Source: Bacteroidota bacterium
Lineage (GTDB): Bacteria; Bacteroidota; Bacteroidia; Chitinophagales; Chitinophagaceae
NCBI GenBank assembly: GCA_026391455.1
Contig: JAPLEH010000001.1
Span: forward strand, 1 to 64,000
Direction: 5' to 3'
Length of the DNA: 64,000 nt
Each line of letters begins with the position of its first letter. Within the stretch, counting starts at the first letter, position 1. Both the position numbers and the translations under genes were made by a program. The notes below the pieces were generated by a model. That model was given only the letters and a program-made list of their open reading frames with translations. It was not told the DNA's origin and searched no databases. Positions 1-64,000 of the stretch are shown in pieces.

Positions 1-2
1 CG

Positions 3-122
3 GTTTTGCAGGCCATTGACAAAGTGCTCAAAGCTACTACCGAAATAGTCAGACCAAATAGAAAGTTTAAACGAAAGAAAATTAAAAAGAAACCACCTTC
101 AATGAATTACAAACAATTGTAG
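3..122 (+). CDS. C-terminal fragment of an unknown protein (5' end outside window)
   Basis: An open frame enters from the left edge and ends at TAG 120-122, giving 39 residues. The visible part has a short helix-like stretch followed by a strongly basic run rich in Lys and Arg (around residues 18-32 of the fragment). Such basic tails are common in nucleic-acid-binding proteins, but no family can be recognised from this piece. The other two forward frames close within the first 50 bases, which supports this frame. No function is assigned. Confidence 0.45.
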   Translation, partial: VLQAIDKVLKATTEIVRPNRKFKRKKIKKKPPSMNYKQL

Positions 123-136
123 CTTAAGTAAACGGC

Positions 137-191
137 ATTGAATAGTGAATAGTCAATAGTGAATAGTCAATTGTGAATAGTCAATTGTGAA
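137..191. repeat. Degenerate tandem repeat, GTGAATAGTCAATT type
   Basis: About four imperfect copies of a 10-14 nt unit related to gtgaatagtcaatt lie just after the first partial gene. Related units occur at 18183-18215 and 59005-59075. The whole stretch 123-428 holds no gene: besides this repeat it has a hairpin (229-283) and an AT-rich aattcataattc-type tract at about 309-345. Confidence 0.7.
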
Positions 192-228
192 GGTGCGTTT
201 TTTTTACGGCAGACTCATCTTACTTCCC

Positions 229-283
229 GCCTGCCTTCATTTCATTACGGTTTACCCACCGTAATATAATGCAGGAGGGCAGG
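229..283. repeat. REP-like nested hairpin
   Basis: An outer stem pairs GCCTGCC (229-235) with GGGCAGG (277-283). An inner stem pairs ATTACGG (244-250) with CCGTAAT (259-265). On the minus strand the sequence resembles the hairpin at 46010-46053; both contain CCGTAATGAAATG followed by an AGG-rich arm. It looks like one member of a dispersed REP-like family rather than a terminator, since no T-run follows. Confidence 0.5.
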
Positions 284-428
284 TAAAACTTCCGGTCTTT
301 TAGCTCATTCATCATTCTAAATTCATAATTCATCATTCTAAACGCTTAATTCTCCCCGCCTAATCCATGACCGGAATCATTTTTGGGATTGAAGTATATC
401 AATCTCCCCCGGGGATTCAGATTCTACA

Positions 429-2135
429 TTGCTGAGGTTTAATTGGTCTTTTCATGGGCATACGATTGGCCCCTTCAAAACTTTTAGCATGGCTGCATCC
501 GATATTACCAAACCCGTTGACCTGTTGAATCATGCAGAGGGTACGGGTCATATGCGTTCCCGCCGACCCGTCTATATAGACTTTATGCCTCCCTGCAACA
601 GTGCCTGCCCCTCCGGGGAAAATATTCAGGCTTGGATGGCTTTTGCACAGGCGGGTGATTATTTCAACGCATTTCAAACGATACTGGAAGACAATCCGTT
701 TCCCGCCATTATGGGAAGGATCTGTGTAAAGCCCTGCGAAACGGGTTGCAACCGCAATCATATAGATGATACGGTGAATATTCATGCCGTGGAACGGTTC
801 ATCGGCGATGAAGCCATCCTGCATAAATGGCAACCCAATTATACCACCCGGCTTACCGGCAAACGGGTGCTTGTAATTGGTGCAGGACCCGGTGGACTCT
901 CTGCTGCCTATCACCTCACCCGTATGGGACATACCGTGGAAGTATATGAAGCAGGTGCCCATCCCGGTGGTTTATTATGGGCCGGAATTCCCGATTACCG
1001 GTTGCCCAAAGATATTCTCGATGCCGAAGTCGATCGGCTGGTGCGCATGGGTGTCACCATCCGGTTGAATTATAAAGTAACAGACCTCCTGCAGGAAAAA
1101 GAAGCCGGCAGCTTTGATGCGGTGTATTTATCCATCGGTGCCCAACTGATCCATGCAGAGGATTTTGTAAATGATGATTCCGTTTATACTACCGATGCCT
1201 TTGATTTTTTCCGCGAAGCACATCTCAATAATTCTGCATTTATCCAAAAGAAAGTAGTGGTATATGGTGGTGCCAAACTGGCCCTGTATCTCGCACGCAT
1301 GCTGAAACGATTCGGCTCGGACACCGCCGTGTATTATCCCGGTGATAAAAAAATGATGCCTGCCTATGATTATGAAACAGAAGATGCCATGGCAGAAGGA
1401 GTGGAAGTACAACTATTGCGCAGCATTCGAAGCGTGGAAAATAAACAGATCACATTTGAGATCATGAAAGTGGAAAAAGGGAAAGCAGTGGGAACCGGCG
1501 AATTTGAAACCACCCCAGCCGATGTGCTGATCATTGCCAACCGGCAGGAAACGGATTCCGGATTCTTACGCACCGTGCCTGGTATCAACATAAATGATGA
1601 TGGCGCCGTAGGCATTGATGTAAACCGCATGACCGGACATGAAGGAATATTTGCAGGAGGCGATATGCTGCCCGGAGAAAACCGCAGCGCCACGATCTCT
1701 ATCGGACATGGAAAGAAAGCGGCGCGGTATATTCATGCGTATCTGGAAAAATCGGTTTATCAGAAGCCGGATAAACATCCCACTGCCGGGTACCGCAAGC
1801 TGCATATGTGGTATCAAACCGATGCACCGCAAAAAGCACAGGATAAACTGGCACCTGAAAGAGCCATACAAAATTTTGATGAAGTGATACAGGGGCTTTC
1901 TCAAAAACAAGCCCGTTTTGAAGCGCAGCGTTGCCTCAGTTGCGGCAACTGCTTTGAATGCGATGGTTGCTTTGGTGCCTGTCCGGAAGATGCTGTCATC
2001 AAATTAGGAAAGGGAAACCGCTATAAGTTTGATTACAATGCCTGCACGGGTTGTGCGGTTTGTTATGAACAATGCCCCTGCCACGCCATTGAAATGATTC
2101 CAGAACCTTCCAAAACCGCTACAGATGTCAACTAA
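429..2135 (+). CDS. GltD-like NAD(P)/FAD oxidoreductase with N- and C-terminal Fe-S domains
   Basis: A 568-residue protein of the glutamate-synthase small-subunit (GltD) type. Residues about 50-115 form the N-terminal Cys-rich domain (CNSACPSGENI, then ICVKPCETGCNR) that binds [4Fe-4S] in this family. A dinucleotide-binding GAGPGG lies at 151-156. The C-terminus carries two ferredoxin-like Cys clusters: C502, C505, C508 and C518, then C539, C542, C545 and C549. The start is TTG at 429; ATG 489 is an alternative, but as I recall related proteins conserve the segment before it. The stop overlaps the nifJ start by 11 nt, which implies translational coupling. It probably moves electrons between NAD(P)H and ferredoxin for PFOR. 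It is not a true GltD, because no gltB is present. The electron-transfer role is inferred. Confidence 0.85.
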   Translation: MLRFNWSFHGHTIGPFKTFSMAASDITKPVDLLNHAEGTGHMRSRRPVYIDFMPPCNSACPSGENIQAWMAFAQAGDYFNAFQTILEDNPFPAIMGRICVKPCETGCNRNHIDDTVNIHAVERFIGDEAILHKWQPNYTTRLTGKRVLVIGAGPGGLSAAYHLTRMGHTVEVYEAGAHPGGLLWAGIPDYRLPKDILDAEVDRLVRMGVTIRLNYKVTDLLQEKEAGSFDAVYLSIGAQLIHAEDFVNDDSVYTTDAFDFFREAHLNNSAFIQKKVVVYGGAKLALYLARMLKRFGSDTAVYYPGDKKMMPAYDYETEDAMAEGVEVQLLRSIRSVENKQITFEIMKVEKGKAVGTGEFETTPADVLIIANRQETDSGFLRTVPGININDDGAVGIDVNRMTGHEGIFAGGDMLPGENRSATISIGHGKKAARYIHAYLEKSVYQKPDKHPTAGYRKLHMWYQTDAPQKAQDKLAPERAIQNFDEVIQGLSQKQARFEAQRCLSCGNCFECDGCFGACPEDAVIKLGKGNRYKFDYNACTGCAVCYEQCPCHAIEMIPEPSKTATDVN

Positions 2136-5100
2136 AAAAATAATTGCCACGATTGATGGTAATGAAGCTGCTGCCTATGTGGCTTACCGGGTGAACGAAG
2201 TATGTGCGATCTATCCCATTACACCATCTTCCACCATGGCAGAACTCGCTGATGAATGGTCATCCAAGGGAGTAAAGAATATATGGGGACATATACCCGA
2301 TGTGATCGAAATGCAGAGTGAAGGCGGTGCAGCCGGTACCGTACACGGTGCATTGCAAACCGGTTCACTCACTACTACGTTCACCGCTTCACAGGGATTG
2401 ATGCTCATGCTGCCCAATATGTATAAGATCGCCGGTGAATTAACTCCTGCGGTATTTCATGTAGCAGCGCGCTCACTGGCAGCACAGGGGCTTTCTATTT
2501 TTGGCGATCATCAGGATGTAATGGCCGCCCGCACCACGGGCTTTGCCATGCTGGGTGCCGCCAGTGTACAGGAAGCACACGATTTTGCACTCATTGCACA
2601 AGTGGCCACGCTACGCGCACGGATACCGATCGTACATTTCTTCGATGGGTTCCGCACCTCCCATGAAGTGAATAAACTGGAGATGCTGCGCGACGAACAG
2701 ATCCGCGCTATGATGAAAGACGAACTGGTGATTTTACACCGTAGCCGTGCCCTCAATCCGGATCATCCATTCATTCGTGGTACAGCTCAAAATCCCGATG
2801 TGTATTTTCAGGGAAGAGAAACCGTGAACAGTTATTATAATGCTATGCCCGGCATTATGAAAGAGGTGATGCAGGAGTTTGAACAATTGACCGGCCGGCA
2901 TTACGACCTGTTCGAATATACCGGTGCTCCGGATGCCACGCGTATCATCATCATCATGGGTTCCGGCAGCGAAACGGTGGGGGAAACAGTGAAGGCATTG
3001 AATGCAGCCGGAGAAAAGACTGGTGTGATAACCGTGCGTTTATTCCGCCCCTTTTCCCTTGAACATTTTATCAAGGCAATGCCCTCTTCGGTACAAAAGA
3101 TCGCCGTATTGGATCGCACCAAAGAGTCCGGTGCTTCCGGTGAACCCATGTACCAGGATGTATTATCCGTATTGGTGGAAGCACTGCAACGCGGCCTCAT
3201 TACCCGTTTGCCCAATATCTGCGGAGGCCGTTATGGGCTTTCTTCTAAAGAGTTTACGCCCGCCATGGTAAAAGCGGTATTCGATGAATTGAAAAATGAA
3301 CACCCTAAAAATAATTTTACAGTCGGTATCAATGATGATGTAACGCATACCAGTCTTTCCTACGACCCTGCTTATACGCTCGATGAATCTTCCTGGCGGC
3401 AGGGACTTTTCTTTGGACTGGGTGCAGATGGTACGGTAGGTGCCAACAAGAATACCATTAAGATCATCGGGGAGAATACTGATCTCTACGCACAGGGTTA
3501 TTTTGTATATGATTCCAAAAAATCAGGTGCACGCACCGTTTCACATTTACGTTTTGGCCCGCAACCCATCCGCGCTCCTTACCTGATCTCGAAAGCCGAT
3601 TTCATTGCCTGCCACCAGTTCAACTTCACGGAGAAAGTGGAGATGCTGGAATTTGCCAGCGAAGGGGCCACTTTCCTGCTCAACAGTCCGTATGATAAAG
3701 AGGAGGTATGGAATAAACTATCGGGCCAGTTACAAAAGCTTATCATAGATAAAAAAATAAAATTCTATTTGATCGATGCCACCACCGTTGCCCGTGATAA
3801 TGGTATGAGCGGACGCATCAATACCATTATGCAGACCTGCTATTTTGCATTGTCAGGTGTATTGCCCAAAGAGGAAGCGATCGCACAGATCAAAAAAGCC
3901 ATTGAGAAAACGTATTATAAGAAAGGCAAAAAGGTCATTGAACAGAACTTCATTGCAGTGGATGCCACACTGGCCAACCTGTATGAAGTGAACTATCCTA
4001 AGAAAATAACTGCTGAAGACCATGCCCTGCTCACCGTATCTGATCAGGCCCCTGCATTTGTAAAAGAAGTAACGGCCCTGATGATGGCCGGACATGGTGA
4101 TGAATTGCCGGTGAGTAAAATGACTGTGGATGGCACTTATCCCAGCGGTACCACCAAATGGGAAAAACGAAATATTTCTGATCTGGTGCCTGTGTGGGAG
4201 CCTGATCTCTGTATTCAATGCGGCAATTGCGCGTATGTGTGTCCGCACAGTGTGATCCGGGCGAAATTCTATCACGAGGATTACATACAAAAAGCGCCGG
4301 ATGGATTTAAATCAGCACCCATCAATGCGAGAGGATTTCCGGAAACAAAATATTCATTGCAAGTCTATCTCGAAGATTGTACGGGTTGTAACCTTTGTGT
4401 GGAAGTATGTCCGGCATCTGATCCGGCCAACCGTTCACGCAAAGCCATCAACATGGGTGAGAAAGAACCCATACTGGAAGTGGAAAAACGAAACATCGGA
4501 ATATTTGAGAATATTCCCTGGAATGATCGTTCGAAAATTGATTTCTCCACGGTACACGGCGCACAATTCCTCGAACCCTTGTTTGAATTTTCCGGTGCAT
4601 GTGCCGGTTGTGGCGAAACCCCTTATCTGAAATTGTTGTCACAATTGTTTGGCGACCGCCTGCTCGTTGCCAATGCTACCGGTTGCTCTTCTATCTATGG
4701 TGGTAATCTGCCTACTACTCCCTGGGCGGTGAATGCGGCAGGCAGGGGACCGGCCTGGTCTAATTCATTGTTTGAAGATAACGCTGAATTCGGATTGGGT
4801 ATGCGCATTACAGCAGATAAGCAACTGGACATGGCGCGGCAATATCTCACTATCATGAAAGAGGAAGTGGGCGCAGCGCTGGCCGATTCCATTCTCAATG
4901 CTACTACTGTGGTGGAATCTGAATTGAATGAACAACGCGATCGGGTGGAGCAACTGAAATTGAAGTTGGCAGAAAGTAAACATGCAGATGCGCCATTGCT
5001 TTTATCTGTTGCTGACCAGTTGGTGCGAAGAAGTGTATGGCTTGTAGGTGGTGATGGCTGGGCATACGATATTGGTTATGGCGGTCTGGATCATGCATTG

Positions 5101-5697
5101 GCCAGCGGCCGCAATATCAATATACTGGTATTGGATACCGAAGTATATTCCAATACCGGTGGTCAATCTTCCAAGTCAACCCCCACCGCTGCTACCGCCA
5201 AGTTTGCAGCCGGTGGTAAATCGGGCGGTAAGAAAGACCTTGCCCTGCAGGCGATCTCTTATGGAAATGTGTATGTGGCACGCGTGGCATTTGGTGCCAA
5301 TCCCCAACAAACCTTACTCGCTATGCGGGAAGCAGAAGCGTATGATGGTCCGTCGCTGATACTGGCATATAGTCATTGCATTGCCCATGGCTACGATCTC
5401 AAAGACGGATTGAGTCAGCAGCATAAAGCGGTATCCAGCGGACACTGGCCACTGCTCCGATATAACCCCGTACTGCGAAAGAAAAACCAAAACCCCTTTG
5501 TACTGGATTCACCAAGACCGGATATTTCATTGAAAGATTATGCCTATAACGAATTGCGTTATAAAGTACTCACACTGACAAATCCGACTGCTGCTGAAGA
5601 ATTAATGAAGCATGCCCAGCAACTGGTGAACCTGAAGTGGAAAACATATGAAGAGATGGCCACTAAAAAAGCAAGTGATTTTGTGCCGGTGGCCTGA
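2125..5697 (+). CDS. nifJ: Pyruvate:ferredoxin (flavodoxin) oxidoreductase
   Basis: A 1190-residue single-chain PFOR, normal length for the family. It oxidises pyruvate with CoA to acetyl-CoA and CO2 and reduces ferredoxin; the reaction is reversible. The two ferredoxin-type clusters are C696/C699/C702/C706 and C752/C755/C758/C762. The proximal cluster ligands are C826, C829, C854 and C1085. The thiamine-pyrophosphate site GDGWAYDIGYGG begins at 976, followed by NTGGQ. All key ligands are present, so it should be active. ATG 2125 lies inside the end of the preceding oxidoreductase gene. The enzyme is cytoplasmic and oxygen-sensitive in most species, so it points to microaerobic or fermentative phases, or to a ferredoxin supply for the neighbouring complex I. 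Confidence 0.97.
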   Translation: MSTKKIIATIDGNEAAAYVAYRVNEVCAIYPITPSSTMAELADEWSSKGVKNIWGHIPDVIEMQSEGGAAGTVHGALQTGSLTTTFTASQGLMLMLPNMYKIAGELTPAVFHVAARSLAAQGLSIFGDHQDVMAARTTGFAMLGAASVQEAHDFALIAQVATLRARIPIVHFFDGFRTSHEVNKLEMLRDEQIRAMMKDELVILHRSRALNPDHPFIRGTAQNPDVYFQGRETVNSYYNAMPGIMKEVMQEFEQLTGRHYDLFEYTGAPDATRIIIIMGSGSETVGETVKALNAAGEKTGVITVRLFRPFSLEHFIKAMPSSVQKIAVLDRTKESGASGEPMYQDVLSVLVEALQRGLITRLPNICGGRYGLSSKEFTPAMVKAVFDELKNEHPKNNFTVGINDDVTHTSLSYDPAYTLDESSWRQGLFFGLGADGTVGANKNTIKIIGENTDLYAQGYFVYDSKKSGARTVSHLRFGPQPIRAPYLISKADFIACHQFNFTEKVEMLEFASEGATFLLNSPYDKEEVWNKLSGQLQKLIIDKKIKFYLIDATTVARDNGMSGRINTIMQTCYFALSGVLPKEEAIAQIKKAIEKTYYKKGKKVIEQNFIAVDATLANLYEVNYPKKITAEDHALLTVSDQAPAFVKEVTALMMAGHGDELPVSKMTVDGTYPSGTTKWEKRNISDLVPVWEPDLCIQCGNCAYVCPHSVIRAKFYHEDYIQKAPDGFKSAPINARGFPETKYSLQVYLEDCTGCNLCVEVCPASDPANRSRKAINMGEKEPILEVEKRNIGIFENIPWNDRSKIDFSTVHGAQFLEPLFEFSGACAGCGETPYLKLLSQLFGDRLLVANATGCSSIYGGNLPTTPWAVNAAGRGPAWSNSLFEDNAEFGLGMRITADKQLDMARQYLTIMKEEVGAALADSILNATTVVESELNEQRDRVEQLKLKLAESKHADAPLLLSVADQLVRRSVWLVGGDGWAYDIGYGGLDHALASGRNINILVLDTEVYSNTGGQSSKSTPTAATAKFAAGGKSGGKKDLALQAISYGNVYVARVAFGANPQQTLLAMREAEAYDGPSLILAYSHCIAHGYDLKDGLSQQHKAVSSGHWPLLRYNPVLRKKNQNPFVLDSPRPDISLKDYAYNELRYKVLTLTNPTAAEELMKHAQQLVNLKWKTYEEMATKKASDFVPVA

Positions 5698-5719
5698 ACT
5701 GAAAATATGACTTGATAAC

Positions 5720-5900
5720 CATTATTGTCCGGGGAAAGTTTTTGCAGAACCCTGAAACATTGCCCCAGAGCGGGTTCTAGCCCCTCTCCTTTGGGGTTTC
5801 TGAGTACGCACAACGTGCAGATGAAAGAAACGCGCGTAGCGCTTGGGGAGAGGTCTGAATTGATTTACAAACTAATAAATAGTTTTACCGGATAACAATA
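5720..5900 (+). mobile_element. MITE-like element, copy 1, flanked by a 9-bp direct repeat
   Basis: A non-coding element of 181 bp whose left end CATTATTGTCCGG matches the inverse of its right end (TATTGTTATCCGG) at most positions. It is flanked by the direct repeat cttgataac (5711-5719 and 5901-5909), which looks like a target-site duplication. A second, inverted copy lies at 21956-22095. Outside the middle, the two copies agree nearly base for base over about 60 bp on the left arm and 45 bp on the right. This copy carries about 41 extra bp in the middle, including the small hairpin GCACaacGTGC. No transposase is encoded, so movement would need a helper elsewhere. Confidence 0.7.
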
Positions 5901-5925
5901 CTTGATAACCGTGAAATAATACAGT

Positions 5926-6915
5926 ATGAAGATCAAAACATCGTATATGGGGCTGGAGCTCAACTCGCCGGTAGTTGTTTCTGCCTGTACACTCTCTGAA
6001 CGTACCGACAATATCGTGATGATGGAAGACAACGGGGCGGGAGCAGTCGTGTTGTTTTCCCTTTTCGAAGAACAGATACGGAAAGAGGAAGCCCGTTTTA
6101 AAACCGTGGTATCTGAAACCACTTATGCTTTTGCAGAAGCACTGGATTATTTTCCCGACCTGGAAGATTATAATGTGGGCACGGATGACTACATGGAACA
6201 GATCCGTAAGGCAAAAGAACGGGTGAACATACCCATTATCGGCAGCCTCAATGGTATTACGAGTGAAGGCTGGATCGATTATTCGAAGATGATGGAACAG
6301 GCCGGGGCCGATGGAATAGAAGTGAATATATTTTTTATTCCTGCCGATATAACCATGTCTTCCTCAGAAGTGGAACACCGCTACCTCAATATCATTACGG
6401 CCATTAAACAAGCCGTAAAAATTCCCGTAGCAGTAAAACTGAATCCCTATTTCAGTGCCACCGGTAATATGGCCATGCGCATGCAAAATGCCGGTGCGGA
6501 TGCATTGGTCCTTTTCAATCGGTTTTACCAGCCTGATTTTGATATCAATGAACTGGTGATCCGTACCGATCTGCAATACAGTGAAGCCGGCGAGATCCGC
6601 TTGCCCCTGTTGTGGATCGCGTTGTTATACGGTAAAATGAAATTATCACTGGCCGCCACTACTGGTGTGCAAACCGCCACTGAAGTGATCAAGTATATTC
6701 TGGCCGGCGCGGATGTGGTAATGACAGCCTCCTCCCTGTATAAGAACGGCATTCCATATTTGAAAACATTGAATAAAGAATTGCAGGATTGGATGTACAT
6801 GATGGGATTTGATCAGCTGAGTGCATTTCGCGGAAGCATGAGCCAGCAGCATGTATCTGATCCGACTGCTTATGAGCGGAGTAATTATATACGGATAATG
6901 GGAGGAATTAGCTAA
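5926..6915 (+). CDS. Dihydroorotate dehydrogenase-like TIM-barrel flavoprotein
   Basis: A 329-residue protein of the FMN-binding dihydroorotate dehydrogenase fold. It opens with a typical DHOD beta-hairpin (TSYMGLELNSPVVVSA), and later has barrel strands with KLNPYF near residue 170 and a Gly-rich C-terminal phosphate-binding segment (ILAGADVVMTASSLY). It is the DHOD-like paralogue found beside PFOR genes in many anaerobes and Bacteroidota, as I recall, not the pyrimidine-pathway enzyme; no other pyr gene is nearby. It may oxidise or reduce a small molecule using ferredoxin or flavin electrons. The substrate is unknown. It lies 228 bp after nifJ, and the gap is filled by the MITE-like element. 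Confidence 0.8.
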   Translation: MKIKTSYMGLELNSPVVVSACTLSERTDNIVMMEDNGAGAVVLFSLFEEQIRKEEARFKTVVSETTYAFAEALDYFPDLEDYNVGTDDYMEQIRKAKERVNIPIIGSLNGITSEGWIDYSKMMEQAGADGIEVNIFFIPADITMSSSEVEHRYLNIITAIKQAVKIPVAVKLNPYFSATGNMAMRMQNAGADALVLFNRFYQPDFDINELVIRTDLQYSEAGEIRLPLLWIALLYGKMKLSLAATTGVQTATEVIKYILAGADVVMTASSLYKNGIPYLKTLNKELQDWMYMMGFDQLSAFRGSMSQQHVSDPTAYERSNYIRIMGGIS

Positions 6916-7078
6916 TTAGCTAATGTGCTGATTGAACAGCCAGTTATGAGCTGCAAGCCGCAAGCTACAAGCTGCAAGCAAACAGCCAGCTATGAGCTGT
7001 TTACCCCTGTGGGGCGAGCTATCAGCCTTGAGCAGCAGCCAACAACCAACAACCAGCAACCAACAACCAACAACCAAT
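6916..7078. repeat. Mixed low-complexity intergenic repeats
   Basis: The tract runs through three degenerate repeat types: a ttagctaatgtgctg motif (similar to 41367-41405), agctgcaagc units (similar to 45901-45945), and about six copies of a 7-mer related to aaccaac (7038-7076). Together with the next two repeat features it fills the 428 bp between the DHOD-like gene and fhs, which hold no gene. Confidence 0.6.
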
Positions 7079-7153
7079 AGCCGCGAATTGTATTCAACTT
7101 ATGTAACCTGCCTTCGGCTACGCTCAGGCAGCGGGTCCCAATAACCTATGGAA

Positions 7154-7173
7154 CCTGCCTGCCGGCAGGCAGG
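7154..7173. repeat. 20-bp GC-rich perfect palindrome
   Basis: CCTGCCTGCCGGCAGGCAGG is fully self-complementary. Its core half (GGCAGGCAGG) recurs in the hairpin at 22134-22165. It has no T-run, so it is more like a REP element than a terminator. Confidence 0.6.
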
Positions 7174-7264
7174 CCTATGAAACCTTTTGAACCTTTTGAA
7201 CCTCTTGAACGTCTTGAACCTCTTAAACCTATTCAACCTATGTAACCTATGCAACCTATGCAAC
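7174..7264. repeat. 9-nt tandem repeat array AACCTNTTG/AACCTATGT
   Basis: About ten consecutive, imperfect 9-nt units of the form aacctnttg or aacctatgt run up to just before fhs. A second array of the same units lies at 59125-59221. Being a multiple of three, the array stays open in some frames on the minus strand and gives a spurious Arg/Phe/His-rich reading frame. Confidence 0.8.
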
Positions 7265-7343
7265 TTCTTCATCCGACGAACCCGTGATGAAAACAGTTCT
7301 TTTACCTCAAACAAATCCCCTTCATAAACGAGAACACGCACAC

Positions 7344-9008
7344 ATGAAATCAGATTATGAAATAGCACAGGAATGTCCCATTCGCCGAATCGATACGATC
7401 GCTGCGGAAATGGGGCTGCCGGCTGAACGACTGATCCCGTACGGGCATTATAAAGCCAAAATGGATGTACAGGAATTTGATGAAGCGAGGATAGCCCGTT
7501 CAAAGTTGATACTTGTTACGGCCATTACACCCACCAAAGCCGGTATTGGAAAAACAACCACATCTGTCGGGCTGGCTGACGGATTGCGTAAGCTGAAGAA
7601 GAATGCAGTATTGGCTCTTCGCGAACCTTCTCTTGGGCCCTGCTTTGGCATGAAAGGCGGCGCAGCTGGTGGAGGTTATTCCCAGATAGTACCCATGGAA
7701 GATATCAATCTTCATTTCACGGGCGACTTTCATGCTATTACTTCCGCCAATAATACATTGGCAGCTCTGATGGATAATTATCGTTTTTATACCCGGGGCA
7801 AACCGGAAGCTATCAAAACAGTTTTATTGAAACGTTGCCTGGATGTCAATGACCGGGTGCTTCGAAAGATCGTTACTGCATTGGATGGCCCCAATAATGG
7901 TATTCCTTCGGAAACAGGATTTGTGATCACGCCCGCGAGCGAACTGATGGCCATGCTATGTCTTGCCGAAGGATTGGAAGACCTGCGTAAACGAATTGGC
8001 GATATGCTGCTGGGCTTCACCTTTGCCGGAGAACCCTTCACGGCCGCACAGTTGGGTGTTACCGGTGCCATTACGGCATTATTAAAGGATGCTATTCTTC
8101 CCAACCTGGTACAAACATTGGAAGGTTGTCCTGCTATTGTGCATGGCGGACCCTTTGCCAATATCGCACATGGTTGTAATTCGGTGATGGCCACTAAAAC
8201 GGCAATGCAATACGGGGATTATGTGATCACCGAAGCAGGCTTTGCCAGTGATCTCGGCGCAGAAAAGTTTTTCAATATCAAATGCCGGAAAGCAGGATTA
8301 CAACCAGCCATGAGTGTATTGGTGGCCACATCACAAGCTATTAAACTCAGCGGAGGCGCCACTGAAAAAACAATGATGCTGCCTGATCTGGCAAGTTTGG
8401 AAATGGGTTTGCGCAATGTAGCCAAACATATTTCCATCCTGCGATCGTTCGGGCAAAAAGTACTGGTGGTTTTGAACCGCTACCAGTTCGATACAGACGA
8501 AGAGATTGCCTTTCTCCGCGATTGGTGCAATCGTCAGGAAGTATCTTTTGCAGTGAATAATGCTTTTGCACAGGGGGGTGAAGGGGCTATGGAAATGGCA
8601 CAGGCTGTTGTGGAACTTTGTGAAAACCCTTCGCCGGCACTGCAGTACACCTATGAGTTGACAGACGATGTGGAAACAAAGATCCGGAAGATCGTAACCC
8701 GTATCTACGGTGGACGTGATATCGTGTTGTATAAAAAAGCACAGGAAATGATCCGGCGTATCCATCAATTGGGACTGGACCATTTACCCATTTGCATGGC
8801 CAAAACACAGTATTCCTTTACAGATGATCCAACCGTGAGTGGGCTGGATGGCGATTTCACTATACACGTAGACGACCTGGTGATCAGCCGGGGTGCCGGA
8901 TTCATTGTGGCTGTTTGCGGTGAAATGATGCGCATGCCCGGTCTTCCCAAAATACCCCAGGCCAATTTCATTGATGTGATCAACGGAAAGATAATTGGTG
9001 TAAGCTGA
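7344..9008 (+). CDS. fhs: Formate--tetrahydrofolate ligase
   Basis: A 554-residue enzyme from ATG 7344; an in-frame ATG at 7284 would add 20 residues not expected in the family. It condenses formate and tetrahydrofolate with ATP to give 10-formyl-THF for one-carbon metabolism. The ATP site TPTKAGIGKT lies at residues 62-71, followed by the conserved EPSLGPCFGMKGGAAGGGY loop around residues 94-112. The length matches the usual 550-560 residues. It is cytoplasmic and tetrameric in known cases. It stands alone, behind a 428-bp repeat-filled gap, and is convergent with the DUF1569 gene. Confidence 0.96.
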   Translation: MKSDYEIAQECPIRRIDTIAAEMGLPAERLIPYGHYKAKMDVQEFDEARIARSKLILVTAITPTKAGIGKTTTSVGLADGLRKLKKNAVLALREPSLGPCFGMKGGAAGGGYSQIVPMEDINLHFTGDFHAITSANNTLAALMDNYRFYTRGKPEAIKTVLLKRCLDVNDRVLRKIVTALDGPNNGIPSETGFVITPASELMAMLCLAEGLEDLRKRIGDMLLGFTFAGEPFTAAQLGVTGAITALLKDAILPNLVQTLEGCPAIVHGGPFANIAHGCNSVMATKTAMQYGDYVITEAGFASDLGAEKFFNIKCRKAGLQPAMSVLVATSQAIKLSGGATEKTMMLPDLASLEMGLRNVAKHISILRSFGQKVLVVLNRYQFDTDEEIAFLRDWCNRQEVSFAVNNAFAQGGEGAMEMAQAVVELCENPSPALQYTYELTDDVETKIRKIVTRIYGGRDIVLYKKAQEMIRRIHQLGLDHLPICMAKTQYSFTDDPTVSGLDGDFTIHVDDLVISRGAGFIVAVCGEMMRMPGLPKIPQANFIDVINGKIIGVS

Positions 9009-9125
9009 CGGACCGGATGTAAAGGACCTATGCGCTTGTCCTGAGATTCCGGCAAACTAACAGTGATATATATGCGAAAAGGGCTGACTCACCTGTTCCG
9101 GAGATGATATTTTCCCGGTAGGGTA

Positions 9126-9156
9126 TGAAAAACCTGCGCGTTGATCTTCGCAGGTT
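9126..9156 (-). terminator. Probable terminator of the DUF1569 gene
   Basis: AACCTGCG (9131-9138) pairs with CGCAGGTT (9149-9156). Read on the minus strand the stem is followed by a short T-run, as expected after the gene that ends at 9197. Confidence 0.5.
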
Positions 9157-9196
9157 CAAAACCATCGCCTTTGCCCCTGAAATGATAGGATTTTTA

Positions 9197-9646
9197 TCAG
9201 ACGCCGAACTGTCTTAAATGATGATCAATATGTTTCCAGGTGGCTTTGCTCCATTGTTCCCGGGTCAGTTTGCCAAATATAGGATGCTGTTCACTCACGA
9301 TACTTTTTTCGCTGAACCGTTCCACCATATCCAGCAGGTGCATTTTTTCCAGTTGAAAATCTTTTTCCGTTCCTGACGTAATAAAGGTTTTATCGGTAGG
9401 AAGGCTTTTCTTCCAGGGCGTATCGTCATAGAGTTTTTTCTTGAACAGGGGCATTATCAGCCTCATCAGCCAATTGCCCTTTACAGTATGGGTGCCCAAT
9501 GCCACTCCGATAGGTACCTGCAGATGTGCGAGCATCTGACTTACAGTCATTTTTCCCCACAGGGGTGAAGTGGAGGTAGTGAGTTGGTTGATACGATCAA
9601 TGATCTCTTTTTTAACAACCGGGTCGAATAAATTTTTAACGGCCAT
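9197..9646 (-). CDS. DUF1569 family protein (DinB-like fold)
   Basis: A 149-residue cytoplasmic protein that matches the DUF1569 pattern. It has an early helix with the motif SQMLAHLQVPIGVALG and a C-terminal WKHIDHHLRQF. His residues in these two motifs are the likely metal ligands of the four-helix DinB/YfiT fold. The biochemical role of DUF1569 is unknown. No signal peptide is visible. It is a single-gene unit between fhs (convergent) and ppdK (upstream on the same strand), with likely terminators on both sides. Confidence 0.75.
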   Translation of the reverse strand: MAVKNLFDPVVKKEIIDRINQLTTSTSPLWGKMTVSQMLAHLQVPIGVALGTHTVKGNWLMRLIMPLFKKKLYDDTPWKKSLPTDKTFITSGTEKDFQLEKMHLLDMVERFSEKSIVSEQHPIFGKLTREQWSKATWKHIDHHLRQFGV

Positions 9647-9682
9647 AACAAAAAATAATAATGGGAAGTTCGGGAATTTTTA

Positions 9683-9722
9683 TAAACAAAAACACCCGGT
9701 CATGTCATGGCCGGGTAGTTTT
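9683..9722 (-). terminator. Rho-independent terminator of ppdK
   Basis: ACCCGG (9694-9699) pairs with CCGGGT (9711-9716). On the minus strand a T-rich tail follows, directly after the ppdK stop at 9738. A T-run also follows on the plus strand, so it may work in both directions. Confidence 0.7.
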
Positions 9723-9737
9723 TTTATTTTTCTCATT

Positions 9738-12491
9738 CTATTTGATCGGATTTTCCAATGCAGCCTGTGCAGCGGCCAGCCGGGCGATCGGTACCCGGAA
9801 TGGTGAGCAGCTAACATAGTTCATGCCCATCCGGTGAAAGAATTTTACACTATCCGGATCACCGCCATGTTCACCACAGATGCCCACTTTTAATTTGGGT
9901 TTAGCTTTACGTCCGCGTTGCACACCTGCTTTTACCAATTCGCCCACCCCATCCTGATCAATGGTTTGGAATGGATCATAGGGTAGTATTTTAAGATCCA
10001 GGTATTTGGGGAGAAATCCGCCAATATCATCGCGGCTGAAACCAAAACTCATCTGCGTAAGATCGTTGGTGCCATAACTAAAGAAATCTGCCACATGAGC
10101 CATCAGCTCTGCGCGAATGGCTGCTCTCGGTGTTTCGATCATCGTGCCATAGAGATAGGGTATCTTTTTCATTTTCATTTTAGCACATACTTCTTTGTAT
10201 ACTTTATCAACGATCAGTTTTTGGTGGGTGAGTTCATTCACCGTACAGGTTACCGGCACCATGATTTCGGGCAACGCTTTTTTACCAGCTTTCAATAATT
10301 CGGCAGTGGCTTCAAGAATGGCCCTCACTTGCATTTCGGTGATCTCCGGATAGCTGATACCAAGCCGCACTCCCCGGTGACCCAGCATGGGATTATTTTC
10401 ATGCAAGGCCAGTACCCGTCTGCGCAGCACACTCATGCTGATGTGTAATTCCCTGCTTAGCTGCTGTAGTTTCTCACTGTCGTGCGGAACGAATTCATGC
10501 AGTGGGGGATCCAGGAGACGGATCGTTACGGGATATCCTTTCATTACTTTCAGTGTATCTTTCACATCTTTTTTAACATACACATACAATTCATTCAGGG
10601 CAAGCCTTCTTTCTTCTTCTGTTTTGCTCACGATCATTTTTCGAAGCAGGAACAGTGGTTTTTCACTGCCTTCTCCATAAAACATATGTTCAGTTCGGAA
10701 TAGCCCGATACCTTCCGCACCAAACTTCATGGCATGTGAAGCATCTTCCGGAGTTTCTGCGTTAGCACGTACACCGATCTGTTTTATCTTATCCACCATT
10801 TTCATGAGGTCTTTGTAAGAACTGTTCTTATCCAGATCCACATCCACCAGCGCCAGACTTCCTTCGTATACCAGTCCTTTGGTGCCATTGAGGCTCAGCC
10901 AGTCACCTTCATGAACGATCGTGCCATCTTTCGCTTTGAAGGTTTTGCTTTCGTGATGTATTTCAATATCACCGCATCCCACGATACAGCATTTGCCCCA
11001 TCCGCGAGCCACCAGAGCAGCATGAGAGGTCATTCCTCCTTTGGTGGTGAGAATCGCCTGTGATTTATGCATGCCATCCACATCTTCGGGTGAGGTTTCT
11101 TCTCTTACCAATATTACTTTTTCTCCTTTATGTGCCCATTCCACCGCTTCATCAGAGGAGAACACCACACGACCCTTTGCCCCACCAGGCCCTGCGGGCA
11201 GTCCCTTGGCAATGGGTTTTTTCAGCAGTTCCGCTTTCGGGTCGATCATGGGCAATAATAATTCCACCAGCTGGTTGGGACTTACCCGCATGATGGCTGT
11301 TTGCCTTTCGATCAGTTTTTCACTGCACATCTCCGTGGCCATACGTACGGCAGCAATCCCATTACGTTTACCCACCCGGCATTGCAGCATGTATAATTTT
11401 CCTTTTTCAATGGTGAATTCGATATCCTGCATATCCCGGTAATGCTTCTCTAATTTTTTCTGATAGCCCCATAATTCTTTGTATTGTACCGGCATTAATT
11501 TTTCCAGCGTGGTGAATTGTTTGCTTTGAGCATTTTTGGAATATTCATTTACCGGTGCCGGAGTGCGGATACCCGCCACCACATCTTCACCCTGTGCATT
11601 GACCAGGTATTCACCGTAAAATTTATTTTCACCATTTCCCGGATTGCGGGTGAAGGCCACACCGGTACAACTGTCATTGCCCATATTGCCAAAGACCATG
11701 GCCTGCACATTTACGGCAGTACCCCATTCGTCCGGTATTTTTTCAATCCGCCGGTATTCAATCGCCCTTTTACCATTCCAACTGCTGAATACGGCTCCGA
11801 TACCACCCCATAATTGGGCAGTGGGATCTTCCGGAAAGGATGAACCCAGTATTTTTTTCACAGTGGCTTTGTAATCTTTTACCAATTCCTTCAGTTCCTC
11901 AGCGGTAAGGTCGGTGTCACTTTTATATCCCCTGGTATGTTTGATAAGTTCCAGTTTTTCATCCAGTATTTTTCGAATGCCTTTATGATTCTTTACTTCC
12001 ACACCACCGGCTTTTTCCATTACCACATCTGCATACATCATAATCAGGCGACGATAAGCATCCCAGGCAAAACGTTCGTCCCCGCTTTGTGCGATCACTC
12101 CTTTGATCGTGTCGTCGTTGAGCCCGATATTCAAAACGGTCTCCATCATGCCTGGCATAGAGCGGCGTGCACCGGAACGAACCGATACCAGCAACGGATT
12201 AGATGCATCACCGAATTTTTTCCCCGTAAGTTTTTCCATACGGGCCATTGAATCATTCACCTGTTTGGATAAATGGGAAGGGTACGTTTTTTTATGGTCA
12301 TAATAATAAGTACACACCTCTGTGGTAATGGTAAATCCCGGTGGTACCGGTAAGCGAAGTTTTGGATGACCGGCCATTTCAGCCAGATTGGCCCCTTTGC
12401 CACCCAGTAAATTTTTCATGGATTCATTGCCATCGGCTTTGCCGCCGCCAAAGAAATAAACATATTTCCCGGTCTTTGATGTAGTAGCCAT
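9738..12491 (-). CDS. ppdK: Pyruvate, phosphate dikinase
   Basis: A 917-residue enzyme (usual length about 875-900) that interconverts pyruvate + ATP + Pi and PEP + AMP + PPi. The N-terminal nucleotide-grasp domain begins with GGKGANLAEMAG. The swivelling phospho-His domain has the motif GGMTSHAALVARG with catalytic His at 490. The C-terminal PEP/pyruvate barrel has CGEHGGDP and the catalytic Cys at 895 (YVSCSPFRV). All key residues are present. With PFOR nearby it can link acetyl-CoA, pyruvate and PEP, either in glycolysis that uses PPi or in gluconeogenesis. It is preceded by 120 bp that contain a candidate operator, so it is probably transcribed separately from the nuo operon. Confidence 0.97.
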   Translation of the reverse strand: MATTSKTGKYVYFFGGGKADGNESMKNLLGGKGANLAEMAGHPKLRLPVPPGFTITTEVCTYYYDHKKTYPSHLSKQVNDSMARMEKLTGKKFGDASNPLLVSVRSGARRSMPGMMETVLNIGLNDDTIKGVIAQSGDERFAWDAYRRLIMMYADVVMEKAGGVEVKNHKGIRKILDEKLELIKHTRGYKSDTDLTAEELKELVKDYKATVKKILGSSFPEDPTAQLWGGIGAVFSSWNGKRAIEYRRIEKIPDEWGTAVNVQAMVFGNMGNDSCTGVAFTRNPGNGENKFYGEYLVNAQGEDVVAGIRTPAPVNEYSKNAQSKQFTTLEKLMPVQYKELWGYQKKLEKHYRDMQDIEFTIEKGKLYMLQCRVGKRNGIAAVRMATEMCSEKLIERQTAIMRVSPNQLVELLLPMIDPKAELLKKPIAKGLPAGPGGAKGRVVFSSDEAVEWAHKGEKVILVREETSPEDVDGMHKSQAILTTKGGMTSHAALVARGWGKCCIVGCGDIEIHHESKTFKAKDGTIVHEGDWLSLNGTKGLVYEGSLALVDVDLDKNSSYKDLMKMVDKIKQIGVRANAETPEDASHAMKFGAEGIGLFRTEHMFYGEGSEKPLFLLRKMIVSKTEEERRLALNELYVYVKKDVKDTLKVMKGYPVTIRLLDPPLHEFVPHDSEKLQQLSRELHISMSVLRRRVLALHENNPMLGHRGVRLGISYPEITEMQVRAILEATAELLKAGKKALPEIMVPVTCTVNELTHQKLIVDKVYKEVCAKMKMKKIPYLYGTMIETPRAAIRAELMAHVADFFSYGTNDLTQMSFGFSRDDIGGFLPKYLDLKILPYDPFQTIDQDGVGELVKAGVQRGRKAKPKLKVGICGEHGGDPDSVKFFHRMGMNYVSCSPFRVPIARLAAAQAALENPIK

Positions 12492-12516
12492 AATACAAGT
12501 GATTTAGTACTTGCAT

Positions 12517-12531
12517 AAGTATGACATACTT
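12517..12531 (-). promoter_or_regulatory. Palindromic candidate operator upstream of ppdK
   Basis: AAGTATG and CATACTT form a perfect 7-bp inverted repeat around a single base, 26 bp before the ppdK start. A related half-site (agtactt) lies close by at 12507-12513. The symmetry and position suggest a dimeric regulator, but no matching regulator is encoded in the window. Confidence 0.35.
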
Positions 12532-12611
12532 CAGATGATTTCTGCAACACAGGTCAAACGCCTGCGTGATTCTGGTCAATAGGTAAATTGAAAAATAAGC
12601 GGGGATGGGTA

Positions 12612-12995
12612 TCAGCCTGCCTCGTAATAAGGAACTTCATCGTGGCTCTGTTGTTCCTTCTGTTGCCAATAAGCGGGCGTTACAATATGGCCATCTTTTG
12701 TTTTAAGCAACCGGCCATACAGCGCATTGATGGTATTGAATGTATAATCAGTAACACCCACGGTAAATGTAGTGGGCGGCGGAGGAGGGGGCGGTGCGGC
12801 CGCTTCTTCGCCTTCCTTGGGAGCCGGGGCTGGTGCAGCTTTCGGTGCGGGGGAAGGCACCGCGACCACGGTATAACCGTTGTATTCGAGCAGCTCTTTT
12901 AAAAATGCAACCCGTTCTGCCGGTACGTTCTTTTCCACGATGCCGCATTTTACTCCATCGAGGTCTTCAAATTCATGATTTTTATTGAGTGCCAT
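12612..12995 (-). CDS. Unknown two-part protein at the end of the nuo operon
   Basis: A 127-residue soluble protein that I do not recognise. Residues 1-48 look like a small alpha/beta unit (MALNKNHEFEDLDGVKCGIV...). Residues 49-77 are a linker made almost only of Ala, Pro, Lys and Glu, ending in seven prolines. Residues 78-127 form a second short segment (TFTVGVTDYTFNTINALYG...). No signal peptide, membrane segment or Cys cluster is seen. It starts 45 bp after nuoN in the same direction with no terminator between, so it is probably co-transcribed with complex I. It could be an accessory or assembly factor; this is inferred only from position. Confidence 0.7.
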   Translation of the reverse strand: MALNKNHEFEDLDGVKCGIVEKNVPAERVAFLKELLEYNGYTVVAVPSPAPKAAPAPAPKEGEEAAAPPPPPPPTTFTVGVTDYTFNTINALYGRLLKTKDGHIVTPAYWQQKEQQSHDEVPYYEAG

Positions 12996-13040
12996 AACGA
13001 ATGAATTTTGTTGACGGGCCCACTTTTACTTTTCAGTTAT

Positions 13041-14450
13041 TTATTGATGCATGGCCAATACCTGGATATGATCGAATAACCAACTGAGCAATCCCACTAC
13101 CACAATACCGATTCCGCAAAGGATAAGGCCGAGTTTTACGGAAGGGCTGAGTGTCAGTTTCTCCACCGGTTGTTCATTCTTATCCATGAATACTGCCCTT
13201 ATCACCCGCAGGTAATAATACAGGGATATGATCATATTCAATGCAGCCACGATTATATACCAATAGCTGGCTTTGGAGCCCGCAGAGGTAAGCAGGAATA
13301 GTTTTCCAAAGAAACCTGCCGTAGGAGGTATTCCCGCCAGGGAAAATAATGCGAGCGCCAGTATCCAACTCAGGAATGGATTTGTTTTGTACAATCCTTT
13401 GTAATCATCAATGTTTTCTTTGCCCGTTTTATCTGCAATGACTGATACTACTCCAAAGGCGGCGAGATTGGAGAAAAGATAGATCAAAATAAAGTATACT
13501 ACCGATGTAATGCCGATATAGCTGAAGCTGCTCATACCCGCCAGGATGAAACCCACCTGTGCAATGGATGAAAATGCGAGGAAGCGTTTCATATTTTGCT
13601 GTCGCATTGCAAACAGATTGCCGATTAACATGGTGGCAATAGACAAGGCGATGAGCATAATGTACCAGATATCCTGCAGCGGAGAAAAAACCCTGTATAA
13701 TGTAGTGATCAGAATAAAGGACACCGCCCCTTTTGAAATAACAGATAAAAAAGCTGTAGTGGCCACGGGAGAACCTTCATACACATCGGCCGTCCAGAAA
13801 TGGAATGGCACGATGGACAATTTAAATGCAAAGGAAGTGAATATAAAAACAAAGGCCAGGATCACCAGTGGTGAATGGTTCAATTGTTCGGTGATCGCCG
13901 GAAAACTGATCGTACCGGTCGCTCCGTACAACAGAGAAATACCAAATAATAAAATGCCGGATGAGAAAGCCGAAGAAAGAATCATCTTCATCGCTCCTTC
14001 CGATGATCGTTTTTTGTCGAGATCAAAATTGGCCATCGCAGCCACCGGTATGGTAGACAGTTCGAGGGCTAAAAAGAAGATGAGCAGATTGCCGCTTGAA
14101 ATGAGGAAGAACATGCCGAGAAGGGCAGACAACATCAGTATAAAATACTCCGGGAGGTGAGGGGTCTTCTTCAGCCAGTCGGCACAAACCAAAGAAATGA
14201 TATAAACACCCAGGCTCAGTATGCTTTTTTGAAAGGCAATAAGCGGGGTGGTATAAAACATATCGCCAAACAGGTTGCCACTTTCATTGAAAAAGAAAGT
14301 TCCGATAAAATTGATCAGCAACAGTACCTGAATAAAGGAAAGCAGCGTTTCATTCTTCATGCCTTTGCCTATTTTGATAAACAGCAGCAAAAAGATGATG
14401 ACGGTTACCGCCAGCTCACTTTTCATTAATATGATAAAATCGTTCAGCAT
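13041..14450 (-). CDS. nuoN: NADH-quinone oxidoreductase subunit N (antiporter-like)
   Basis: A 469-residue, very hydrophobic protein with about 14 predicted membrane segments. It is one of the three Mrp-antiporter-like proton-pumping subunits of complex I. The conserved central segment with charged Lys and Glu between helices (LALELSTIPVAAMANFD near residue 130, and FKLSIVPFHFWTADVYEGSP near 210) identifies it as NuoN. It follows nuoM by 10 bp. It is the last recognised nuo gene and is followed by the unknown 127-residue gene. Confidence 0.95.
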   Translation of the reverse strand: MLNDFIILMKSELAVTVIIFLLLFIKIGKGMKNETLLSFIQVLLLINFIGTFFFNESGNLFGDMFYTTPLIAFQKSILSLGVYIISLVCADWLKKTPHLPEYFILMLSALLGMFFLISSGNLLIFFLALELSTIPVAAMANFDLDKKRSSEGAMKMILSSAFSSGILLFGISLLYGATGTISFPAITEQLNHSPLVILAFVFIFTSFAFKLSIVPFHFWTADVYEGSPVATTAFLSVISKGAVSFILITTLYRVFSPLQDIWYIMLIALSIATMLIGNLFAMRQQNMKRFLAFSSIAQVGFILAGMSSFSYIGITSVVYFILIYLFSNLAAFGVVSVIADKTGKENIDDYKGLYKTNPFLSWILALALFSLAGIPPTAGFFGKLFLLTSAGSKASYWYIIVAALNMIISLYYYLRVIRAVFMDKNEQPVEKLTLSPSVKLGLILCGIGIVVVGLLSWLFDHIQVLAMHQ

Positions 14451-14460
14451 AATAGTATCA

Positions 14461-15939
14461 TCATTTACCTGACAGCCTGTTCATGATTTCATGTGCAGCA
14501 GGTTGCAACAGGTCATTCAGCCATCCCGGCACAATGCCGATGGCCAATATTCCTCCCAGCAACAATATCGCCGCCAGCCGTTCATTCCAGGTGGCATCTT
14601 TCAGTTGCAGGTGTGCTTCATTTTTTATGGGGCCCATGGCTGTATTGCCGATGGCCCGTAAAATATATACCGCCGTTACCACAATAGATGCAGTAGCTGC
14701 AATGGTGGCAATACGGTGAAAGGCATCGCCATTTTCCCAGGAGCCTACGAATACAGTCATTTCTGCCACAAAGCCACTGAGACCCGGTAAGCCCAGCGAA
14801 CAAAGTCCTACCAGGAAAAAGACAGTGGTAATAAAAGGCATTACTTTCATCAGTCCTCCCATTTCGTTTACCATTCGGGTATGTGTGCGGTCGTAGATCA
14901 TTCCGATCACAGCAAAGAATAATGCGGTCATTAATCCGTGCGATACCATTTGCATCATGGCACCGGTAATGGCCGTTTGTGTAAGCATACCAATACCCAG
15001 CAGGCTGAATCCCACATGGCTTACGGATGAATAGGCATTGATATATTTCAGGTCCTTCTGCATCATGGTGGCGAATGCACCATATAAGATCGCAATGACG
15101 GATAATACAATAATGATGTTGGCATATTCTTTTGCTCCTTCCGGCAGCAGGTAGGTAGCCACCCGCAAGCAACCATAGCCCCCCAGTTTCATGGATATAC
15201 CGGCCAGGAACATGGAGCCCGCCGTAGGTGCTGAAGAGTGACCATCCGGTACCCAGGTATGAAGGGGGAACAATGCCGTGAACACACCAAACCCGGCAAA
15301 CAACAACGGGAATATGATGTATTGCGCCTGTGTGGGTACATTGTTCAGGGCCAGCACCATGATATCGAAACTATGCCCGGATGTAAAATATAATCCCAGT
15401 ATACCTACCAGGATGAGTGCAGAACCACCCATCAGCATCAGGGCCAGTTTATTGGCACTGTATTCTTTCTTTCCGCTTCCCCATATACCAATGAGCAGGT
15501 ACTTGGGAATAACGGATATTTCCAGAAAGAAGAATAAGATAAAGAGATCGAGCGATATAAAGAATCCATAAGCGCCGAGTGCAAGCAGCAACAGGAGAAA
15601 ATAAAATTCCTTGGTCATCTTCTCCACATTCCAGGATACGAGCACACCGGCTACCAGTACGAGGGATGTGAGCATTATCATGGCCACCCCGAGACCGTCT
15701 ACGCCAAAATGTAAATTGATATTGATGGCTTCAAAAAGTTTGTGCTCCTGATTGAATAAGAACTGGTCTCCGGGATGCAGTGCTTTTTCCTGCTGGAATA
15801 AAAAATAGAGTGCAACAGACAATCCTAATTGTATGAAGGAACCGGTAAGCGATACCCATTTTACCTGCTCTTTATTACGGCAGGTAAGCACCGCAATGGC
15901 GGTAAGCAAAGGGGCTCCTATGAGAAGTAAAAGATTCAT
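14461..15939 (-). CDS. nuoM: NADH-quinone oxidoreductase subunit M (antiporter-like)
   Basis: A 492-residue polytopic membrane protein with about 14 membrane segments and the NuoM signature. The motif FLEISVIPKYLLIGIWG lies near residue 135, and FPLHTWVPDGHSSAPTAGS near 225 carries the conserved proton-path residues. It is a proton-pumping subunit of the membrane arm. It lies 4 bp after nuoL and 10 bp before nuoN, a tight operon arrangement. No truncation or frameshift is seen. Confidence 0.96.
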   Translation of the reverse strand: MNLLLLIGAPLLTAIAVLTCRNKEQVKWVSLTGSFIQLGLSVALYFLFQQEKALHPGDQFLFNQEHKLFEAININLHFGVDGLGVAMIMLTSLVLVAGVLVSWNVEKMTKEFYFLLLLLALGAYGFFISLDLFILFFFLEISVIPKYLLIGIWGSGKKEYSANKLALMLMGGSALILVGILGLYFTSGHSFDIMVLALNNVPTQAQYIIFPLLFAGFGVFTALFPLHTWVPDGHSSAPTAGSMFLAGISMKLGGYGCLRVATYLLPEGAKEYANIIIVLSVIAILYGAFATMMQKDLKYINAYSSVSHVGFSLLGIGMLTQTAITGAMMQMVSHGLMTALFFAVIGMIYDRTHTRMVNEMGGLMKVMPFITTVFFLVGLCSLGLPGLSGFVAEMTVFVGSWENGDAFHRIATIAATASIVVTAVYILRAIGNTAMGPIKNEAHLQLKDATWNERLAAILLLGGILAIGIVPGWLNDLLQPAAHEIMNRLSGK

Positions 15940-15943
15940 CGGT

Positions 15944-17872
15944 TCATTTCAGTAAATAAATAAACAATACGGCAAGCAGTATCATACCGGTTAAAAAGTA
16001 CACGGCATATTGCTGCACTTTGCCCGATTGTATTTTCTTGATTCCTGCTGCAATTTTTTGTGTGGCCGTACCGGTCATGTTTACCGCACCATCCACAATG
16101 GTTCGGTCAAACCAGGCAGCGGTACGCCCTACGATATTGAATAATATTTTTTTAGTGACAAACTGGTAGACCTCATCAATATAAAATTTGCGATAGGCAG
16201 ATTTGTACAATCCACCCATGGCTGCTGCGATCTTGTCGGCACGGTCGCTTTGTCTTGCATATACCCACATGGCGGCGAGTATACCCAGCAATCCCAATGC
16301 AACCGGCAATACGGAAAAGGAAAGATCAAAATGAGATGCCAGCGGAATCCGGTCGCTGCTTACAAAATGTCCGAATGGGATCAACCCGGCAAATGCTGCA
16401 CCGATACCCAACAATACCAATGGGCCCGTCATAAGAACGGATCCATGATGATGATGCTCTCCGTGCGGCTGATAAGGTTTGCTCCAGAAGATGGAGAAGT
16501 ACAGGCGGAACATATAAAAAGCCGTAAGCCCGGATGTGAGTAAGGCGATCCAGTAGATAGCCATATTATGATGATGGGCGGCCAGTAATATTTCTTCCTT
16601 GCTGAAAAATCCAGCCAGCGGCGGTACACCGGCAATGGCCAGGCAGGCAATGAGGAATGTAAGATGAGTAACCGGCAATTGCTTGCGCAAACCACCCATG
16701 TCTTTCATGTCATTGCTGTGTACATAATGTATAACAGCTCCTGCACCCAGGAAGAGCAATGCCTTGAACATGGCATGCGTGAATAAATGGAACATGGAAG
16801 CGGTATAACCCAATCCTGCTTCACCACCGTATTTACTTACGCCGAGGGCAAACATCATATACCCGATCTGCGACATGGTGGAATAGGCCAGTACCCGCTT
16901 GATATCGGTTTGTGTGCAGGCAATGATCGCCGCAATGATTGCGGATATAGCACCTACCCAACCCACCATTTCAAGTACGCCGGGTGTGCATACCGCAAAG
17001 ACCGGAAACAAACGTGCCACCAGGTATACACCTGCTACCACCATCGTGGCAGCATGGATCAAGGCTGATACCGGTGTGGGGCCTTCCATAGCATCAGGCA
17101 GCCAGATGTGCAGGGGAAACATAGCACTCTTACCTGCGCCACCAATGAATACCAGCGCAGCACCCCAGGTCAATGCAGAAAATCCAAGGAAAGAGGCGGC
17201 TACTGATTTTTGGGCCGCTCCTGTTTCAGGTGAGGTGAGTGTGCTGATCATGGTATCGAAGTCCAGTGTGCCGGAGGCATTCGAGAGAATCAGGATACCA
17301 ATCAGGAAACCGAGATCTGCAAAGCGGGTTACGATAAATGCTTTTTTACAGGCTGCTACTGCTGATGGCCGATCATAATAATAACCGATGAGCAGGAATG
17401 ATGATACACCTACCAGTTCCCAGAAGATATAGGTTTGAAAAATATTGGAGGCCAATACCAATCCCAGCATGGAGAAAGTAAATAAACCGAGATAAGCATA
17501 GTAGGTTGGGAAACGTTCTTCCCCTTTCAGATAGGCCAGGCTGTAAATATGCACCATCAGGGATATTAATGTCACCACCACGATCATCATCACTGAGATG
17601 GGATCGAGCAGGATACCCATATTGATGGAAAGGTGGTCGGAAAACTGCAGCCAGGTGAGATCAAGTACCTTTATTTTCGGGTACTCACCACCGTTAGGTG
17701 CAGTGAAATAAGAGTATGCCGTATATATTGCCAGCAATGCAGAGGCCAGCATGAGGGCCGTGCCCAGATAGCCGGCACTGCGGCCGAGGTATTTTCTTCC
17801 AAACAGACCGGCAATGATGAATCCTGCCAGTGGCAGTAAGGGTATCAGTGCTATGAGGAGTGTACCGGGCAT
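15944..17872 (-). CDS. nuoL: NADH-quinone oxidoreductase subunit L (distal antiporter-like)
   Basis: A 642-residue protein with about 16 membrane segments, the largest membrane-arm pump. The motifs WELVGVSSFLLIGYYYDRPSA and FPLHIWLPDAMEGPTPVSALIHAATMV match NuoL. The C-terminal part includes the long segment that forms the lateral helix along the membrane arm, ending in a last membrane helix. A His-rich loop (HGEHHHHG) lies near residue 470. It starts 5 bp after nuoK. The length is in the normal range for the family (about 610-660). Confidence 0.96.
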   Translation of the reverse strand: MPGTLLIALIPLLPLAGFIIAGLFGRKYLGRSAGYLGTALMLASALLAIYTAYSYFTAPNGGEYPKIKVLDLTWLQFSDHLSINMGILLDPISVMMIVVVTLISLMVHIYSLAYLKGEERFPTYYAYLGLFTFSMLGLVLASNIFQTYIFWELVGVSSFLLIGYYYDRPSAVAACKKAFIVTRFADLGFLIGILILSNASGTLDFDTMISTLTSPETGAAQKSVAASFLGFSALTWGAALVFIGGAGKSAMFPLHIWLPDAMEGPTPVSALIHAATMVVAGVYLVARLFPVFAVCTPGVLEMVGWVGAISAIIAAIIACTQTDIKRVLAYSTMSQIGYMMFALGVSKYGGEAGLGYTASMFHLFTHAMFKALLFLGAGAVIHYVHSNDMKDMGGLRKQLPVTHLTFLIACLAIAGVPPLAGFFSKEEILLAAHHHNMAIYWIALLTSGLTAFYMFRLYFSIFWSKPYQPHGEHHHHGSVLMTGPLVLLGIGAAFAGLIPFGHFVSSDRIPLASHFDLSFSVLPVALGLLGILAAMWVYARQSDRADKIAAAMGGLYKSAYRKFYIDEVYQFVTKKILFNIVGRTAAWFDRTIVDGAVNMTGTATQKIAAGIKKIQSGKVQQYAVYFLTGMILLAVLFIYLLK

Positions 17873-17877
17873 GCGGT

Positions 17878-18189
17878 TTAATACTTTAAATCTTCTGCAT
17901 TCTCCACGTCTATTGACTTGTGACTGCGGTATAAATTAATAATGATCGCAATGGCCACGGCTGCTTCAGCAGCAGCAATGGCAATGATGAACAGGGTAAA
18001 GAACAGGCCATCCATTTTTCCGGGCCATACATATTTATTGAACGCCACAAAATTCAGGTTCACACTGTTCAATATCAGCTCAATGCTCATGAGCATGGTA
18101 ATCAGGTTGCGCCGGGTGAGAAACCCGTACACACCTGTAAAGAACAGGGCGCCGCTGATGAATAAAATATGGTATAATCCGGGTTGCAT
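17878..18189 (-). CDS. nuoK: NADH-quinone oxidoreductase subunit K
   Basis: A 103-residue protein with three membrane helices. The conserved Glu residues of the proton path are in MSIELILNSVNLNFVAF (helix 2) and AAAEAAVAIAIIINLYR (helix 3). The size is typical (about 100). It is 5 bp upstream of nuoL. Its 5' side is unusual: a 200-bp gap full of low-complexity repeats separates it from nuoJ, and a gtgaatagtgg-type repeat lies directly before its start. Confidence 0.95.
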   Translation of the reverse strand: MQPGLYHILFISGALFFTGVYGFLTRRNLITMLMSIELILNSVNLNFVAFNKYVWPGKMDGLFFTLFIIAIAAAEAAVAIAIIINLYRSHKSIDVENAEDLKY

Positions 18190-18303
18190 TATTAGTGAAT
18201 GGTGAAAAGTGAATAGTGGTTTCCTCTCCTGGGAAATCCTAAAACTTATTACGATCCTCTTTTCTTTAATATCAAAATTTTATTTTTACAAAAAACGAAT
18301 TCT

Positions 18304-18400
18304 AACTAACAACCAAAACTTCCAACCTAAAACTTCCAACTTAAAGCCTACAACTTAAAACTTACAACTTAAAACCTAAAACTTACAACCTACAACTTCT
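18304..18400. repeat. Degenerate tandem repeat, AAAACTTACAACCT type, inside the nuo operon
   Basis: About eight imperfect 10-11 nt units related to aaaacttacaac lie between nuoK and nuoJ. The last unit runs into nuoJ, whose stop codon (minus-strand TAG, 18390-18392) falls inside the repeat. The rest of the 200-bp gap has no gene. Confidence 0.75.
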
Positions 18401-18899
18401 CTCTCAACGCAATCACTATACACCCCACCAATGCCGCCAGCAGCAACATCGAAATAATCTCAAATGGCAGCGCATACCCCCCGTTCTCGGTATTCAGCAT
18501 TTTCAAACCGATATCTTTTACAGTTGGTACGGGCTGTTCGCCGGCAGGCGCTGTAAAACTGTGTTGGTATACCTGCACCATGGCCAGCGCAAACGCACTG
18601 AATACAGCCAGCGCGGAAAATATCTTTCGATCGAGCCGTTGTTTTGGTAATTTCTCCCCGGCCTGTTGGGTGAGGAAGATGGAAAAAATAATGAGCACCA
18701 CAATACCACCTGCATACACCACGATCTGTACGGCAGCAATGAACTGATAATCGAGCCAGAAATAAATACCGGCGATACCGATCAATGAAAAAAGCAAAAA
18801 GATTGCCGCACGGAATATCTGCCGGGTGGTTACGGACAAAACGCCGCATCCCAGTGTTAATCCGGCCAATATATAAAATATGATATCCGATCCGGTCAT
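18390..18899 (-). CDS. nuoJ: NADH-quinone oxidoreductase subunit J
   Basis: A 169-residue membrane protein with five predicted helices. The third helix contains the conserved YAGGIVVLIIFSIFL segment that forms the flexible helix near the quinone end of the membrane arm. A polar loop after helix 4 carries the sequence KDIGLKMLNTENGGYALPFE. The final residues ALREKL and the stop overlap an intergenic repeat. It is separated from nuoI by 100 bp containing a 20-bp palindrome. Confidence 0.94.
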   Translation of the reverse strand: MTGSDIIFYILAGLTLGCGVLSVTTRQIFRAAIFLLFSLIGIAGIYFWLDYQFIAAVQIVVYAGGIVVLIIFSIFLTQQAGEKLPKQRLDRKIFSALAVFSAFALAMVQVYQHSFTAPAGEQPVPTVKDIGLKMLNTENGGYALPFEIISMLLLAALVGCIVIALREKL

Positions 18900-18952
18900 A
18901 TTGTGTTATACACTTATTATTTGTTTCTCTAAATCACTGTTTTCTTTTGGGG

Positions 18953-18985
18953 AGACAACCTATAGAGACAACCTATAGGTTGTCT
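18953..18985. repeat. 20-bp perfect palindrome with an extra direct half-site
   Basis: AGACAACCTATAGGTTGTCT (18966-18985) is completely self-complementary and is preceded directly by a copy of its first 13 bases (18953-18965). It lies in the 100-bp gap between nuoI and nuoJ. It could act as an RNA hairpin that adjusts expression within the operon, as an operator, or be a remnant of a repeat element. Confidence 0.5.
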
Positions 18986-18999
18986 TTACCTACACCGAT

Positions 19000-19476
19000 T
19001 TATTCCACCCCATCCATTATTTTCGACCCGGGTTTGTTGAGGACCTTGGTCAATTGATTTCTGTCAAATACACTGTGTTCAAATGTTTGTGCCATTTTGA
19101 TCGCATCTGAAGGGCAGGCTTCAATACACAAATTGCACATGGTACAGAGTTCTAGGTGATAGACCAGTTTGTCGATCGCCTTTTTCTTTTTCCCTTCTGC
19201 GTTCAGTTCGTTCTTAAAGATCACTTTGATCGTACCATTGGGACAAGCCAGCTCGCAGGCCTGGCAACCCGTACAACGATGTTCATTGTTTTCGTTGTGG
19301 GGCATCACCACTTCTCCTTTGAACCGTTCCGGCAGTTCCAGTGTATCCCGGTTATCCGGGTATTGCTGGGTAATGATCTCTTTATGATGGGTAAAATAAT
19401 AAAGCGTGCGCTTCATACCCACCAGCAGGGATCTGATGCCGGCCCAGATGTCTTTTATGTATTTGCCTATAAACAT
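19000..19476 (-). CDS. nuoI: NADH-quinone oxidoreductase subunit I (ferredoxin-like)
   Basis: A 158-residue subunit with the two [4Fe-4S] clusters N6a and N6b. Ligands are C68, C71, C74 and C78 (CTGCQACELACP), and C111, C114, C117 and C121 (CTMCNLCIEACP). The N-terminal amphipathic part attaches it to the membrane arm. In complexes that lack the NADH module, as this operon suggests, NuoI is the exposed entry point where ferredoxin is thought to dock. Gaps of about 100 bp on both sides hold repeats. Confidence 0.96.
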   Translation of the reverse strand: MFIGKYIKDIWAGIRSLLVGMKRTLYYFTHHKEIITQQYPDNRDTLELPERFKGEVVMPHNENNEHRCTGCQACELACPNGTIKVIFKNELNAEGKKKKAIDKLVYHLELCTMCNLCIEACPSDAIKMAQTFEHSVFDRNQLTKVLNKPGSKIMDGVE

Positions 19477-19480
19477 TTTA

Positions 19481-19584
19481 TTAAATGAATAATTAAGAAT
19501 TAAAAATTAAGAATGTGAACAGCCCGTTTTCTACCCCCGATTATTAATTCATAATTCATAATTCTTAACTCATAATTCATAATT
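19481..19584. repeat. AATTCATAATTC-type tandem repeat between nuoI and nuoH
   Basis: Imperfect units of attaagaatt and aattcataattc fill the 108-bp gap. Similar tracts occur at about 309-345 and 22166-22190. No gene, promoter or terminator can be made out. Confidence 0.65.
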
Positions 19585-20661
19585 TTAAAAGTGCCACCCC
19601 AAAATTGCCATCGCCGTTACCACCAGCAGGTTGATCATACTGATGGGTAATAAATATTTCCATTCCAGGTTCAGCAGTTGATCGATCCGCAGGCGCGGAA
19701 AGGTCCACCGGAACCACATGATAACAAATATGAGGAAGAACGTTTTTCCAAAAAACCAGATACTCGATGGTATATAATCCATCGCATGATTGAAACCGGT
19801 CCAGTTGCCAATATGAAAAGGCATCCAGCCCCCCAGGAACAAGGTAGCGCCGATTGAACAAACAATAAACACATTCACATATTCGGCCAGGAAGAAGAGG
19901 GCGAACTTCATACCTGAATATTCAGTATGAAAACCGGCAGTCAGTTCGGATTCCGCTTCGGCCAGATCGAAGGGGGCGCGGTTGGTTTCTGCCGTTACCG
20001 CAATGATGAATGTAATGAACGCAATGATCAGCGGGATATGGCCTTTGAAAATCCACCATCCATTCCGCTGCGATTCGATAATGTCGGATACCTGCAGGCT
20101 TCCGCTCATGACCACCACGGCGAGTACAGAAAGACCGGCAGATAATTCATAGCTCACGATCTGGGCCCCGCTGCGCATGGCACCCATCAGCGAATATTTA
20201 TTGTTGCTGGACCATCCCGCCATTAATATACTGATCACCATTAAGGAGGATACGGCTGATACATAGAGTACGCCGATATTGAGGTCCCAGAGTTGAAAAT
20301 TACTGGCAAATGCGATCGGTGCCAGGAGCAACATGGCTACGATCATTGCTATGAAGGGGGCAACGTTGAATAATAATTTATCCGCACCATCGGGGGTCAA
20401 TCCTTCTTTTACCAGCAGCTTGAGGGTGTCGGCCAGCGATTGAAGCATCCCTTTTGGACCCACACGATTGGGCCCGAGGCGGATCTGCATCCAGGCAGAT
20501 ACTTTCCGCTCCATGATCACCAATATCAGTCCCAGCATCGCAAACAAACCGATCACGGCCACGCCGGCGATCACCATTTCAATGATGAGCGTCCAGGTGG
20601 GGTTGAACTGGTTGCTTAACCAGTTGTGCAGTTCATTGGCGATATGTGCGAAACTCCACAT
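19585..20661 (-). CDS. nuoH: NADH-quinone oxidoreductase subunit H
   Basis: A membrane subunit at the quinone site. The start chosen is ATG at 20661 (358 residues); an in-frame ATG at 20700 would add 13 Lys/Ser-rich residues that derive from an intergenic repeat. About eight to nine helices are predicted. The motif AETNRAPFDLAEAESELTAG, with its acidic residues, is the conserved quinone-chamber loop. ERKVSAWMQIRLGPNRVGP near the N-terminus is also diagnostic. It lies directly after nuoD in the operon, exactly where nuoE, nuoF and nuoG would stand in a 14-gene operon. Confidence 0.95.
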   Translation of the reverse strand: MWSFAHIANELHNWLSNQFNPTWTLIIEMVIAGVAVIGLFAMLGLILVIMERKVSAWMQIRLGPNRVGPKGMLQSLADTLKLLVKEGLTPDGADKLLFNVAPFIAMIVAMLLLAPIAFASNFQLWDLNIGVLYVSAVSSLMVISILMAGWSSNNKYSLMGAMRSGAQIVSYELSAGLSVLAVVVMSGSLQVSDIIESQRNGWWIFKGHIPLIIAFITFIIAVTAETNRAPFDLAEAESELTAGFHTEYSGMKFALFFLAEYVNVFIVCSIGATLFLGGWMPFHIGNWTGFNHAMDYIPSSIWFFGKTFFLIFVIMWFRWTFPRLRIDQLLNLEWKYLLPISMINLLVVTAMAILGWHF

Positions 20662-20666
20662 GCGTT

Positions 20667-20727
20667 TTTTAGATTTTAGAATTTTTGATTTTAGATTCAT
20701 CGAAAATCTAAAACCGTCAATCTAAAA
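20667..20727. repeat. Inverted TTTTAGATT / AATCTAAAA repeats between nuoH and nuoD
   Basis: Several copies of ttttagatt and its complement lie head to head around 20700, forming a possible hairpin. A similar motif occurs at 41492-41520. On the minus strand this tract can be read as a 13-residue extension of NuoH. Confidence 0.6.
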
Positions 20728-20731
20728 TTGT

Positions 20732-21877
20732 TTATCGGTCTATATCCGGTATCACAAGATCCAGTGTGCCCATCATGGCTACCAGATCGCCGAGCTTACT
20801 GCCACGGGCGATATGGTCCAGTACGGATAAATTGGAAAATCCCGGCGAGCGGAATTTTATCCGGTAGGGCGTGGTGGTACCTTCACTTACTATGTACACA
20901 CCTAATTCCCCGCGGGCTGTTTCCACACGGGTATAAAATTCTCCTTTGGGTAATTTCAAAACGGCTTTTGTCTTGGCCTGGAATTCACCTTCGGGTATAT
21001 TATCGATCAATTGTTCGACGATCCGTATGGATTGCTGCATTTCGCGGATGCGTACCATGTACCGGGCAAAGGAATCACCACCGGTCTCGAGTACTTCATC
21101 AAATTCCACTTTGTCGTAGATCTCATAGGGATATAGCTTGCGGATATCACAACTTACTCCGCTTCCTCTTGCCGTGGGGCCGCTGCATCCATAGGATACT
21201 GCATCTGCTGCAGAGAGTACACCCACATTTTTCATCCGGCTTTGAAAGATCACATTGCCCGTTACCAGTTCATCGTATTCGTGAATCTTACGTTTATATA
21301 ATCCTAAAAACTCTTTTACACGGCGTTGAAAATTCGGATGAAGGTCATGCATCACACCACCCGGGACCATATAGTTCATGGTGAGGCGGGCCCCGCAGGT
21401 TTCTTCCATAATATCATTGATGGTCTCCCGTTCCCTGAACGCATGAAAGAAAGGGGTAAAGGCTCCAAGGTCCATGGCCATGGCACCCCACCAGAGTTCA
21501 TGGGAGGCAATGCGGGTGAGTTCGTCCATCAGTACGCGGATGGCTTGTGCGCGCGGAGGTATTTCCACCTGCAGTCCTTTTTCCACACACATCGCGCAGG
21601 CGTGGTTGTTGATATGGGCAGAGAGATAATCCATCCGGCTGGTCACATAAATGAATTGGCGGTAGCTGAGGCTTTCGCACATTTTTTCGATAGAACGGTG
21701 AATGTAGCCGAGATGAGGTTCTACTTTTTTGATAGTCTCTCCATTGAGGGTAATCACCAGGTGCAATACGCCATGGGTGGCCGGGTGTTGCGGCCCCACA
21801 TTGATGATGAGGTCACCATCACCGGCATTCAGCCCGCCGTTTGCATTGTCCTGTATGATTTCCGTTTCCCTGTACAT
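20732..21877 (-). CDS. nuoD: NADH-quinone oxidoreductase subunit D (49-kDa type)
   Basis: A 381-residue peripheral subunit that forms the quinone-reducing pocket with NuoB. The motif GPQHPATHGVLHL near residue 28 contains the conserved His that contacts quinone, and EPHLGYIHRSIEKMCE follows. It is not fused to NuoC: nuoC is a separate gene upstream. The 311-bp gap between nuoC and nuoD is unusually large for this operon and contains a MITE-like element and a hairpin. Confidence 0.96.
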   Translation of the reverse strand: MYRETEIIQDNANGGLNAGDGDLIINVGPQHPATHGVLHLVITLNGETIKKVEPHLGYIHRSIEKMCESLSYRQFIYVTSRMDYLSAHINNHACAMCVEKGLQVEIPPRAQAIRVLMDELTRIASHELWWGAMAMDLGAFTPFFHAFRERETINDIMEETCGARLTMNYMVPGGVMHDLHPNFQRRVKEFLGLYKRKIHEYDELVTGNVIFQSRMKNVGVLSAADAVSYGCSGPTARGSGVSCDIRKLYPYEIYDKVEFDEVLETGGDSFARYMVRIREMQQSIRIVEQLIDNIPEGEFQAKTKAVLKLPKGEFYTRVETARGELGVYIVSEGTTTPYRIKFRSPGFSNLSVLDHIARGSKLGDLVAMMGTLDLVIPDIDR

Positions 21878-21955
21878 TATAAATTAAAAAATCAAAAAGC
21901 AAAATTCCAAATTCCATCCCACCTCAAATGGGCTGTTTCATTTATAATTCTAAAC

Positions 21956-22095
21956 CATTGTTGTCCGGTAAAACTATTTATTAGTTTGAAAATCAATTCA
22001 GACCCCTCCCCAACCCCTCCCAAAAGGAGAGGGGCTAGAACCCGCTCTGGGGCAATGTTTCAGGGCTTTGCAAAAACTTTCCCCGGACAAAAATG
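21956..22095 (-). mobile_element. MITE-like element, copy 2, inside the nuo operon, 9-bp direct repeat
   Basis: A 140-bp element in opposite orientation to the copy at 5720-5900. The left end CATTGTTGTCCGG and the complement of the right end CATTTTTGTCCGG agree at 12 of 13 positions. It is flanked by the direct repeat attctaaac (21947-21955 and 22096-22104). Compared with copy 1 it lacks about 41 bp in the centre. It sits between nuoC and nuoD. Caution: attctaaa also belongs to the local low-complexity repeats, so this target duplication is less certain than that of copy 1. Confidence 0.7.
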
Positions 22096-22133
22096 ATTCT
22101 AAACTCTGCACTCTACCCTCTCCCCGGCTGTTC

Positions 22134-22165
22134 ACCTACCTGCGCTATCGCTACGGCAGGCAGGT
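22134..22165. repeat. REP-like hairpin ACCTACCTGC...GCAGGCAGGT
   Basis: A 10-bp stem with one mismatch around a 12-nt loop, next to MITE copy 2 in the nuoC-nuoD gap. The arm GGCAGGCAGG is shared with the palindrome at 7154-7173. Confidence 0.5.
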
Positions 22166-22188
22166 TCATAACTCTAAATTCATAATTC

Positions 22189-22662
22189 TCAAAGCCTGAT
22201 CATATTCACTGCATCCTCAAAATCCTTTCGCAACGGATTCTTGCCTTCCCAGCCATCGGGTAATATCAGTAACCGGAGATCGGGATGGTTGATAAAATTC
22301 ACCCCAAACATTTCATATACTTCCCGTTCGAGAAAATCGGCGCTTCTCCAAATATTGGATACTGTTTCCACTGCTGGTTTAGTCCGATCCAGTTTTACTT
22401 TTACCACCAGTGTATGCCGGTGTTTCGTAGAGCTTAGGTGATAGACCATGATGAGATGGTTCTTTGCCGCAGCGGTTTGCAGTCCGTCGATACAAGTAAG
22501 GCAAAAAAGATAATCGAAAAAGAGGTCCTCCAGATTACGGAGGGAAGATGCGAAGGAAGGCCATGCTTCTGGCGAAGTAACCGCGTTTACCCATTCTCCT
22601 TCTTCAAAGGCGATGTCAGGCAGCAGTTCAGTAATACGGGCTTTCAGTTCTTCGTTCAGCAT
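22189..22662 (-). CDS. nuoC: NADH-quinone oxidoreductase subunit C (30-kDa type)
   Basis: A 157-residue peripheral subunit. The diagnostic region is near the C-terminus: FLEREVYEMFGVNFINHPDLRLLILPDGWEG, followed by PLRKDFE. It packs against NuoD and NuoI and has no cofactor. It starts 2 bp after nuoB. The length is normal for the unfused form. Downstream the operon is interrupted by 311 bp of repeats before nuoD. Confidence 0.95.
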   Translation of the reverse strand: MLNEELKARITELLPDIAFEEGEWVNAVTSPEAWPSFASSLRNLEDLFFDYLFCLTCIDGLQTAAAKNHLIMVYHLSSTKHRHTLVVKVKLDRTKPAVETVSNIWRSADFLEREVYEMFGVNFINHPDLRLLILPDGWEGKNPLRKDFEDAVNMIRL

Positions 22663-22664
22663 GA

Positions 22665-23210
22665 TTAATCGTTATCCTTACGGATTTGTTCCCTGGTTAG
22701 TCCTTTTTTTATTTTTTCCTGCAAGGTGATGAGTGCATGGAGCAACGCTTCGGGCCGGGGCGGACATCCCGCCACATACACATCTACCGGTATCACATGG
22801 TCGGCCCCTTTTACTACCGAATAGGTATTATAAAAGAAAGGTCCACCGCTGATGGCGCAGGCACCCATGGCGATCACATATTTGGGATCAGCCATCTGGT
22901 CGTATAAACGTTTTAATACCGGGGCCATTTTATTTACAATAGTGCCGGCAATAATGATTACATCGGCCTGGCGTGGTGTGGCGCGGGCTACTTCAAAACC
23001 AAAACGCGAAAAATCATATTTGGCAGATGCAACGGCCATCATTTCGATACCACAACAACTTGTGGCAAACGTAAGCGGCCATAAGGAATTTGACCGGGCC
23101 CAGTTGATCACATCATCCAGCTTGCTGAGTACAATACCGCCACCCGGCAGGTCATGTACCTCACCCGGAAAATTCATTTTATTTTCTTGTTTTGCGGTCA
23201 TTGCGTTCAA
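22665..23210 (-). CDS. nuoB: NADH-quinone oxidoreductase subunit B (cluster N2)
   Basis: A 181-residue subunit that holds cluster N2, the last Fe-S centre before quinone. The tandem Cys pair C52-C53 ([12 protein letters not shown]), the later GACA motif and the [10 protein letters not shown] motif supply the four ligands. Conserved [18 protein letters not shown] lies between. It follows nuoA by 42 bp and precedes nuoC by 2 bp. All functional residues are intact, so the quinone-reducing end of the complex should work. Confidence 0.97.
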
Positions 23211-23252
23211 ACTACAGAATAAAATTGGTTTTATTAATAAGAGGACATTGTT

Positions 23253-23603
23253 TTATATCCACTTCAAGGCACCCTTTTTGTGTGCGTATAAAAAACCCAT
23301 GAATAATATAAAAAAGAAAATAACGATCTCGATCAGTGCCACCCAACCTACTGTTTTGGCCACTACGGCCCAGGGATACAGAAATACCAGTTCCACATCG
23401 AATATAAGAAAGATGAGGGCAAATAAATAGTAACCAACGTTCAACTGAACCCAAGTCTTTCCCTGTGTGGGAATGCCGCACTCGTATGGTTCGCCTTTCT
23501 GTTTGTTGGTGGTACCTTTCAGCACAAATTTTGACAGGAGTATGGCAATGCCGGAGAAGGCAATCGCTGCAGTAATGAGTACAATAAGAGAGGCAGCTCC
23601 CAT
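23253..23603 (-). CDS. nuoA: NADH-quinone oxidoreductase subunit A
   Basis: A 116-residue membrane protein with three helices. The loop between helices 1 and 2 has the conserved PYECGIPTQG, with the Cys used to monitor active and deactive forms in related complexes. The motif FLIFDVELVFLYPWAV in helix 2 carries the conserved acidic residues. It is the first nuo gene of the operon and starts 91 bp after the ferredoxin reductase-like gene. Confidence 0.95.
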   Translation of the reverse strand: MGAASLIVLITAAIAFSGIAILLSKFVLKGTTNKQKGEPYECGIPTQGKTWVQLNVGYYLFALIFLIFDVELVFLYPWAVVAKTVGWVALIEIVIFFFILFMGFLYAHKKGALKWI

Positions 23604-23694
23604 ATGCTGATTGATTTGTACGAATATAAGAACTATGCGTTAATATCCCGCATGATGGGTATCAATTTTTGGGATGTAACTGCTCACCCTTTTT

Positions 23695-24435
23695 TTATCC
23701 GTACAGCTCCAGGTGAATATCTTTTTTATCGTATCCCAGTGCTGTGATCCGCTCCCGGGCCTCATCCACCATATTTTTCCAGCCACAGAGATAGAACAGC
23801 GCTGCTGGTTTGTCTTTGCAAAGGGATTCGTATACGGCATGTACATAGCCCCTGTGTCCATCCCATTCTTCCCGGGAAAGAACCGGATGAAAATGAAAGG
23901 AGGGATAACGCTGTTCCAGTTCTTTTAATTCATCATAATATAACAGATCTTCCCGATGCCGGCAGCCGAAGATCAGGTGAATGGGATGATGGGGCGTATG
24001 ATGTTGAAAAATATGATGGAGCATACTGCGGAACGGCGCAATGCCCGTGCCGGTACAGATGAGAAAAAGATCCCGGTCGATCACATCCGGTAATTTAAAC
24101 ACCCCCTGGGGTCCGCGCAAAGTCAGTTCTGTACCCACTTGAACTTCTTCAAACAGGTAGGCTGTACCCACGCCGTCTTTTGCCTTTACAATGAGCAGTT
24201 CAAATTCATTGCTGCCATCGGGCCAGGAAGCGATGGAATAACTGCGCAAGCGTTTATTTACCTTTTCATGAATGGGCAGGTCGAGCGTCACAAACTGTCC
24301 TGGGGTAAAATCAAACCGTTCCAGTTCGGGTACCTGTATCCAAAATCGTTTGGTGTTGTGTGTATAATCTTCAATGCGGGTGATAATGCCTTTCCGCCAG
24401 GGTTGCAATGCCATATCAATGTATTGTTTTGCCAC
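23695..24435 (-). CDS. Ferredoxin--NADP reductase family flavoprotein
   Basis: A 246-residue FAD/NAD(P)H reductase of the FNR superfamily. The FAD-binding beta-barrel occupies residues 1-105 with RLRSYSIASWP as the flavin motif and GPQGVFKL just after. The NAD(P) domain starts at about 110 with LICTGTGIAPFRSML, and ends with YLCGWKNMVDEARERI and a short C-terminal tail. No ferredoxin or haem domain is attached. It is transcribed in the same direction as the nuo operon and ends 91 bp before nuoA. It may exchange electrons between NADPH and ferredoxin, which would suit a complex I without an NADH module. The physiological partner is inferred. Confidence 0.8.
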   Translation of the reverse strand: MAKQYIDMALQPWRKGIITRIEDYTHNTKRFWIQVPELERFDFTPGQFVTLDLPIHEKVNKRLRSYSIASWPDGSNEFELLIVKAKDGVGTAYLFEEVQVGTELTLRGPQGVFKLPDVIDRDLFLICTGTGIAPFRSMLHHIFQHHTPHHPIHLIFGCRHREDLLYYDELKELEQRYPSFHFHPVLSREEWDGHRGYVHAVYESLCKDKPAALFYLCGWKNMVDEARERITALGYDKKDIHLELYG

Positions 24436-24521
24436 CCGAATATAGGGAGGTATGAGCGAACGGCACTTTTGAGAAGGGGAATAATTACTGTGGGATACCG
24501 GGAAGACTTTACTGGGCTTAC

Positions 24522-25289
24522 TTAGCGAACTGGTTTTACCGGGTGATTGGCAATAAATAGTTTCCAGTCGCGAAAGGCTTTTTCTTCCGCAGCATCGAGC
24601 GTATCAGCCAATGGGATTACTTCAAAGGAAAGACGGAGTGTTTTGCCGCGTAATCCCGTTGGGGGGTAGGAAAATGTTTTGGTGAGCGGGCAGTCCATTT
24701 TTTCACTGAGTTTGCGGTCGATATTAAAAACGGTGCCCTGCCGGTCGCATCGAAAATAGCAGATGGTAAACTGAGGAATATTATTGGTATGGTAAACGGT
24801 TCGTAATCTTCGGAAGCGGACATGATTGATCACCGTGTCCGGTAAGGCGACCGGTTCTCCATCGTAGTTGATATGGCTGTTGCGTTTAAATAGCCATCCG
24901 CCCCAAACCGGCACAGTGTCGCGGTAAGAATAAGCGCCCATAAAACTGGTGGTATCGCCAAAGCGGGCAAATTCGTAGTAGTTATCAGCCCGAAGGTCAC
25001 TCACACGGTAGCAACGCAAGCGGTTTTCTTCTTTGTGTACAGAAGAGCTGTCCAGTATATGTAAATACCTCGCCTCTTCTACGGCAAAACTATCACGGTA
25101 CCAAATGGTATCGCTGAGATCCCAGTATGGCTTTTGCAAGGTTGTATCATAACCCGGATAATGAATGAGTCGCAGTTGAACCTTTTCAGCCGCTAATGTA
25201 GTTGTCGCCATATGCTTCAAATGACTACAACCTAAAAACAGAAAGGGTATAATACTGAGTAATGTGATGCGTTGTATTTGTATGTGCAT
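24522..25289 (-). CDS. Unknown lipoprotein
   Basis: A protein of 255 residues from ATG 25289; an in-frame ATG at 25331 lies before the signal peptide and is less likely. The N-terminus MHIQIQRITLLSIIPFLFLGC is a lipoprotein signal with lipobox FLGC, so the mature protein should be anchored to a membrane. The rest is rich in Tyr, Arg and Asp and predicts mostly beta strands. No known domain is recognised. It stands alone between the FNR-like gene and mfd, divergent from mfd. Confidence 0.65.
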   Translation of the reverse strand: MHIQIQRITLLSIIPFLFLGCSHLKHMATTTLAAEKVQLRLIHYPGYDTTLQKPYWDLSDTIWYRDSFAVEEARYLHILDSSSVHKEENRLRCYRVSDLRADNYYEFARFGDTTSFMGAYSYRDTVPVWGGWLFKRNSHINYDGEPVALPDTVINHVRFRRLRTVYHTNNIPQFTICYFRCDRQGTVFNIDRKLSEKMDCPLTKTFSYPPTGLRGKTLRLSFEVIPLADTLDAAEEKAFRDWKLFIANHPVKPVR

Positions 25290-25554
25290 ATAAAAATTAG
25301 GATGTTCAGTCATGTTATAGAAATACTTCACCGAACAAAAACAATTTAGTTGGGTCCATATTATTCAAAGGAATACCTGTTCCGTATTCAATATCACATT
25401 TCATGAATTTCATCATTTCTTCCGTGTCAGGTTTCAATCACATTACAAAATTAGGATTCTGTAGCAGACAAATTATAAAACGTTTATATATAAGTGTTTG
25501 TACAGATTGTAATAAACGTAATCAATTCATTCCCTTTCTTTTTTCCATCTGCTG

Positions 25555-25562
25555 TATCTTTG
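25555..25562 (+). promoter_or_regulatory. -7 promoter element TATCTTTG, 8 nt before the mfd start
   Basis: TATCTTTG matches the Bacteroidota -7 consensus TAnnTTTG and continues as CACCC. Only eight bases separate it from ATG 25571, so transcription would begin almost at the start codon. No clear -33 TTTG is visible. Confidence 0.6.
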
Positions 25563-25570
25563 CACCCTTC

Positions 25571-28500
25571 ATGCGTGCAAAGGATCTGTTGGAATTGTTT
25601 CAGAATAACCCCCGCCTTTTTCAGTTGGCGGACAGGCTCTCCTATGCCGGTACCGGCTCCACCCCCCAAAAGATTTTCTTAAAAAACCTGCATGGCAGCG
25701 CTTCCCAATTCGTAGTGGCCGCCGCATTCGAACATCCGGCATTGGCACAACTTAATCACCTGATCATTCTGAATGATGCGGAAGAAGCCGCTTATTTTCA
25801 CAATACACTGGAGAATCTTACCGAGGCACTCGATATATTTTATTTCCCGGCTTCTTTTAAGAACCGGAAGAATTATGCGCTGCTCAACTCTTCGCATGTG
25901 ATGCTGCGCACGGAAGCGCTTACCAAACTTACCGGAGGGGAAGACCTGCACAAGAAGATCGTGGTGACCTATCCGGAAGCGATTTTTGAAAAAGTGGTAT
26001 TGCCTTCCACGGTATCTTCCAATATCATCCGCATAAAGAGCGGAGATACATTGGATATGCCTGCCCTGCTGCTCAAACTCGATGGATATGGATTTGAACG
26101 AACCGACTTTGTATATGAACCCGGACAGTTTGCCATACGGGGCGGGATACTCGATATTTATTCCTTTGGCAATGAAAAGCCCTACCGGGTAGAGCTTTTT
26201 GGCAATGAAGTGGATTCCATTCGCATTGTGGATCCCGAAACCCAACTGAGCGAACGGAAATTATTACAGGTTACCATCATACCTCAACTCGATTACCAGC
26301 AGGATAAAATGGCGACGGGTAATGAATCGGCCGCACGTATACCACTTTTTGATTTTTTACCGGAGAATACGATTACCTGGATACAGGATTTTGAAATATG
26401 CAGAGAACGGCTGCAGGATTGCGAAGAGGATCTTCATCAGTTCATTCGCTTTCAGCAAGAGACCAGGGAAGCTGTTAAGAACATACCCGCAGGAAAAAGG
26501 GCCAGCAAGCAACAACAGTCCGAAGACCAGGATGATCATCTCATCCGGCATCATATCAACCCCGATGATTTTGTGATGCCTTCATCATTAGAAACTGTAC
26601 TTGCCCCTAAATACGTGGTGGAGTTCGGATACCAATCCTACCTGGCCAATCAGGAAATTGAATTCAACACCAAAGCACAGCCTGCATTCAACCGGCAGTT
26701 CGATCTGCTCATACGCGATCTCCGGAGTTGGGAAGCGAAAAAATTTCAGTTATACCTCTTTGCAGAAAACCCCCGCCAACTGGAACGGCTGCAAAGTATA
26801 TTCGATGACGTAGGTGCGGGTCAGGGTGCTGTATCACCATTGGTGTTCAATCCCATTGCTTCATCCATCCATGAAGGATTTATTGACGAAGATCTGAAGA
26901 TCGTTTGCTATACCGATCATCAGGTATTTCAGCGCTATCATAAGTACAAAGTAAAACAGGCCTATAATAAAAGTAAGGCCCTCACCCTTCGTACGCTACG
27001 GGAATTGCAACCCGGCGACTTTGTAACCCATATCGATCATGGGGTGGGCGTATTCAGCGGATTACAAAAACTGGAAGTAAACGGACGCATGCAGGAAGCA
27101 GTACGTCTGATCTATAAGGACACGGATATTTTGTATGTCAATATCAACAGCCTGCACAAAATTGCCAAGTACACCGGGAAAGATGGCAGTGTGCCTAAGA
27201 TCAATAAACTGGGCAGTGATGTATGGAATAAACTAAAGGAGAAGACCAAGACCAAAGTAAAAGAGATCGCTTTTGACCTCATAAAATTATATGCCAAACG
27301 AAAGGCGCAGCAGGGCTTTGCTCATACACCTGACAATTACATGCAAACCGAACTGGAGGCTTCCTTTATATATGAAGATACGCCCGACCAGAGCAAGGCT
27401 ACCGCAGATGTAAAGAAAGATATGGAATCGCCATCACCCATGGACAGATTGGTATGCGGCGATGTAGGTTTTGGTAAAACAGAAGTGGCTATCCGTGCCG
27501 CCTTTAAAACGGTATTAGATGGAAAACAAGCTGCCATATTGGTGCCCACCACCATCCTGGCATTTCAACACTATAAAACATTCAGCGACCGGTTAAAGGA
27601 TTTTCCGGTAACGGTGGATTATATCAACCGCTTTAAATCCGCCAAAGAGAAAAAGGAAACACTGAAGAAACTCGAAGAAGGAAAGATCGATATCATTGTG
27701 GGTACACACGGATTGCTGGGCAAAGAGGTAAAATTCAAAGACCTGGGATTACTGGTGGTGGATGAAGAACAAAAATTCGGCGTAGCGCACAAAGAGAAAA
27801 TAAAAACGTTGCGCACGGCGGTGGATTGTCTTACCCTAACGGCCACACCTATCCCGAGAACGCTGCAATTTTCGCTGATGGGTGCCCGTGACCTCAGCAT
27901 CATGAACACCCCGCCCCCCAACCGGCAGCCGATTCAAACGGAAGTACAGGTGTACAATGAAGATTTTATCCGCGAAGCGATCTATTTCGAAACCGAAAGG
28001 GGCGGTCAGGTATTTTTCATATACAACCGTATTGCAGGACTGGCAGAAATGGCGGCCATTATACAGGCTTTATGTCCCGATCTGAGCATTGGCTATGCAC
28101 ATGGGCAAATGGAGGGCCATGAACTGGAAGAAAAAATTCTCGATTTCATCGATAGAAAGTATGATGTTTTAATATGTACCAATATTGTGGAAAGCGGGGT
28201 GGATATTCCCAATGTGAATACGATCATCGTAAACAACGCACACCAGTTTGGTCTGAGTGACCTGCACCAGTTGCGCGGCCGCGTGGGCCGCAGCAATAAA
28301 AAAGCATTCTGCTATTTGTTGTCACCACCCATGAGCACCTTGCCCGATGATTCACGTAAACGACTGCAAACCCTGGAGCAGCACAGTGAATTGGGAAGCG
28401 GTTTTCAGATCGCCATGCGCGACCTCGACATACGCGGTGCCGGTAATATGCTGGGAGGTGAACAAAGCGGATTCATGGCCGAGATCGGATTTGAAATGTA

Positions 28501-29059
28501 CCAGAAGATATTGGATGAAGCTATTCGCGAACTGAAGCGTACCGACTTTAAAGACCTCTTCAAAGAGGAGATTGCCAAACAGGATGATTATGTACAGGAT
28601 TGCACCATTGATACCGACCTGGAAATACTGATACCAGATGATTACGTGGAAAGTATCACCGAAAGACTTTCCCTTTATCAACGGCTCGACAGTTGTGAAA
28701 CAGAAGCAGAATTGCAGAGCATGAAACAGGAACTGCAAGACCGTTTCGGATCCATACCCCGTCAGGTAGATGACCTTTTCATTACGGTGCGCTGCCGCAA
28801 AATGGCAGTCGGATTGGGCTTTGAGAAAATGAGCCTGAAAGACAATGTGCTTCGTTGCTTCTTCATCAATCGTCCCGATTCACCCTATTTTGAATCGGAT
28901 ATATTTCAGAAGACCATTCAGTTCCTGCAAACCGGCACTAATAAAGGAAAGCTGAAGCAAACCGGTAAACTCTTCCTGCTCATAGCAGAACCAGTAAAGT
29001 CAATGGAAGAAATGCATGCGTTCATCCGGCAGTTGTATCAGTTTGCTGTTGAAAACTGA
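25571..29059 (+). CDS. mfd: Transcription-repair coupling factor Mfd
   Basis: A 1162-residue DNA translocase that removes stalled RNA polymerase and recruits UvrA. ATG 25571 is chosen because the open frame upstream (to 25403) translates the promoter region. The N-terminal UvrB-homology part contains FVYEPGQFAIRGGILDIYSFG. The RNA-polymerase-interacting domain has LQPGDFVTHIDHGVGVFSGL. The helicase core has Walker A GDVGFGKTE, the DEEQ box (VVDEEQKFGV), LTATPIPRTLQ, and motif VI QLRGRVGRS. The C-terminal TRCF domain follows. The length matches the family (about 1150). Confidence 0.97.
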   Translation: MRAKDLLELFQNNPRLFQLADRLSYAGTGSTPQKIFLKNLHGSASQFVVAAAFEHPALAQLNHLIILNDAEEAAYFHNTLENLTEALDIFYFPASFKNRKNYALLNSSHVMLRTEALTKLTGGEDLHKKIVVTYPEAIFEKVVLPSTVSSNIIRIKSGDTLDMPALLLKLDGYGFERTDFVYEPGQFAIRGGILDIYSFGNEKPYRVELFGNEVDSIRIVDPETQLSERKLLQVTIIPQLDYQQDKMATGNESAARIPLFDFLPENTITWIQDFEICRERLQDCEEDLHQFIRFQQETREAVKNIPAGKRASKQQQSEDQDDHLIRHHINPDDFVMPSSLETVLAPKYVVEFGYQSYLANQEIEFNTKAQPAFNRQFDLLIRDLRSWEAKKFQLYLFAENPRQLERLQSIFDDVGAGQGAVSPLVFNPIASSIHEGFIDEDLKIVCYTDHQVFQRYHKYKVKQAYNKSKALTLRTLRELQPGDFVTHIDHGVGVFSGLQKLEVNGRMQEAVRLIYKDTDILYVNINSLHKIAKYTGKDGSVPKINKLGSDVWNKLKEKTKTKVKEIAFDLIKLYAKRKAQQGFAHTPDNYMQTELEASFIYEDTPDQSKATADVKKDMESPSPMDRLVCGDVGFGKTEVAIRAAFKTVLDGKQAAILVPTTILAFQHYKTFSDRLKDFPVTVDYINRFKSAKEKKETLKKLEEGKIDIIVGTHGLLGKEVKFKDLGLLVVDEEQKFGVAHKEKIKTLRTAVDCLTLTATPIPRTLQFSLMGARDLSIMNTPPPNRQPIQTEVQVYNEDFIREAIYFETERGGQVFFIYNRIAGLAEMAAIIQALCPDLSIGYAHGQMEGHELEEKILDFIDRKYDVLICTNIVESGVDIPNVNTIIVNNAHQFGLSDLHQLRGRVGRSNKKAFCYLLSPPMSTLPDDSRKRLQTLEQHSELGSGFQIAMRDLDIRGAGNMLGGEQSGFMAEIGFEMYQKILDEAIRELKRTDFKDLFKEEIAKQDDYVQDCTIDTDLEILIPDDYVESITERLSLYQRLDSCETEAELQSMKQELQDRFGSIPRQVDDLFITVRCRKMAVGLGFEKMSLKDNVLRCFFINRPDSPYFESDIFQKTIQFLQTGTNKGKLKQTGKLFLLIAEPVKSMEEMHAFIRQLYQFAVEN

Positions 29060-29114
29060 TATCGTTTATAATAACAGGAATATATCCTCTTTTTTAAGCC
29101 AGTATTTTTCAACG

Positions 29115-30098
29115 TCATTCTTTTTCACCTGCAACATTGCGTTGCTTGCTTCGGTTTATTTTATACACCACTACTCCGGCAATCACCACACCAATGATAA
29201 CCAGTAGCCAGGTAGTAATATAAGTGACAGAGTCACTGTTTTTTTTTGTTTGTACCGTTTCTTTTACTACTGCTTCTGCAACTGGTTTTTGTAATAATAC
29301 CGTTGAATCATACTGTGCCGCATAGGCATAAAACTCCTGTGCCTGCTTGGGAGTTTGCTGCATGGCAACCAGATCAGCAAAATCCTTTACCAGTTGCCCT
29401 ACGATGGGATCGGGTGGCGCTATAAAACTGATCCGTTCATGCAATTGATAAGCGAGTTGTACCATCAATGAATCCGGTGGTATCGGTTTGTCATTTTTAC
29501 TTCCGGGTTTCAGGTCTATGATGAGCCGGTAATCCGGTTTAGCTGCCACTTTTTGTTCCAGTATCCGGATATGGATCCATTCGGAGCCGAAATGGGAAGC
29601 GGGATTGATGGCCACTGCTTTCCGGAGCAGTTCCAGGGCCTGGGCCGGTTTGCCGATCACTTCATAGGCGGTGCCCAGGTTGGCGAGAATATTATATTCA
29701 GTTGGATGTTCTTTGTATAGTGCTTCCAGCAGTTTCACAGCCATTTCCCTGTCACCTGTACGCACTTCGTGCCAGGCAAAATCGGACAATAATTTGTAAT
29801 CCTTTTTGCGTTGCAGGGCAGATTGCAACATGGGCCAGGTTATATCTTCCGATTCATCCAACATAATGCCTGCCTTTTTCATTTTTTCGATAATGTCCCA
29901 ACGACCATCGGGCTCGGCATAGCCAAAACCATGGCTCCAATAGGGGAGTACATTGCCTTCATCGTGCAAGAGGTATTCGATGCGGAGTTTTTTACGGTCG
30001 AGTGGTATTTCACTCCGGTAAAATTCGTTGCCACAGGCAAAGGCAGCAATATGGATGAGAACAAAAGGGAGCAGTAACAGGTGGCGTAATCGTTTCAT
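29115..30098 (-). CDS. TPR protein with signal peptide and C-terminal membrane helix
   Basis: A 327-residue protein. The N-terminal hydrophobic segment (LRHLLLLPFVLIHIAAFA) is a signal peptide or anchor. Residues about 95-170 contain tetratricopeptide-like helices (ILANLGTAYEVIGKPAQALELLRKAVAINP). A single membrane helix near the end (TTWLLVIIGVVIAGVVVYKI) is followed by a basic tail. The bulk should therefore lie in the periplasm with the tail in the cytoplasm. It is convergent with mfd (55 bp apart) and divergent from the subtilase gene. The function is unknown; TPRs usually mediate protein contacts. Confidence 0.7.
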   Translation of the reverse strand: MKRLRHLLLLPFVLIHIAAFACGNEFYRSEIPLDRKKLRIEYLLHDEGNVLPYWSHGFGYAEPDGRWDIIEKMKKAGIMLDESEDITWPMLQSALQRKKDYKLLSDFAWHEVRTGDREMAVKLLEALYKEHPTEYNILANLGTAYEVIGKPAQALELLRKAVAINPASHFGSEWIHIRILEQKVAAKPDYRLIIDLKPGSKNDKPIPPDSLMVQLAYQLHERISFIAPPDPIVGQLVKDFADLVAMQQTPKQAQEFYAYAAQYDSTVLLQKPVAEAVVKETVQTKKNSDSVTYITTWLLVIIGVVIAGVVVYKINRSKQRNVAGEKE

Positions 30099-30289
30099 GG
30101 CGATGGTTTTATCCCTAACGGATGCAATTCGATTTTATTTCCATAAAAAAGTAAAAGAAAAAGTAAAACCAGGCCGCCCCACCGGGCAAAAGCACGTTTC
30201 ATCCGGGGGAGGGTCAATCGCCCCAAACCCTTAACAGGATTGGCTTTTCTCGTTGTTTTATTGTATTTTTAAAGCTATTATTTCATGCT

Positions 30290-33200
30290 ATGAGATGCAA
30301 TCCAATTCCCTTGATCGCTGTAAGCCTGCTATGGTGCCTGCAAGTTGCCGGGCAGAGCGCTCCCGACTACACCATCTATCTCAAAAGCGGAGACATGCGT
30401 TCCCTATCTGTCATGCAGCAAACGGATATCGATGCGTTTAATACGCATCACCAGCGTGCTGCTGCACCTGTATTAGCTATTGTGCAGTTTGAAACATTAC
30501 CCACTGAGTCCCAAAAAACCACATTAACACAAGCGGGTATTCAATTGCTTGACTATATTCCAAATAACGCCTATACGGCATTAATAGGTCAGTCATTACA
30601 GCTTGCTCAATTGGAGCAATGGCATATCCGGTATGTAGCGCCTATGAGTGCATCGCAAAAGATGTCACCAGCCACCCGTAATGGTATATTCCCACCACAT
30701 GCCGTGAAAGTTTCCGGTACCGTTGATTGCTGGATCAATTATATTTCTGCATTTACTGCTGAACAGGTGATGGCCGAATTACGTAAGCGAAATATCCAGA
30801 TACTTTCTTCTCAGTACAAACAATGGCAAACACTGGCCGTTCGTATCAATACCAGCCGGATCAATGAACTCGCTGCATTGTCTTTTATTTCCTTCGTGCA
30901 ACCTGCTCCCGGAGAAATGCAATGGCTAAATAATTACAGCCGGGTAAGTGCCAGATCCAACGTACTCAGTAAAGAGATCAGCGTGGGTGGCCGGGGTCTG
31001 AAAGGAGCCGGCGTTACCATTGGTATTGGCGACAATTCAGATCCTACGCACGTTGACTTTACCGGTCGTATCATCAGTCGCGCGGCTACTCCGGCCAACT
31101 ATCATGGTACCCATGTAAGTGGTACTGCAGGTGGTGCGGGTATCTGGAAAGAATTATATACCGGACATGCACCCAAAGCTACACTGCTGGAGCAGGTAGC
31201 GCAGGGGGTATGGCTCAATGCGGCTGCATATTATAATGATCACCGGATGGTGATCACCAATAATTCTTATGGCAATGTAACCACCGATTGCAGTTATACC
31301 GGTACCTACGACAATTATTCCCGCTTTCTCGATATACAGGCGATCAGTCTGCCCAAGGTTTTCAATACGTTTGCCGTTGGCAACAGTGGTATTGGTTTCC
31401 CCATCGATTGCTCGCCCTATCCGGCGGGCTTTCGTTCTGCATTAGGTGGTATGCAATCGGCCAAGAATATTTTGTCGGTGGGAAATACCTATGCTGATGG
31501 TGTTATCTTTCCCCAGTCGAGCCGCGGACCGGTAAAAGACGGTCGTATTAAACCCGAGATCACTGCGCAGGGAGCATTTGTAACATCCACCTCCACCTTT
31601 ACTGATTATTCTCAAAACACAGGTACGAGTATGGCCAATCCTGCAGTAGCGGGTACACTGGCCTTACTGTATGAACGATACCGCCAGCTCAATGGTGCAG
31701 CATCCGATCCGGATAATGTGCTGATGAAAGCTATTCTTTGTAATACCGCCATTGATAAAGGCAATGCAGGCCCCGATTATATTTATGGCTTTGGATGGCT
31801 CAACGGATTGCGTGCTGTACAAACATTGGAGGCCGGCAACTATGTACAGAATGCAGTAGGTACGGGCGGAAATAATTCATTTGATATTACGGTACCCGCC
31901 AACACGGCACAACTAAAAGTAATGCTTTGCTGGAATGATCCGGCCGCAGCACCGGTGTCTTCCAAAGCATTGGTGAATAACCTGGATCTTCGGCTTACTA
32001 CCACTGCTCCCGCCACCTATTTACCGTGGGTATTGGACTCTTCTGCCACAGGAGTCAACCTGCCCGCACAGGCCCGTGTGGATGTGGTGAATAATATTGA
32101 GCAAGTAACGGTGGATAATCCTACCGGTACTTATACCGTACATGTGTCTGGTACGGCAGTACCGGTTAGTGCTCCGCAATCTTATTATGTTACCTACGAC
32201 ATACTGCCTATATCCGCTACGCTTACTTTTCCGGCCGGTGGAGAAAAATTAATTCCGGGTGATGTGACCATTCTTAGCTGGGATGCATTTGGCGGTGCGC
32301 CTGAAAATTTTACGCTCGAATACACTACCGATAATGGAGGTACCTGGAATCTCATCAGTAACAGTGTACCGGCCGGTCAGCGCTTTTTTGTATGGACCGT
32401 GCCCAATGTACCCACCAATACAGCCAGAGTAAGGCTAACTAAAAACAATACGGCATTGGTGAATACCAGTGATGCGTTCACTATTCTGGGCTCACCCACT
32501 ATAACGCTTTCCGCTGTACAATGCGAAGGATATATTTCCATCGACTGGACGGCTGTACCTGCTGCCACGCAATATGAAGTAATGATGCTACAGGGAGATG
32601 AGATGGTATCAGTGGCCACGGTATCCGGCGCTACTGCCAATTATGTATTTGGCGGACTTTCCAAAGATTCGGTGTATTGGGTTACAGTACGGGCTATCAA
32701 TAGCGGATTCTCCGGAAGAAGAGGTACTGCTGTATTCCGACAGCCTAATAATGGAACATGTACCGGCAGTATCTCCGATAATGATGTGAAAGCAGATCTG
32801 ATCATATCGCCGACCAGCTCCGGCCGCAGACTCACCAGTACTGAACTGGGCAATGCCATTACGGTGACCATGCGTATCAAAAATCTCGATGACCAGCCGT
32901 CCACCTCTAATCTCGATGTGAGTTATAGTATCGATGGTATACCGCAGCAAACACAAACCATTTCCCCTGTGATGGCAGCCGGTGGTACGTACGATCATAG
33001 TTTTACCACTACTGCAAACTTATCGGCTACCGGTGCATATACCCTGTCGGTAAATGTGACCAAAGCCGGTGATCCGATTACGGCCAATAATACATTGGTG
33101 AAAGTAGTGAAGCAACTCGATAACGCACCCATCATTCTGCCCTTCACCGATAACTTTGATGCAGCACCGATACAATCATATACCACTGCACAAATGGGAT

Positions 33201-35716
33201 TGCAAAACCTGGACCGCTATGATTTTGTGAACAATACAATCTATGGCCGTGTAAGAACATTTATCAATACCGGCATTGCCTATTCCGGCAACCGTGCCAT
33301 CACCATAGATGCGGAGCGATACAATGCCGGTACTATCGATTCACTCAGCGGTACATTCAATATCGATCTTACCGGTTATAATCCGGCCACAGAAGAAATT
33401 CGGCTTGATTTCCGCTATAAGAATCACGGGCAGGTAACACATCCGGCCAATAAAGTATGGATACGCGGAAGTGATGCAGATGCATGGAAAGAAGCGTATG
33501 ATCTTTTTGCCAATCAAAACCCGGTAGACGGCTCGTATAAATTTACTTCGAGTATCGAACTCAGCGATCTGCTCGCTGCGGCACCGGTACAAACTTTTAC
33601 ACCCAGTTTTCAAATACGCTGGGGACAATACGGCCAAAATCAGGCTGCCGATAATGATGGCGGTGGTGGATATACATTTGATGATATACGGTTGTACAAG
33701 GTAACCGATGATATGCAACTGACCGCCATCAACGCACCTGCGGAATCCAGTTGTGGTCTTACTGCGGCCACACCGGTAACCATTACCGTGCGCAATAGCA
33801 GCAATACCGCTGTGGTGAATGTACCGGTTCGGTTCCGTGCAGATGGCGGCGCATGGAACTCTGAATCTGTGCCTGCCATTGCTGCCAATGCTGCGGCCCT
33901 TTATACATTCACTACCACGGCCAATTTGGCGGCAAATGGTTCACACCTGATCGAAGCGGAAGTATTGTATCCCACCGATACCTTTCATGATAATGATACA
34001 TTGAGTAAAACGATCATCAACTCACCCATCATCACCAGTTTCCCTTACCTGGAAGATTTTGAACTCAGTAATGGATTCTGGTATACAGGTGGAAAACTAA
34101 GCACCTGGGAATACGGAACTCCGTCGGCCAATAAAATTGTAACCGCAGCCAGTGGCAGCAAAGCCTGGAAGACAAGAAGCAACGGAAGTTATAATGATGG
34201 TGAACTTTCTTATCTCTATTCACCCTGTTTTGATCTTACTGGCATGACTAATCCCACACTCAGTTTCAGTCTTGCATTTGATCTCGAAGATTGCGGTGCC
34301 ACTTTGTGCGATGGTGCTTACATGGAGTATTCTACCGATGGCAATACCTGGAGCCGGCTCGGTGCGAACGGACAGGGTGTAAACTGGTACAATAAAGCCT
34401 ATACCGGCAATAATCTCTGGAGCGGTGAAACGCTCACCCGCTGGCGTGTGGCTACCATACCTATGAGTGTGACGGGTGTACCCATCGGCTCCATGAACCA
34501 GATGCGTTTCCGCTTTGTAATGACCTCCGATCCCGGTGTAAACAAAGACGGTATCGCCGTGGACGATATACATGTGTATGATAATATCAATGGTATATAC
34601 GATGGCGCTACGATGGGCGCACCCGTAACACAAACCATCGGGGCAGGTGTGAATAACTGGGTTGATTTTCTGCAGGGTGGTAAACTCGTAGCATCGGTAC
34701 ATCCTGCCGGACAGGAAATGGGCGCTACGGCTGTACGGGCTTATATCAATGCCGGTGCCGTTCGATATACCGGCACACAATACTATCACGACCGCAATAT
34801 TACCATACAACCCGGGGCCGGATTCCTTACGCTTACCGATTCTGTACGCGTACGTTTTTATTTTATGGATACCGAAACAGAAGCACTGATCAATGCCACC
34901 GGTTGTACCATTTGTACTAAACCCGCTTCTGCTTATGAACTGGGTGTGTCCAAATACAGCGACCCCGACGATAATTTTGAGAACGGCAGTCTTATTGATG
35001 ATAATCAGGGCGTGTGGACATTCTTCAATGCTGCCACTGCCAGGAAAGTACCTTTTGATAAAGGATACTATGCCGAATTCAAAGTGAATAATTTTTCAGA
35101 ATTCTGGCTCAACAATGGCGGGTTCAATAATAATACCCCGCTGCCTTTGCAATTATTGCGTTTTAATGCGCAAAAGAAACCGAACAGTTCGGATGTGCTG
35201 CTGGACTGGATCACCGCTTCAGAGTTCAACACAGATCGTTTTGAAGTGGAAGTCGCACGGGGTAATCTGGAGTACCAGTTGGGACGCTTCGTAAAACTCG
35301 GTGAAGTGAGAAGTGCCGGTACATCCGTGAATGAACAACGATATACTTATACGGATGTTGAAAATGGAAAGACAGGCGTACGGTATTACCGCCTGAAGAT
35401 GATCGATCAGGATGGCAGCAGTAAGTACTCGCCGGTAAGACCTGTCGTATTCAAAGATGAAATACAATGGCAGGTAAATCCGAATCCTTCTTCGGGTCTG
35501 TTCAACGTACTGTTACAGGCTACAGCGGGCGAAACGATTCATTTGAAAGTATATGATATACGCGGCAAGCTGGTGAAAGAGCAAATTGCTATGGCAGATG
35601 GATTTGTACAAAAGATACAGGTAAACCTTTCCGGAGTCCGCCATGCGGCCGGTTTGTATTTACTGGAAGCAACGGCAGGCGAACGAAAACAAACATTCCG
35701 GATACTACGGCAATAA
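30290..35716 (+). CDS. Secreted S8 subtilase with T9SS sorting domain
   Basis: A 1808-residue secreted serine protease. A signal peptide (residues 1-22) is followed by a prodomain-like region to about 235. The subtilase domain holds the catalytic triad: Asp248 (IGIGDNSD), His272 (YHGTHVSG) and Ser447 (NTGTSMANP). A jelly-roll P-like domain follows to about 640, then immunoglobulin/fibronectin-like, CARDB-like and MAM/jelly-roll modules. The last 80 residues (NPNPSSGLFNV... to ...FRILRQ) match the type A C-terminal domain recognised by the type IX secretion system, so the protein is likely exported to the surface or medium. PorX, a T9SS regulator, is encoded at 46.1 kb. A strong terminator follows. 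The substrate is unknown. Confidence 0.9.
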   Translation: MRCNPIPLIAVSLLWCLQVAGQSAPDYTIYLKSGDMRSLSVMQQTDIDAFNTHHQRAAAPVLAIVQFETLPTESQKTTLTQAGIQLLDYIPNNAYTALIGQSLQLAQLEQWHIRYVAPMSASQKMSPATRNGIFPPHAVKVSGTVDCWINYISAFTAEQVMAELRKRNIQILSSQYKQWQTLAVRINTSRINELAALSFISFVQPAPGEMQWLNNYSRVSARSNVLSKEISVGGRGLKGAGVTIGIGDNSDPTHVDFTGRIISRAATPANYHGTHVSGTAGGAGIWKELYTGHAPKATLLEQVAQGVWLNAAAYYNDHRMVITNNSYGNVTTDCSYTGTYDNYSRFLDIQAISLPKVFNTFAVGNSGIGFPIDCSPYPAGFRSALGGMQSAKNILSVGNTYADGVIFPQSSRGPVKDGRIKPEITAQGAFVTSTSTFTDYSQNTGTSMANPAVAGTLALLYERYRQLNGAASDPDNVLMKAILCNTAIDKGNAGPDYIYGFGWLNGLRAVQTLEAGNYVQNAVGTGGNNSFDITVPANTAQLKVMLCWNDPAAAPVSSKALVNNLDLRLTTTAPATYLPWVLDSSATGVNLPAQARVDVVNNIEQVTVDNPTGTYTVHVSGTAVPVSAPQSYYVTYDILPISATLTFPAGGEKLIPGDVTILSWDAFGGAPENFTLEYTTDNGGTWNLISNSVPAGQRFFVWTVPNVPTNTARVRLTKNNTALVNTSDAFTILGSPTITLSAVQCEGYISIDWTAVPAATQYEVMMLQGDEMVSVATVSGATANYVFGGLSKDSVYWVTVRAINSGFSGRRGTAVFRQPNNGTCTGSISDNDVKADLIISPTSSGRRLTSTELGNAITVTMRIKNLDDQPSTSNLDVSYSIDGIPQQTQTISPVMAAGGTYDHSFTTTANLSATGAYTLSVNVTKAGDPITANNTLVKVVKQLDNAPIILPFTDNFDAAPIQSYTTAQMGLQNLDRYDFVNNTIYGRVRTFINTGIAYSGNRAITIDAERYNAGTIDSLSGTFNIDLTGYNPATEEIRLDFRYKNHGQVTHPANKVWIRGSDADAWKEAYDLFANQNPVDGSYKFTSSIELSDLLAAAPVQTFTPSFQIRWGQYGQNQAADNDGGGGYTFDDIRLYKVTDDMQLTAINAPAESSCGLTAATPVTITVRNSSNTAVVNVPVRFRADGGAWNSESVPAIAANAAALYTFTTTANLAANGSHLIEAEVLYPTDTFHDNDTLSKTIINSPIITSFPYLEDFELSNGFWYTGGKLSTWEYGTPSANKIVTAASGSKAWKTRSNGSYNDGELSYLYSPCFDLTGMTNPTLSFSLAFDLEDCGATLCDGAYMEYSTDGNTWSRLGANGQGVNWYNKAYTGNNLWSGETLTRWRVATIPMSVTGVPIGSMNQMRFRFVMTSDPGVNKDGIAVDDIHVYDNINGIYDGATMGAPVTQTIGAGVNNWVDFLQGGKLVASVHPAGQEMGATAVRAYINAGAVRYTGTQYYHDRNITIQPGAGFLTLTDSVRVRFYFMDTETEALINATGCTICTKPASAYELGVSKYSDPDDNFENGSLIDDNQGVWTFFNAATARKVPFDKGYYAEFKVNNFSEFWLNNGGFNNNTPLPLQLLRFNAQKKPNSSDVLLDWITASEFNTDRFEVEVARGNLEYQLGRFVKLGEVRSAGTSVNEQRYTYTDVENGKTGVRYYRLKMIDQDGSSKYSPVRPVVFKDEIQWQVNPNPSSGLFNVLLQATAGETIHLKVYDIRGKLVKEQIAMADGFVQKIQVNLSGVRHAAGLYLLEATAGERKQTFRILRQ

Positions 35717-35720
35717 AAAA

Positions 35721-35750
35721 AACACGCACTGATGAAGTGCGTGTTTTTTT
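35721..35750 (+). terminator. Rho-independent terminator after the subtilase gene
   Basis: AACACGCACT (35721-35730) and AGTGCGTGTT (35736-35745) form a perfect 10-bp stem around a 5-nt loop, followed by a T-run. An A-run on the left side means it could also serve the gene coming from the other side. Confidence 0.9.
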
Positions 35751-35792
35751 ATCGGTCAACCGGCCTGTTATATCCGCCGGGAGCAGACTAAT

Positions 35793-36002
35793 TTACCAGC
35801 CTTGTTTTGCAACACCGGCTTTGATAGCGGCCAGGGCTTTTTCTTCACCCATTAACGTGGTGAGTTTATTGCCTTTGCCATCATGGCCCTGGGCCATATA
35901 AGCACCTTTAGCTGTTTTTGAGATAACGGCATCGAGCATTTCAACACCTTTTTCTTTAGTCTTCACATTGTAAGCGGTAATTTTTACATCCGACATTTTC
36001 AA
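35793..36002 (-). CDS. Small unknown cytoplasmic protein
   Basis: A 69-residue, Lys-rich protein without signal peptide or Cys. The second ATG (35996) gives 67 residues and may be the true start. The pattern suggests a beta-strand start (VKITAYNVKTKEK), a second strand (KGAYMAQGHDGKGNKLTTLM) and an amphipathic C-terminal helix (EEKALAAIKAGVAKQG). No family is recognised. A promoter-like TTTGCGCCC lies about 55 bp upstream and the subtilase terminator lies beyond its end, so it looks like a real single-gene unit. Confidence 0.65.
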   Translation of the reverse strand: MKMSDVKITAYNVKTKEKGVEMLDAVISKTAKGAYMAQGHDGKGNKLTTLMGEEKALAAIKAGVAKQGW

Positions 36003-36053
36003 TAGTTTTTGAATGAGTAAAAGGTGAAATTACAGCATCCTGCCCGTTATGAA

Positions 36054-36062
36054 GGGCGCAAA
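36054..36062 (-). promoter_or_regulatory. Promoter-like TTTGCGCCC upstream of the 69-residue gene
   Basis: On the minus strand the bases read TTTGCGCCC, matching the end of the -7 elements at mfd and the glycosyltransferase. The preceding bases (tcaaa) fit the TAnn half poorly. The remainder of 36003-36299 holds only the gyrB terminator and no gene. Confidence 0.4.
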
Positions 36063-36238
36063 TTTGACAGGATATATGTTAAAACGGCTCTTATGGAGAA
36101 CTAAACTGCTCGTTACTAGTAGTTTATGAACGTATTGAGTAAGTGCTATTAATTTTGCAGAATCCGCATAATGTGTGTTTTTCTGCTGTTTACTGCCGGA
36201 AAATATACCTGTTTGCGTTGGTTGCTAACGGCTGGTCG

Positions 36239-36267
36239 CAAAAAAAAGCATTGCCGGTTGGCAATGC
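36239..36267 (-). terminator. Rho-independent terminator of gyrB
   Basis: On the minus strand GCATTGCC pairs with GGCAATGC around a 4-nt loop and is followed by eight or more T residues. It lies 33 bp after the gyrB stop. Confidence 0.9.
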
Positions 36268-36299
36268 CTGGTGTATACAAGTGCATTAATGTGCGAAAA

Positions 36300-38294
<1,995 letters not shown>

Positions 38295-38324
38295 CTATGG
38301 ATTTTCGGGAAAAAATGTAACTCA

Positions 38325-38332
38325 CAAATGTA
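38325..38332 (-). promoter_or_regulatory. -7 element TACATTTG of gyrB
   Basis: On the minus strand TACATTTG matches TAnnTTTG exactly and lies 45 bp before the gyrB start. A TTTT-rich segment about 20 bp further upstream could be a weak -33 box. Confidence 0.55.
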
Positions 38333-38512
38333 CTGAAAATAGAGGGGAAAACCGGGGTATATTACCTCTTTTTATGCCGTTTTAACAGCCCAATGTGGAT
38401 AAAGAATTCCCCTGTTTAGGATATGCGAAAACCAGGATTTTAGAGTTGTGGAAATCAGGTCTTTTTTAGACTCCCGGGTCTGCCAGATCAGCCATTCTCC
38501 AATAGGTTCAAA

Positions 38513-39889
38513 TCAAAACAAATCATCCCCCGGCTGCCAGGGCTTGTCCTCTTCGTACGAAATATAATCAAATGCATCGATGTGCAGGGCCGGAAAGATC
38601 ATAATGACCTGCAATACATTGAATAAAATAAGCGGATAAAGGAGCAGAATAAATTCAAGGCCCGCACCCTTTCCGAAAAAGAGCACCAACAGCAGGATTC
38701 CCAGAACGAAAATATTCAGATAGAGGTTAACGTAATACCCGGTACTGGAATTGAGCATAAAATAAAACAATGCTGCAGAAACCCCCACGGTCAGGATAGC
38801 ATTGGCAGGGCCGTTTGAAAGCGTCAAAACCAATCGAAGGCCCAGGAAGATCATAAAGATCGTAGCAATGCCATTGGTGGAGGATGCAGCGAAATCTTCC
38901 AGGGACTTTTTTCGTTCCGAAAAGGTATGATTTCTGTCGGCATCAAACAGCATGATCAACCATCCGAAAAAACCAATCACCGGCAAGAGGAAAAACCAAA
39001 ACTGCAACCGCGATGTTTGTTTCCATGACATAAAAAATTCCATCATGAATTTACGCAGGTACCAGGCAGAACAAAAAAGCAAGGGTATGGTACTGAGTAT
39101 ATTCAACAGGTAATACCATTTCAGAAAATTGAAGCTTCCCATCGACGAATAACCCTCTCTTCCGGCATATTCTGCGAATGACTGAAGGGAGAAACTGCAT
39201 CCAATAACGGACAATAGTAAATACAATTTAAGTGACCAGAATACAAGCGTGCCTGATAGTTTTGAATATTCATTTCCCGGGTTCAGTAATCTTGGATGAT
39301 ACCCCCGCGCTTTACCCTGTCCATAATTGACCAGTTCACAAAACAATATAAAATTGATTACCAGGCTGAGTACATACGCAAAGTAATAGAGAGTTAAACC
39401 CGAACTGTTCGATTCTATCCGGAGCAGATCTTTCAATTTTTCAATGCCCTGTATCGCAGAAAAAACATTGTTGTTGCCGAATATCAGTAAACTCAACACC
39501 AATATCAACAGGATGCGTTTTACGTCGGGTTTGGTAAGTAACAGAAAAAACATATACGGGGCCACATACACCAGTTGGTTGATCCAAAACATCAATGCAT
39601 GGTTCGAAGATTCGGGATCGGGTTTATCATAAAGGAATAACACCAGCAAGCGGGTTGCTACTGAAAATAATATGGCCCCGACTGCTGCCCTCATCATACC
39701 AGTGGCAAATCCTGCCGCTGCCAGTATGATAATGGGTGGTAGTATCTGAACGATGATCGTGAAAAGGCTGAACATGCCATTTGAGCCGTCGCGTAGAATG
39801 GCGTATTGCCATACAATTAATCCGGCCACCATCGCGAACAGCAGAAAGATCAGGCCAAAATGCCTGAGATAGGATTTATTGTTTTCCAT
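38513..39889 (-). CDS. Unknown multi-pass membrane protein
   Basis: A 458-residue protein with about 12-13 predicted hydrophobic segments. No transporter, enzyme or polysaccharide-synthesis motif is recognised. The N-terminus (ENNKSYLRHFGLIFLLFAMVAG) looks like an inner-membrane start with a basic cytoplasmic end, and the last 20 residues are acidic and soluble. It begins 27 bp after lpxC-fabZ, so it is probably co-transcribed. In many Bacteroidota lpxA follows lpxC-fabZ, and here this gene takes that position. A link to envelope biogenesis is suggested only by context. Confidence 0.65.
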   Translation of the reverse strand: MENNKSYLRHFGLIFLLFAMVAGLIVWQYAILRDGSNGMFSLFTIIVQILPPIIILAAAGFATGMMRAAVGAILFSVATRLLVLFLYDKPDPESSNHALMFWINQLVYVAPYMFFLLLTKPDVKRILLILVLSLLIFGNNNVFSAIQGIEKLKDLLRIESNSSGLTLYYFAYVLSLVINFILFCELVNYGQGKARGYHPRLLNPGNEYSKLSGTLVFWSLKLYLLLSVIGCSFSLQSFAEYAGREGYSSMGSFNFLKWYYLLNILSTIPLLFCSAWYLRKFMMEFFMSWKQTSRLQFWFFLLPVIGFFGWLIMLFDADRNHTFSERKKSLEDFAASSTNGIATIFMIFLGLRLVLTLSNGPANAILTVGVSAALFYFMLNSSTGYYVNLYLNIFVLGILLLVLFFGKGAGLEFILLLYPLILFNVLQVIMIFPALHIDAFDYISYEEDKPWQPGDDLF

Positions 39890-39916
39890 ATATATGAAAG
39901 CTATACGTTTCGGGTA

Positions 39917-41320
39917 TTAACGCTTCACGATCTGTGCCACCAGGTCGGCCTCTGCACATACTTTATTGCCCACATAGGTGGTGCCCTTCATTTCGCAGAT
40001 ACCGCGGCGAATGGGTGCCGATAATTCCATTTTCAGGATAAGGGTATCGCCGGGGCGTACCATGTGCTTGAATTTGCAATTATCTATCTTCAGGAAATAG
40101 GTGTCATACTGACCGTCTCCACTCAGGTTGATAGCTAATATACCACCGCATTGGGCCAGCGCTTCGATCTGCAATACGCCCGGCATTACCGGATTGCCCG
40201 GAAAATGCCCCTGGAAGAACCATTCGTTGAAGGTTACGTTCTTGATACCCACGATATGCGTATCGCTGAGCTCGATGATCTTATCTACCAGCGCAAATGG
40301 GAACCTGTGCGGCAAAGTTTTTTCTATGAATTGCTGATCATATACCGGGGGCTGGTTGGGGTTGTATACCGGTACTCCTTTGGTATGTTTATTCTTCTTG
40401 ATGTATTGTTTGATCTTACGGGCAAACTCCACATTGGTACTGTGACCGGGGCGATTGGCAATAATGCGGCCTTTGATGGGATAACCGATCAGGGCCAGAT
40501 CGCCAATCACATCCAGTAATTTGTGCCGGGCCGGTTCGTTGGGAAAACGAAGCTCCAGGTTATTAAGGTAGCCCTCACTTTTTACTTCTATTTTTTCTTT
40601 ATTGAATATTTTCCGCAGGCGGCCCATTTCTTTTTCATCCACGGGCTTGTCCACGATCACGATCGCATTATTCACGTCCCCGCCTTTGATCAGGTTGTTG
40701 TCGAGCAGCATTTCCAGTTCATGCAGAAAACAAAATGTGCGGCAGGGAGAAATTTCCTGTTTGAATTCACTGATATGTTTGAGGCCCGCATGCTGTGTGC
40801 CCAATACGGGTGAATTAAAATCGATCAACGTGGTCACCTGGTAATCCATTGCCGGCATCGCCACCATTTCCACGCGCTTGGATTCATCGTAGTGATAAAT
40901 ATTCTCATCGATGCTGTACCATACTTTGGCCGCATCCTGTTCTACGATGCCCGCTTCTTCGATCAGCTCCACAAATGGCTGCGAACTCCCATCCATGATC
41001 GGCATTTCAGGCCCGTTGATCTCGAGGAGGCAATTATCCACCCCCATTCCCACTAAGGCTGCCAGCACATGCTCCACGGTACTCACTTTGGCGCCATTAG
41101 CTTCCAGGGTGGTGCCACGGCTTACATCCGTAACGAGATCGCAATCCGCTTTGATTACAGGCTGGTTGGGCATATCGATCCGCTGAAACTGGTAACCAAA
41201 GCCGGGCGCGGCAGGTTTCAGGGTTAGATCGGCCAATACACCGGTATGCAGGCCCGTGCCGGAAATGCTTACCGATGACTTCAACGTATGCTGTTTATTA
41301 GGATTGAAATTCGGATCCAT
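39917..41320 (-). CDS. lpxC-fabZ: Bifunctional LpxC deacetylase / FabZ dehydratase
   Basis: A 467-residue fusion typical of Bacteroidota. Residues about 1-300 are LpxC, the zinc deacetylase that commits UDP-acyl-GlcNAc to lipid A. Its motifs include TVEHVLAALVGMGVDNC (first zinc His) and HKLLDVIGDLALIG (second zinc His and Asp). Residues about 320-467 are FabZ, the 3-hydroxyacyl-ACP dehydratase, with LPHRFPFALVD and the catalytic GHFPGNPVMPGVLQIEALAQ. The two enzymes compete for the same acyl-ACP pool, so the fusion balances lipid A and phospholipid synthesis. A TATCTTTG promoter lies upstream. Confidence 0.97.
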   Translation of the reverse strand: MDPNFNPNKQHTLKSSVSISGTGLHTGVLADLTLKPAAPGFGYQFQRIDMPNQPVIKADCDLVTDVSRGTTLEANGAKVSTVEHVLAALVGMGVDNCLLEINGPEMPIMDGSSQPFVELIEEAGIVEQDAAKVWYSIDENIYHYDESKRVEMVAMPAMDYQVTTLIDFNSPVLGTQHAGLKHISEFKQEISPCRTFCFLHELEMLLDNNLIKGGDVNNAIVIVDKPVDEKEMGRLRKIFNKEKIEVKSEGYLNNLELRFPNEPARHKLLDVIGDLALIGYPIKGRIIANRPGHSTNVEFARKIKQYIKKNKHTKGVPVYNPNQPPVYDQQFIEKTLPHRFPFALVDKIIELSDTHIVGIKNVTFNEWFFQGHFPGNPVMPGVLQIEALAQCGGILAINLSGDGQYDTYFLKIDNCKFKHMVRPGDTLILKMELSAPIRRGICEMKGTTYVGNKVCAEADLVAQIVKR

Positions 41321-41357
41321 TCGCTTGGTTTATTGCTTTCAGGAAATTAATGCCGGG

Positions 41358-41365
41358 CAAAGATA
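41358..41365 (-). promoter_or_regulatory. -7 element TATCTTTG of lpxC-fabZ
   Basis: An exact match to TAnnTTTG on the minus strand, 37 bp before the lpxC start. The region further upstream is low-complexity repeat, so any -33 box would lie in the repeat. Confidence 0.6.
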
Positions 41366-41366
41366 A

Positions 41367-41520
41367 ATAGCTAATTTGATAATTTGCTAATGTGCTAATG
41401 AAACAGCCGGAAATGACCAGTGTGGGAGAACTGTCTAGAAATGTGAAAATGAGTAAATGTGAGAATGTGAAAATGTGCCGGTACGTACAAATCTAAATTC
41501 TAAAATCGAAAATCTAAAAT
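41367..41520. repeat. Three adjoining low-complexity repeats upstream of lpxC
   Basis: In order: gctaatttg units (41367-41405, like 6916-6945), gtgaaaatg units (about 41441-41478), and ctaaaatcg/aaaatctaaaa units (41492-41520, like 20667-20727). Further acatc-type units continue to 41563. No gene is present between lpxC and the glycosyltransferase. Confidence 0.65.
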
Positions 41521-41563
41521 AACCCACACCGTACATCTAACATCGTACATCTATCATTGCACA

Positions 41564-42439
41564 TCAAACAATCCTATAATTCCTGTACTCAAACGGCCTT
41601 ATCCCTGTCAGTTTTTCGAAGCGGTAGGAGAGGTTGTCTTTAAAATTGAATTTCTTTCGGCGGGTGTCAAAATTTACCTGCCAGTTCTTTTCTGCAATGC
41701 GCTGTTTCATTACTCCCGGGTGAGTGCCTTTGTAAAGGGCCAGGGAATCCACATCGTTGAAGAAATCGAAATGTTCTTCCGCTTGTACATCCGGTACGGA
41801 CCAGTTTTGCCCATTCCAGAGACTGTAGAAATTACTCAGCTTTTCCAGTTGCTTATGCGGATGACGTACCCATCCATAATGATAGATGCCTGCATTGATC
41901 TTTTTTACATTCAGTTTTTTATTGTCGTTGGTACGGAAGCCCTGTGCATCCCGGTATGAAACTACCCGCTTGTTGTTGCGAATGATGCGTATCTCGTGGG
42001 CATACCAGCGGCGTGAATCACCTACATAATCATAAGTGCCATAAAAATGATGGTAATGGAATAACAATCCTTCCACATTGAGATCGTTCCGGTATTTTTC
42101 TACGGCAGCCTGTATGGCCGGCAGATCCTGCTCATGTACTACTTCATCGGCCTGCAGGTAGAAGGCCCAGTCGGCATCGGGGCTCACATGGGCCAGGGCT
42201 TTATCCGTTTCCACCGCCAGTACTTGTCCGCCTTCTTTCAATGAATCGTCCCACACCGAATGAAAAATTTTTATTTTGGGAGAGCCGATGGATTCGATCA
42301 GTTGCAGCGTGGTATCATCACTGTTGCCAATGCTCACAATAAATTCGTCCACGATCGGGAGTATGGAGGTGATGGACTCCACTACCGGGTAATCAAATTT
42401 TACAGCATTTCGTACAAAGGTGAATCCGGAGATTTTCAT
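41564..42439 (-). CDS. Glycosyltransferase family 2-like protein
   Basis: A 291-residue cytoplasmic glycosyltransferase of the GT-A fold. The N-terminal strand and loop (KISGFTFVRNAVKFDYPVVE) match family 2 enzymes that start with a short FVRN motif. An IGNSDDTT segment follows, and YLQADEVVHEQDL near residue 96 replaces the usual DxD metal motif with QADE. The C-terminal half is rich in Tyr, His and Arg. It lies in a cluster with lpxD and lpxC-fabZ, so a role in lipid A, LPS or surface-glycan decoration is plausible. Donor and acceptor are unknown. Confidence 0.8.
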   Translation of the reverse strand: MKISGFTFVRNAVKFDYPVVESITSILPIVDEFIVSIGNSDDTTLQLIESIGSPKIKIFHSVWDDSLKEGGQVLAVETDKALAHVSPDADWAFYLQADEVVHEQDLPAIQAAVEKYRNDLNVEGLLFHYHHFYGTYDYVGDSRRWYAHEIRIIRNNKRVVSYRDAQGFRTNDNKKLNVKKINAGIYHYGWVRHPHKQLEKLSNFYSLWNGQNWSVPDVQAEEHFDFFNDVDSLALYKGTHPGVMKQRIAEKNWQVNFDTRRKKFNFKDNLSYRFEKLTGIRPFEYRNYRIV

Positions 42440-42448
42440 GGGCGCAAA
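42440..42448 (-). promoter_or_regulatory. Promoter-like TTTGCGCCC abutting the glycosyltransferase start
   Basis: On the minus strand taaTTTGCGCCC runs straight into the ATG at 42439, with 5 nt between the TTTG and the start codon. The TA half is one base closer than in the consensus. Confidence 0.4.
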
Positions 42449-42491
42449 TTACGACAGTAGCGGAAATTTCACGGAGGATAATTGACCGTAA

Positions 42492-43418
42492 TTAATTTTT
42501 CAGTGGGGCCTTTTCTTCCCGGTAATTATATCGGAATATGTATTCCCGTACTCCAAAGTCTATATGGTTTAAGTCGTTTTTCATTAACCGGAAAAGACGG
42601 CTGTTTTTTTCCAGCCGGTATAATGAAAGGGTTTCTTTTCTTTTTTCAACGATCGAATCCGCGTTGATCGATACAGGGATGATTTGTTTTTCCTTAAGTT
42701 TATTTGTTCCGGTATTATAAGTGTACACGATTCGTTCGGAAGGTTTATACCTGAATTTTGTATAGTACGGGCTATCGGGTTCTCTGTACAAAGTAATGTT
42801 GTTGTGCTTATCATACCGCATTATGGCGTGTAATTGTGGCTGATCGCAGCAAAAGTTGCGGCATAGGTAGTTGTAATAGTTCCTAGTTAGTTTGTCTTTT
42901 ATTTCCAGTAGTTGGTTTTTTTTGTCGAAAACTTCTTTTCTGATAGTAGTGGTATCTGCAATGGCAGAGCCTGGTTTATATGCCATGAAATAATAGGTCA
43001 TGACGATTTTTCTTCCACGTCGATAGGATGTCACCGATGCTGAGGAGTCTCCTTTAGGTTCCCGCCAGTGTTTACCTATGATGGTATCCCAACGAATAGG
43101 ATGATTGCCACTGTTCCTGCTTTTCGTTACGGCAAAGCAGGTATTCCCCGCTTCGTCAAAACGAAAAATGGCTACACTATCCGTAAATCCTTTTTTGATG
43201 TACTTGTCTTTTGGAACATTTAATAGTACAGTACAGGACTTAATTCCTCTTTGTTTGATTTCCTCTTTATTGAAAAGCGGTGTATTACTGACGGAGACTA
43301 AGTATTCGTAGTCATCGCGGGGGCGGTTCCATAAGAGCCAGGATGGTAGTTGACCGGAGAGAATAGCAACCCGGGTGGTCAGTAAAATGGCTATAAAAAC
43401 AACTTTTTTCAACATCAT
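42492..43418 (-). CDS. Unknown secreted protein
   Basis: A 308-residue protein with an N-terminal signal peptide ([22 protein letters not shown]). The mature part is Lys, Arg and Tyr rich and predicts repeated beta strands similar to YD/RHS-like or antitoxin-like beta repeats ([21 protein letters not shown]). Four Cys cluster around residues 190-196 (LCRNFCCDQ). No known family is recognised. Its ATG overlaps the lpxD stop in ATGA, so it is translationally coupled to lpxD, yet the content gives no link to lipid A. Confidence 0.6.
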
Positions 43419-44458
43419 ACTTTTTCTTCGAGCAACTGCTTTACCAGCGCTTCCAGTTCCTTCACCCGCTTTTCCAACTCCGGCAAACGGCGGCTTACTG
43501 CCTGGCTGCGAAGGGCGGAAGTATAGTCGTATGCGGGTGATCCGGTAACGGCTTTGCCCGGTTCAATGGATTTGCTCACGCCGCTCTGGGCATTTACTTT
43601 GGCCCCATCGCCCAATTGTATATGACCAACAATTCCGGCTTGTCCACCGATCATTACCCCATTTCCGATCTTGGTACTGCCACTTACCCCGGCCTGGGCT
43701 GCGATTACTGTACTGTAGCCCACTTCCACATTATGGGCAATCTGGATCAGGTTGTCCAGTTTGGCTCCTTTCTTTATTAGTGTTGATCCAATGGTAGCCC
43801 GGTCAATGGTGGCATTGGCTCCGATCTCCACATAGTCTTCGATTACCACGTTGCCGATCTGCGGTACTTTTTTGAAACTGCCATCTGCCTGCGGGGCAAA
43901 TCCGAAACCATCACTGCCAATTACCGTGCCGGCATGAATGGTGATATTATTTCCCAGTTTGCAATCGTGATAGATTTTTACCCCGGGATGAATGATACAA
44001 TTGTCGCCTATAGTAACATTATTTCCGATATACGCATTGGGAAATATTTTCGTGTTATTGCCCACTTTCACCTGGTCGCCGAGGTAGGCAAAGGCCCCGA
44101 TAAATACATGCTCACCATAGCTGGCCGAAGGGCTGATATAGCTGGGTTCCTGTATACCGGTAAGTTGCTGTTGTGCGATCTCCTGGTATTTGCTCAGCAG
44201 GGTGGCAAAAGCGGTATAGGCATCCGGTACCCGTATGAGGGTGGCATGGATGGGTTGTTTTAATTCATAGGCTTCATTAATGATAATCACGGACGCTTTG
44301 GTGCTGTACAAAAACTCCTCATACTTCGGGTTAGCGAAAAAAGTAAGTTGCCCTTCTTTGGCTTCTTCAATTTTTCCGAAGGAAGAAACTGTTACGGAGG
44401 CATCACCATCCGTCTGTCCGTTTATCATTTGCGCTACTTGCGCTGCGGGAAATTTCAT
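43415..44458 (-). CDS. lpxD: UDP-3-O-acylglucosamine N-acyltransferase
   Basis: A 347-residue enzyme that adds the second 3-hydroxyacyl chain to UDP-acyl-glucosamine in lipid A synthesis. The N-terminal uridine-binding domain (residues 1-100) precedes a left-handed beta helix of hexapeptide repeats ([19 protein letters not shown]...). The catalytic His is in [11 protein letters not shown]. The C-terminal alpha-helical tail ([16 protein letters not shown]) is the ACP-contact coil. The length is typical (about 340). It is coupled to the secreted unknown protein downstream and sits 104 bp after the HD-domain gene. Confidence 0.96.
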
Positions 44459-44562
44459 GCTGCTTGTTTCAATGTTTTATCTTTCGCACGGCTGCCATTT
44501 CTATGGCAGTTCAAACGGCCAAAGAGTTGCATAGAACATTAAATTATCATTTTCCATAGCTA

Positions 44563-45810
44563 TTATGCAGGCCAGAGTCCGCGATAATAACAAATGTAAT
44601 ATTTTTTCACCGTGCCACTCAGATTCTGTTGTATCAGGGCATTATCCACCTTCGAAATGTCACGGATAGTACCGTCTTTAAAGAGAATATTGATGCGCTC
44701 ATCGCCGGGGTTGTAGGTAGTATTACTTGTTTCTCCGGTGAATGCAAAATAGTCTGCATCCGCTTCGGAGATACCGGCTTCTTCAGCAGCGGCCTTCCGG
44801 TTGGACGCTACCAATGAATCGGGAAAGGGTTCTGCCTGAAGCTTCACTTTAAATAATCTTCTTTCTACTAAAGAACGGCAAAGCAGGCTTAATATTTTGT
44901 CGCTGTGCGAACACCAGTTTTTAATAGTGGTCATTACATCATAATCGTCAAGCTGACAGAATATGGGGAGCTGATCTTCTGTAAAGCCGGACCCGTTTTC
45001 CCCGGACGGGTGGTAATCGGTGGTTAAGAAATAGGCCAGGGCGGGAGTGGCTGCCGGAACATCTTCCCCCTGGCTGATCAATTGCTTGGCTCTGCGGATG
45101 ATCTTTACCAGCATCATTTCCGCGGCCAGTACCGTTTTGTGAAGATATACCTGCCAGTACATGAGCCGGCGGGATACCAGAAATTTTTCAATAGAATAGA
45201 TTGCTTTTTCCTCTACCAGCAATTCCCCGTTTTTCACAGCCAGCATCTTTAAGATACGGTCGTACCCGATTACCCCTTCTGCCACTCCGGTAAAAAAACT
45301 ATCCCGGTTGAGATAATCCATACGGTCCACATCAAGCTGACCGGAGACCAGTTGAGAGAGAAATTTTTTCGGATGTACCCCGGTAAAAATATCAATCGCC
45401 GTTTGCAACTGGCCGTTGTATTGCTCGTTGAGCTTATGCATAATGAGGAGCGAAATATCTTCATGATGCGCATCCGGGATCAGCTCATTTTCGAGCGTGT
45501 GTGAATAAGGGCCATGGCCGATATCGTGCAGCAGTATTGCTACTTTGGCACCCAGTTCCTCTTCCGGAGTAATGGCAATATCCTTACTTTTCAGTTCGGC
45601 AAGGGCCGTACACATTAAGTGATAGGCACCCAGGGAGTGATGAAGCCGGGAATGAACTGCACCGGGATATACCAGGTGTGCAAAAGCCATCTGATGTATA
45701 TTACGCAACCGCTGGTACCAGGGATGGGAGATAAGTTGTAATATTAAAGGGTGGTCGATGGTAATAAAACCATATACCGGGTCGTTGATGATCTTGCGAA
45801 CTGCTGGCAT
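44563..45810 (-). CDS. HD-domain phosphohydrolase (dGTPase-like)
   Basis: A 415-residue cytoplasmic protein with the HD metal site. The first His is in YPGAVHSRLHHSLGAYHL, the HD pair in LLHDIGHGPYSHTLEN, and a further Asp in SGQLDVDRMDYLNRDS. This arrangement is that of SAMHD1/dGTPase-like proteins, which hydrolyse dNTPs, although substrate cannot be told from sequence. The gene is divergent from porX and upstream of lpxD; the neighbourhood porX-HD-lpxD-lpxC recurs in Bacteroidota, as I recall. It has an exact TACATTTG promoter at 45849-45856. Confidence 0.88.
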   Translation of the reverse strand: MPAVRKIINDPVYGFITIDHPLILQLISHPWYQRLRNIHQMAFAHLVYPGAVHSRLHHSLGAYHLMCTALAELKSKDIAITPEEELGAKVAILLHDIGHGPYSHTLENELIPDAHHEDISLLIMHKLNEQYNGQLQTAIDIFTGVHPKKFLSQLVSGQLDVDRMDYLNRDSFFTGVAEGVIGYDRILKMLAVKNGELLVEEKAIYSIEKFLVSRRLMYWQVYLHKTVLAAEMMLVKIIRRAKQLISQGEDVPAATPALAYFLTTDYHPSGENGSGFTEDQLPIFCQLDDYDVMTTIKNWCSHSDKILSLLCRSLVERRLFKVKLQAEPFPDSLVASNRKAAAEEAGISEADADYFAFTGETSNTTYNPGDERINILFKDGTIRDISKVDNALIQQNLSGTVKKYYICYYRGLWPA

Positions 45811-45848
45811 TGTTGCGGATTTGTTAAAGGCCCGTCAAAGGCAGACGG

Positions 45849-45856
45849 CAAATGTA
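45849..45856 (-). promoter_or_regulatory. -7 element TACATTTG of the HD-domain gene
   Basis: An exact TAnnTTTG match on the minus strand, 38 bp before the HD-gene start. Confidence 0.55.
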
Positions 45857-45900
45857 CAAAGGGCAGGATTAATAAGCTATTTTTACCGAAACGGGGTATT

Positions 45901-46116
45901 AAAGCTGCGAGCCGTCAGCTACGAGCTTCGAGCTGCAAGCTGCAAGAAAACAGCCAGTAACCCGCAACGAGTAACCAGCAACCAGTAACAAGCAACAAGA
46001 AACCAGCAACCCGCCACGGTTTACCTGCCGTAATGAAATGCAGGTATGCGGGCACGCCAATAACCAGTAACGAGCAACCAGTAACAAGCAACAAGAAACC
46101 AGAAACAAGAAACAGC
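45901..46116. repeat. Tandem AACCAGTAACAAGC-type repeats directly before porX
   Basis: The tract begins with agctgcaagc/agctacgagc units and continues as many copies of aaccagtaac/aacaagcaac, broken by a hairpin at 46010-46053. It runs up to the ATG of porX, so the porX leader is repeat DNA. No separate gene lies in 45811-46116. Confidence 0.75.
46010..46053. repeat. REP-like hairpin within the porX leader repeat
   Basis: CCCGC (46010-46014) pairs with GCGGG near 46048-46052, and ACGG with CCGT inside. It shares CCGTAATGAAATG with the minus strand of the hairpin at 229-283, and caacccgccacgg with 59108-59120. Confidence 0.5.
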
Positions 46117-47673
46117 ATGGCAATAGCAAAAATTATTTGGGTGGATGATGAGATCGAAAGTCTACAGTCGCAGAAAATGTTTCTCGAAAACAAGGGCTAT
46201 GAAGTACAAACCTTTACCAATGGGTTCGATGCCATTGATTATGTAAAGGAAAACCAGGTGGATGTAGTACTTATCGATGAAAGCATGCCCGGCATTACCG
46301 GATTGGAAACGCTGGCCAAAATAAAGGAAGTGAACCAGTCATTGCCCGTAGTGCTCATTACCAAGAATGAGACTGAGAACCTGATGGATGAAGCCATTGG
46401 TTCGCAGATCAGCGATTACCTGATTAAACCGGTAAACCCCAACCAGGTTTGGCTCAGCCTTAAAAAGATCATTGATAACCGCCGGCTCGTGGCAGAAAAA
46501 ACTACTACAGCCTATCAGCAGCAGTTCAGACATCTCTTTACCGCGCTCAATAGTAATCCAGATTACAACGAATGGATGGAGATATACCGTAAACTGGTTT
46601 ATTGGGAACTGGAGATGCAGAAAAGCGACAGCCCTGAAATGCAGGAGATATTGCAAAATCAGAAAAGCGAAGCAAATACCGAGTTCTTCAAATTTGTATC
46701 CCGCAATTATTCCAGTTGGATATCGCCCAAAAGTACCGATGGCCCTGTAATGAGCCATACCCTGCTGAAGTATAAAGTATTGCCGCATGCGGAGAAAGGA
46801 ACACCGCTGTTCTTTCTATTGATCGACAACCTGCGCTTTGATCAATGGAAAGCGATACAACCCATATTTGCGGAAAGCTTCCGCATTATGGAAGAAGAAA
46901 GTTTTTACAGCATACTTCCTACGGCCACGCAATATTGCCGCAATGCCATATTCGCCGGCATGATGCCCCTTGAGATCGAAAAACAATTTCCCCTGCAATG
47001 GAAGAATGATGAAGAGGAAGGCGGTAAGAATTTACACGAAGAAGAATTTTTACGGGCACAGATCAAGCGGCTGGGCCATTCGGACATGCGCGTATCGTAT
47101 ACCAAAGTGGTGAACAACCAGGCTGGCCTCGATCTCGTGAATAATATACATAACCTGCTGAACAATGACCTGAATGTGATCGTGTATAATTTTGTGGATA
47201 TGCTGAGCCATGCCCGTACCGAAATGGAAGTGCTGAAGGAACTGGCAGGTGATGAAATGAGTTATCGCAGCATTACAGCCAGTTGGTTTGAACACTCTCC
47301 TCTGCACCAGGCATTGAAAAAAATTGCGGATAAGAATATCAAGATCGTGCTGGCAACCGACCATGGCAGCGTAAGGGTGAAAACGCCCTGCAAAGTGGTA
47401 GGTGATAAACAGACCACCACCAACCTGCGGTATAAACACGGCCGCAACCTGAATTATGAACCCAAAGAAGTGCTGGCATTCCGCGATCCGCGCGAAGCAG
47501 GATTGCCTGTACCTACTATCAATTCTTCTTTCATTTTTGCCCGGGAAGACAGTTTCCTTTGTTATCCCAATAACTATAATTACTATGTAAATTATTACCG
47601 CAATACCTTTCAGCATGGCGGGGTGAGCCTCGAAGAGATGATCGTGCCGGTGATTAAAATGCAGCGTAAATAA
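46117..47673 (+). CDS. porX: T9SS two-component regulator PorX (receiver + PglZ)
   Basis: A 518-residue response regulator from ATG 46117; the open frame extends upstream only through repeat DNA. The N-terminal receiver domain (residues 1-120) has the acidic pair D10/D11 and the phospho-acceptor D54 (LIDESMPG). After a helical linker, residues about 205-510 are a PglZ/alkaline-phosphatase-like domain with FLLIDNLRFDQW, TATQYCRNAIFAGM and LATDHGSV, which hold the metal ligands. In studied species PorX with PorY controls type IX secretion genes. The T9SS-sorted subtilase at 30.3 kb is a likely downstream client of that system. porY is not in the window. Confidence 0.93.
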   Translation: MAIAKIIWVDDEIESLQSQKMFLENKGYEVQTFTNGFDAIDYVKENQVDVVLIDESMPGITGLETLAKIKEVNQSLPVVLITKNETENLMDEAIGSQISDYLIKPVNPNQVWLSLKKIIDNRRLVAEKTTTAYQQQFRHLFTALNSNPDYNEWMEIYRKLVYWELEMQKSDSPEMQEILQNQKSEANTEFFKFVSRNYSSWISPKSTDGPVMSHTLLKYKVLPHAEKGTPLFFLLIDNLRFDQWKAIQPIFAESFRIMEEESFYSILPTATQYCRNAIFAGMMPLEIEKQFPLQWKNDEEEGGKNLHEEEFLRAQIKRLGHSDMRVSYTKVVNNQAGLDLVNNIHNLLNNDLNVIVYNFVDMLSHARTEMEVLKELAGDEMSYRSITASWFEHSPLHQALKKIADKNIKIVLATDHGSVRVKTPCKVVGDKQTTTNLRYKHGRNLNYEPKEVLAFRDPREAGLPVPTINSSFIFAREDSFLCYPNNYNYYVNYYRNTFQHGGVSLEEMIVPVIKMQRK

Positions 47674-47675
47674 AC

Positions 47676-49637
47676 TTATTTTTTCCGCTTCAGGATGATC
47701 TGTTCGGTAAGCAGGGTGTACATCTTACTGAAGAATTGTTGCAAATTCGGATATTCCTCTTTGTCGAACAGGGGATATAGTACTTCCATTTTATTGGTAA
47801 AATAGATCTTGCCCTCCAGTTTATGGATCACCCGCTCAAACAGAATGGAACTATCGGCCATGCGCATGCGAATATTGGCTGGTAAAAAATCGATTTCGTA
47901 TTCTTCGGGTATGTTGATCATCAGACTGGTTTTGAGATATTGCCTTCCGCCAAAATCGATGGGGTATAATCGTAAAGAATCTGAAAAGGGGTTCTTCCTG
48001 AAATTGGAAAGGAAGAAGGGGTCTACAAAGAGAAAATCGCCGGAAGAAGAAGGTTCATAGGTAAAATTGAATTGTTCGGTGAGTGGCTTCAGGTCATCTT
48101 CGGCATCGGATATCTGAACACTGTCGGTAGTAAGAGAAGTGAAATCTTTTTTCAAAAATTCTTTTTCCTCTTCTTTATCCCTGTCCTCTTTTTCTTCTTC
48201 CTGATTTTTCTTTTGCTGTTCCAGTCGCAGTTCTTTCGAATGATCGTAAAAGAAACTGGCCGCATTGCCCTTTATTTTTCCATCAGGCAACAGGTCTGCT
48301 GTAATATTGATAAGCGATTTCAGCAGGGGGCGTTTATCTGATACTTCGATCCATTGTGCATAGGCCGTATCGGCAATAAAAACGGAGCGGTTCAGAATAT
48401 TGGAGGGCGGTACGGAAAAAGGCTGGTTACGGGTTCCGTCGAGTACATAGGTTTCCAGGCTATCCGGTGCCAGTATATCCAGTCCGTTGAATTGTCCCAG
48501 ACTGATAAACTCCGGGTCGGTCTTTCCATTTTCCCGCGTACTGATCAGCAGGGGATAGGCCTTAACGCCGGATCTTCGCAAGAGGTTCATGATGGCCATG
48601 TTGATATCTCCACTGTTTCCTGTTTTTTCTTTCCAGATTTCTGTCAGGTCACCGGTATAGAATGTTTGTTGTTTATTCCATTTGATCTGTTCTTTTACCC
48701 GGCGCAATATGAATTGAATCTTGTCTTCACGGGTCGTGAGTTTGCGTACCGAATCCACCAGCGCTTCCGTACCCGGGATAGCTTTATCGAATTGCTTGCC
48801 GAAATAAGTGATCTGCCCCAGTATTTCTGCAAAAGCGGCCCATTCGCTTTTAAAGAGTATGGTGCTGAAGCCGAAACCACGCGGTTGTAACACAAACTCG
48901 ATGCGTTTTAGATTATCGGCCACGTATGTCATCATCGCTTCGGGATGAAAGGAGGAAATGTCTTTTTGCAGGTAGGTCTTTTCAAAATACCGGCGACCAT
49001 CTACAGAACCCCGGTCGTATTTAACAAACTCTGTAACTGAATCCATTCCAAACAATCGCTTGATGATCGGGATATTTGCAGGCCCCAAAATTGTAAAGGC
49101 TGAATAACGGGTGGGAATCTCGTCCTGAAAATACCAGGGAGAGAGGTCGAGTATTTCTTTTTCTTTTTTATAATATCGGTATTCGATTACACAGCCCGCC
49201 TTCAGGTGCGGGAAAGTAAAACGCAGATAAGTGTAATTTTTTCCTGACTTGGATTTAAATATCTCATCATTTTCCACTTTCTCCGTGTTGATCTTTCCCA
49301 GTGAATCCCTGAAATAAATATATGCATCGAGGTCGGTGATTTTGGAGCCACGCGTGCGGCTGTAATAGGGAATCTTTACGGAGGCGGCGCTGAAACCTTT
49401 CTCTGAAAATATTTTTATCCGCACCCGGTGCATGGTCTTCACCTTCAGCCCGTATTCCGCAATGATCTCTTTTTCTTCTTCATCAATCAGCTTCAGAGCA
49501 TTCGCACTTTTTTCAAACGCACATTCTTTCATGTCCAGTTCAGCCGCATCCGGTTTGCCAAAAGCGGGAAGCTTTTCCTGTGCCGGTAACTGGGTATGCA
49601 GACAAAAAATTAGTAGTAAAGCGAGATAAATTTTCAT
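47676..49637 (-). CDS. DUF3857 / transglutaminase-like secreted protein A
   Basis: A 653-residue protein with a signal peptide (MKIYLALLLIFCLHTQLPAQ). An N-terminal DUF3857 beta domain (residues about 25-280) is followed by a transglutaminase-fold domain (about 290-420) and a C-terminal beta domain. In active enzymes the fold has Cys in a GNCKD-like motif. Here it reads KTGNSGDINMAIM, with Ser, and the catalytic His is also not at its place (GQFNGLDILA). The protein is thus probably a non-catalytic, periplasmic or surface binding protein. It forms a tandem pair with the next gene. The stop is 2 bp from that of porX, tail to tail. Confidence 0.8.
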   Translation of the reverse strand: MKIYLALLLIFCLHTQLPAQEKLPAFGKPDAAELDMKECAFEKSANALKLIDEEEKEIIAEYGLKVKTMHRVRIKIFSEKGFSAASVKIPYYSRTRGSKITDLDAYIYFRDSLGKINTEKVENDEIFKSKSGKNYTYLRFTFPHLKAGCVIEYRYYKKEKEILDLSPWYFQDEIPTRYSAFTILGPANIPIIKRLFGMDSVTEFVKYDRGSVDGRRYFEKTYLQKDISSFHPEAMMTYVADNLKRIEFVLQPRGFGFSTILFKSEWAAFAEILGQITYFGKQFDKAIPGTEALVDSVRKLTTREDKIQFILRRVKEQIKWNKQQTFYTGDLTEIWKEKTGNSGDINMAIMNLLRRSGVKAYPLLISTRENGKTDPEFISLGQFNGLDILAPDSLETYVLDGTRNQPFSVPPSNILNRSVFIADTAYAQWIEVSDKRPLLKSLINITADLLPDGKIKGNAASFFYDHSKELRLEQQKKNQEEEKEDRDKEEEKEFLKKDFTSLTTDSVQISDAEDDLKPLTEQFNFTYEPSSSGDFLFVDPFFLSNFRKNPFSDSLRLYPIDFGGRQYLKTSLMINIPEEYEIDFLPANIRMRMADSSILFERVIHKLEGKIYFTNKMEVLYPLFDKEEYPNLQQFFSKMYTLLTEQIILKRKK

Positions 49638-49769
49638 GGCACTAAAATGAATGCAAGATTACAATATTTCAGTAAATCTGAAAAAGGGACAATTTTTTTA
49701 TAAGAGATAAAGTGTTTACACTTATTTTCTGAGGTTGGTTTAATTTTTTGCAAACAAAGCCGGTGTGCT

Positions 49770-51710
49770 TTATTCTTTTTTCCGCAAAACGATCTCTTCG
49801 GTCATTCGCGCAAACATGCGTTTGTAAAAATCCTGAATGCCGGGATATTCTTCTTTGTTGAAGAGCGCCCTTTTTGCTTCAAACTGTTGCGAAATATATA
49901 CAGCCTCCTTATCGGATGAATAACTCACCTTATAGAAGAAGCTGGAATCAGGGGCGCGTATCATCATATTTTGGGGTAAATGATCCACTTCATAGTCGGG
50001 TGGAAAATGTACCTGCATGGTAAGTATATTCAGTTGGTTAGCTACCAGGTCTATATCGGTGAATCTCTTTTCTTCCAGAAAGGGGTTTTTATTTTTTTCT
50101 GTCAGGATTTGGGGATCAATGAAAAGAAATTTACCTGATTGTTGTGGTTCATACAAAAAGTCAATGGTTTCTGTCAGTGGGTCTGCATCCGTTTCGCCAC
50201 TTTCCAATTTGGTGGAGATGATTTTGAAGCCATCCGGTTTTTTATCCATGTATTTTTCGGCTTCATCGGAATCTTTTTGCAGCGAGCTGTCCATTTTGTA
50301 TGATTTGGAATAATCAAAATGCTGAATGGTGGCGCTGCCTTCAAGTTTTCCATCTTTGGTTACGTCTGCATAGATATCAATACTCTGTTTCAATAATGGA
50401 CGTGTGTCGGCGATGGCCACCCATTGTGCTGTGTCAGGTGAAAGGAGGAGTCCATCGCGGTTGAGCACATTCAGGGGAGGAGTATGATAGGGTTGCCTTT
50501 TATTGCTGGCGTCCAGTACAAAGGAACGGGTGGAGTCGAAGGCCAGTACATCCATACCATTCATCTGTCCCAGGCCGGGATATTCCTTTTTTATCTTTCC
50601 GTGTGTGCGGGTGCTGATGAGCAGGGGATAGCATTGCACCCCTGATTTATCAAGCAGGTTGAGCAGCGTAAAATTGATCGCGGCGGAAGTACCTTCTTTT
50701 TTCTTCCAGGCGATATCCAATAAATCTGCCTGCATGGTTTGTTCGGGATCTGCCGCGAAGTGTTTTTTTACAGTATCAAAGAGGAAGCGGATCTTATCTT
50801 CTGTGGTTGTCAGTTTGCTGGCTGCTTCCAGCAAGGGCCTGGTGCCTTTGATCGAATCCACCATTAATTTTTGGACGTTATCCGACTTGAAATAATATTT
50901 CCCCATAATGGCCCAGGCTTCGGCGCTGGATCGTTTGGTGGTATAATCGACCAAAGCACCTCCTCCCAGTGTGGCAAAAGAAACCCACATGAGGTAGTCC
51001 GTAAGTGAACTCATATACGGTTCATACCGGAAGGAAGGAATATTTTCTTTGTAGAAAGTGGTGCTACGATACCGGTCCTGTTTGAACAGATAATATTGCT
51101 GGCTCAGACTGTCGAATGCATAAGTGCGCGCATTGACATGCATCATCACCGGGGTGATCAGGGTATTGGCGATGAACTGCACCGGTATCTTACCCTGTAT
51201 AAACCAGGGTTGGAGAAAGGGAATATTGTTTTCGATCGTGGTATAGCTGTACTCTACAATGCTCCCGGGCTTCAGTTTGGGAAAAGTGAAGTTCATGACC
51301 CCCACATATTCGTTGGCACTTTCTTTAAAAAAATCATCATCACTCAATGAGGTCACAACGATCTTTCCTGAAGCGTCGAGATTATATACGGCACCCTGCA
51401 ATTTTTTGATCTTGCCCAGGCCACGCTTACTCAGGTAGGGAATCCGCACTGTTGCATGGGGATAACCTTTTTCAGAGAATACTTTGATGCGTACCCGGCG
51501 CGAAGTTTTGTTTCGGGTATACATAAAAGTGCCTTCCATTTCGGTTTCCTGCACATCAAACAATATCATGGCAGCGGCATCTGGCTCAAAGGGGCAGGCC
51601 GTCATTTTGAGTTCGGCCGTGGTCACAGGATCCTGATCCGGCAACCTTTTCTGAGCCCCTGTTAAAAGGGGGAATAGCAGGAGTAAAGGAAGAAGTTTGA
51701 TGGTATGCAT
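49770..51710 (-). CDS. DUF3857 / transglutaminase-like secreted protein B
   Basis: A 646-residue paralogue of the downstream gene, sharing its layout over the whole length: signal peptide (MHTIKLLPLLLLFPLLTGAQ), DUF3857 domain, transglutaminase fold and C-terminal beta domain. The active-site Cys is again missing: the motif reads KEGTSAAINFTLL, and the His site GQMNGMDVLAF lacks His. The two copies differ at most positions, so the duplication is old. They are separated by 132 bp. The role is unknown; DUF3857 proteins are common in secreted Bacteroidota proteomes. Confidence 0.8.
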   Translation of the reverse strand: MHTIKLLPLLLLFPLLTGAQKRLPDQDPVTTAELKMTACPFEPDAAAMILFDVQETEMEGTFMYTRNKTSRRVRIKVFSEKGYPHATVRIPYLSKRGLGKIKKLQGAVYNLDASGKIVVTSLSDDDFFKESANEYVGVMNFTFPKLKPGSIVEYSYTTIENNIPFLQPWFIQGKIPVQFIANTLITPVMMHVNARTYAFDSLSQQYYLFKQDRYRSTTFYKENIPSFRYEPYMSSLTDYLMWVSFATLGGGALVDYTTKRSSAEAWAIMGKYYFKSDNVQKLMVDSIKGTRPLLEAASKLTTTEDKIRFLFDTVKKHFAADPEQTMQADLLDIAWKKKEGTSAAINFTLLNLLDKSGVQCYPLLISTRTHGKIKKEYPGLGQMNGMDVLAFDSTRSFVLDASNKRQPYHTPPLNVLNRDGLLLSPDTAQWVAIADTRPLLKQSIDIYADVTKDGKLEGSATIQHFDYSKSYKMDSSLQKDSDEAEKYMDKKPDGFKIISTKLESGETDADPLTETIDFLYEPQQSGKFLFIDPQILTEKNKNPFLEEKRFTDIDLVANQLNILTMQVHFPPDYEVDHLPQNMMIRAPDSSFFYKVSYSSDKEAVYISQQFEAKRALFNKEEYPGIQDFYKRMFARMTEEIVLRKKE

Positions 51711-51758
51711 GGGAATACTTGTATTTAAAGTTAATTAATTCAGGTATTGTGGAAAACA

Positions 51759-51792
51759 TTTGACTGAAACTTATTCAGGCTGAGTAAATTTG
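51759..51792 (+). promoter_or_regulatory. Complete Bacteroidota promoter (TTTG, 22 nt, TAAATTTG)
   Basis: TTTG (51759-51762) and TAAATTTG (51785-51792) are 22 nt apart, fitting the -33/-7 consensus of the Bacteroidota sigma factor. It drives the 92-residue gene at 51884, leaving a leader of about 85 nt. Confidence 0.7.
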
Positions 51793-51883
51793 TATAAGGA
51801 AAATATGTCAAAATCCGGATTGCCCTTCAGCCTATGGTTTTTGACACTTTGAATGTGGTAAAAGAAAAAGCAAAAAGAAACCG

Positions 51884-52162
51884 ATGAAGTATACCCAAAG
51901 TACCTTAGATAAACTGGAATTAATACCCGAAGATGCCGGCTATGTGTTGAGGTATGAAAGAGGCACTTTTCAGAGTGGCTATTGCATACTTGAGTCCAGG
52001 AAAGTGGTGGTGCTGAATAAATTTCTGCAAACAGAAGGACGTATCAATACACTGCTGGATCTTATTCCCCAGCTCGATATCAACCCCGATACACTTACTG
52101 AAGAATCCCGTAAGCTTTATACCAATATCATGTCAAAGCTGGAAACGGAAGACAGCCTCTGA
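51884..52162 (+). CDS. Small conserved-looking unknown protein
   Basis: A 92-residue acidic cytoplasmic protein. It has a probable beta-hairpin in the first half (GYVLRYERGTFQSGYCILESRKVVVLN) and two helices in the second (INTLLDLIPQL, LTEESRKLYTNIMSKL). No signal peptide or metal motif is present. It has a good promoter and is followed after 72 bp by the metallo-hydrolase gene. No known family is recognised. Confidence 0.7.
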   Translation: MKYTQSTLDKLELIPEDAGYVLRYERGTFQSGYCILESRKVVVLNKFLQTEGRINTLLDLIPQLDINPDTLTEESRKLYTNIMSKLETEDSL

Positions 52163-52222
52163 TCATTTCGTGATGCATGTATGCCGGCGGATTCCCTTTC
52201 CGCTTTATACAGCATTACTCAT

Positions 52223-52230
52223 TAACTTTA
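52223..52230 (+). promoter_or_regulatory. -7-like TAACTTTA, 4 nt before the GTG start
   Basis: Seven of eight positions fit TAnnTTTG (last base A). The GTG start of the metallo-hydrolase follows after only four bases. Confidence 0.35.
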
Positions 52231-52234
52231 CAGG

Positions 52235-53014
52235 GTGACTTGTCCACCCCTCACCATAACATTTCTTGGTACCGGCACCAGCAGTGGTGTACCCATGATC
52301 GGTTGTGACTGTGAAGTATGTACATCCCCTGATAAAAAAGACAACCGCCTTCGTTCCAGTATATTGGTACAATCACCCAATACCACACTGGTGGTGGATA
52401 CAGGACCCGATTTTCGTTACCAGATGCTGCGGCAAAAAGTAAAACACCTCGATGCCGTGCTTTTCACGCATCCGCATAAAGATCATCTGGCGGGATTGGA
52501 CGATATACGCGCCTTTAATTTTTTTACCAAACGGCCTATTGATATCTATGCAGACTCCCTCACCGAAGAAGCCGTTCGCCGCGATTTTTATTATGCATTT
52601 ACCGATACCAAATATCCCGGACTTCCGCAACTGAACTTGCATACCATCAACCTGGATCCTTTTACCGTGGGCGATATTCCGGTGCAACCTATACTGGTCT
52701 GGCATTTAAAGATGCCGGTGATGGGTTTCCGTTTTGGGGATTTCACCTATATCACCGATGCCAATCATATTGAAGAAACAGAGCGGGCCAGGATCAGGGG
52801 ATCAAAAGTAATGGTGCTGAATGCGCTGCGCCATCAAAAACATATTTCCCATTTTTCACTGGAGGAAGCCATCGCGGTGATTAATGCCGTGGAAGTGCCG
52901 CAGGGCTGGCTCACCCATTTATCGCACCAGATGGGCACTCATGCGGCCACATCGGCCTTATTACCCCCGCATATCCACCTGGCCTGGGATGGGTTGGTGG
53001 TGGAGATGGAATGA
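52235..53014 (+). CDS. PhnP-like metallo-beta-lactamase-fold hydrolase
   Basis: A 259-residue cytoplasmic metallo-hydrolase starting at GTG 52235; no in-frame ATG precedes the fold. The opening FLGTGTSSGVPMIGCDCEVC is typical of PhnP-like enzymes, whose extra Cys residues bind a structural zinc. The metal motif HPHKDH lies at residues 79-84 (HxHxDH), DTGPDFRYQM precedes it, and ITDANHIE and LTHLSHQMG supply later ligands. PhnP acts on phosphoribosyl cyclic phosphates, but the substrate here is uncertain because no phn genes are near. Confidence 0.85.
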   Translation: MTCPPLTITFLGTGTSSGVPMIGCDCEVCTSPDKKDNRLRSSILVQSPNTTLVVDTGPDFRYQMLRQKVKHLDAVLFTHPHKDHLAGLDDIRAFNFFTKRPIDIYADSLTEEAVRRDFYYAFTDTKYPGLPQLNLHTINLDPFTVGDIPVQPILVWHLKMPVMGFRFGDFTYITDANHIEETERARIRGSKVMVLNALRHQKHISHFSLEEAIAVINAVEVPQGWLTHLSHQMGTHAATSALLPPHIHLAWDGLVVEME

Positions 53015-53170
53015 CAAATAAAAATTAATACTAACGCCTGTTAGTTTTCATAAAATCCCCTTATCTTGCATCGCCTTTAATGATTGCTTGCCCCATTCTT
53101 CAAGGCGCTGTGCCACCCCTGCAATATGGAGTGGCATAGTTTTTCAATAACCGACGATTGATATTATTTT

Positions 53171-54310
53171 ATGAATTTTCAAACATCTGAGCTCACCCAA
53201 CAGGTAACGCAAACAGCCCGTGATTTTGCCCGTCAGCATATCAAACCCCACGTCATGGAATGGGATGAAACACAGGAGTTCCCCCTTCATGTTTTCAAAG
53301 AAATGGGTCAACTGGGATTGATGGGTGTGCTTGTGCCTGAAGAATACGGTGGTGCCGGACTTTCCTACTTTGAATATAAAAGTATCATAGAAGAGATCGC
53401 CAAAGTATGCGGATCGATCGGCTTGAGCCTGGCCGCACACAATTCATTGTGTACCGGCCATATTCTCACTTTTGGCAATGAAGAGCAGAAAAAGCGCTGG
53501 CTCCCCAAACTGGCCACCGCAGAATGGATCGGCGCCTGGGGTTTAACCGAAGCCAATACCGGTAGCGATGCCGGCAATATGCGTTGCACGGCAGTAAAGG
53601 AAGGTGATGAATGGGTACTCAATGGAACAAAGAACTGGATCACACATGGAAAAAGCGGCGATGTGGCCGTGGTGATATGCCGAACGGGCGAACCCAGAAC
53701 TAAAAATAACTCCACCACGTTTGTAGTGGAAAGAGGTACAGCCGGATTCACTGCCGGTAAAAAAGAAAATAAACTCGGTATGCGCGCCAGCGAAACCGCA
53801 GAGATGGTATTCAGCAATTGCCGCATACCCGATGCCAATCGCCTGGGTGAAGTGGGCGATGGTTTTAAACAAGCAATGAAAATACTGGATGGTGGCCGTA
53901 TCTCTATTGCCTCCCTATCGCTAGGTATAGCCAAAGGGGCCTATGAAGCGGCCCTGCAATATTCACAGGAGCGGCACCAGTTCGACCAGCCCATCTGTAA
54001 TTTTCAGGGTATATCCTTCAAACTCGCTGATATGGCTACGGAGATCATGGCCGCAGAATTACTCACGCTGCAGGCCTGCGATCTGAAAGAACGGAAACAA
54101 CCCATGACCAAAGAAGCAGCCATGGCAAAATACTACGCCAGTGAAGTAGCAGTACGTGCGGCCAATGATGCCGTTCAGATATTTGGTGGTTATGGATACA
54201 CCAAAGATTTTCCGGTTGAGAAACATTACCGCGATGCAAAGCTCTGCACCATTGGTGAAGGTACCAGCGAGATACAAAAATTGGTGATCAGCCGGGAAGT
54301 ATTGCGTTAA
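53171..54310 (+). CDS. Acyl-CoA dehydrogenase
   Basis: A 379-residue FAD enzyme that introduces the alpha-beta double bond into acyl-CoA and passes electrons to ETF. The motifs GLTEANTGSDAGNMRCTA and FGGYGYTKDFPVEKHYRDAK are conserved, and the catalytic Glu is E363 in IGEGTSEIQKL, as in short-chain (butyryl-CoA) type dehydrogenases. The sequence is closest in pattern to the butyryl/short-chain group, but chain-length preference is not certain. No etf, thiolase or enoyl-CoA hydratase gene is adjacent. Confidence 0.93.
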   Translation: MNFQTSELTQQVTQTARDFARQHIKPHVMEWDETQEFPLHVFKEMGQLGLMGVLVPEEYGGAGLSYFEYKSIIEEIAKVCGSIGLSLAAHNSLCTGHILTFGNEEQKKRWLPKLATAEWIGAWGLTEANTGSDAGNMRCTAVKEGDEWVLNGTKNWITHGKSGDVAVVICRTGEPRTKNNSTTFVVERGTAGFTAGKKENKLGMRASETAEMVFSNCRIPDANRLGEVGDGFKQAMKILDGGRISIASLSLGIAKGAYEAALQYSQERHQFDQPICNFQGISFKLADMATEIMAAELLTLQACDLKERKQPMTKEAAMAKYYASEVAVRAANDAVQIFGGYGYTKDFPVEKHYRDAKLCTIGEGTSEIQKLVISREVLR

Positions 54311-54444
54311 GGAGGGAATTGATGAGTGCAGATGCTGTGCCGAAACCGCTCACTATTTGCACTCTTTATAAAAATCGCAATATGCGATTGACTTTATTTT
54401 TCTTCACACTACAAGTTGTTTGGGTATTTTATTTACCTTTTTAG

Positions 54445-54702
54445 ATCGGGCGCATAACCGTATTACGATTCAATCCCTGCAGGGATAATGTAATATTTCA
54501 AATCATACAAGATCAATGTGCAGAACATCGGAATAGTCTTCCAAAGGCTACACCATTTCCCGGCTGCTTTATTTCTGCTGATAGATATCTTACTTGTGGT
54601 AATGACGATCAAATATTGATAGGTTATAATGTTGCTGCGTCTGTAAGATGCAATAACTGCGCTCAAGCGAAGTGTACAGATAGTATTATGTGGTCAAAGT
54701 GA
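54445..54702 (+). pseudogene. Start-less open frame with five or more Cys, possible gene remnant
   Basis: An 85-codon frame from after TAG 54442-54444 to TGA 54700-54702 has no ATG, GTG or TTG near its beginning. The peptide has a protein-like composition with spaced Cys (PFPGCFISADRYLTCGNDD, then RCNNCAQAKC). It may be the degraded end of a gene, or chance. Nothing else gene-like is seen in 54311-54994, which is AT-rich apart from the operator-like repeat at 54931-54947. Confidence 0.2.
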
Positions 54703-54930
54703 ATATATCCATCATCATCTTTTTTTACATAATTAAAACTGCTTCATCTATTTCATGGATCTTTTTTTTTGTTGGATATGAAAAATGATAATCCGAAATG
54801 AATTTCAGTGTTGTTGTAGAATTAATTTTAGCATCGAATTGAAGAATTTCTACAGCGACTTTTATTTTTTTAATTTCTAAGTGTTATTACTTTGATTTGC
54901 TCTTTTGTCATAATAATAACTTAGTTAAAA

Positions 54931-54947
54931 GATTGTTTTTAACAATC
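54931..54947 (+). promoter_or_regulatory. Inverted repeat GATTGTT-TTT-AACAATC at the peroxidase promoter
   Basis: A perfect 7-bp inverted repeat overlaps the likely -33 region; a -7-like TTCCTTTG (one mismatch to TAnnTTTG) follows at 54955-54962. The arrangement suggests a repressor or activator site for the cytochrome c peroxidase gene. Confidence 0.45.
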
Positions 54948-54994
54948 AAGTTTATTCCTTTGCAGTTATTATACAACTCACAAACCTTTTAACT

Positions 54995-56158
54995 ATGAAA
55001 ATGAAAACTGTTAGTACAGGACTAGTCCTGTTTGCTTCGCTGCTGATCTTCAGTCAGGCCTGTAAAAAAGACAAAGAAGATGTGATTACTCCGATCCCGG
55101 ATCCTGTTCCGGCAGGAAATCCCAAACTGCCAACTAATCCATTTAACTATGCGGGTGTGCTGGATAATATGCCGGCTTATTACAAAACCATTTTAAATGC
55201 AAATCCAACTTTTGATAATACTCCGTCAGATAATCCCGTTACCAATGATGGTGCTACGCTGGGCCGTGTATTATTTTACGATAAGGCACTTTCGGTAAAC
55301 AATACTACTTCCTGTGGATCCTGTCATCACCAGGATAAAGCATTTGTGGATGGACTCGCACTATCCAAAGGTTTCAACGGTGGTACCACCCGCAGAAATT
55401 CAATGGCGATCGCCAATATGCGCTTTTTCACCGGGAAGAAAATGTTTTGGGATGGCCGGGCTGCCACACTGGAAGTGCAGGTGATGAAGCCCATCACCGA
55501 TAATATTGAAATGGGTATGCCATCTCTTACTGAACTGGAAACAAAGCTTGCAGCAAAATCCTATTATGGTCCATTATTTCAGAAAGCATTCGGGTCTTCT
55601 GCAATTACATCCGACCGTATTTCAAAAGCACTAGCACAATTTATTCGGTCTATCGTTTCTTTCAATTCGAAATTCGATCAGGGACAAGCTTCGAATTTCA
55701 GCAATTTTACTGCGCAGGAACTGAACGGATTGCAGCGCGTAAATGCTACCTGTGGCGAATGTCATACAGATCATACAACATTCGGTACTACAAATCCCCC
55801 TACATTTTTATTCTCCAATCCTAATTTTGTTACCAACGCACTTGACTTGGTTTATACAGATAATGGGGTGGGTGAAATAACAGGAGATCCCCGGCAAAAT
55901 GGAACGTTTAAAATTGCCGCACTTCGAAACATCGAACTCACAGCACCCTATATGCATGATGGCCGTTTTACCAATCTGGAGCAGGTACTCACTCACTATC
56001 AGAGCGGGGTAAAAAATCATCCCAATCTTGGATTTCTTCCGCCGGCAGGAGGTTTTGGTTATTCGGATGCTATAAAAGCCGATATGATCGCATTTCTGAA
56101 AACTTTATCAGACCAAACGCTGGTTACCGATCCCAAATATTCTGATCCTTTCAAATGA
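54995..56158 (+). CDS. Di-haem cytochrome c peroxidase (MauG/CcpA family) lipoprotein
   Basis: A 387-residue lipoprotein: signal peptide with lipobox FSQAC at residues 19-23. Two CxxCH haem sites lie at C107-H111 (CGSCH) and C253-H257 (CGECH), the two-domain layout of bacterial di-haem peroxidases, which reduce H2O2 with electrons from a small cytochrome. PYMHDGRFTNLEQV near the end is conserved in the family. The gene is preceded by an inverted repeat at its promoter and followed by a strong terminator, so it is a single-gene unit. The neighbouring small cytochrome c is a plausible electron donor. Confidence 0.93.
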   Translation: MKMKTVSTGLVLFASLLIFSQACKKDKEDVITPIPDPVPAGNPKLPTNPFNYAGVLDNMPAYYKTILNANPTFDNTPSDNPVTNDGATLGRVLFYDKALSVNNTTSCGSCHHQDKAFVDGLALSKGFNGGTTRRNSMAIANMRFFTGKKMFWDGRAATLEVQVMKPITDNIEMGMPSLTELETKLAAKSYYGPLFQKAFGSSAITSDRISKALAQFIRSIVSFNSKFDQGQASNFSNFTAQELNGLQRVNATCGECHTDHTTFGTTNPPTFLFSNPNFVTNALDLVYTDNGVGEITGDPRQNGTFKIAALRNIELTAPYMHDGRFTNLEQVLTHYQSGVKNHPNLGFLPPAGGFGYSDAIKADMIAFLKTLSDQTLVTDPKYSDPFK

Positions 56159-56187
56159 GTTAGGGTAGTGAATCGCTGAATTAAAAA

Positions 56188-56219
56188 AGAGGTCATCCAT
56201 ACTGGTGACCTCTTTTTTT
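56188..56219 (+). terminator. Rho-independent terminator of the peroxidase gene
   Basis: AGAGGTCA (56188-56195) pairs with TGACCTCT (56206-56213), followed by a run of T. The start of the cytochrome promoter element TAATTTTG touches its end. Confidence 0.9.
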
Positions 56220-56220
56220 G

Positions 56221-56228
56221 TAATTTTG
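56221..56228 (+). promoter_or_regulatory. -7 element TAATTTTG, 4 nt before the cytochrome c start
   Basis: TAATTTTG fits TAnnTTTG exactly and lies directly after the preceding terminator. GTG 56233 follows after four bases, so the mRNA would have almost no leader. Confidence 0.5.
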
Positions 56229-56232
56229 CATT

Positions 56233-56685
56233 GTGAGCCGACAGGTTGATTATATTCTTCAGGCAGGTCTGGCACTCCTTCTTTCCGCTGGCATCTGGAA
56301 ATGCGTACAACATTTCCCCGTAACCGTATTTAAACAAGAGCAGAATTTTGGATGTGGAACAGTCAGTGAATACCCCGCCATTGAAATTACCAATCAATCA
56401 TTGGCAAATGGGAAAACCCTTTTCATGAGTAAATGTGCTTCCTGTCATAATATGTACAAGGCAACCACGGGCCCTGCCTTAGTGAATTTCAGAGAAAGAG
56501 GCAAGTGGTCGGATAACAAAGAATTATATGCCTGGATACATAATCCGTCGGCCTACATGAAGAAAGACCTTTATACCGCTTCACTGAAAAAGCAATTCGG
56601 CGGACAGATGATGACAGCCTTTCCGGATCTGAAACCGGAAGAGATTGATGCAATTTGTGAATATATTGAAGCGGGATCAAAATGA
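56233..56685 (+). CDS. Small membrane-anchored cytochrome c
   Basis: A 150-residue protein starting at GTG 56233. An N-terminal hydrophobic helix (ILQAGLALLLSAGIW) probably anchors it with the haem domain outside the cytoplasm. The haem site is C68-C71-H72 (CASCH), and the axial Met is likely in QMMTAFPDLKPEEIDAICEYI near the end. It is a class I, cytochrome c551-like domain. With the peroxidase gene 75 bp upstream it may serve as electron donor, though a terminator and a separate promoter mean the two are not one transcript. Confidence 0.82.
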   Translation: MSRQVDYILQAGLALLLSAGIWKCVQHFPVTVFKQEQNFGCGTVSEYPAIEITNQSLANGKTLFMSKCASCHNMYKATTGPALVNFRERGKWSDNKELYAWIHNPSAYMKKDLYTASLKKQFGGQMMTAFPDLKPEEIDAICEYIEAGSK

Positions 56686-56714
56686 GTGATGCATATAAAC
56701 AGGGGCTGTAAAGT

Positions 56715-58538
56715 TTATTTTACCTCCTGCATCTCCACCAATTTTTTATAAAAACCATTTTGCCCAAGTAATTGATCATGGGTTCCTCTTTCCACGATCT
56801 TTCCTTTTTGCAATACCACAATTTCGTCGGCATGACGGATGGTGGACAAGCGGTGCGCGATCACAATACTGGTGCGGTTCTGCATCATATTATTGATCGC
56901 ATCCTGCACCAGCCTTTCGCTTTCGGTATCGAGTGAAGAAGTGGCTTCGTCCAGGATCAGTATGGGCGGATTTTTCAATACAGCGCGGGCGATAGTAAGC
57001 CGTTGCCTTTCACCACCACTGAGTTTGGTGCCCCGGTCGCCGGTATTGCTCTGGTACCCCCCCTCTTTTTTGATAATGAAGTTGTGGGCATTCGCAATTT
57101 TGGCAGCGGCAATGATCTCTTCTTCCGTAGCTTCCTGATACCCGAGCGCAATATTGTTGGAAATACTATCATTGAAGAGAATGGGTTCCTGTGTCACTAT
57201 ACTCATCAGGCTGCGTACGGAATGCAACGAATAATCTTTGATGTTGACACCATCGATCAGCACTTCACCGCCGGTTACATCATGAAAGCGGGGCACCAGG
57301 TCGGCCAGGGTGGATTTACCGGCACCACTTGATCCCACCAGGGCTACGGTCTTTCCTTTCTCTATCGTGAGGTTGATATTGTCGAGAATTACCGCATCAT
57401 CATAGGCAAAACATACATTTCTGAATTCGATTTTACTGGTGAATGCGGTTAGTTTTTTCCCATTGGGATTATCGTCTACCGTAACAGGTGTATTTAAAAT
57501 TTCTTCAATACGCCCGATGGCGGCCGCACCTTTGCGCATATTACTGAACGAAGTGGACAAGGCTTTGGCCGGATTGATAATATTATAAAAGATACCGAGG
57601 AAACCAAGAAAAGCAGAAGCTTCCAGCAACTCGCCGCGGAGTACCAGTCTTCCCCCGTAGTATAATACGAGTGTAAAGAGCAGCACTCCCAGTACTTCCG
57701 ACAGGGGAGAGGCAAGATCTCTCCGGTAAGATATTCTGTTCTTTGCGGCCAGCAGGTCTCTGTTGGTGGTAAAGAATTTGGTGCGGAGTAATTTTTCAAT
57801 ATTAAAAGCTTTGATTACCCGAAGTCCGCCCAGCGTTTCATCTATGATGGAAAAGGATTCGCCGTTTTTTTGCGCCACTTCCTCGGAGTGCTTCTTGAGT
57901 GATTTAGTAACACGGCCAATAACCAAACCCAGCACCGGTATGATAATGAGGATGAATAAGGTGAGTTTTAAACTGATAAGCAATAGTACGGTGAGAGTGA
58001 CGATGATTGTCATCGGGTCACGTATCCAGCCTTCCAGTGTACCCACTACTGAACTTTCCACTTCGCCCACATCATTGGAAATGCGGCTCATCAGGTCACC
58101 TTTTCTTTTTTCATTGAAAAATCCGATCGGAAGCCGGAGTATTTTATCATACAACTCCTCCCGCAATTGATTCACCACCCGGTTTTTGAGCGGATTCAGG
58201 ATATAGTAAGAGAGATATAGAAAAACGTTTTTCAACAAAATGAAAATCATCATCAGCACACAGATAAATCCGAGGGTGGATATTTTGCCCCTTGTTGCCA
58301 GTGAATCAGTAAGAAAATTATTAACGGATTGAATTATGGGATTACTGCTCATCTTTCCCAGGCTATTGCAATCGGCACATTCAGGCCTTCCCTCGTTGAA
58401 AATGAGCTGTAAAAAAGGCATCAGCATACCGATGGATACAATAGCAAAAAGGATGCTCAGTAAAGTAAACAGAAAATAGAGTACGATCTTCCCCTTGTAA
58501 TCCCTCAGGTACCCAAAAATCCTTGAATATTGTTTCAT
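56715..58538 (-). CDS. ABC exporter, MsbA-like
   Basis: A 607-residue half-transporter: six membrane helices in the first 330 residues, then the ATPase. Walker A GSSGAGKST (K408), signature LSGGERQRL, Walker B ILILDEATSSLD and the switch His in IAHRLSTIRHADEI are intact. Such exporters act as homodimers and move lipids, such as the lipid A core by MsbA, or drugs. The exact substrate cannot be told from sequence. It is a single gene, convergent with the cytochrome c gene and divergent from rbfA. Confidence 0.9.
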   Translation of the reverse strand: MKQYSRIFGYLRDYKGKIVLYFLFTLLSILFAIVSIGMLMPFLQLIFNEGRPECADCNSLGKMSSNPIIQSVNNFLTDSLATRGKISTLGFICVLMMIFILLKNVFLYLSYYILNPLKNRVVNQLREELYDKILRLPIGFFNEKRKGDLMSRISNDVGEVESSVVGTLEGWIRDPMTIIVTLTVLLLISLKLTLFILIIIPVLGLVIGRVTKSLKKHSEEVAQKNGESFSIIDETLGGLRVIKAFNIEKLLRTKFFTTNRDLLAAKNRISYRRDLASPLSEVLGVLLFTLVLYYGGRLVLRGELLEASAFLGFLGIFYNIINPAKALSTSFSNMRKGAAAIGRIEEILNTPVTVDDNPNGKKLTAFTSKIEFRNVCFAYDDAVILDNINLTIEKGKTVALVGSSGAGKSTLADLVPRFHDVTGGEVLIDGVNIKDYSLHSVRSLMSIVTQEPILFNDSISNNIALGYQEATEEEIIAAAKIANAHNFIIKKEGGYQSNTGDRGTKLSGGERQRLTIARAVLKNPPILILDEATSSLDTESERLVQDAINNMMQNRTSIVIAHRLSTIRHADEIVVLQKGKIVERGTHDQLLGQNGFYKKLVEMQEVK

Positions 58539-58640
58539 TGAAAATGATTCAGCTACAAAACCGCAAAGTAACTAATTTTACACCGTCTGCCGAAGTGGAG
58601 TTTTGGGTCACAACAGGCAGGCACTTAATTTTAACGATTT

Positions 58641-59012
58641 ATGGAAGAAGGTAAACGACAGAAACAGATCGCCGGGCTGCTGAATGAAGAGGTGAATGGC
58701 ATTTTTCAGCGGTTGGGCCTTAGTATGATAGACGGGGGAATGGTATCCATTTCTTCGGTAAAAGTGACGCCCGACCTGCTTGAAGCGCGGTTCTATCTCA
58801 GTCTTTTTCAGGTAAAGGACACCGATGCGGCCATTAAAAAAATTGAAGACCGGCACCATGATATCAAGAAAGAACTGGCAGCCCGTGTACGCCACCAGCT
58901 CCGCAGCATTCCGGTACTCAAATTTTTCAAAGACGATACCCTGGATCATGTTTTTAAAATGGAAGAGCTGTTTAAAAAGATTGAAGAAGAACGGAAGGAC
59001 AAGGGTGAATAG
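58641..59012 (+). CDS. rbfA: Ribosome-binding factor A
   Basis: A 123-residue RNA-binding KH-like protein used in late 30S maturation. The N-terminal helix (KRQKQIAGLLNEEVNGIFQRL) and the later strand-helix (DTDAAIKKIEDRHHDIKKELAARVRHQL followed by LRSIPVLKFFKDDTLD) match RbfA. The C-terminal tail is basic. The stop codon TAG (59010-59012) falls within the sequence gggtgaatagtgac, which belongs to the repeat that follows. Confidence 0.92.
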   Translation: MEEGKRQKQIAGLLNEEVNGIFQRLGLSMIDGGMVSISSVKVTPDLLEARFYLSLFQVKDTDAAIKKIEDRHHDIKKELAARVRHQLRSIPVLKFFKDDTLDHVFKMEELFKKIEEERKDKGE

Positions 59013-59075
59013 TGACCCGATAGCTATCGGGTAGTGAATTGTCAATAGTGAATTGTCAATTGTGAATGGTGACAC
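59005..59075. repeat. GTGAATAGTG-type repeat with an 18-bp palindrome
   Basis: Degenerate gtgaattgtcaatag units follow the end of rbfA and resemble 137-191. A perfect palindrome ACCCGATAGCTATCGGGT lies at 59015-59032; with no T-run after it, it is not a clear terminator. Confidence 0.65.
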
Positions 59076-59095
59076 CGATTTCATTAGGGTGGTAA

Positions 59096-59221
59096 TTTAA
59101 CCTCTTCAACCCGCCACGGCGGGCAAGCCTATGCAACCTATGTAACCTATGTAACCTATTGAACCTCTTAAACCTCTTAAACCTTTTGAACCTCTAAAAC
59201 CTCTAAAACCTTTTGAACTTC
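59096..59221. repeat. 9-nt tandem array AACCTNTTG, second copy
   Basis: About eleven degenerate 9-nt units of aacctattg/aacctcttaa type, after a small CCCGCCacGGCGGG palindrome (59110-59123). The array is of the same family as 7174-7264 and runs into the next gene: its last unit supplies the TTG start at 59213. Confidence 0.8.
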
Positions 59222-60439
59222 CTCTTCGCCTGGCGCTATTTCAAAGCAAAAAAATCCACGAATGCGATCAATATCATCGCGTGGATCAGCATACTGGCCA
59301 TTATCATTGGTTCTGCGGCGCTGGTATTGGTGTTGAGTGTATTTAATGGTTTTGAAGGGTTGGTAAAATCGTTGTATTCTTCATTTTATACCGACCTGAA
59401 AATATCCCCCGAAAAAGGCAAAGTGGTGAACATTACACCTGCCCAGCTCGCTAAACTGAAGAACCTCAACGGTATCAAAAATTTCGCCCTCGTACTGGAA
59501 GAAAAAGCGTTGGTACAAAATGGCGATTACCAAACCATCATTTACCTGAAAGGGGTGGATGAAAACTACCGCTACACATCCGGGGTCGCCACTCATCTGC
59601 TCAATGATGGTAAATACGAATTGGGTACTGCTGATGCACCACGCCTTATCATAGGCGCCGGTGTGGAAGGTGCATTAGGAATCTATGCAGACAATAATCT
59701 TCAACCACTCAATATCTATCTTCCGCGTAAAGGCAGCTCAACGGCTATCGACATGACCGAAGATGTGAGCAGCGATACCATTCGTACATCTGCCGCTTTC
59801 CTGATACAACAGGATTTCGACAATAAATACGGCATTACCAATATTGATTTTTTACGAAGAAGCCTGCGACTCGAACCCGATGCATACAGTGGTGTGGAAA
59901 TTGTGGTAACCAACCCCGCACAGGCAGATAAAATTAAAAGAAACATTCAACAGGTATTTGGTGCCGGTTACCTGGTACAAAATAAATATGAGCAGAACCG
60001 CAGCCTGTATTCGATTATGAATGTGGAACGATGGGTGATCTATGCCATTCTCTGTCTGATACTGGTGGTGGCCGCTTTCAATATGATCGGCGCCCTTACC
60101 ATGCTGGTACTGGAAAAGAAAAAAGATATCGCCGTACTCCACGCCTTAGGTGCCAACCGCAATTTTATACAACGTATTTTTTTAAGTGAGGGCCTCTTAC
60201 TCGCATTGATAGGAGGGGGCATTGGCATGTTGCTGGCCGCACTTATGGCCTGGCTGCAAACCACTTTTCACCTGATACCATTGGAAGGAGGTTCTTTCTT
60301 AATATCTTACTACCCGGTAAAACTGAAGATCACCGATTTCTTACTGGTAGGCGGTACCATCTTCATCATCGCTTTGATTGCATCCTGGCTGCCAGCCGCT
60401 AAAGCCGCCCGGCAGGAATTCTCGTTGCGCAGCGAGTAG
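59213..60439 (+). CDS. LolC/LolE-type ABC transporter permease (FtsX domain)
   Basis: A 408-residue inner-membrane protein with one membrane helix near the N-terminus, a large periplasmic domain (residues about 50-265) and three C-terminal helices with the FtsX-type loop. The opening MNFLFAWRYFKAKKSTNAINIIAW is typical of the LolC/E group, which releases lipoproteins for transfer to the outer membrane. The start is TTG 59213, inside a 9-nt repeat array; no ATG lies near, and the residues right after it are the conserved family N-terminus. No LolD ATPase gene is adjacent. Confidence 0.88.
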   Translation: MNFLFAWRYFKAKKSTNAINIIAWISILAIIIGSAALVLVLSVFNGFEGLVKSLYSSFYTDLKISPEKGKVVNITPAQLAKLKNLNGIKNFALVLEEKALVQNGDYQTIIYLKGVDENYRYTSGVATHLLNDGKYELGTADAPRLIIGAGVEGALGIYADNNLQPLNIYLPRKGSSTAIDMTEDVSSDTIRTSAAFLIQQDFDNKYGITNIDFLRRSLRLEPDAYSGVEIVVTNPAQADKIKRNIQQVFGAGYLVQNKYEQNRSLYSIMNVERWVIYAILCLILVVAAFNMIGALTMLVLEKKKDIAVLHALGANRNFIQRIFLSEGLLLALIGGGIGMLLAALMAWLQTTFHLIPLEGGSFLISYYPVKLKITDFLLVGGTIFIIALIASWLPAAKAARQEFSLRSE

Positions 60440-60443
60440 ACAA

Positions 60444-60475
60444 AAAAAGGACAGCGTAAATGCTGCCCTTTGTTA
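60444..60475. terminator. Probable bidirectional terminator
   Basis: AAAGGACAGC and GCTGCCCTTT form an imperfect stem (one mismatch) around a 6-nt loop, with an A-run on the left and T-rich DNA on the right, between two convergent genes. Confidence 0.65.
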
Positions 60476-60492
60476 TCACGATTGCAATTGTA

Positions 60493-61326
60493 TTAATAAT
60501 CTCCCAAGGTTTCTTCCAGTTGTGCAAGGGCCTTTGCCAGTTGCTCATCATTGGGTGCAATGCCATGCCACTCGTGGGTGCCTTCCATAAAGTCGACCCC
60601 TTTACCCATGGCCGTGTGCATCATAATGGCAACGGGTTTACCCTGACCGGTCATGCCCTTCGCTTTTTCCAGTGTGGCTACCACATCGTCCATATCATTG
60701 CCATTCATATCGAGGGTGAGCCATCCGAAGGCGATGAATTTCTCAGCAATATTGCCCAACCCCATTACTTTATCTGTGGGTCCATCGATTTGCTGGCCAT
60801 TCCAGTCGATCGTAGAGATCAGGTTGTCCACTTTATGATGGGCTGCAAACATCATAGCTTCCCAGATCTGTCCTTCATCCAGTTCGCCATCTCCATGCAG
60901 GGAAAACACCAGGTTTTTTTCGCCGTTCAATTTTTTGGTAAGGGCAGCGCCAATCGCTACACTCATCCCCTGACCCAACGAACCGGAGGCTATGCGTATG
61001 CCCGGCAAATGTTCATGGGTGGCGGGGTGCCCCTGCAGGCGGGTATTGAGCTTACGGAATGTGGCCAGTTCCTTCACATCAAAATAGCCGGACCGGGCCA
61101 GCACTGAATAGAAAACAGGTGAAATATGCCCGTTAGAAAGAACAAATACATCTTCTCCGGTAGCATCCATATTGAAGGCCGGATTGTGTTGCATAATCTT
61201 GAAATACAGCGCCGTAAGGAAATCCGCACATCCTAAGGACCCGCCGGGGTGGCCGCTGCTGGCACCATGTACCATTCTTACAATATCGCGTCTTACCTGA
61301 GAAGCTATTTGGGTTAGTTCTGCCAT
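60493..61326 (-). CDS. Transketolase N-terminal (TPP-binding) subunit
   Basis: A 277-residue protein that covers only the thiamine-pyrophosphate half of transketolase. The motif GHPGGSLGCADFLTALYF at residues 25-42 and GDGELDEGQIWEAMMFAAHHKVDN around 145-168 bind TPP and metal. Split transketolases have two genes; the C-terminal (pyrimidine-binding) half is usually next to this one, but the window shows the LolC/E permease downstream and a WecA-type gene upstream. The partner must lie elsewhere, or this half is used with another partner. Role: pentose-phosphate non-oxidative branch. Confidence 0.92.
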   Translation of the reverse strand: MAELTQIASQVRRDIVRMVHGASSGHPGGSLGCADFLTALYFKIMQHNPAFNMDATGEDVFVLSNGHISPVFYSVLARSGYFDVKELATFRKLNTRLQGHPATHEHLPGIRIASGSLGQGMSVAIGAALTKKLNGEKNLVFSLHGDGELDEGQIWEAMMFAAHHKVDNLISTIDWNGQQIDGPTDKVMGLGNIAEKFIAFGWLTLDMNGNDMDDVVATLEKAKGMTGQGKPVAIMMHTAMGKGVDFMEGTHEWHGIAPNDEQLAKALAQLEETLGDY

Positions 61327-61530
61327 AAAAACCAGATTTTTTTTAAACTTTTTGTATCTTGTGCCTTCGAATCAGGGTTGCGCTGCAAATGTGCATACTT
61401 TTTCAATACAAAATCCACCTGGCCCGATAATCCACTTCTGTATTTCAATAATCCTGTGTGTTCATATTTTGATAATAGTATGATCAAGATATTATTGTCT
61501 CAAATACTGGCATAAACCGGGTTTTAAACA

Positions 61531-61538
61531 TATTTTTG
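61531..61538 (+). promoter_or_regulatory. -7 element TATTTTTG of the WecA-type gene
   Basis: An exact TAnnTTTG match 24 nt before ATG 61563. No clear -33 TTTG is seen at the usual distance. Confidence 0.5.
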
Positions 61539-61562
61539 TGCTAAATTATAAACGCTGCTTCA

Positions 61563-62699
61563 ATGCTTGACGTTATACTGACCGCTTCTGTCTCATTCAT
61601 TATCACCTTTTTAGCTATTCCGGTGGTAATGCAGGTGGCGGAACAGAAGAAACTCTACGATATTCCGGACGAACGTAAACTGCACACCCGGCTGGTGGCC
61701 TCTTTGGGGGGTATCGGTATTTTCGGTGGATTTATACTGGCAGCACTGCTTTCCGTACAGGGGTATATGAACCCTGAATTCCAATACTTTTTTGCCGCAG
61801 CCGTGGTCATTTTCTTCCTCGGCCTCAAAGACGACCTGATGATCCTCTCCGCCAGCAAGAAATTCGCCGGCCAGTTGATTGCCGCGTCTATACTTATTCA
61901 TCTGGGAGGTATCCGGCTCGACAGTATGTATGGCCTTTTCGGATTTGAGCAATTGCCCGAAGGTTTTGGATTGGCCCTTTCCTACCTGACGATCATCGTG
62001 ATCATCAACTCGTTCAACCTGATCGACGGGGTGGACGGACTGGCGGCCAGCCTCGGTATCCTTACCATGCTGGTATTCGGTATCTATTTCTTTACCGTAG
62101 AATACCAGGCCTATGCCTTACTGGCATTTGCACTGGCCGGCAGCCTGGTTGCCTTTCTTATTTTTAATCATCATCCTGCAAAAATATTCATGGGCGATTC
62201 CGGATCACTGATGATCGGATTGATCAATGCCATTCTGGTGATCAAGTTTATCAATGTGGCCCATACGCCTTTCGTTACCGTTCCGCTCAGTTCTTCGGTA
62301 GCCATTGGTTTCGCCATTCTGATCGTGCCCCTGCTCGATACGCTGCGCGTTTTTGCGATCCGTATTCTCAATGGTAATTCTCCCTTTACGCCCGATCGTA
62401 ACCACGTGCATCATTTGCTCCTCGACAGAGGGCTTAGCCATGCAGCCGTTACATTTACCTGTGTGGGGATCAATGTAGGATTTATCTTGTTGGCCTGGTT
62501 TGGCAGATCGCTGGGTAGTACCATATTGCTCCTCATTATGCTTGCTATCGCCTTTTCAGGAATCGGTCTCCTGTATTATTACAAAAGACCCCGGCAAATG
62601 GTGGTGGCCAAAACCGAAAGTGGTACCACACAACTGCAAACCAGTTCCAAAGTGGTAAAATTGGCCAAAGAACTGCAGGCCGCTGAAAAAAAGAATTAA
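61563..62699 (+). CDS. WecA/TagO-type polyprenyl-phosphate sugar-phosphate transferase
   Basis: A 378-residue membrane enzyme with about 10-11 helices of the MraY/WecA family. It moves a sugar-1-phosphate, usually GlcNAc-1-P, from UDP-sugar to undecaprenyl phosphate, the first step of a surface glycan. Catalytic motifs are intact: FLGLKDDLMIL (the DD motif), NLIDGVDGLAAS, FMGDSGSLMIG and the His-rich NHVHHLLLDRGLSH that marks WecA-like rather than MraY enzymes. A C-terminal cytoplasmic tail of about 45 residues follows. A strong terminator lies downstream. Confidence 0.92.
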   Translation: MLDVILTASVSFIITFLAIPVVMQVAEQKKLYDIPDERKLHTRLVASLGGIGIFGGFILAALLSVQGYMNPEFQYFFAAAVVIFFLGLKDDLMILSASKKFAGQLIAASILIHLGGIRLDSMYGLFGFEQLPEGFGLALSYLTIIVIINSFNLIDGVDGLAASLGILTMLVFGIYFFTVEYQAYALLAFALAGSLVAFLIFNHHPAKIFMGDSGSLMIGLINAILVIKFINVAHTPFVTVPLSSSVAIGFAILIVPLLDTLRVFAIRILNGNSPFTPDRNHVHHLLLDRGLSHAAVTFTCVGINVGFILLAWFGRSLGSTILLLIMLAIAFSGIGLLYYYKRPRQMVVAKTESGTTQLQTSSKVVKLAKELQAAEKKN

Positions 62700-62719
62700 T
62701 GAATCGCGCCCGAATATTT

Positions 62720-62748
62720 GCCCCGGTCTTGTACCGGGGCTTTTTTTT
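62720..62748 (+). terminator. Rho-independent terminator after the WecA-type gene
   Basis: GCCCCGGT (62720-62727) and ACCGGGGC (62733-62740) form a perfect 8-bp stem followed by eight T residues. Confidence 0.95.
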
Positions 62749-62764
62749 GATGCGCCCGATTCAG

Positions 62765-62772
62765 TAAATTTG
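62765..62772 (+). promoter_or_regulatory. -7 element TAAATTTG of frr
   Basis: An exact TAnnTTTG match followed by CATCCC. The start codon of frr lies 54 nt downstream. A TTTG at 62746-62749, within the terminator T-run, is the only -33 candidate and is closer than usual (15 nt). Confidence 0.55.
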
Positions 62773-62826
62773 CATCCCTTCCATGTAACTTAGCCGTGAA
62801 GGGGCATCAATTTAAAAATAAACGTT

Positions 62827-63390
62827 ATGTCTGAAGATATTTCATCAATTATCGCAGGGGCACAAGACCATATGAAGAAGGCCATCAGCCACCTCGAAAG
62901 TGAACTGGTAAAGATCAGGGCCGGAAAAGCCAATCCTCAAATGCTGGATGGCATTGTGGTGGATTATTATGGTGCGCCCATGCCCATTAATCAGGTAGCC
63001 AATATTAGTGTCATGGATGCCCGGACTCTCAGTATTCAGCCCTGGGAAAAAAATATGCTTCAGCCCATTGAACGGGCCATTATTGCCGCCAATATTGGTA
63101 TCAATCCCCAAAATGACGGAGCGCTGATCCGTTTATTTCTCCCTCCTTTAACCGAAGAACGCAGAAAAGAACTGGTAAAAAGATGCCAGGCAGAAGGGGA
63201 GCATTCCAAGGTGGCCATCCGCAATATTCGCCGGGATGCCATCGAACATATCAAGAGACTGCAAAAGAACGGGCTCAGTGAAGATGCAGCCAAAGATGCA
63301 GAAACGGATGTACAGGGCGTGACCGATAAATTCATTGCAACCGTGGAAACCCATCTCAGCTCCAAAGAGAAAGAGATCATGTCTGTATAA
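62827..63390 (+). CDS. frr: Ribosome recycling factor
   Basis: A 187-residue two-domain tRNA-mimic that splits post-termination ribosomes with EF-G. Domain I helices include HMKKAISHLESELVKIRAGKA and the C-terminal helix; domain II includes VVDYYGAPMPINQVANISV. The motif ARTLSIQPWEKNMLQPIERAI is highly conserved. The length is standard (about 185). It is a single gene with its own promoter. In many bacteria frr follows pyrH, but here pyrH is not next to it. Confidence 0.97.
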   Translation: MSEDISSIIAGAQDHMKKAISHLESELVKIRAGKANPQMLDGIVVDYYGAPMPINQVANISVMDARTLSIQPWEKNMLQPIERAIIAANIGINPQNDGALIRLFLPPLTEERRKELVKRCQAEGEHSKVAIRNIRRDAIEHIKRLQKNGLSEDAAKDAETDVQGVTDKFIATVETHLSSKEKEIMSV

Positions 63391-63486
63391 ACGAGATTAT
63401 TTCAAACACTTTATTCATTTCTAATTGCTGTAAGGCAAGCGTGTCAATTTCCGTTAAGCAGGAAGATGCTTTGCCATTTGCGACCC

Positions 63487-63794
63487 TATTGTTCGCACGC
63501 AGAGGGATTGAGCTTAGGGAGAAATACTGCCTTCGGCTGTATTATTCGTGCTATTAGTGTAATTCGTGGCCCCATTGTCCGCACGCAGAGGGCCAGAGCT
63601 TAGGGAGGTATACCGCCTTTGGCTGTATCATTCGTGTCATTAGTGCAATTCGTGGCCACTATTGCCGAAGGCAATCTGTGTTTATCTGTGTTCATCAGTG
63701 GCTTACCCCTCGCCGAAGGCGATTCTGTATTATTCGTGTCATTAGTGTAATTCGTGGCCCACCATTGCCGAAGGCAATCTGTGTCTATCTGTGT
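63487..63794. repeat. Long degenerate repeat block, ATTCGTGTCATTAGTGTAAT units
   Basis: Three copies of a roughly 28-nt core (63544-63571, 63630-63657, 63732-63759) are spaced by 86 and 102 bp, so the long unit is about 85-100 bp. The first two units share cgcacgcagaggg...agcttaggga flanks; the later two share ctgtgtttatctgtgttcat and ATTGCCgaaGGCAAT hairpins (63661-63675 and the copy near 63764-63778). The block fills almost all of 63391-63794, which has no gene. Confidence 0.8.
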
Positions 63795-64000
63795 TCATCT
63801 GTGGCTACGCGCCACTGGTCTGTTCGCCATATACACCCCAAATAAAATAATGCCGAGGCAAATCACCTGTATCCAGGTAATATGCTCATGGTCAAAAAAG
63901 CCCCAGGCCAATGCCACAAAGGGAATACCATAGGTAACAAGCGAAGCAAACAGACTGCCCGCCTTTTGAACCAGGATATAAAATAAGGCGGTGGCGATAG
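63795..64000 (-). CDS. C-terminal part of an EamA/DMT-family transporter (5' end outside window)
   Basis: The last 67 residues of a membrane protein whose frame enters from the right edge. Two hydrophobic helices are visible (GSLFASLVTYGIPFVALAWGF, and VICLGIILFGVYM), separated by the short loop DHEHITWI. The pattern, with SLVTYGIPFVALAWG before the last helix, is typical of EamA drug/metabolite transporters. The final codons and the stop lie in the repeat block described at 63487-63794. Confidence 0.75.
   Translation of the reverse strand, partial: IATALFYILVQKAGSLFASLVTYGIPFVALAWGFFDHEHITWIQVICLGIILFGVYMANRPVARSHR

Follow-up and report, generated by a model that had tools for sequence, protein, structure and literature searches.

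Two short sequences with similar ends lie in opposite orientations in the window, by which we mean the whole stretch of 64,000 nucleotides analysed here, and they raise the question of whether they are copies of a mobile element and, if so, which enzyme moves them. An earlier note, made from the sequence alone, had described them as a MITE-like element with inverted ends and 9-bp direct repeats, and both copies are present where it placed them. Copy 1, of a 181-bp class, occupies positions 5720–5900 on the forward strand, with the left end CATTATTGTCCGGGGAAAG and the right end (reverse strand) TATTGTTATCCGGTAAAACT, and is bounded by the target site duplication cttgataac at 5711–5719 and 5901–5909. 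Copy 2, of a 140-bp class, occupies positions 21956–22095 on the reverse strand between Complex1_49kDa (nuoD-like) and Complex1_30kDa (nuoC-like) genes, and is bounded by attctaaac at 21947–21955 and 22096–22104.

The size difference of about 41 bp that had been claimed between the copies is real (181 versus 140 bp). The ends are inverted as described, but on the reverse strand copy 1 has the right end TATTGTTATCCGG, two bases off CATTnTTGTCCGG. The longest stop-free stretches are 57 amino acids (copy 1) and 46 amino acids (copy 2), in agreement with the proposed lack of coding capacity. Scans of the window against Rfam (gathering thresholds) and for tRNA genes found nothing. The analysis below indicates that the sequences are very probably copies of a MITE that is a non-autonomous IS4-family element, moved in trans by resident DUF4372/DDE transposases and producing duplications of 9 (sometimes 10) bp.

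Copies and Size Classes in the Host Genome

The host genome (5.5 Mb, 74 contigs) carries the MITE at at least 33 places, represented by 39 match rows of which six are second halves of split matches; this count is a lower bound because 40 of 49 candidates were scored. The further copies that the earlier note had suggested looking for thus exist, many of them with direct repeats and inverted ends: 24 places hold two-ended copies, six hold copies cut by contig ends and three hold truncated copies.

The elements are short, contain no transposase gene and fall into classes of 129, 140, and 181 bp. Calculated from 23 of the 24 two-ended copies (L014 was left out), the mean pairwise distance within a class is 3.6% for the 181-bp class (n = 7), 2.5% for the 140-bp class (n = 10), and 0.9% for the 129-bp class (n = 6), which therefore looks the youngest. 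Judged by eye, the differences among the classes lie between GGGG tracts of the core, and rearrangement between these tracts may have generated the classes. The 140-bp form (window positions 21956–22095 and others) contains GGGGAGGGGTTGGGGAGGGG, or a close approximation to it, which could form a G-quadruplex; by eye, the 129- and 181-bp forms do not have the four tracts consecutively.

Target Site Duplications

Exact 9-bp duplications flank 14 of the 24 distinct two-ended copies (the underlying 9-mer table has 25 rows, L021 being present twice). Two further copies have duplications matching at eight of nine positions (L004 and L030), two have exact 10-bp duplications (attatcacat in L028 and attatcaaat in L150), and six (L006, L007, L014, L015, L016, and L018) have no duplication, which counts against transposition. 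The right boundary of L019 was moved nine bases by hand because its right end has a repeated CGGACAACA; unmoved, this copy scores 3/9, and without it 13 of 23 copies have exact 9-bp duplications.

As a control, the flanks of different copies were compared, and they agreed at all nine positions in 4 of 600 ordered cross-pairs versus 15 of 25 own rows. For 10-mers, compared in 21 rows without L004, L007, and L014 (whose counts come from the 9-mer table), none of 420 cross-pairs was exact. A 9-mer partner was also found for five of six MITE ends at contig edges (C25/C38, C50/C6, and C62 with the left flank of the copy on C74), and the end on C26 had none among the flanks paired. The left 9-mer of L006 is identical to the right flank of the contig-edge copy on C62, which points to recombination between copies or misassembly. 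Terminal inverted repeats and target duplications therefore occur in multiple copies. Counting the last base of the element would give a uniform duplication of 10 bp; many copies agree with this reading, since A precedes the duplicated site in 13 of 15 rows, but others do not, and the 9-bp reading was kept.

The duplicated targets follow the pattern RYTNNNARY in 11 of the 14 distinct exact 9-bp cases, compared with 84 of 4290 9-mers (2.0%) taken from the 150 bases to either side and with 0.4% across the window, an enrichment that is descriptive since the pattern was read off the same MITE sites.

Likely Partner Elements of the IS4 Family

Pattern and family searches identified likely partners in the same genome, namely IS4-family elements with the ends CAYTNNTGTCCGG and with transposases composed of DUF4372 and DDE_Tnp_1. 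A transposase flanked by matching ends, which the earlier note had named as a check, is thus found, and the MITE has its ends in common with full-length IS of its own genome.

The first type (type 1, or CACT type) has the ends CACTGTTGTCCGG and CACTATTGTCCGG, both of which are present on contig C2, where they delimit 1303 bp (3438–4740). Its transposase contains DDE_Tnp_1 (2.2e-27) and DUF4372 (8.3e-21) and is assigned to the IS4 family by NF033592 (217 bits, cut-off 115), giving a name to the family that had previously been left without one. Nine end matches were detected, one of which, on C29, was left out of the pairing as a lone match; 4 of 16 left-right combinations have a common 10-mer, one per end (C32/C31, C53/C22, C57/C2, and C2/C60). 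The two flanks of the C2 copy (L093) come from two different insertions, with partners on C57 and C60, indicating recombination between IS copies or misassembly. By eye, this copy is without a stretch near the 3′ end of the gene that the fragment on C31 has.

The second type (type 2, or CATT type) carries CATTGCTGTCCGGGGAA at both sides and is known only from contig-edge fragments, four left and four right ends, of which the left ones run, by eye, into the start of a similar transposase gene. Exactly 4 of the 16 flank combinations have a common 9-mer, one per end (C7/C47, C8/C68, C35/C43, and C62/C14). DUF4372 matches in the assembly are restricted to C9 and C2 and the interior of type 2 is absent, so that the type 2 transposase is putative.

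Some other candidates were rejected. Pairing of 9-mers identified an apparent third IS type (CATTGCTGTCCGGGGAATTTTT; C14/C43/C47/C68) as the right end of type 2. Another DUF4372 transposase, on C9 (L088; G000:C9:112276-112914), was without such ends at one mismatch, and its apparent ends, CACTAGCGTTGCGT by eye, have a motif unlike that of the others. Lone end-motif matches on C45, C61, C69, and C29 were not regarded as elements and appear, by eye, to lie within coding sequence.

The end motif is also found around related transposases from other genomes. In a raw scan of 15 such loci, it was present on both sides with at most one mismatch in 10, on both sides at two mismatches in three (L129, L130, and L131), and on one side in two (L126 and L127). 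Among the 11 loci with both ends and enough flank to be read, four have exact 10-bp duplications (L120, L122, L123, and L124), one matches at 9 of 10 positions (L125), and six have none (L094, L119, L128, L129, L130, and L131). Five further loci (L088 and L102, which represent one element on C9, L096, L097, and L098) are without the motif at one mismatch, suggesting that it belongs to part of the DUF4372 group rather than to all of it.

Taken together, the dispersed copies, the exact 9-bp duplications and the IS4-type elements with the same ends support the MITE-like transposition that had been claimed. In the mechanism that we propose, DUF4372/DDE transposases of resident full-length IS would recognise the ends CATTATTGTCCGGGGAAAG and YATTGTTGTCCGGTAAAACT in trans, move the MITE and insert it at targets cut with a stagger, which would produce direct repeats of 9 bp and sometimes 10 bp. 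Sequence comparison suggests such an action of the partner transposases on the MITE.

One or Two Transposases

Most of the duplicated MITE copies match type 2 in both duplication length and target pattern, and RYTNNNARY fits all four duplications of type 2 IS, which are independent insertions. It is possible, although doubtful, that the CATT-type IS alone mobilises the MITE and that the two 10-bp duplications arose by chance or later change, a view favoured by the excess of exact 9-bp duplications (14 versus two of 10 bp) and by a MITE target pattern like that of the CATT type. However, both 10-bp duplications have the form AT-N6-AT, as do those of CACT-type IS, and attatcacat is identical to the type 1 10-mer at C32/C31, while the cross-pairs yielded no exact 10-mer. 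The L150 copy, moreover, has a CACTG outer end.

The right end of the MITE also argues against exclusive use by the CATT type. The two MITE ends agree with each other at 16 of 20 bases, and the left end is equally near both IS types, agreeing at 17 of 20 bases with type 2 left ends and with type 1 right ends. The right end agrees at 17 of 20 bases with the type 1 left end and at 15 of 20 with type 2 ends; it is thus nearer type 1 although the duplications and targets favour type 2, a point against the mechanism proposed above. The 10-bp cases, the L150 end and the likeness of the right end lead us to suggest, without insisting on it, that the MITE may be used by both transposases, chiefly by that of type 2. 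A wider proposal, which we put forward tentatively as a real possibility that falls short of being probable, is that two IS4-type transposases with different staggers (9 versus 10 bp) and distinct target patterns serve one MITE, that each duplication records the enzyme responsible, and that the MITE was born when IS ends captured an intergenic palindrome found across the bacterial family.

Insertion Sites in Relatives

Copy 1 is located between pyruvate:ferredoxin oxidoreductase-like and dihydroorotate dehydrogenase-like genes. Its site was matched in 14 of 41 genomes of the same genus, 11 of which have both flanks on one contig; in these relatives the unaligned gap is 9–133 bases long, versus 220–281 in the host genome. 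Subtraction of the element and one duplication leaves 30–91 bases, and the gaps of some relatives are wider than this. When 8 of the 11 relatives were aligned, the spacer proved not to be conserved, so the 9-mer is not comparable across them. At the site of copy 2, 13 of 17 chosen genomes have both flanks adjacent, with a gap of 7–174 bases versus 316–391 in the host genome, or 167–242 without the element, so the element alone does not account for the full length of the host spacer. The empty sites that the earlier note had called for are therefore recovered at the level of gene neighbourhood, as a shorter gap without the element, but not base for base, since no base-exact empty site was found among the relatives compared at either locus. 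Degenerate short-repeat spacers (aactgataactg, agcacattagc) surround many MITE and IS copies, for example at window positions 22105–22190 (by eye).

The flanking gene pairs are co-directional and conserved, and both window copies therefore probably sit within transcribed operons. The conserved gene pairs, together with RNA folding of copy 2 that is better than that of shuffled sequences on both strands (z = −3.5 and −3.8), would suit an element retained for a function in regulation or as RNA, such as a terminator, a spacer hairpin or a G-quadruplex. We nevertheless consider such an element very unlikely: copy 1 (forward strand) reaches a z of only −1.75, the inverted ends alone account for part of the folding, the size of the core varies, and a search of 96 other genomes with copy 1 gave no match (at most eight best candidates scored in each). 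An exact 40-base pattern likewise had no match in a collection of 84,980 species, from which the host genome may be left out, and neither plasmids nor viral contigs, the latter searched by exact pattern, yielded the MITE in sets from which records of the host or near genomes may likewise be left out.

Palindromic Core and Right Arm

The core of the MITE holds the palindrome CCCCTCTCC/GGAGAGGGG, which other genomes of the bacterial family contain on its own. In copy 2 it takes the form CCCCTCTCC-TTTT-GGGAGGGG (22014–22034, reverse strand) and resembles these solitary palindromes. The 140-bp form was compared with 394 genomes of the family, with at most two best candidates scored per genome, and 44 of them matched, the host genome included. 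Matches outside the host genome are only partial (the longest row covers 63 of 140 positions) and fall in the core, at about positions 53–121, in 39 of the 43 other matching genomes and in the right part in the remaining four (G127, G203, G223, and G325). Nine core loci (L166–L174) and L179 all contain the palindrome CCCCTCTCC-TTT-GGAGAGGGG followed by TTGGGG or similar. No flanking pair of IS-like ends was found at these 10 loci, where scattered end-like strings occur, mostly with two mismatches. The stand-alone palindrome is also given as CCCCTCTCC-TTT-GGAGAGGGGTTGGGG in other genomes of the family (39 of 393 others matched the MITE here).

Judging from these loci, the core palindrome resembles a REP in shape and appears to be an intergenic repeat that stands on its own in the family; the MITE may have captured it. 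Ends of an IS would in that case have come to flank a palindromic repeat that existed independently. It is very improbable that the MITE as a whole is instead a fixed REP/BIME-like repeat of intergenic regions that recombination or another enzyme has spread, with direct repeats that reflect insertion into the simple repeats of spacers. In favour of this reading, numerous copies are located (by eye) in spacers containing short repeats, where RYTNNNARY is about five times commoner than in the whole window, and the core palindrome does occur alone elsewhere. Against it, exact 9-mers are far rarer in cross-pairs (4 of 600) than in own rows (15 of 25), IS ends in the host genome have the same kind of duplications, and the 10 foreign core loci are without the flanking ends.

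The exact MITE string CCTTTGGGGAGGGGTTGGGG occurs only in the host genome among 58 genomes. At locus L175 (G223), an end reading CATTAGTGTCCGGTAAAAATATTTATTAGTT is 90% identical to the MITE right end over 31 bases and adjoins, by eye, a fragmentary gene resembling the L088 transposase; the opposite end of this element was not found. The likeness suggests an IS of this sort as the source of the MITE's right arm.

Comparison With Known Elements

The IS4Sa subgroup is described as having 5′-CA ends with T at position 9, a length of 1150–1750 bp, direct repeats of 8–10 bp and a YREK signature (PMC2266710). The partner IS resemble it in all of these features: their ends have the form CA------T (CACTGTTGT / CATTGCTGT), their direct repeats are 9 and 10 bp long, the copy on C2 measures 1303 bp (the size rests on type 1 only), and Y-2-R-3-E-6-K is present as YKQRWQIELLFKRIK at residues 299–313 of the C2 transposase. 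The partner IS thus fits with IS4Sa by ends, duplication length, size and YREK, and these features are the basis of the placement. The MITE differs from IS4Sa in being without a transposase, and the motif TGTCCGG is absent from the passages on which this comparison with PMC2266710 is based.

Other MITEs of Bacteroidota offer partial parallels. MITECca01 of Cardinium cOegib, about 240 bp long and present in 169 copies, has a parent of the IS982 family (PMC9769881). It is likewise a lineage-specific MITE with the ends of a resident IS and is reported to be absent from other sequenced strains of its genus, but it differs in its IS982 parent and in that no captured palindromic repeat features in the parts of its description compared here (PMC9769881). 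BrickBuilt of Porphyromonas gingivalis is also intergenic and is found at 19 places in ATCC 33277; its described core, a 23-nt minisatellite, sets it apart (PMC4596501). Literature searches by DUF4372, end motifs and core palindrome found no paper on the present MITE family among the matches listed. This kind of element is well known; what is new is the MITE family itself, its likely partners, the two duplication classes and the shared palindromic core.

These results tie an unnamed repeat to DUF4372 IS4-type transposons and provide a group of these transposons with target patterns and the end motif CA[CTG]TNNTGTCCGG. With duplications of two lengths, the MITE offers a natural record of cross-mobilisation that can be tested, and its shared palindrome hints at one route by which a MITE could acquire its core. 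These elements mark the ends of several contigs of this genome, and knowledge of them aids assembly.
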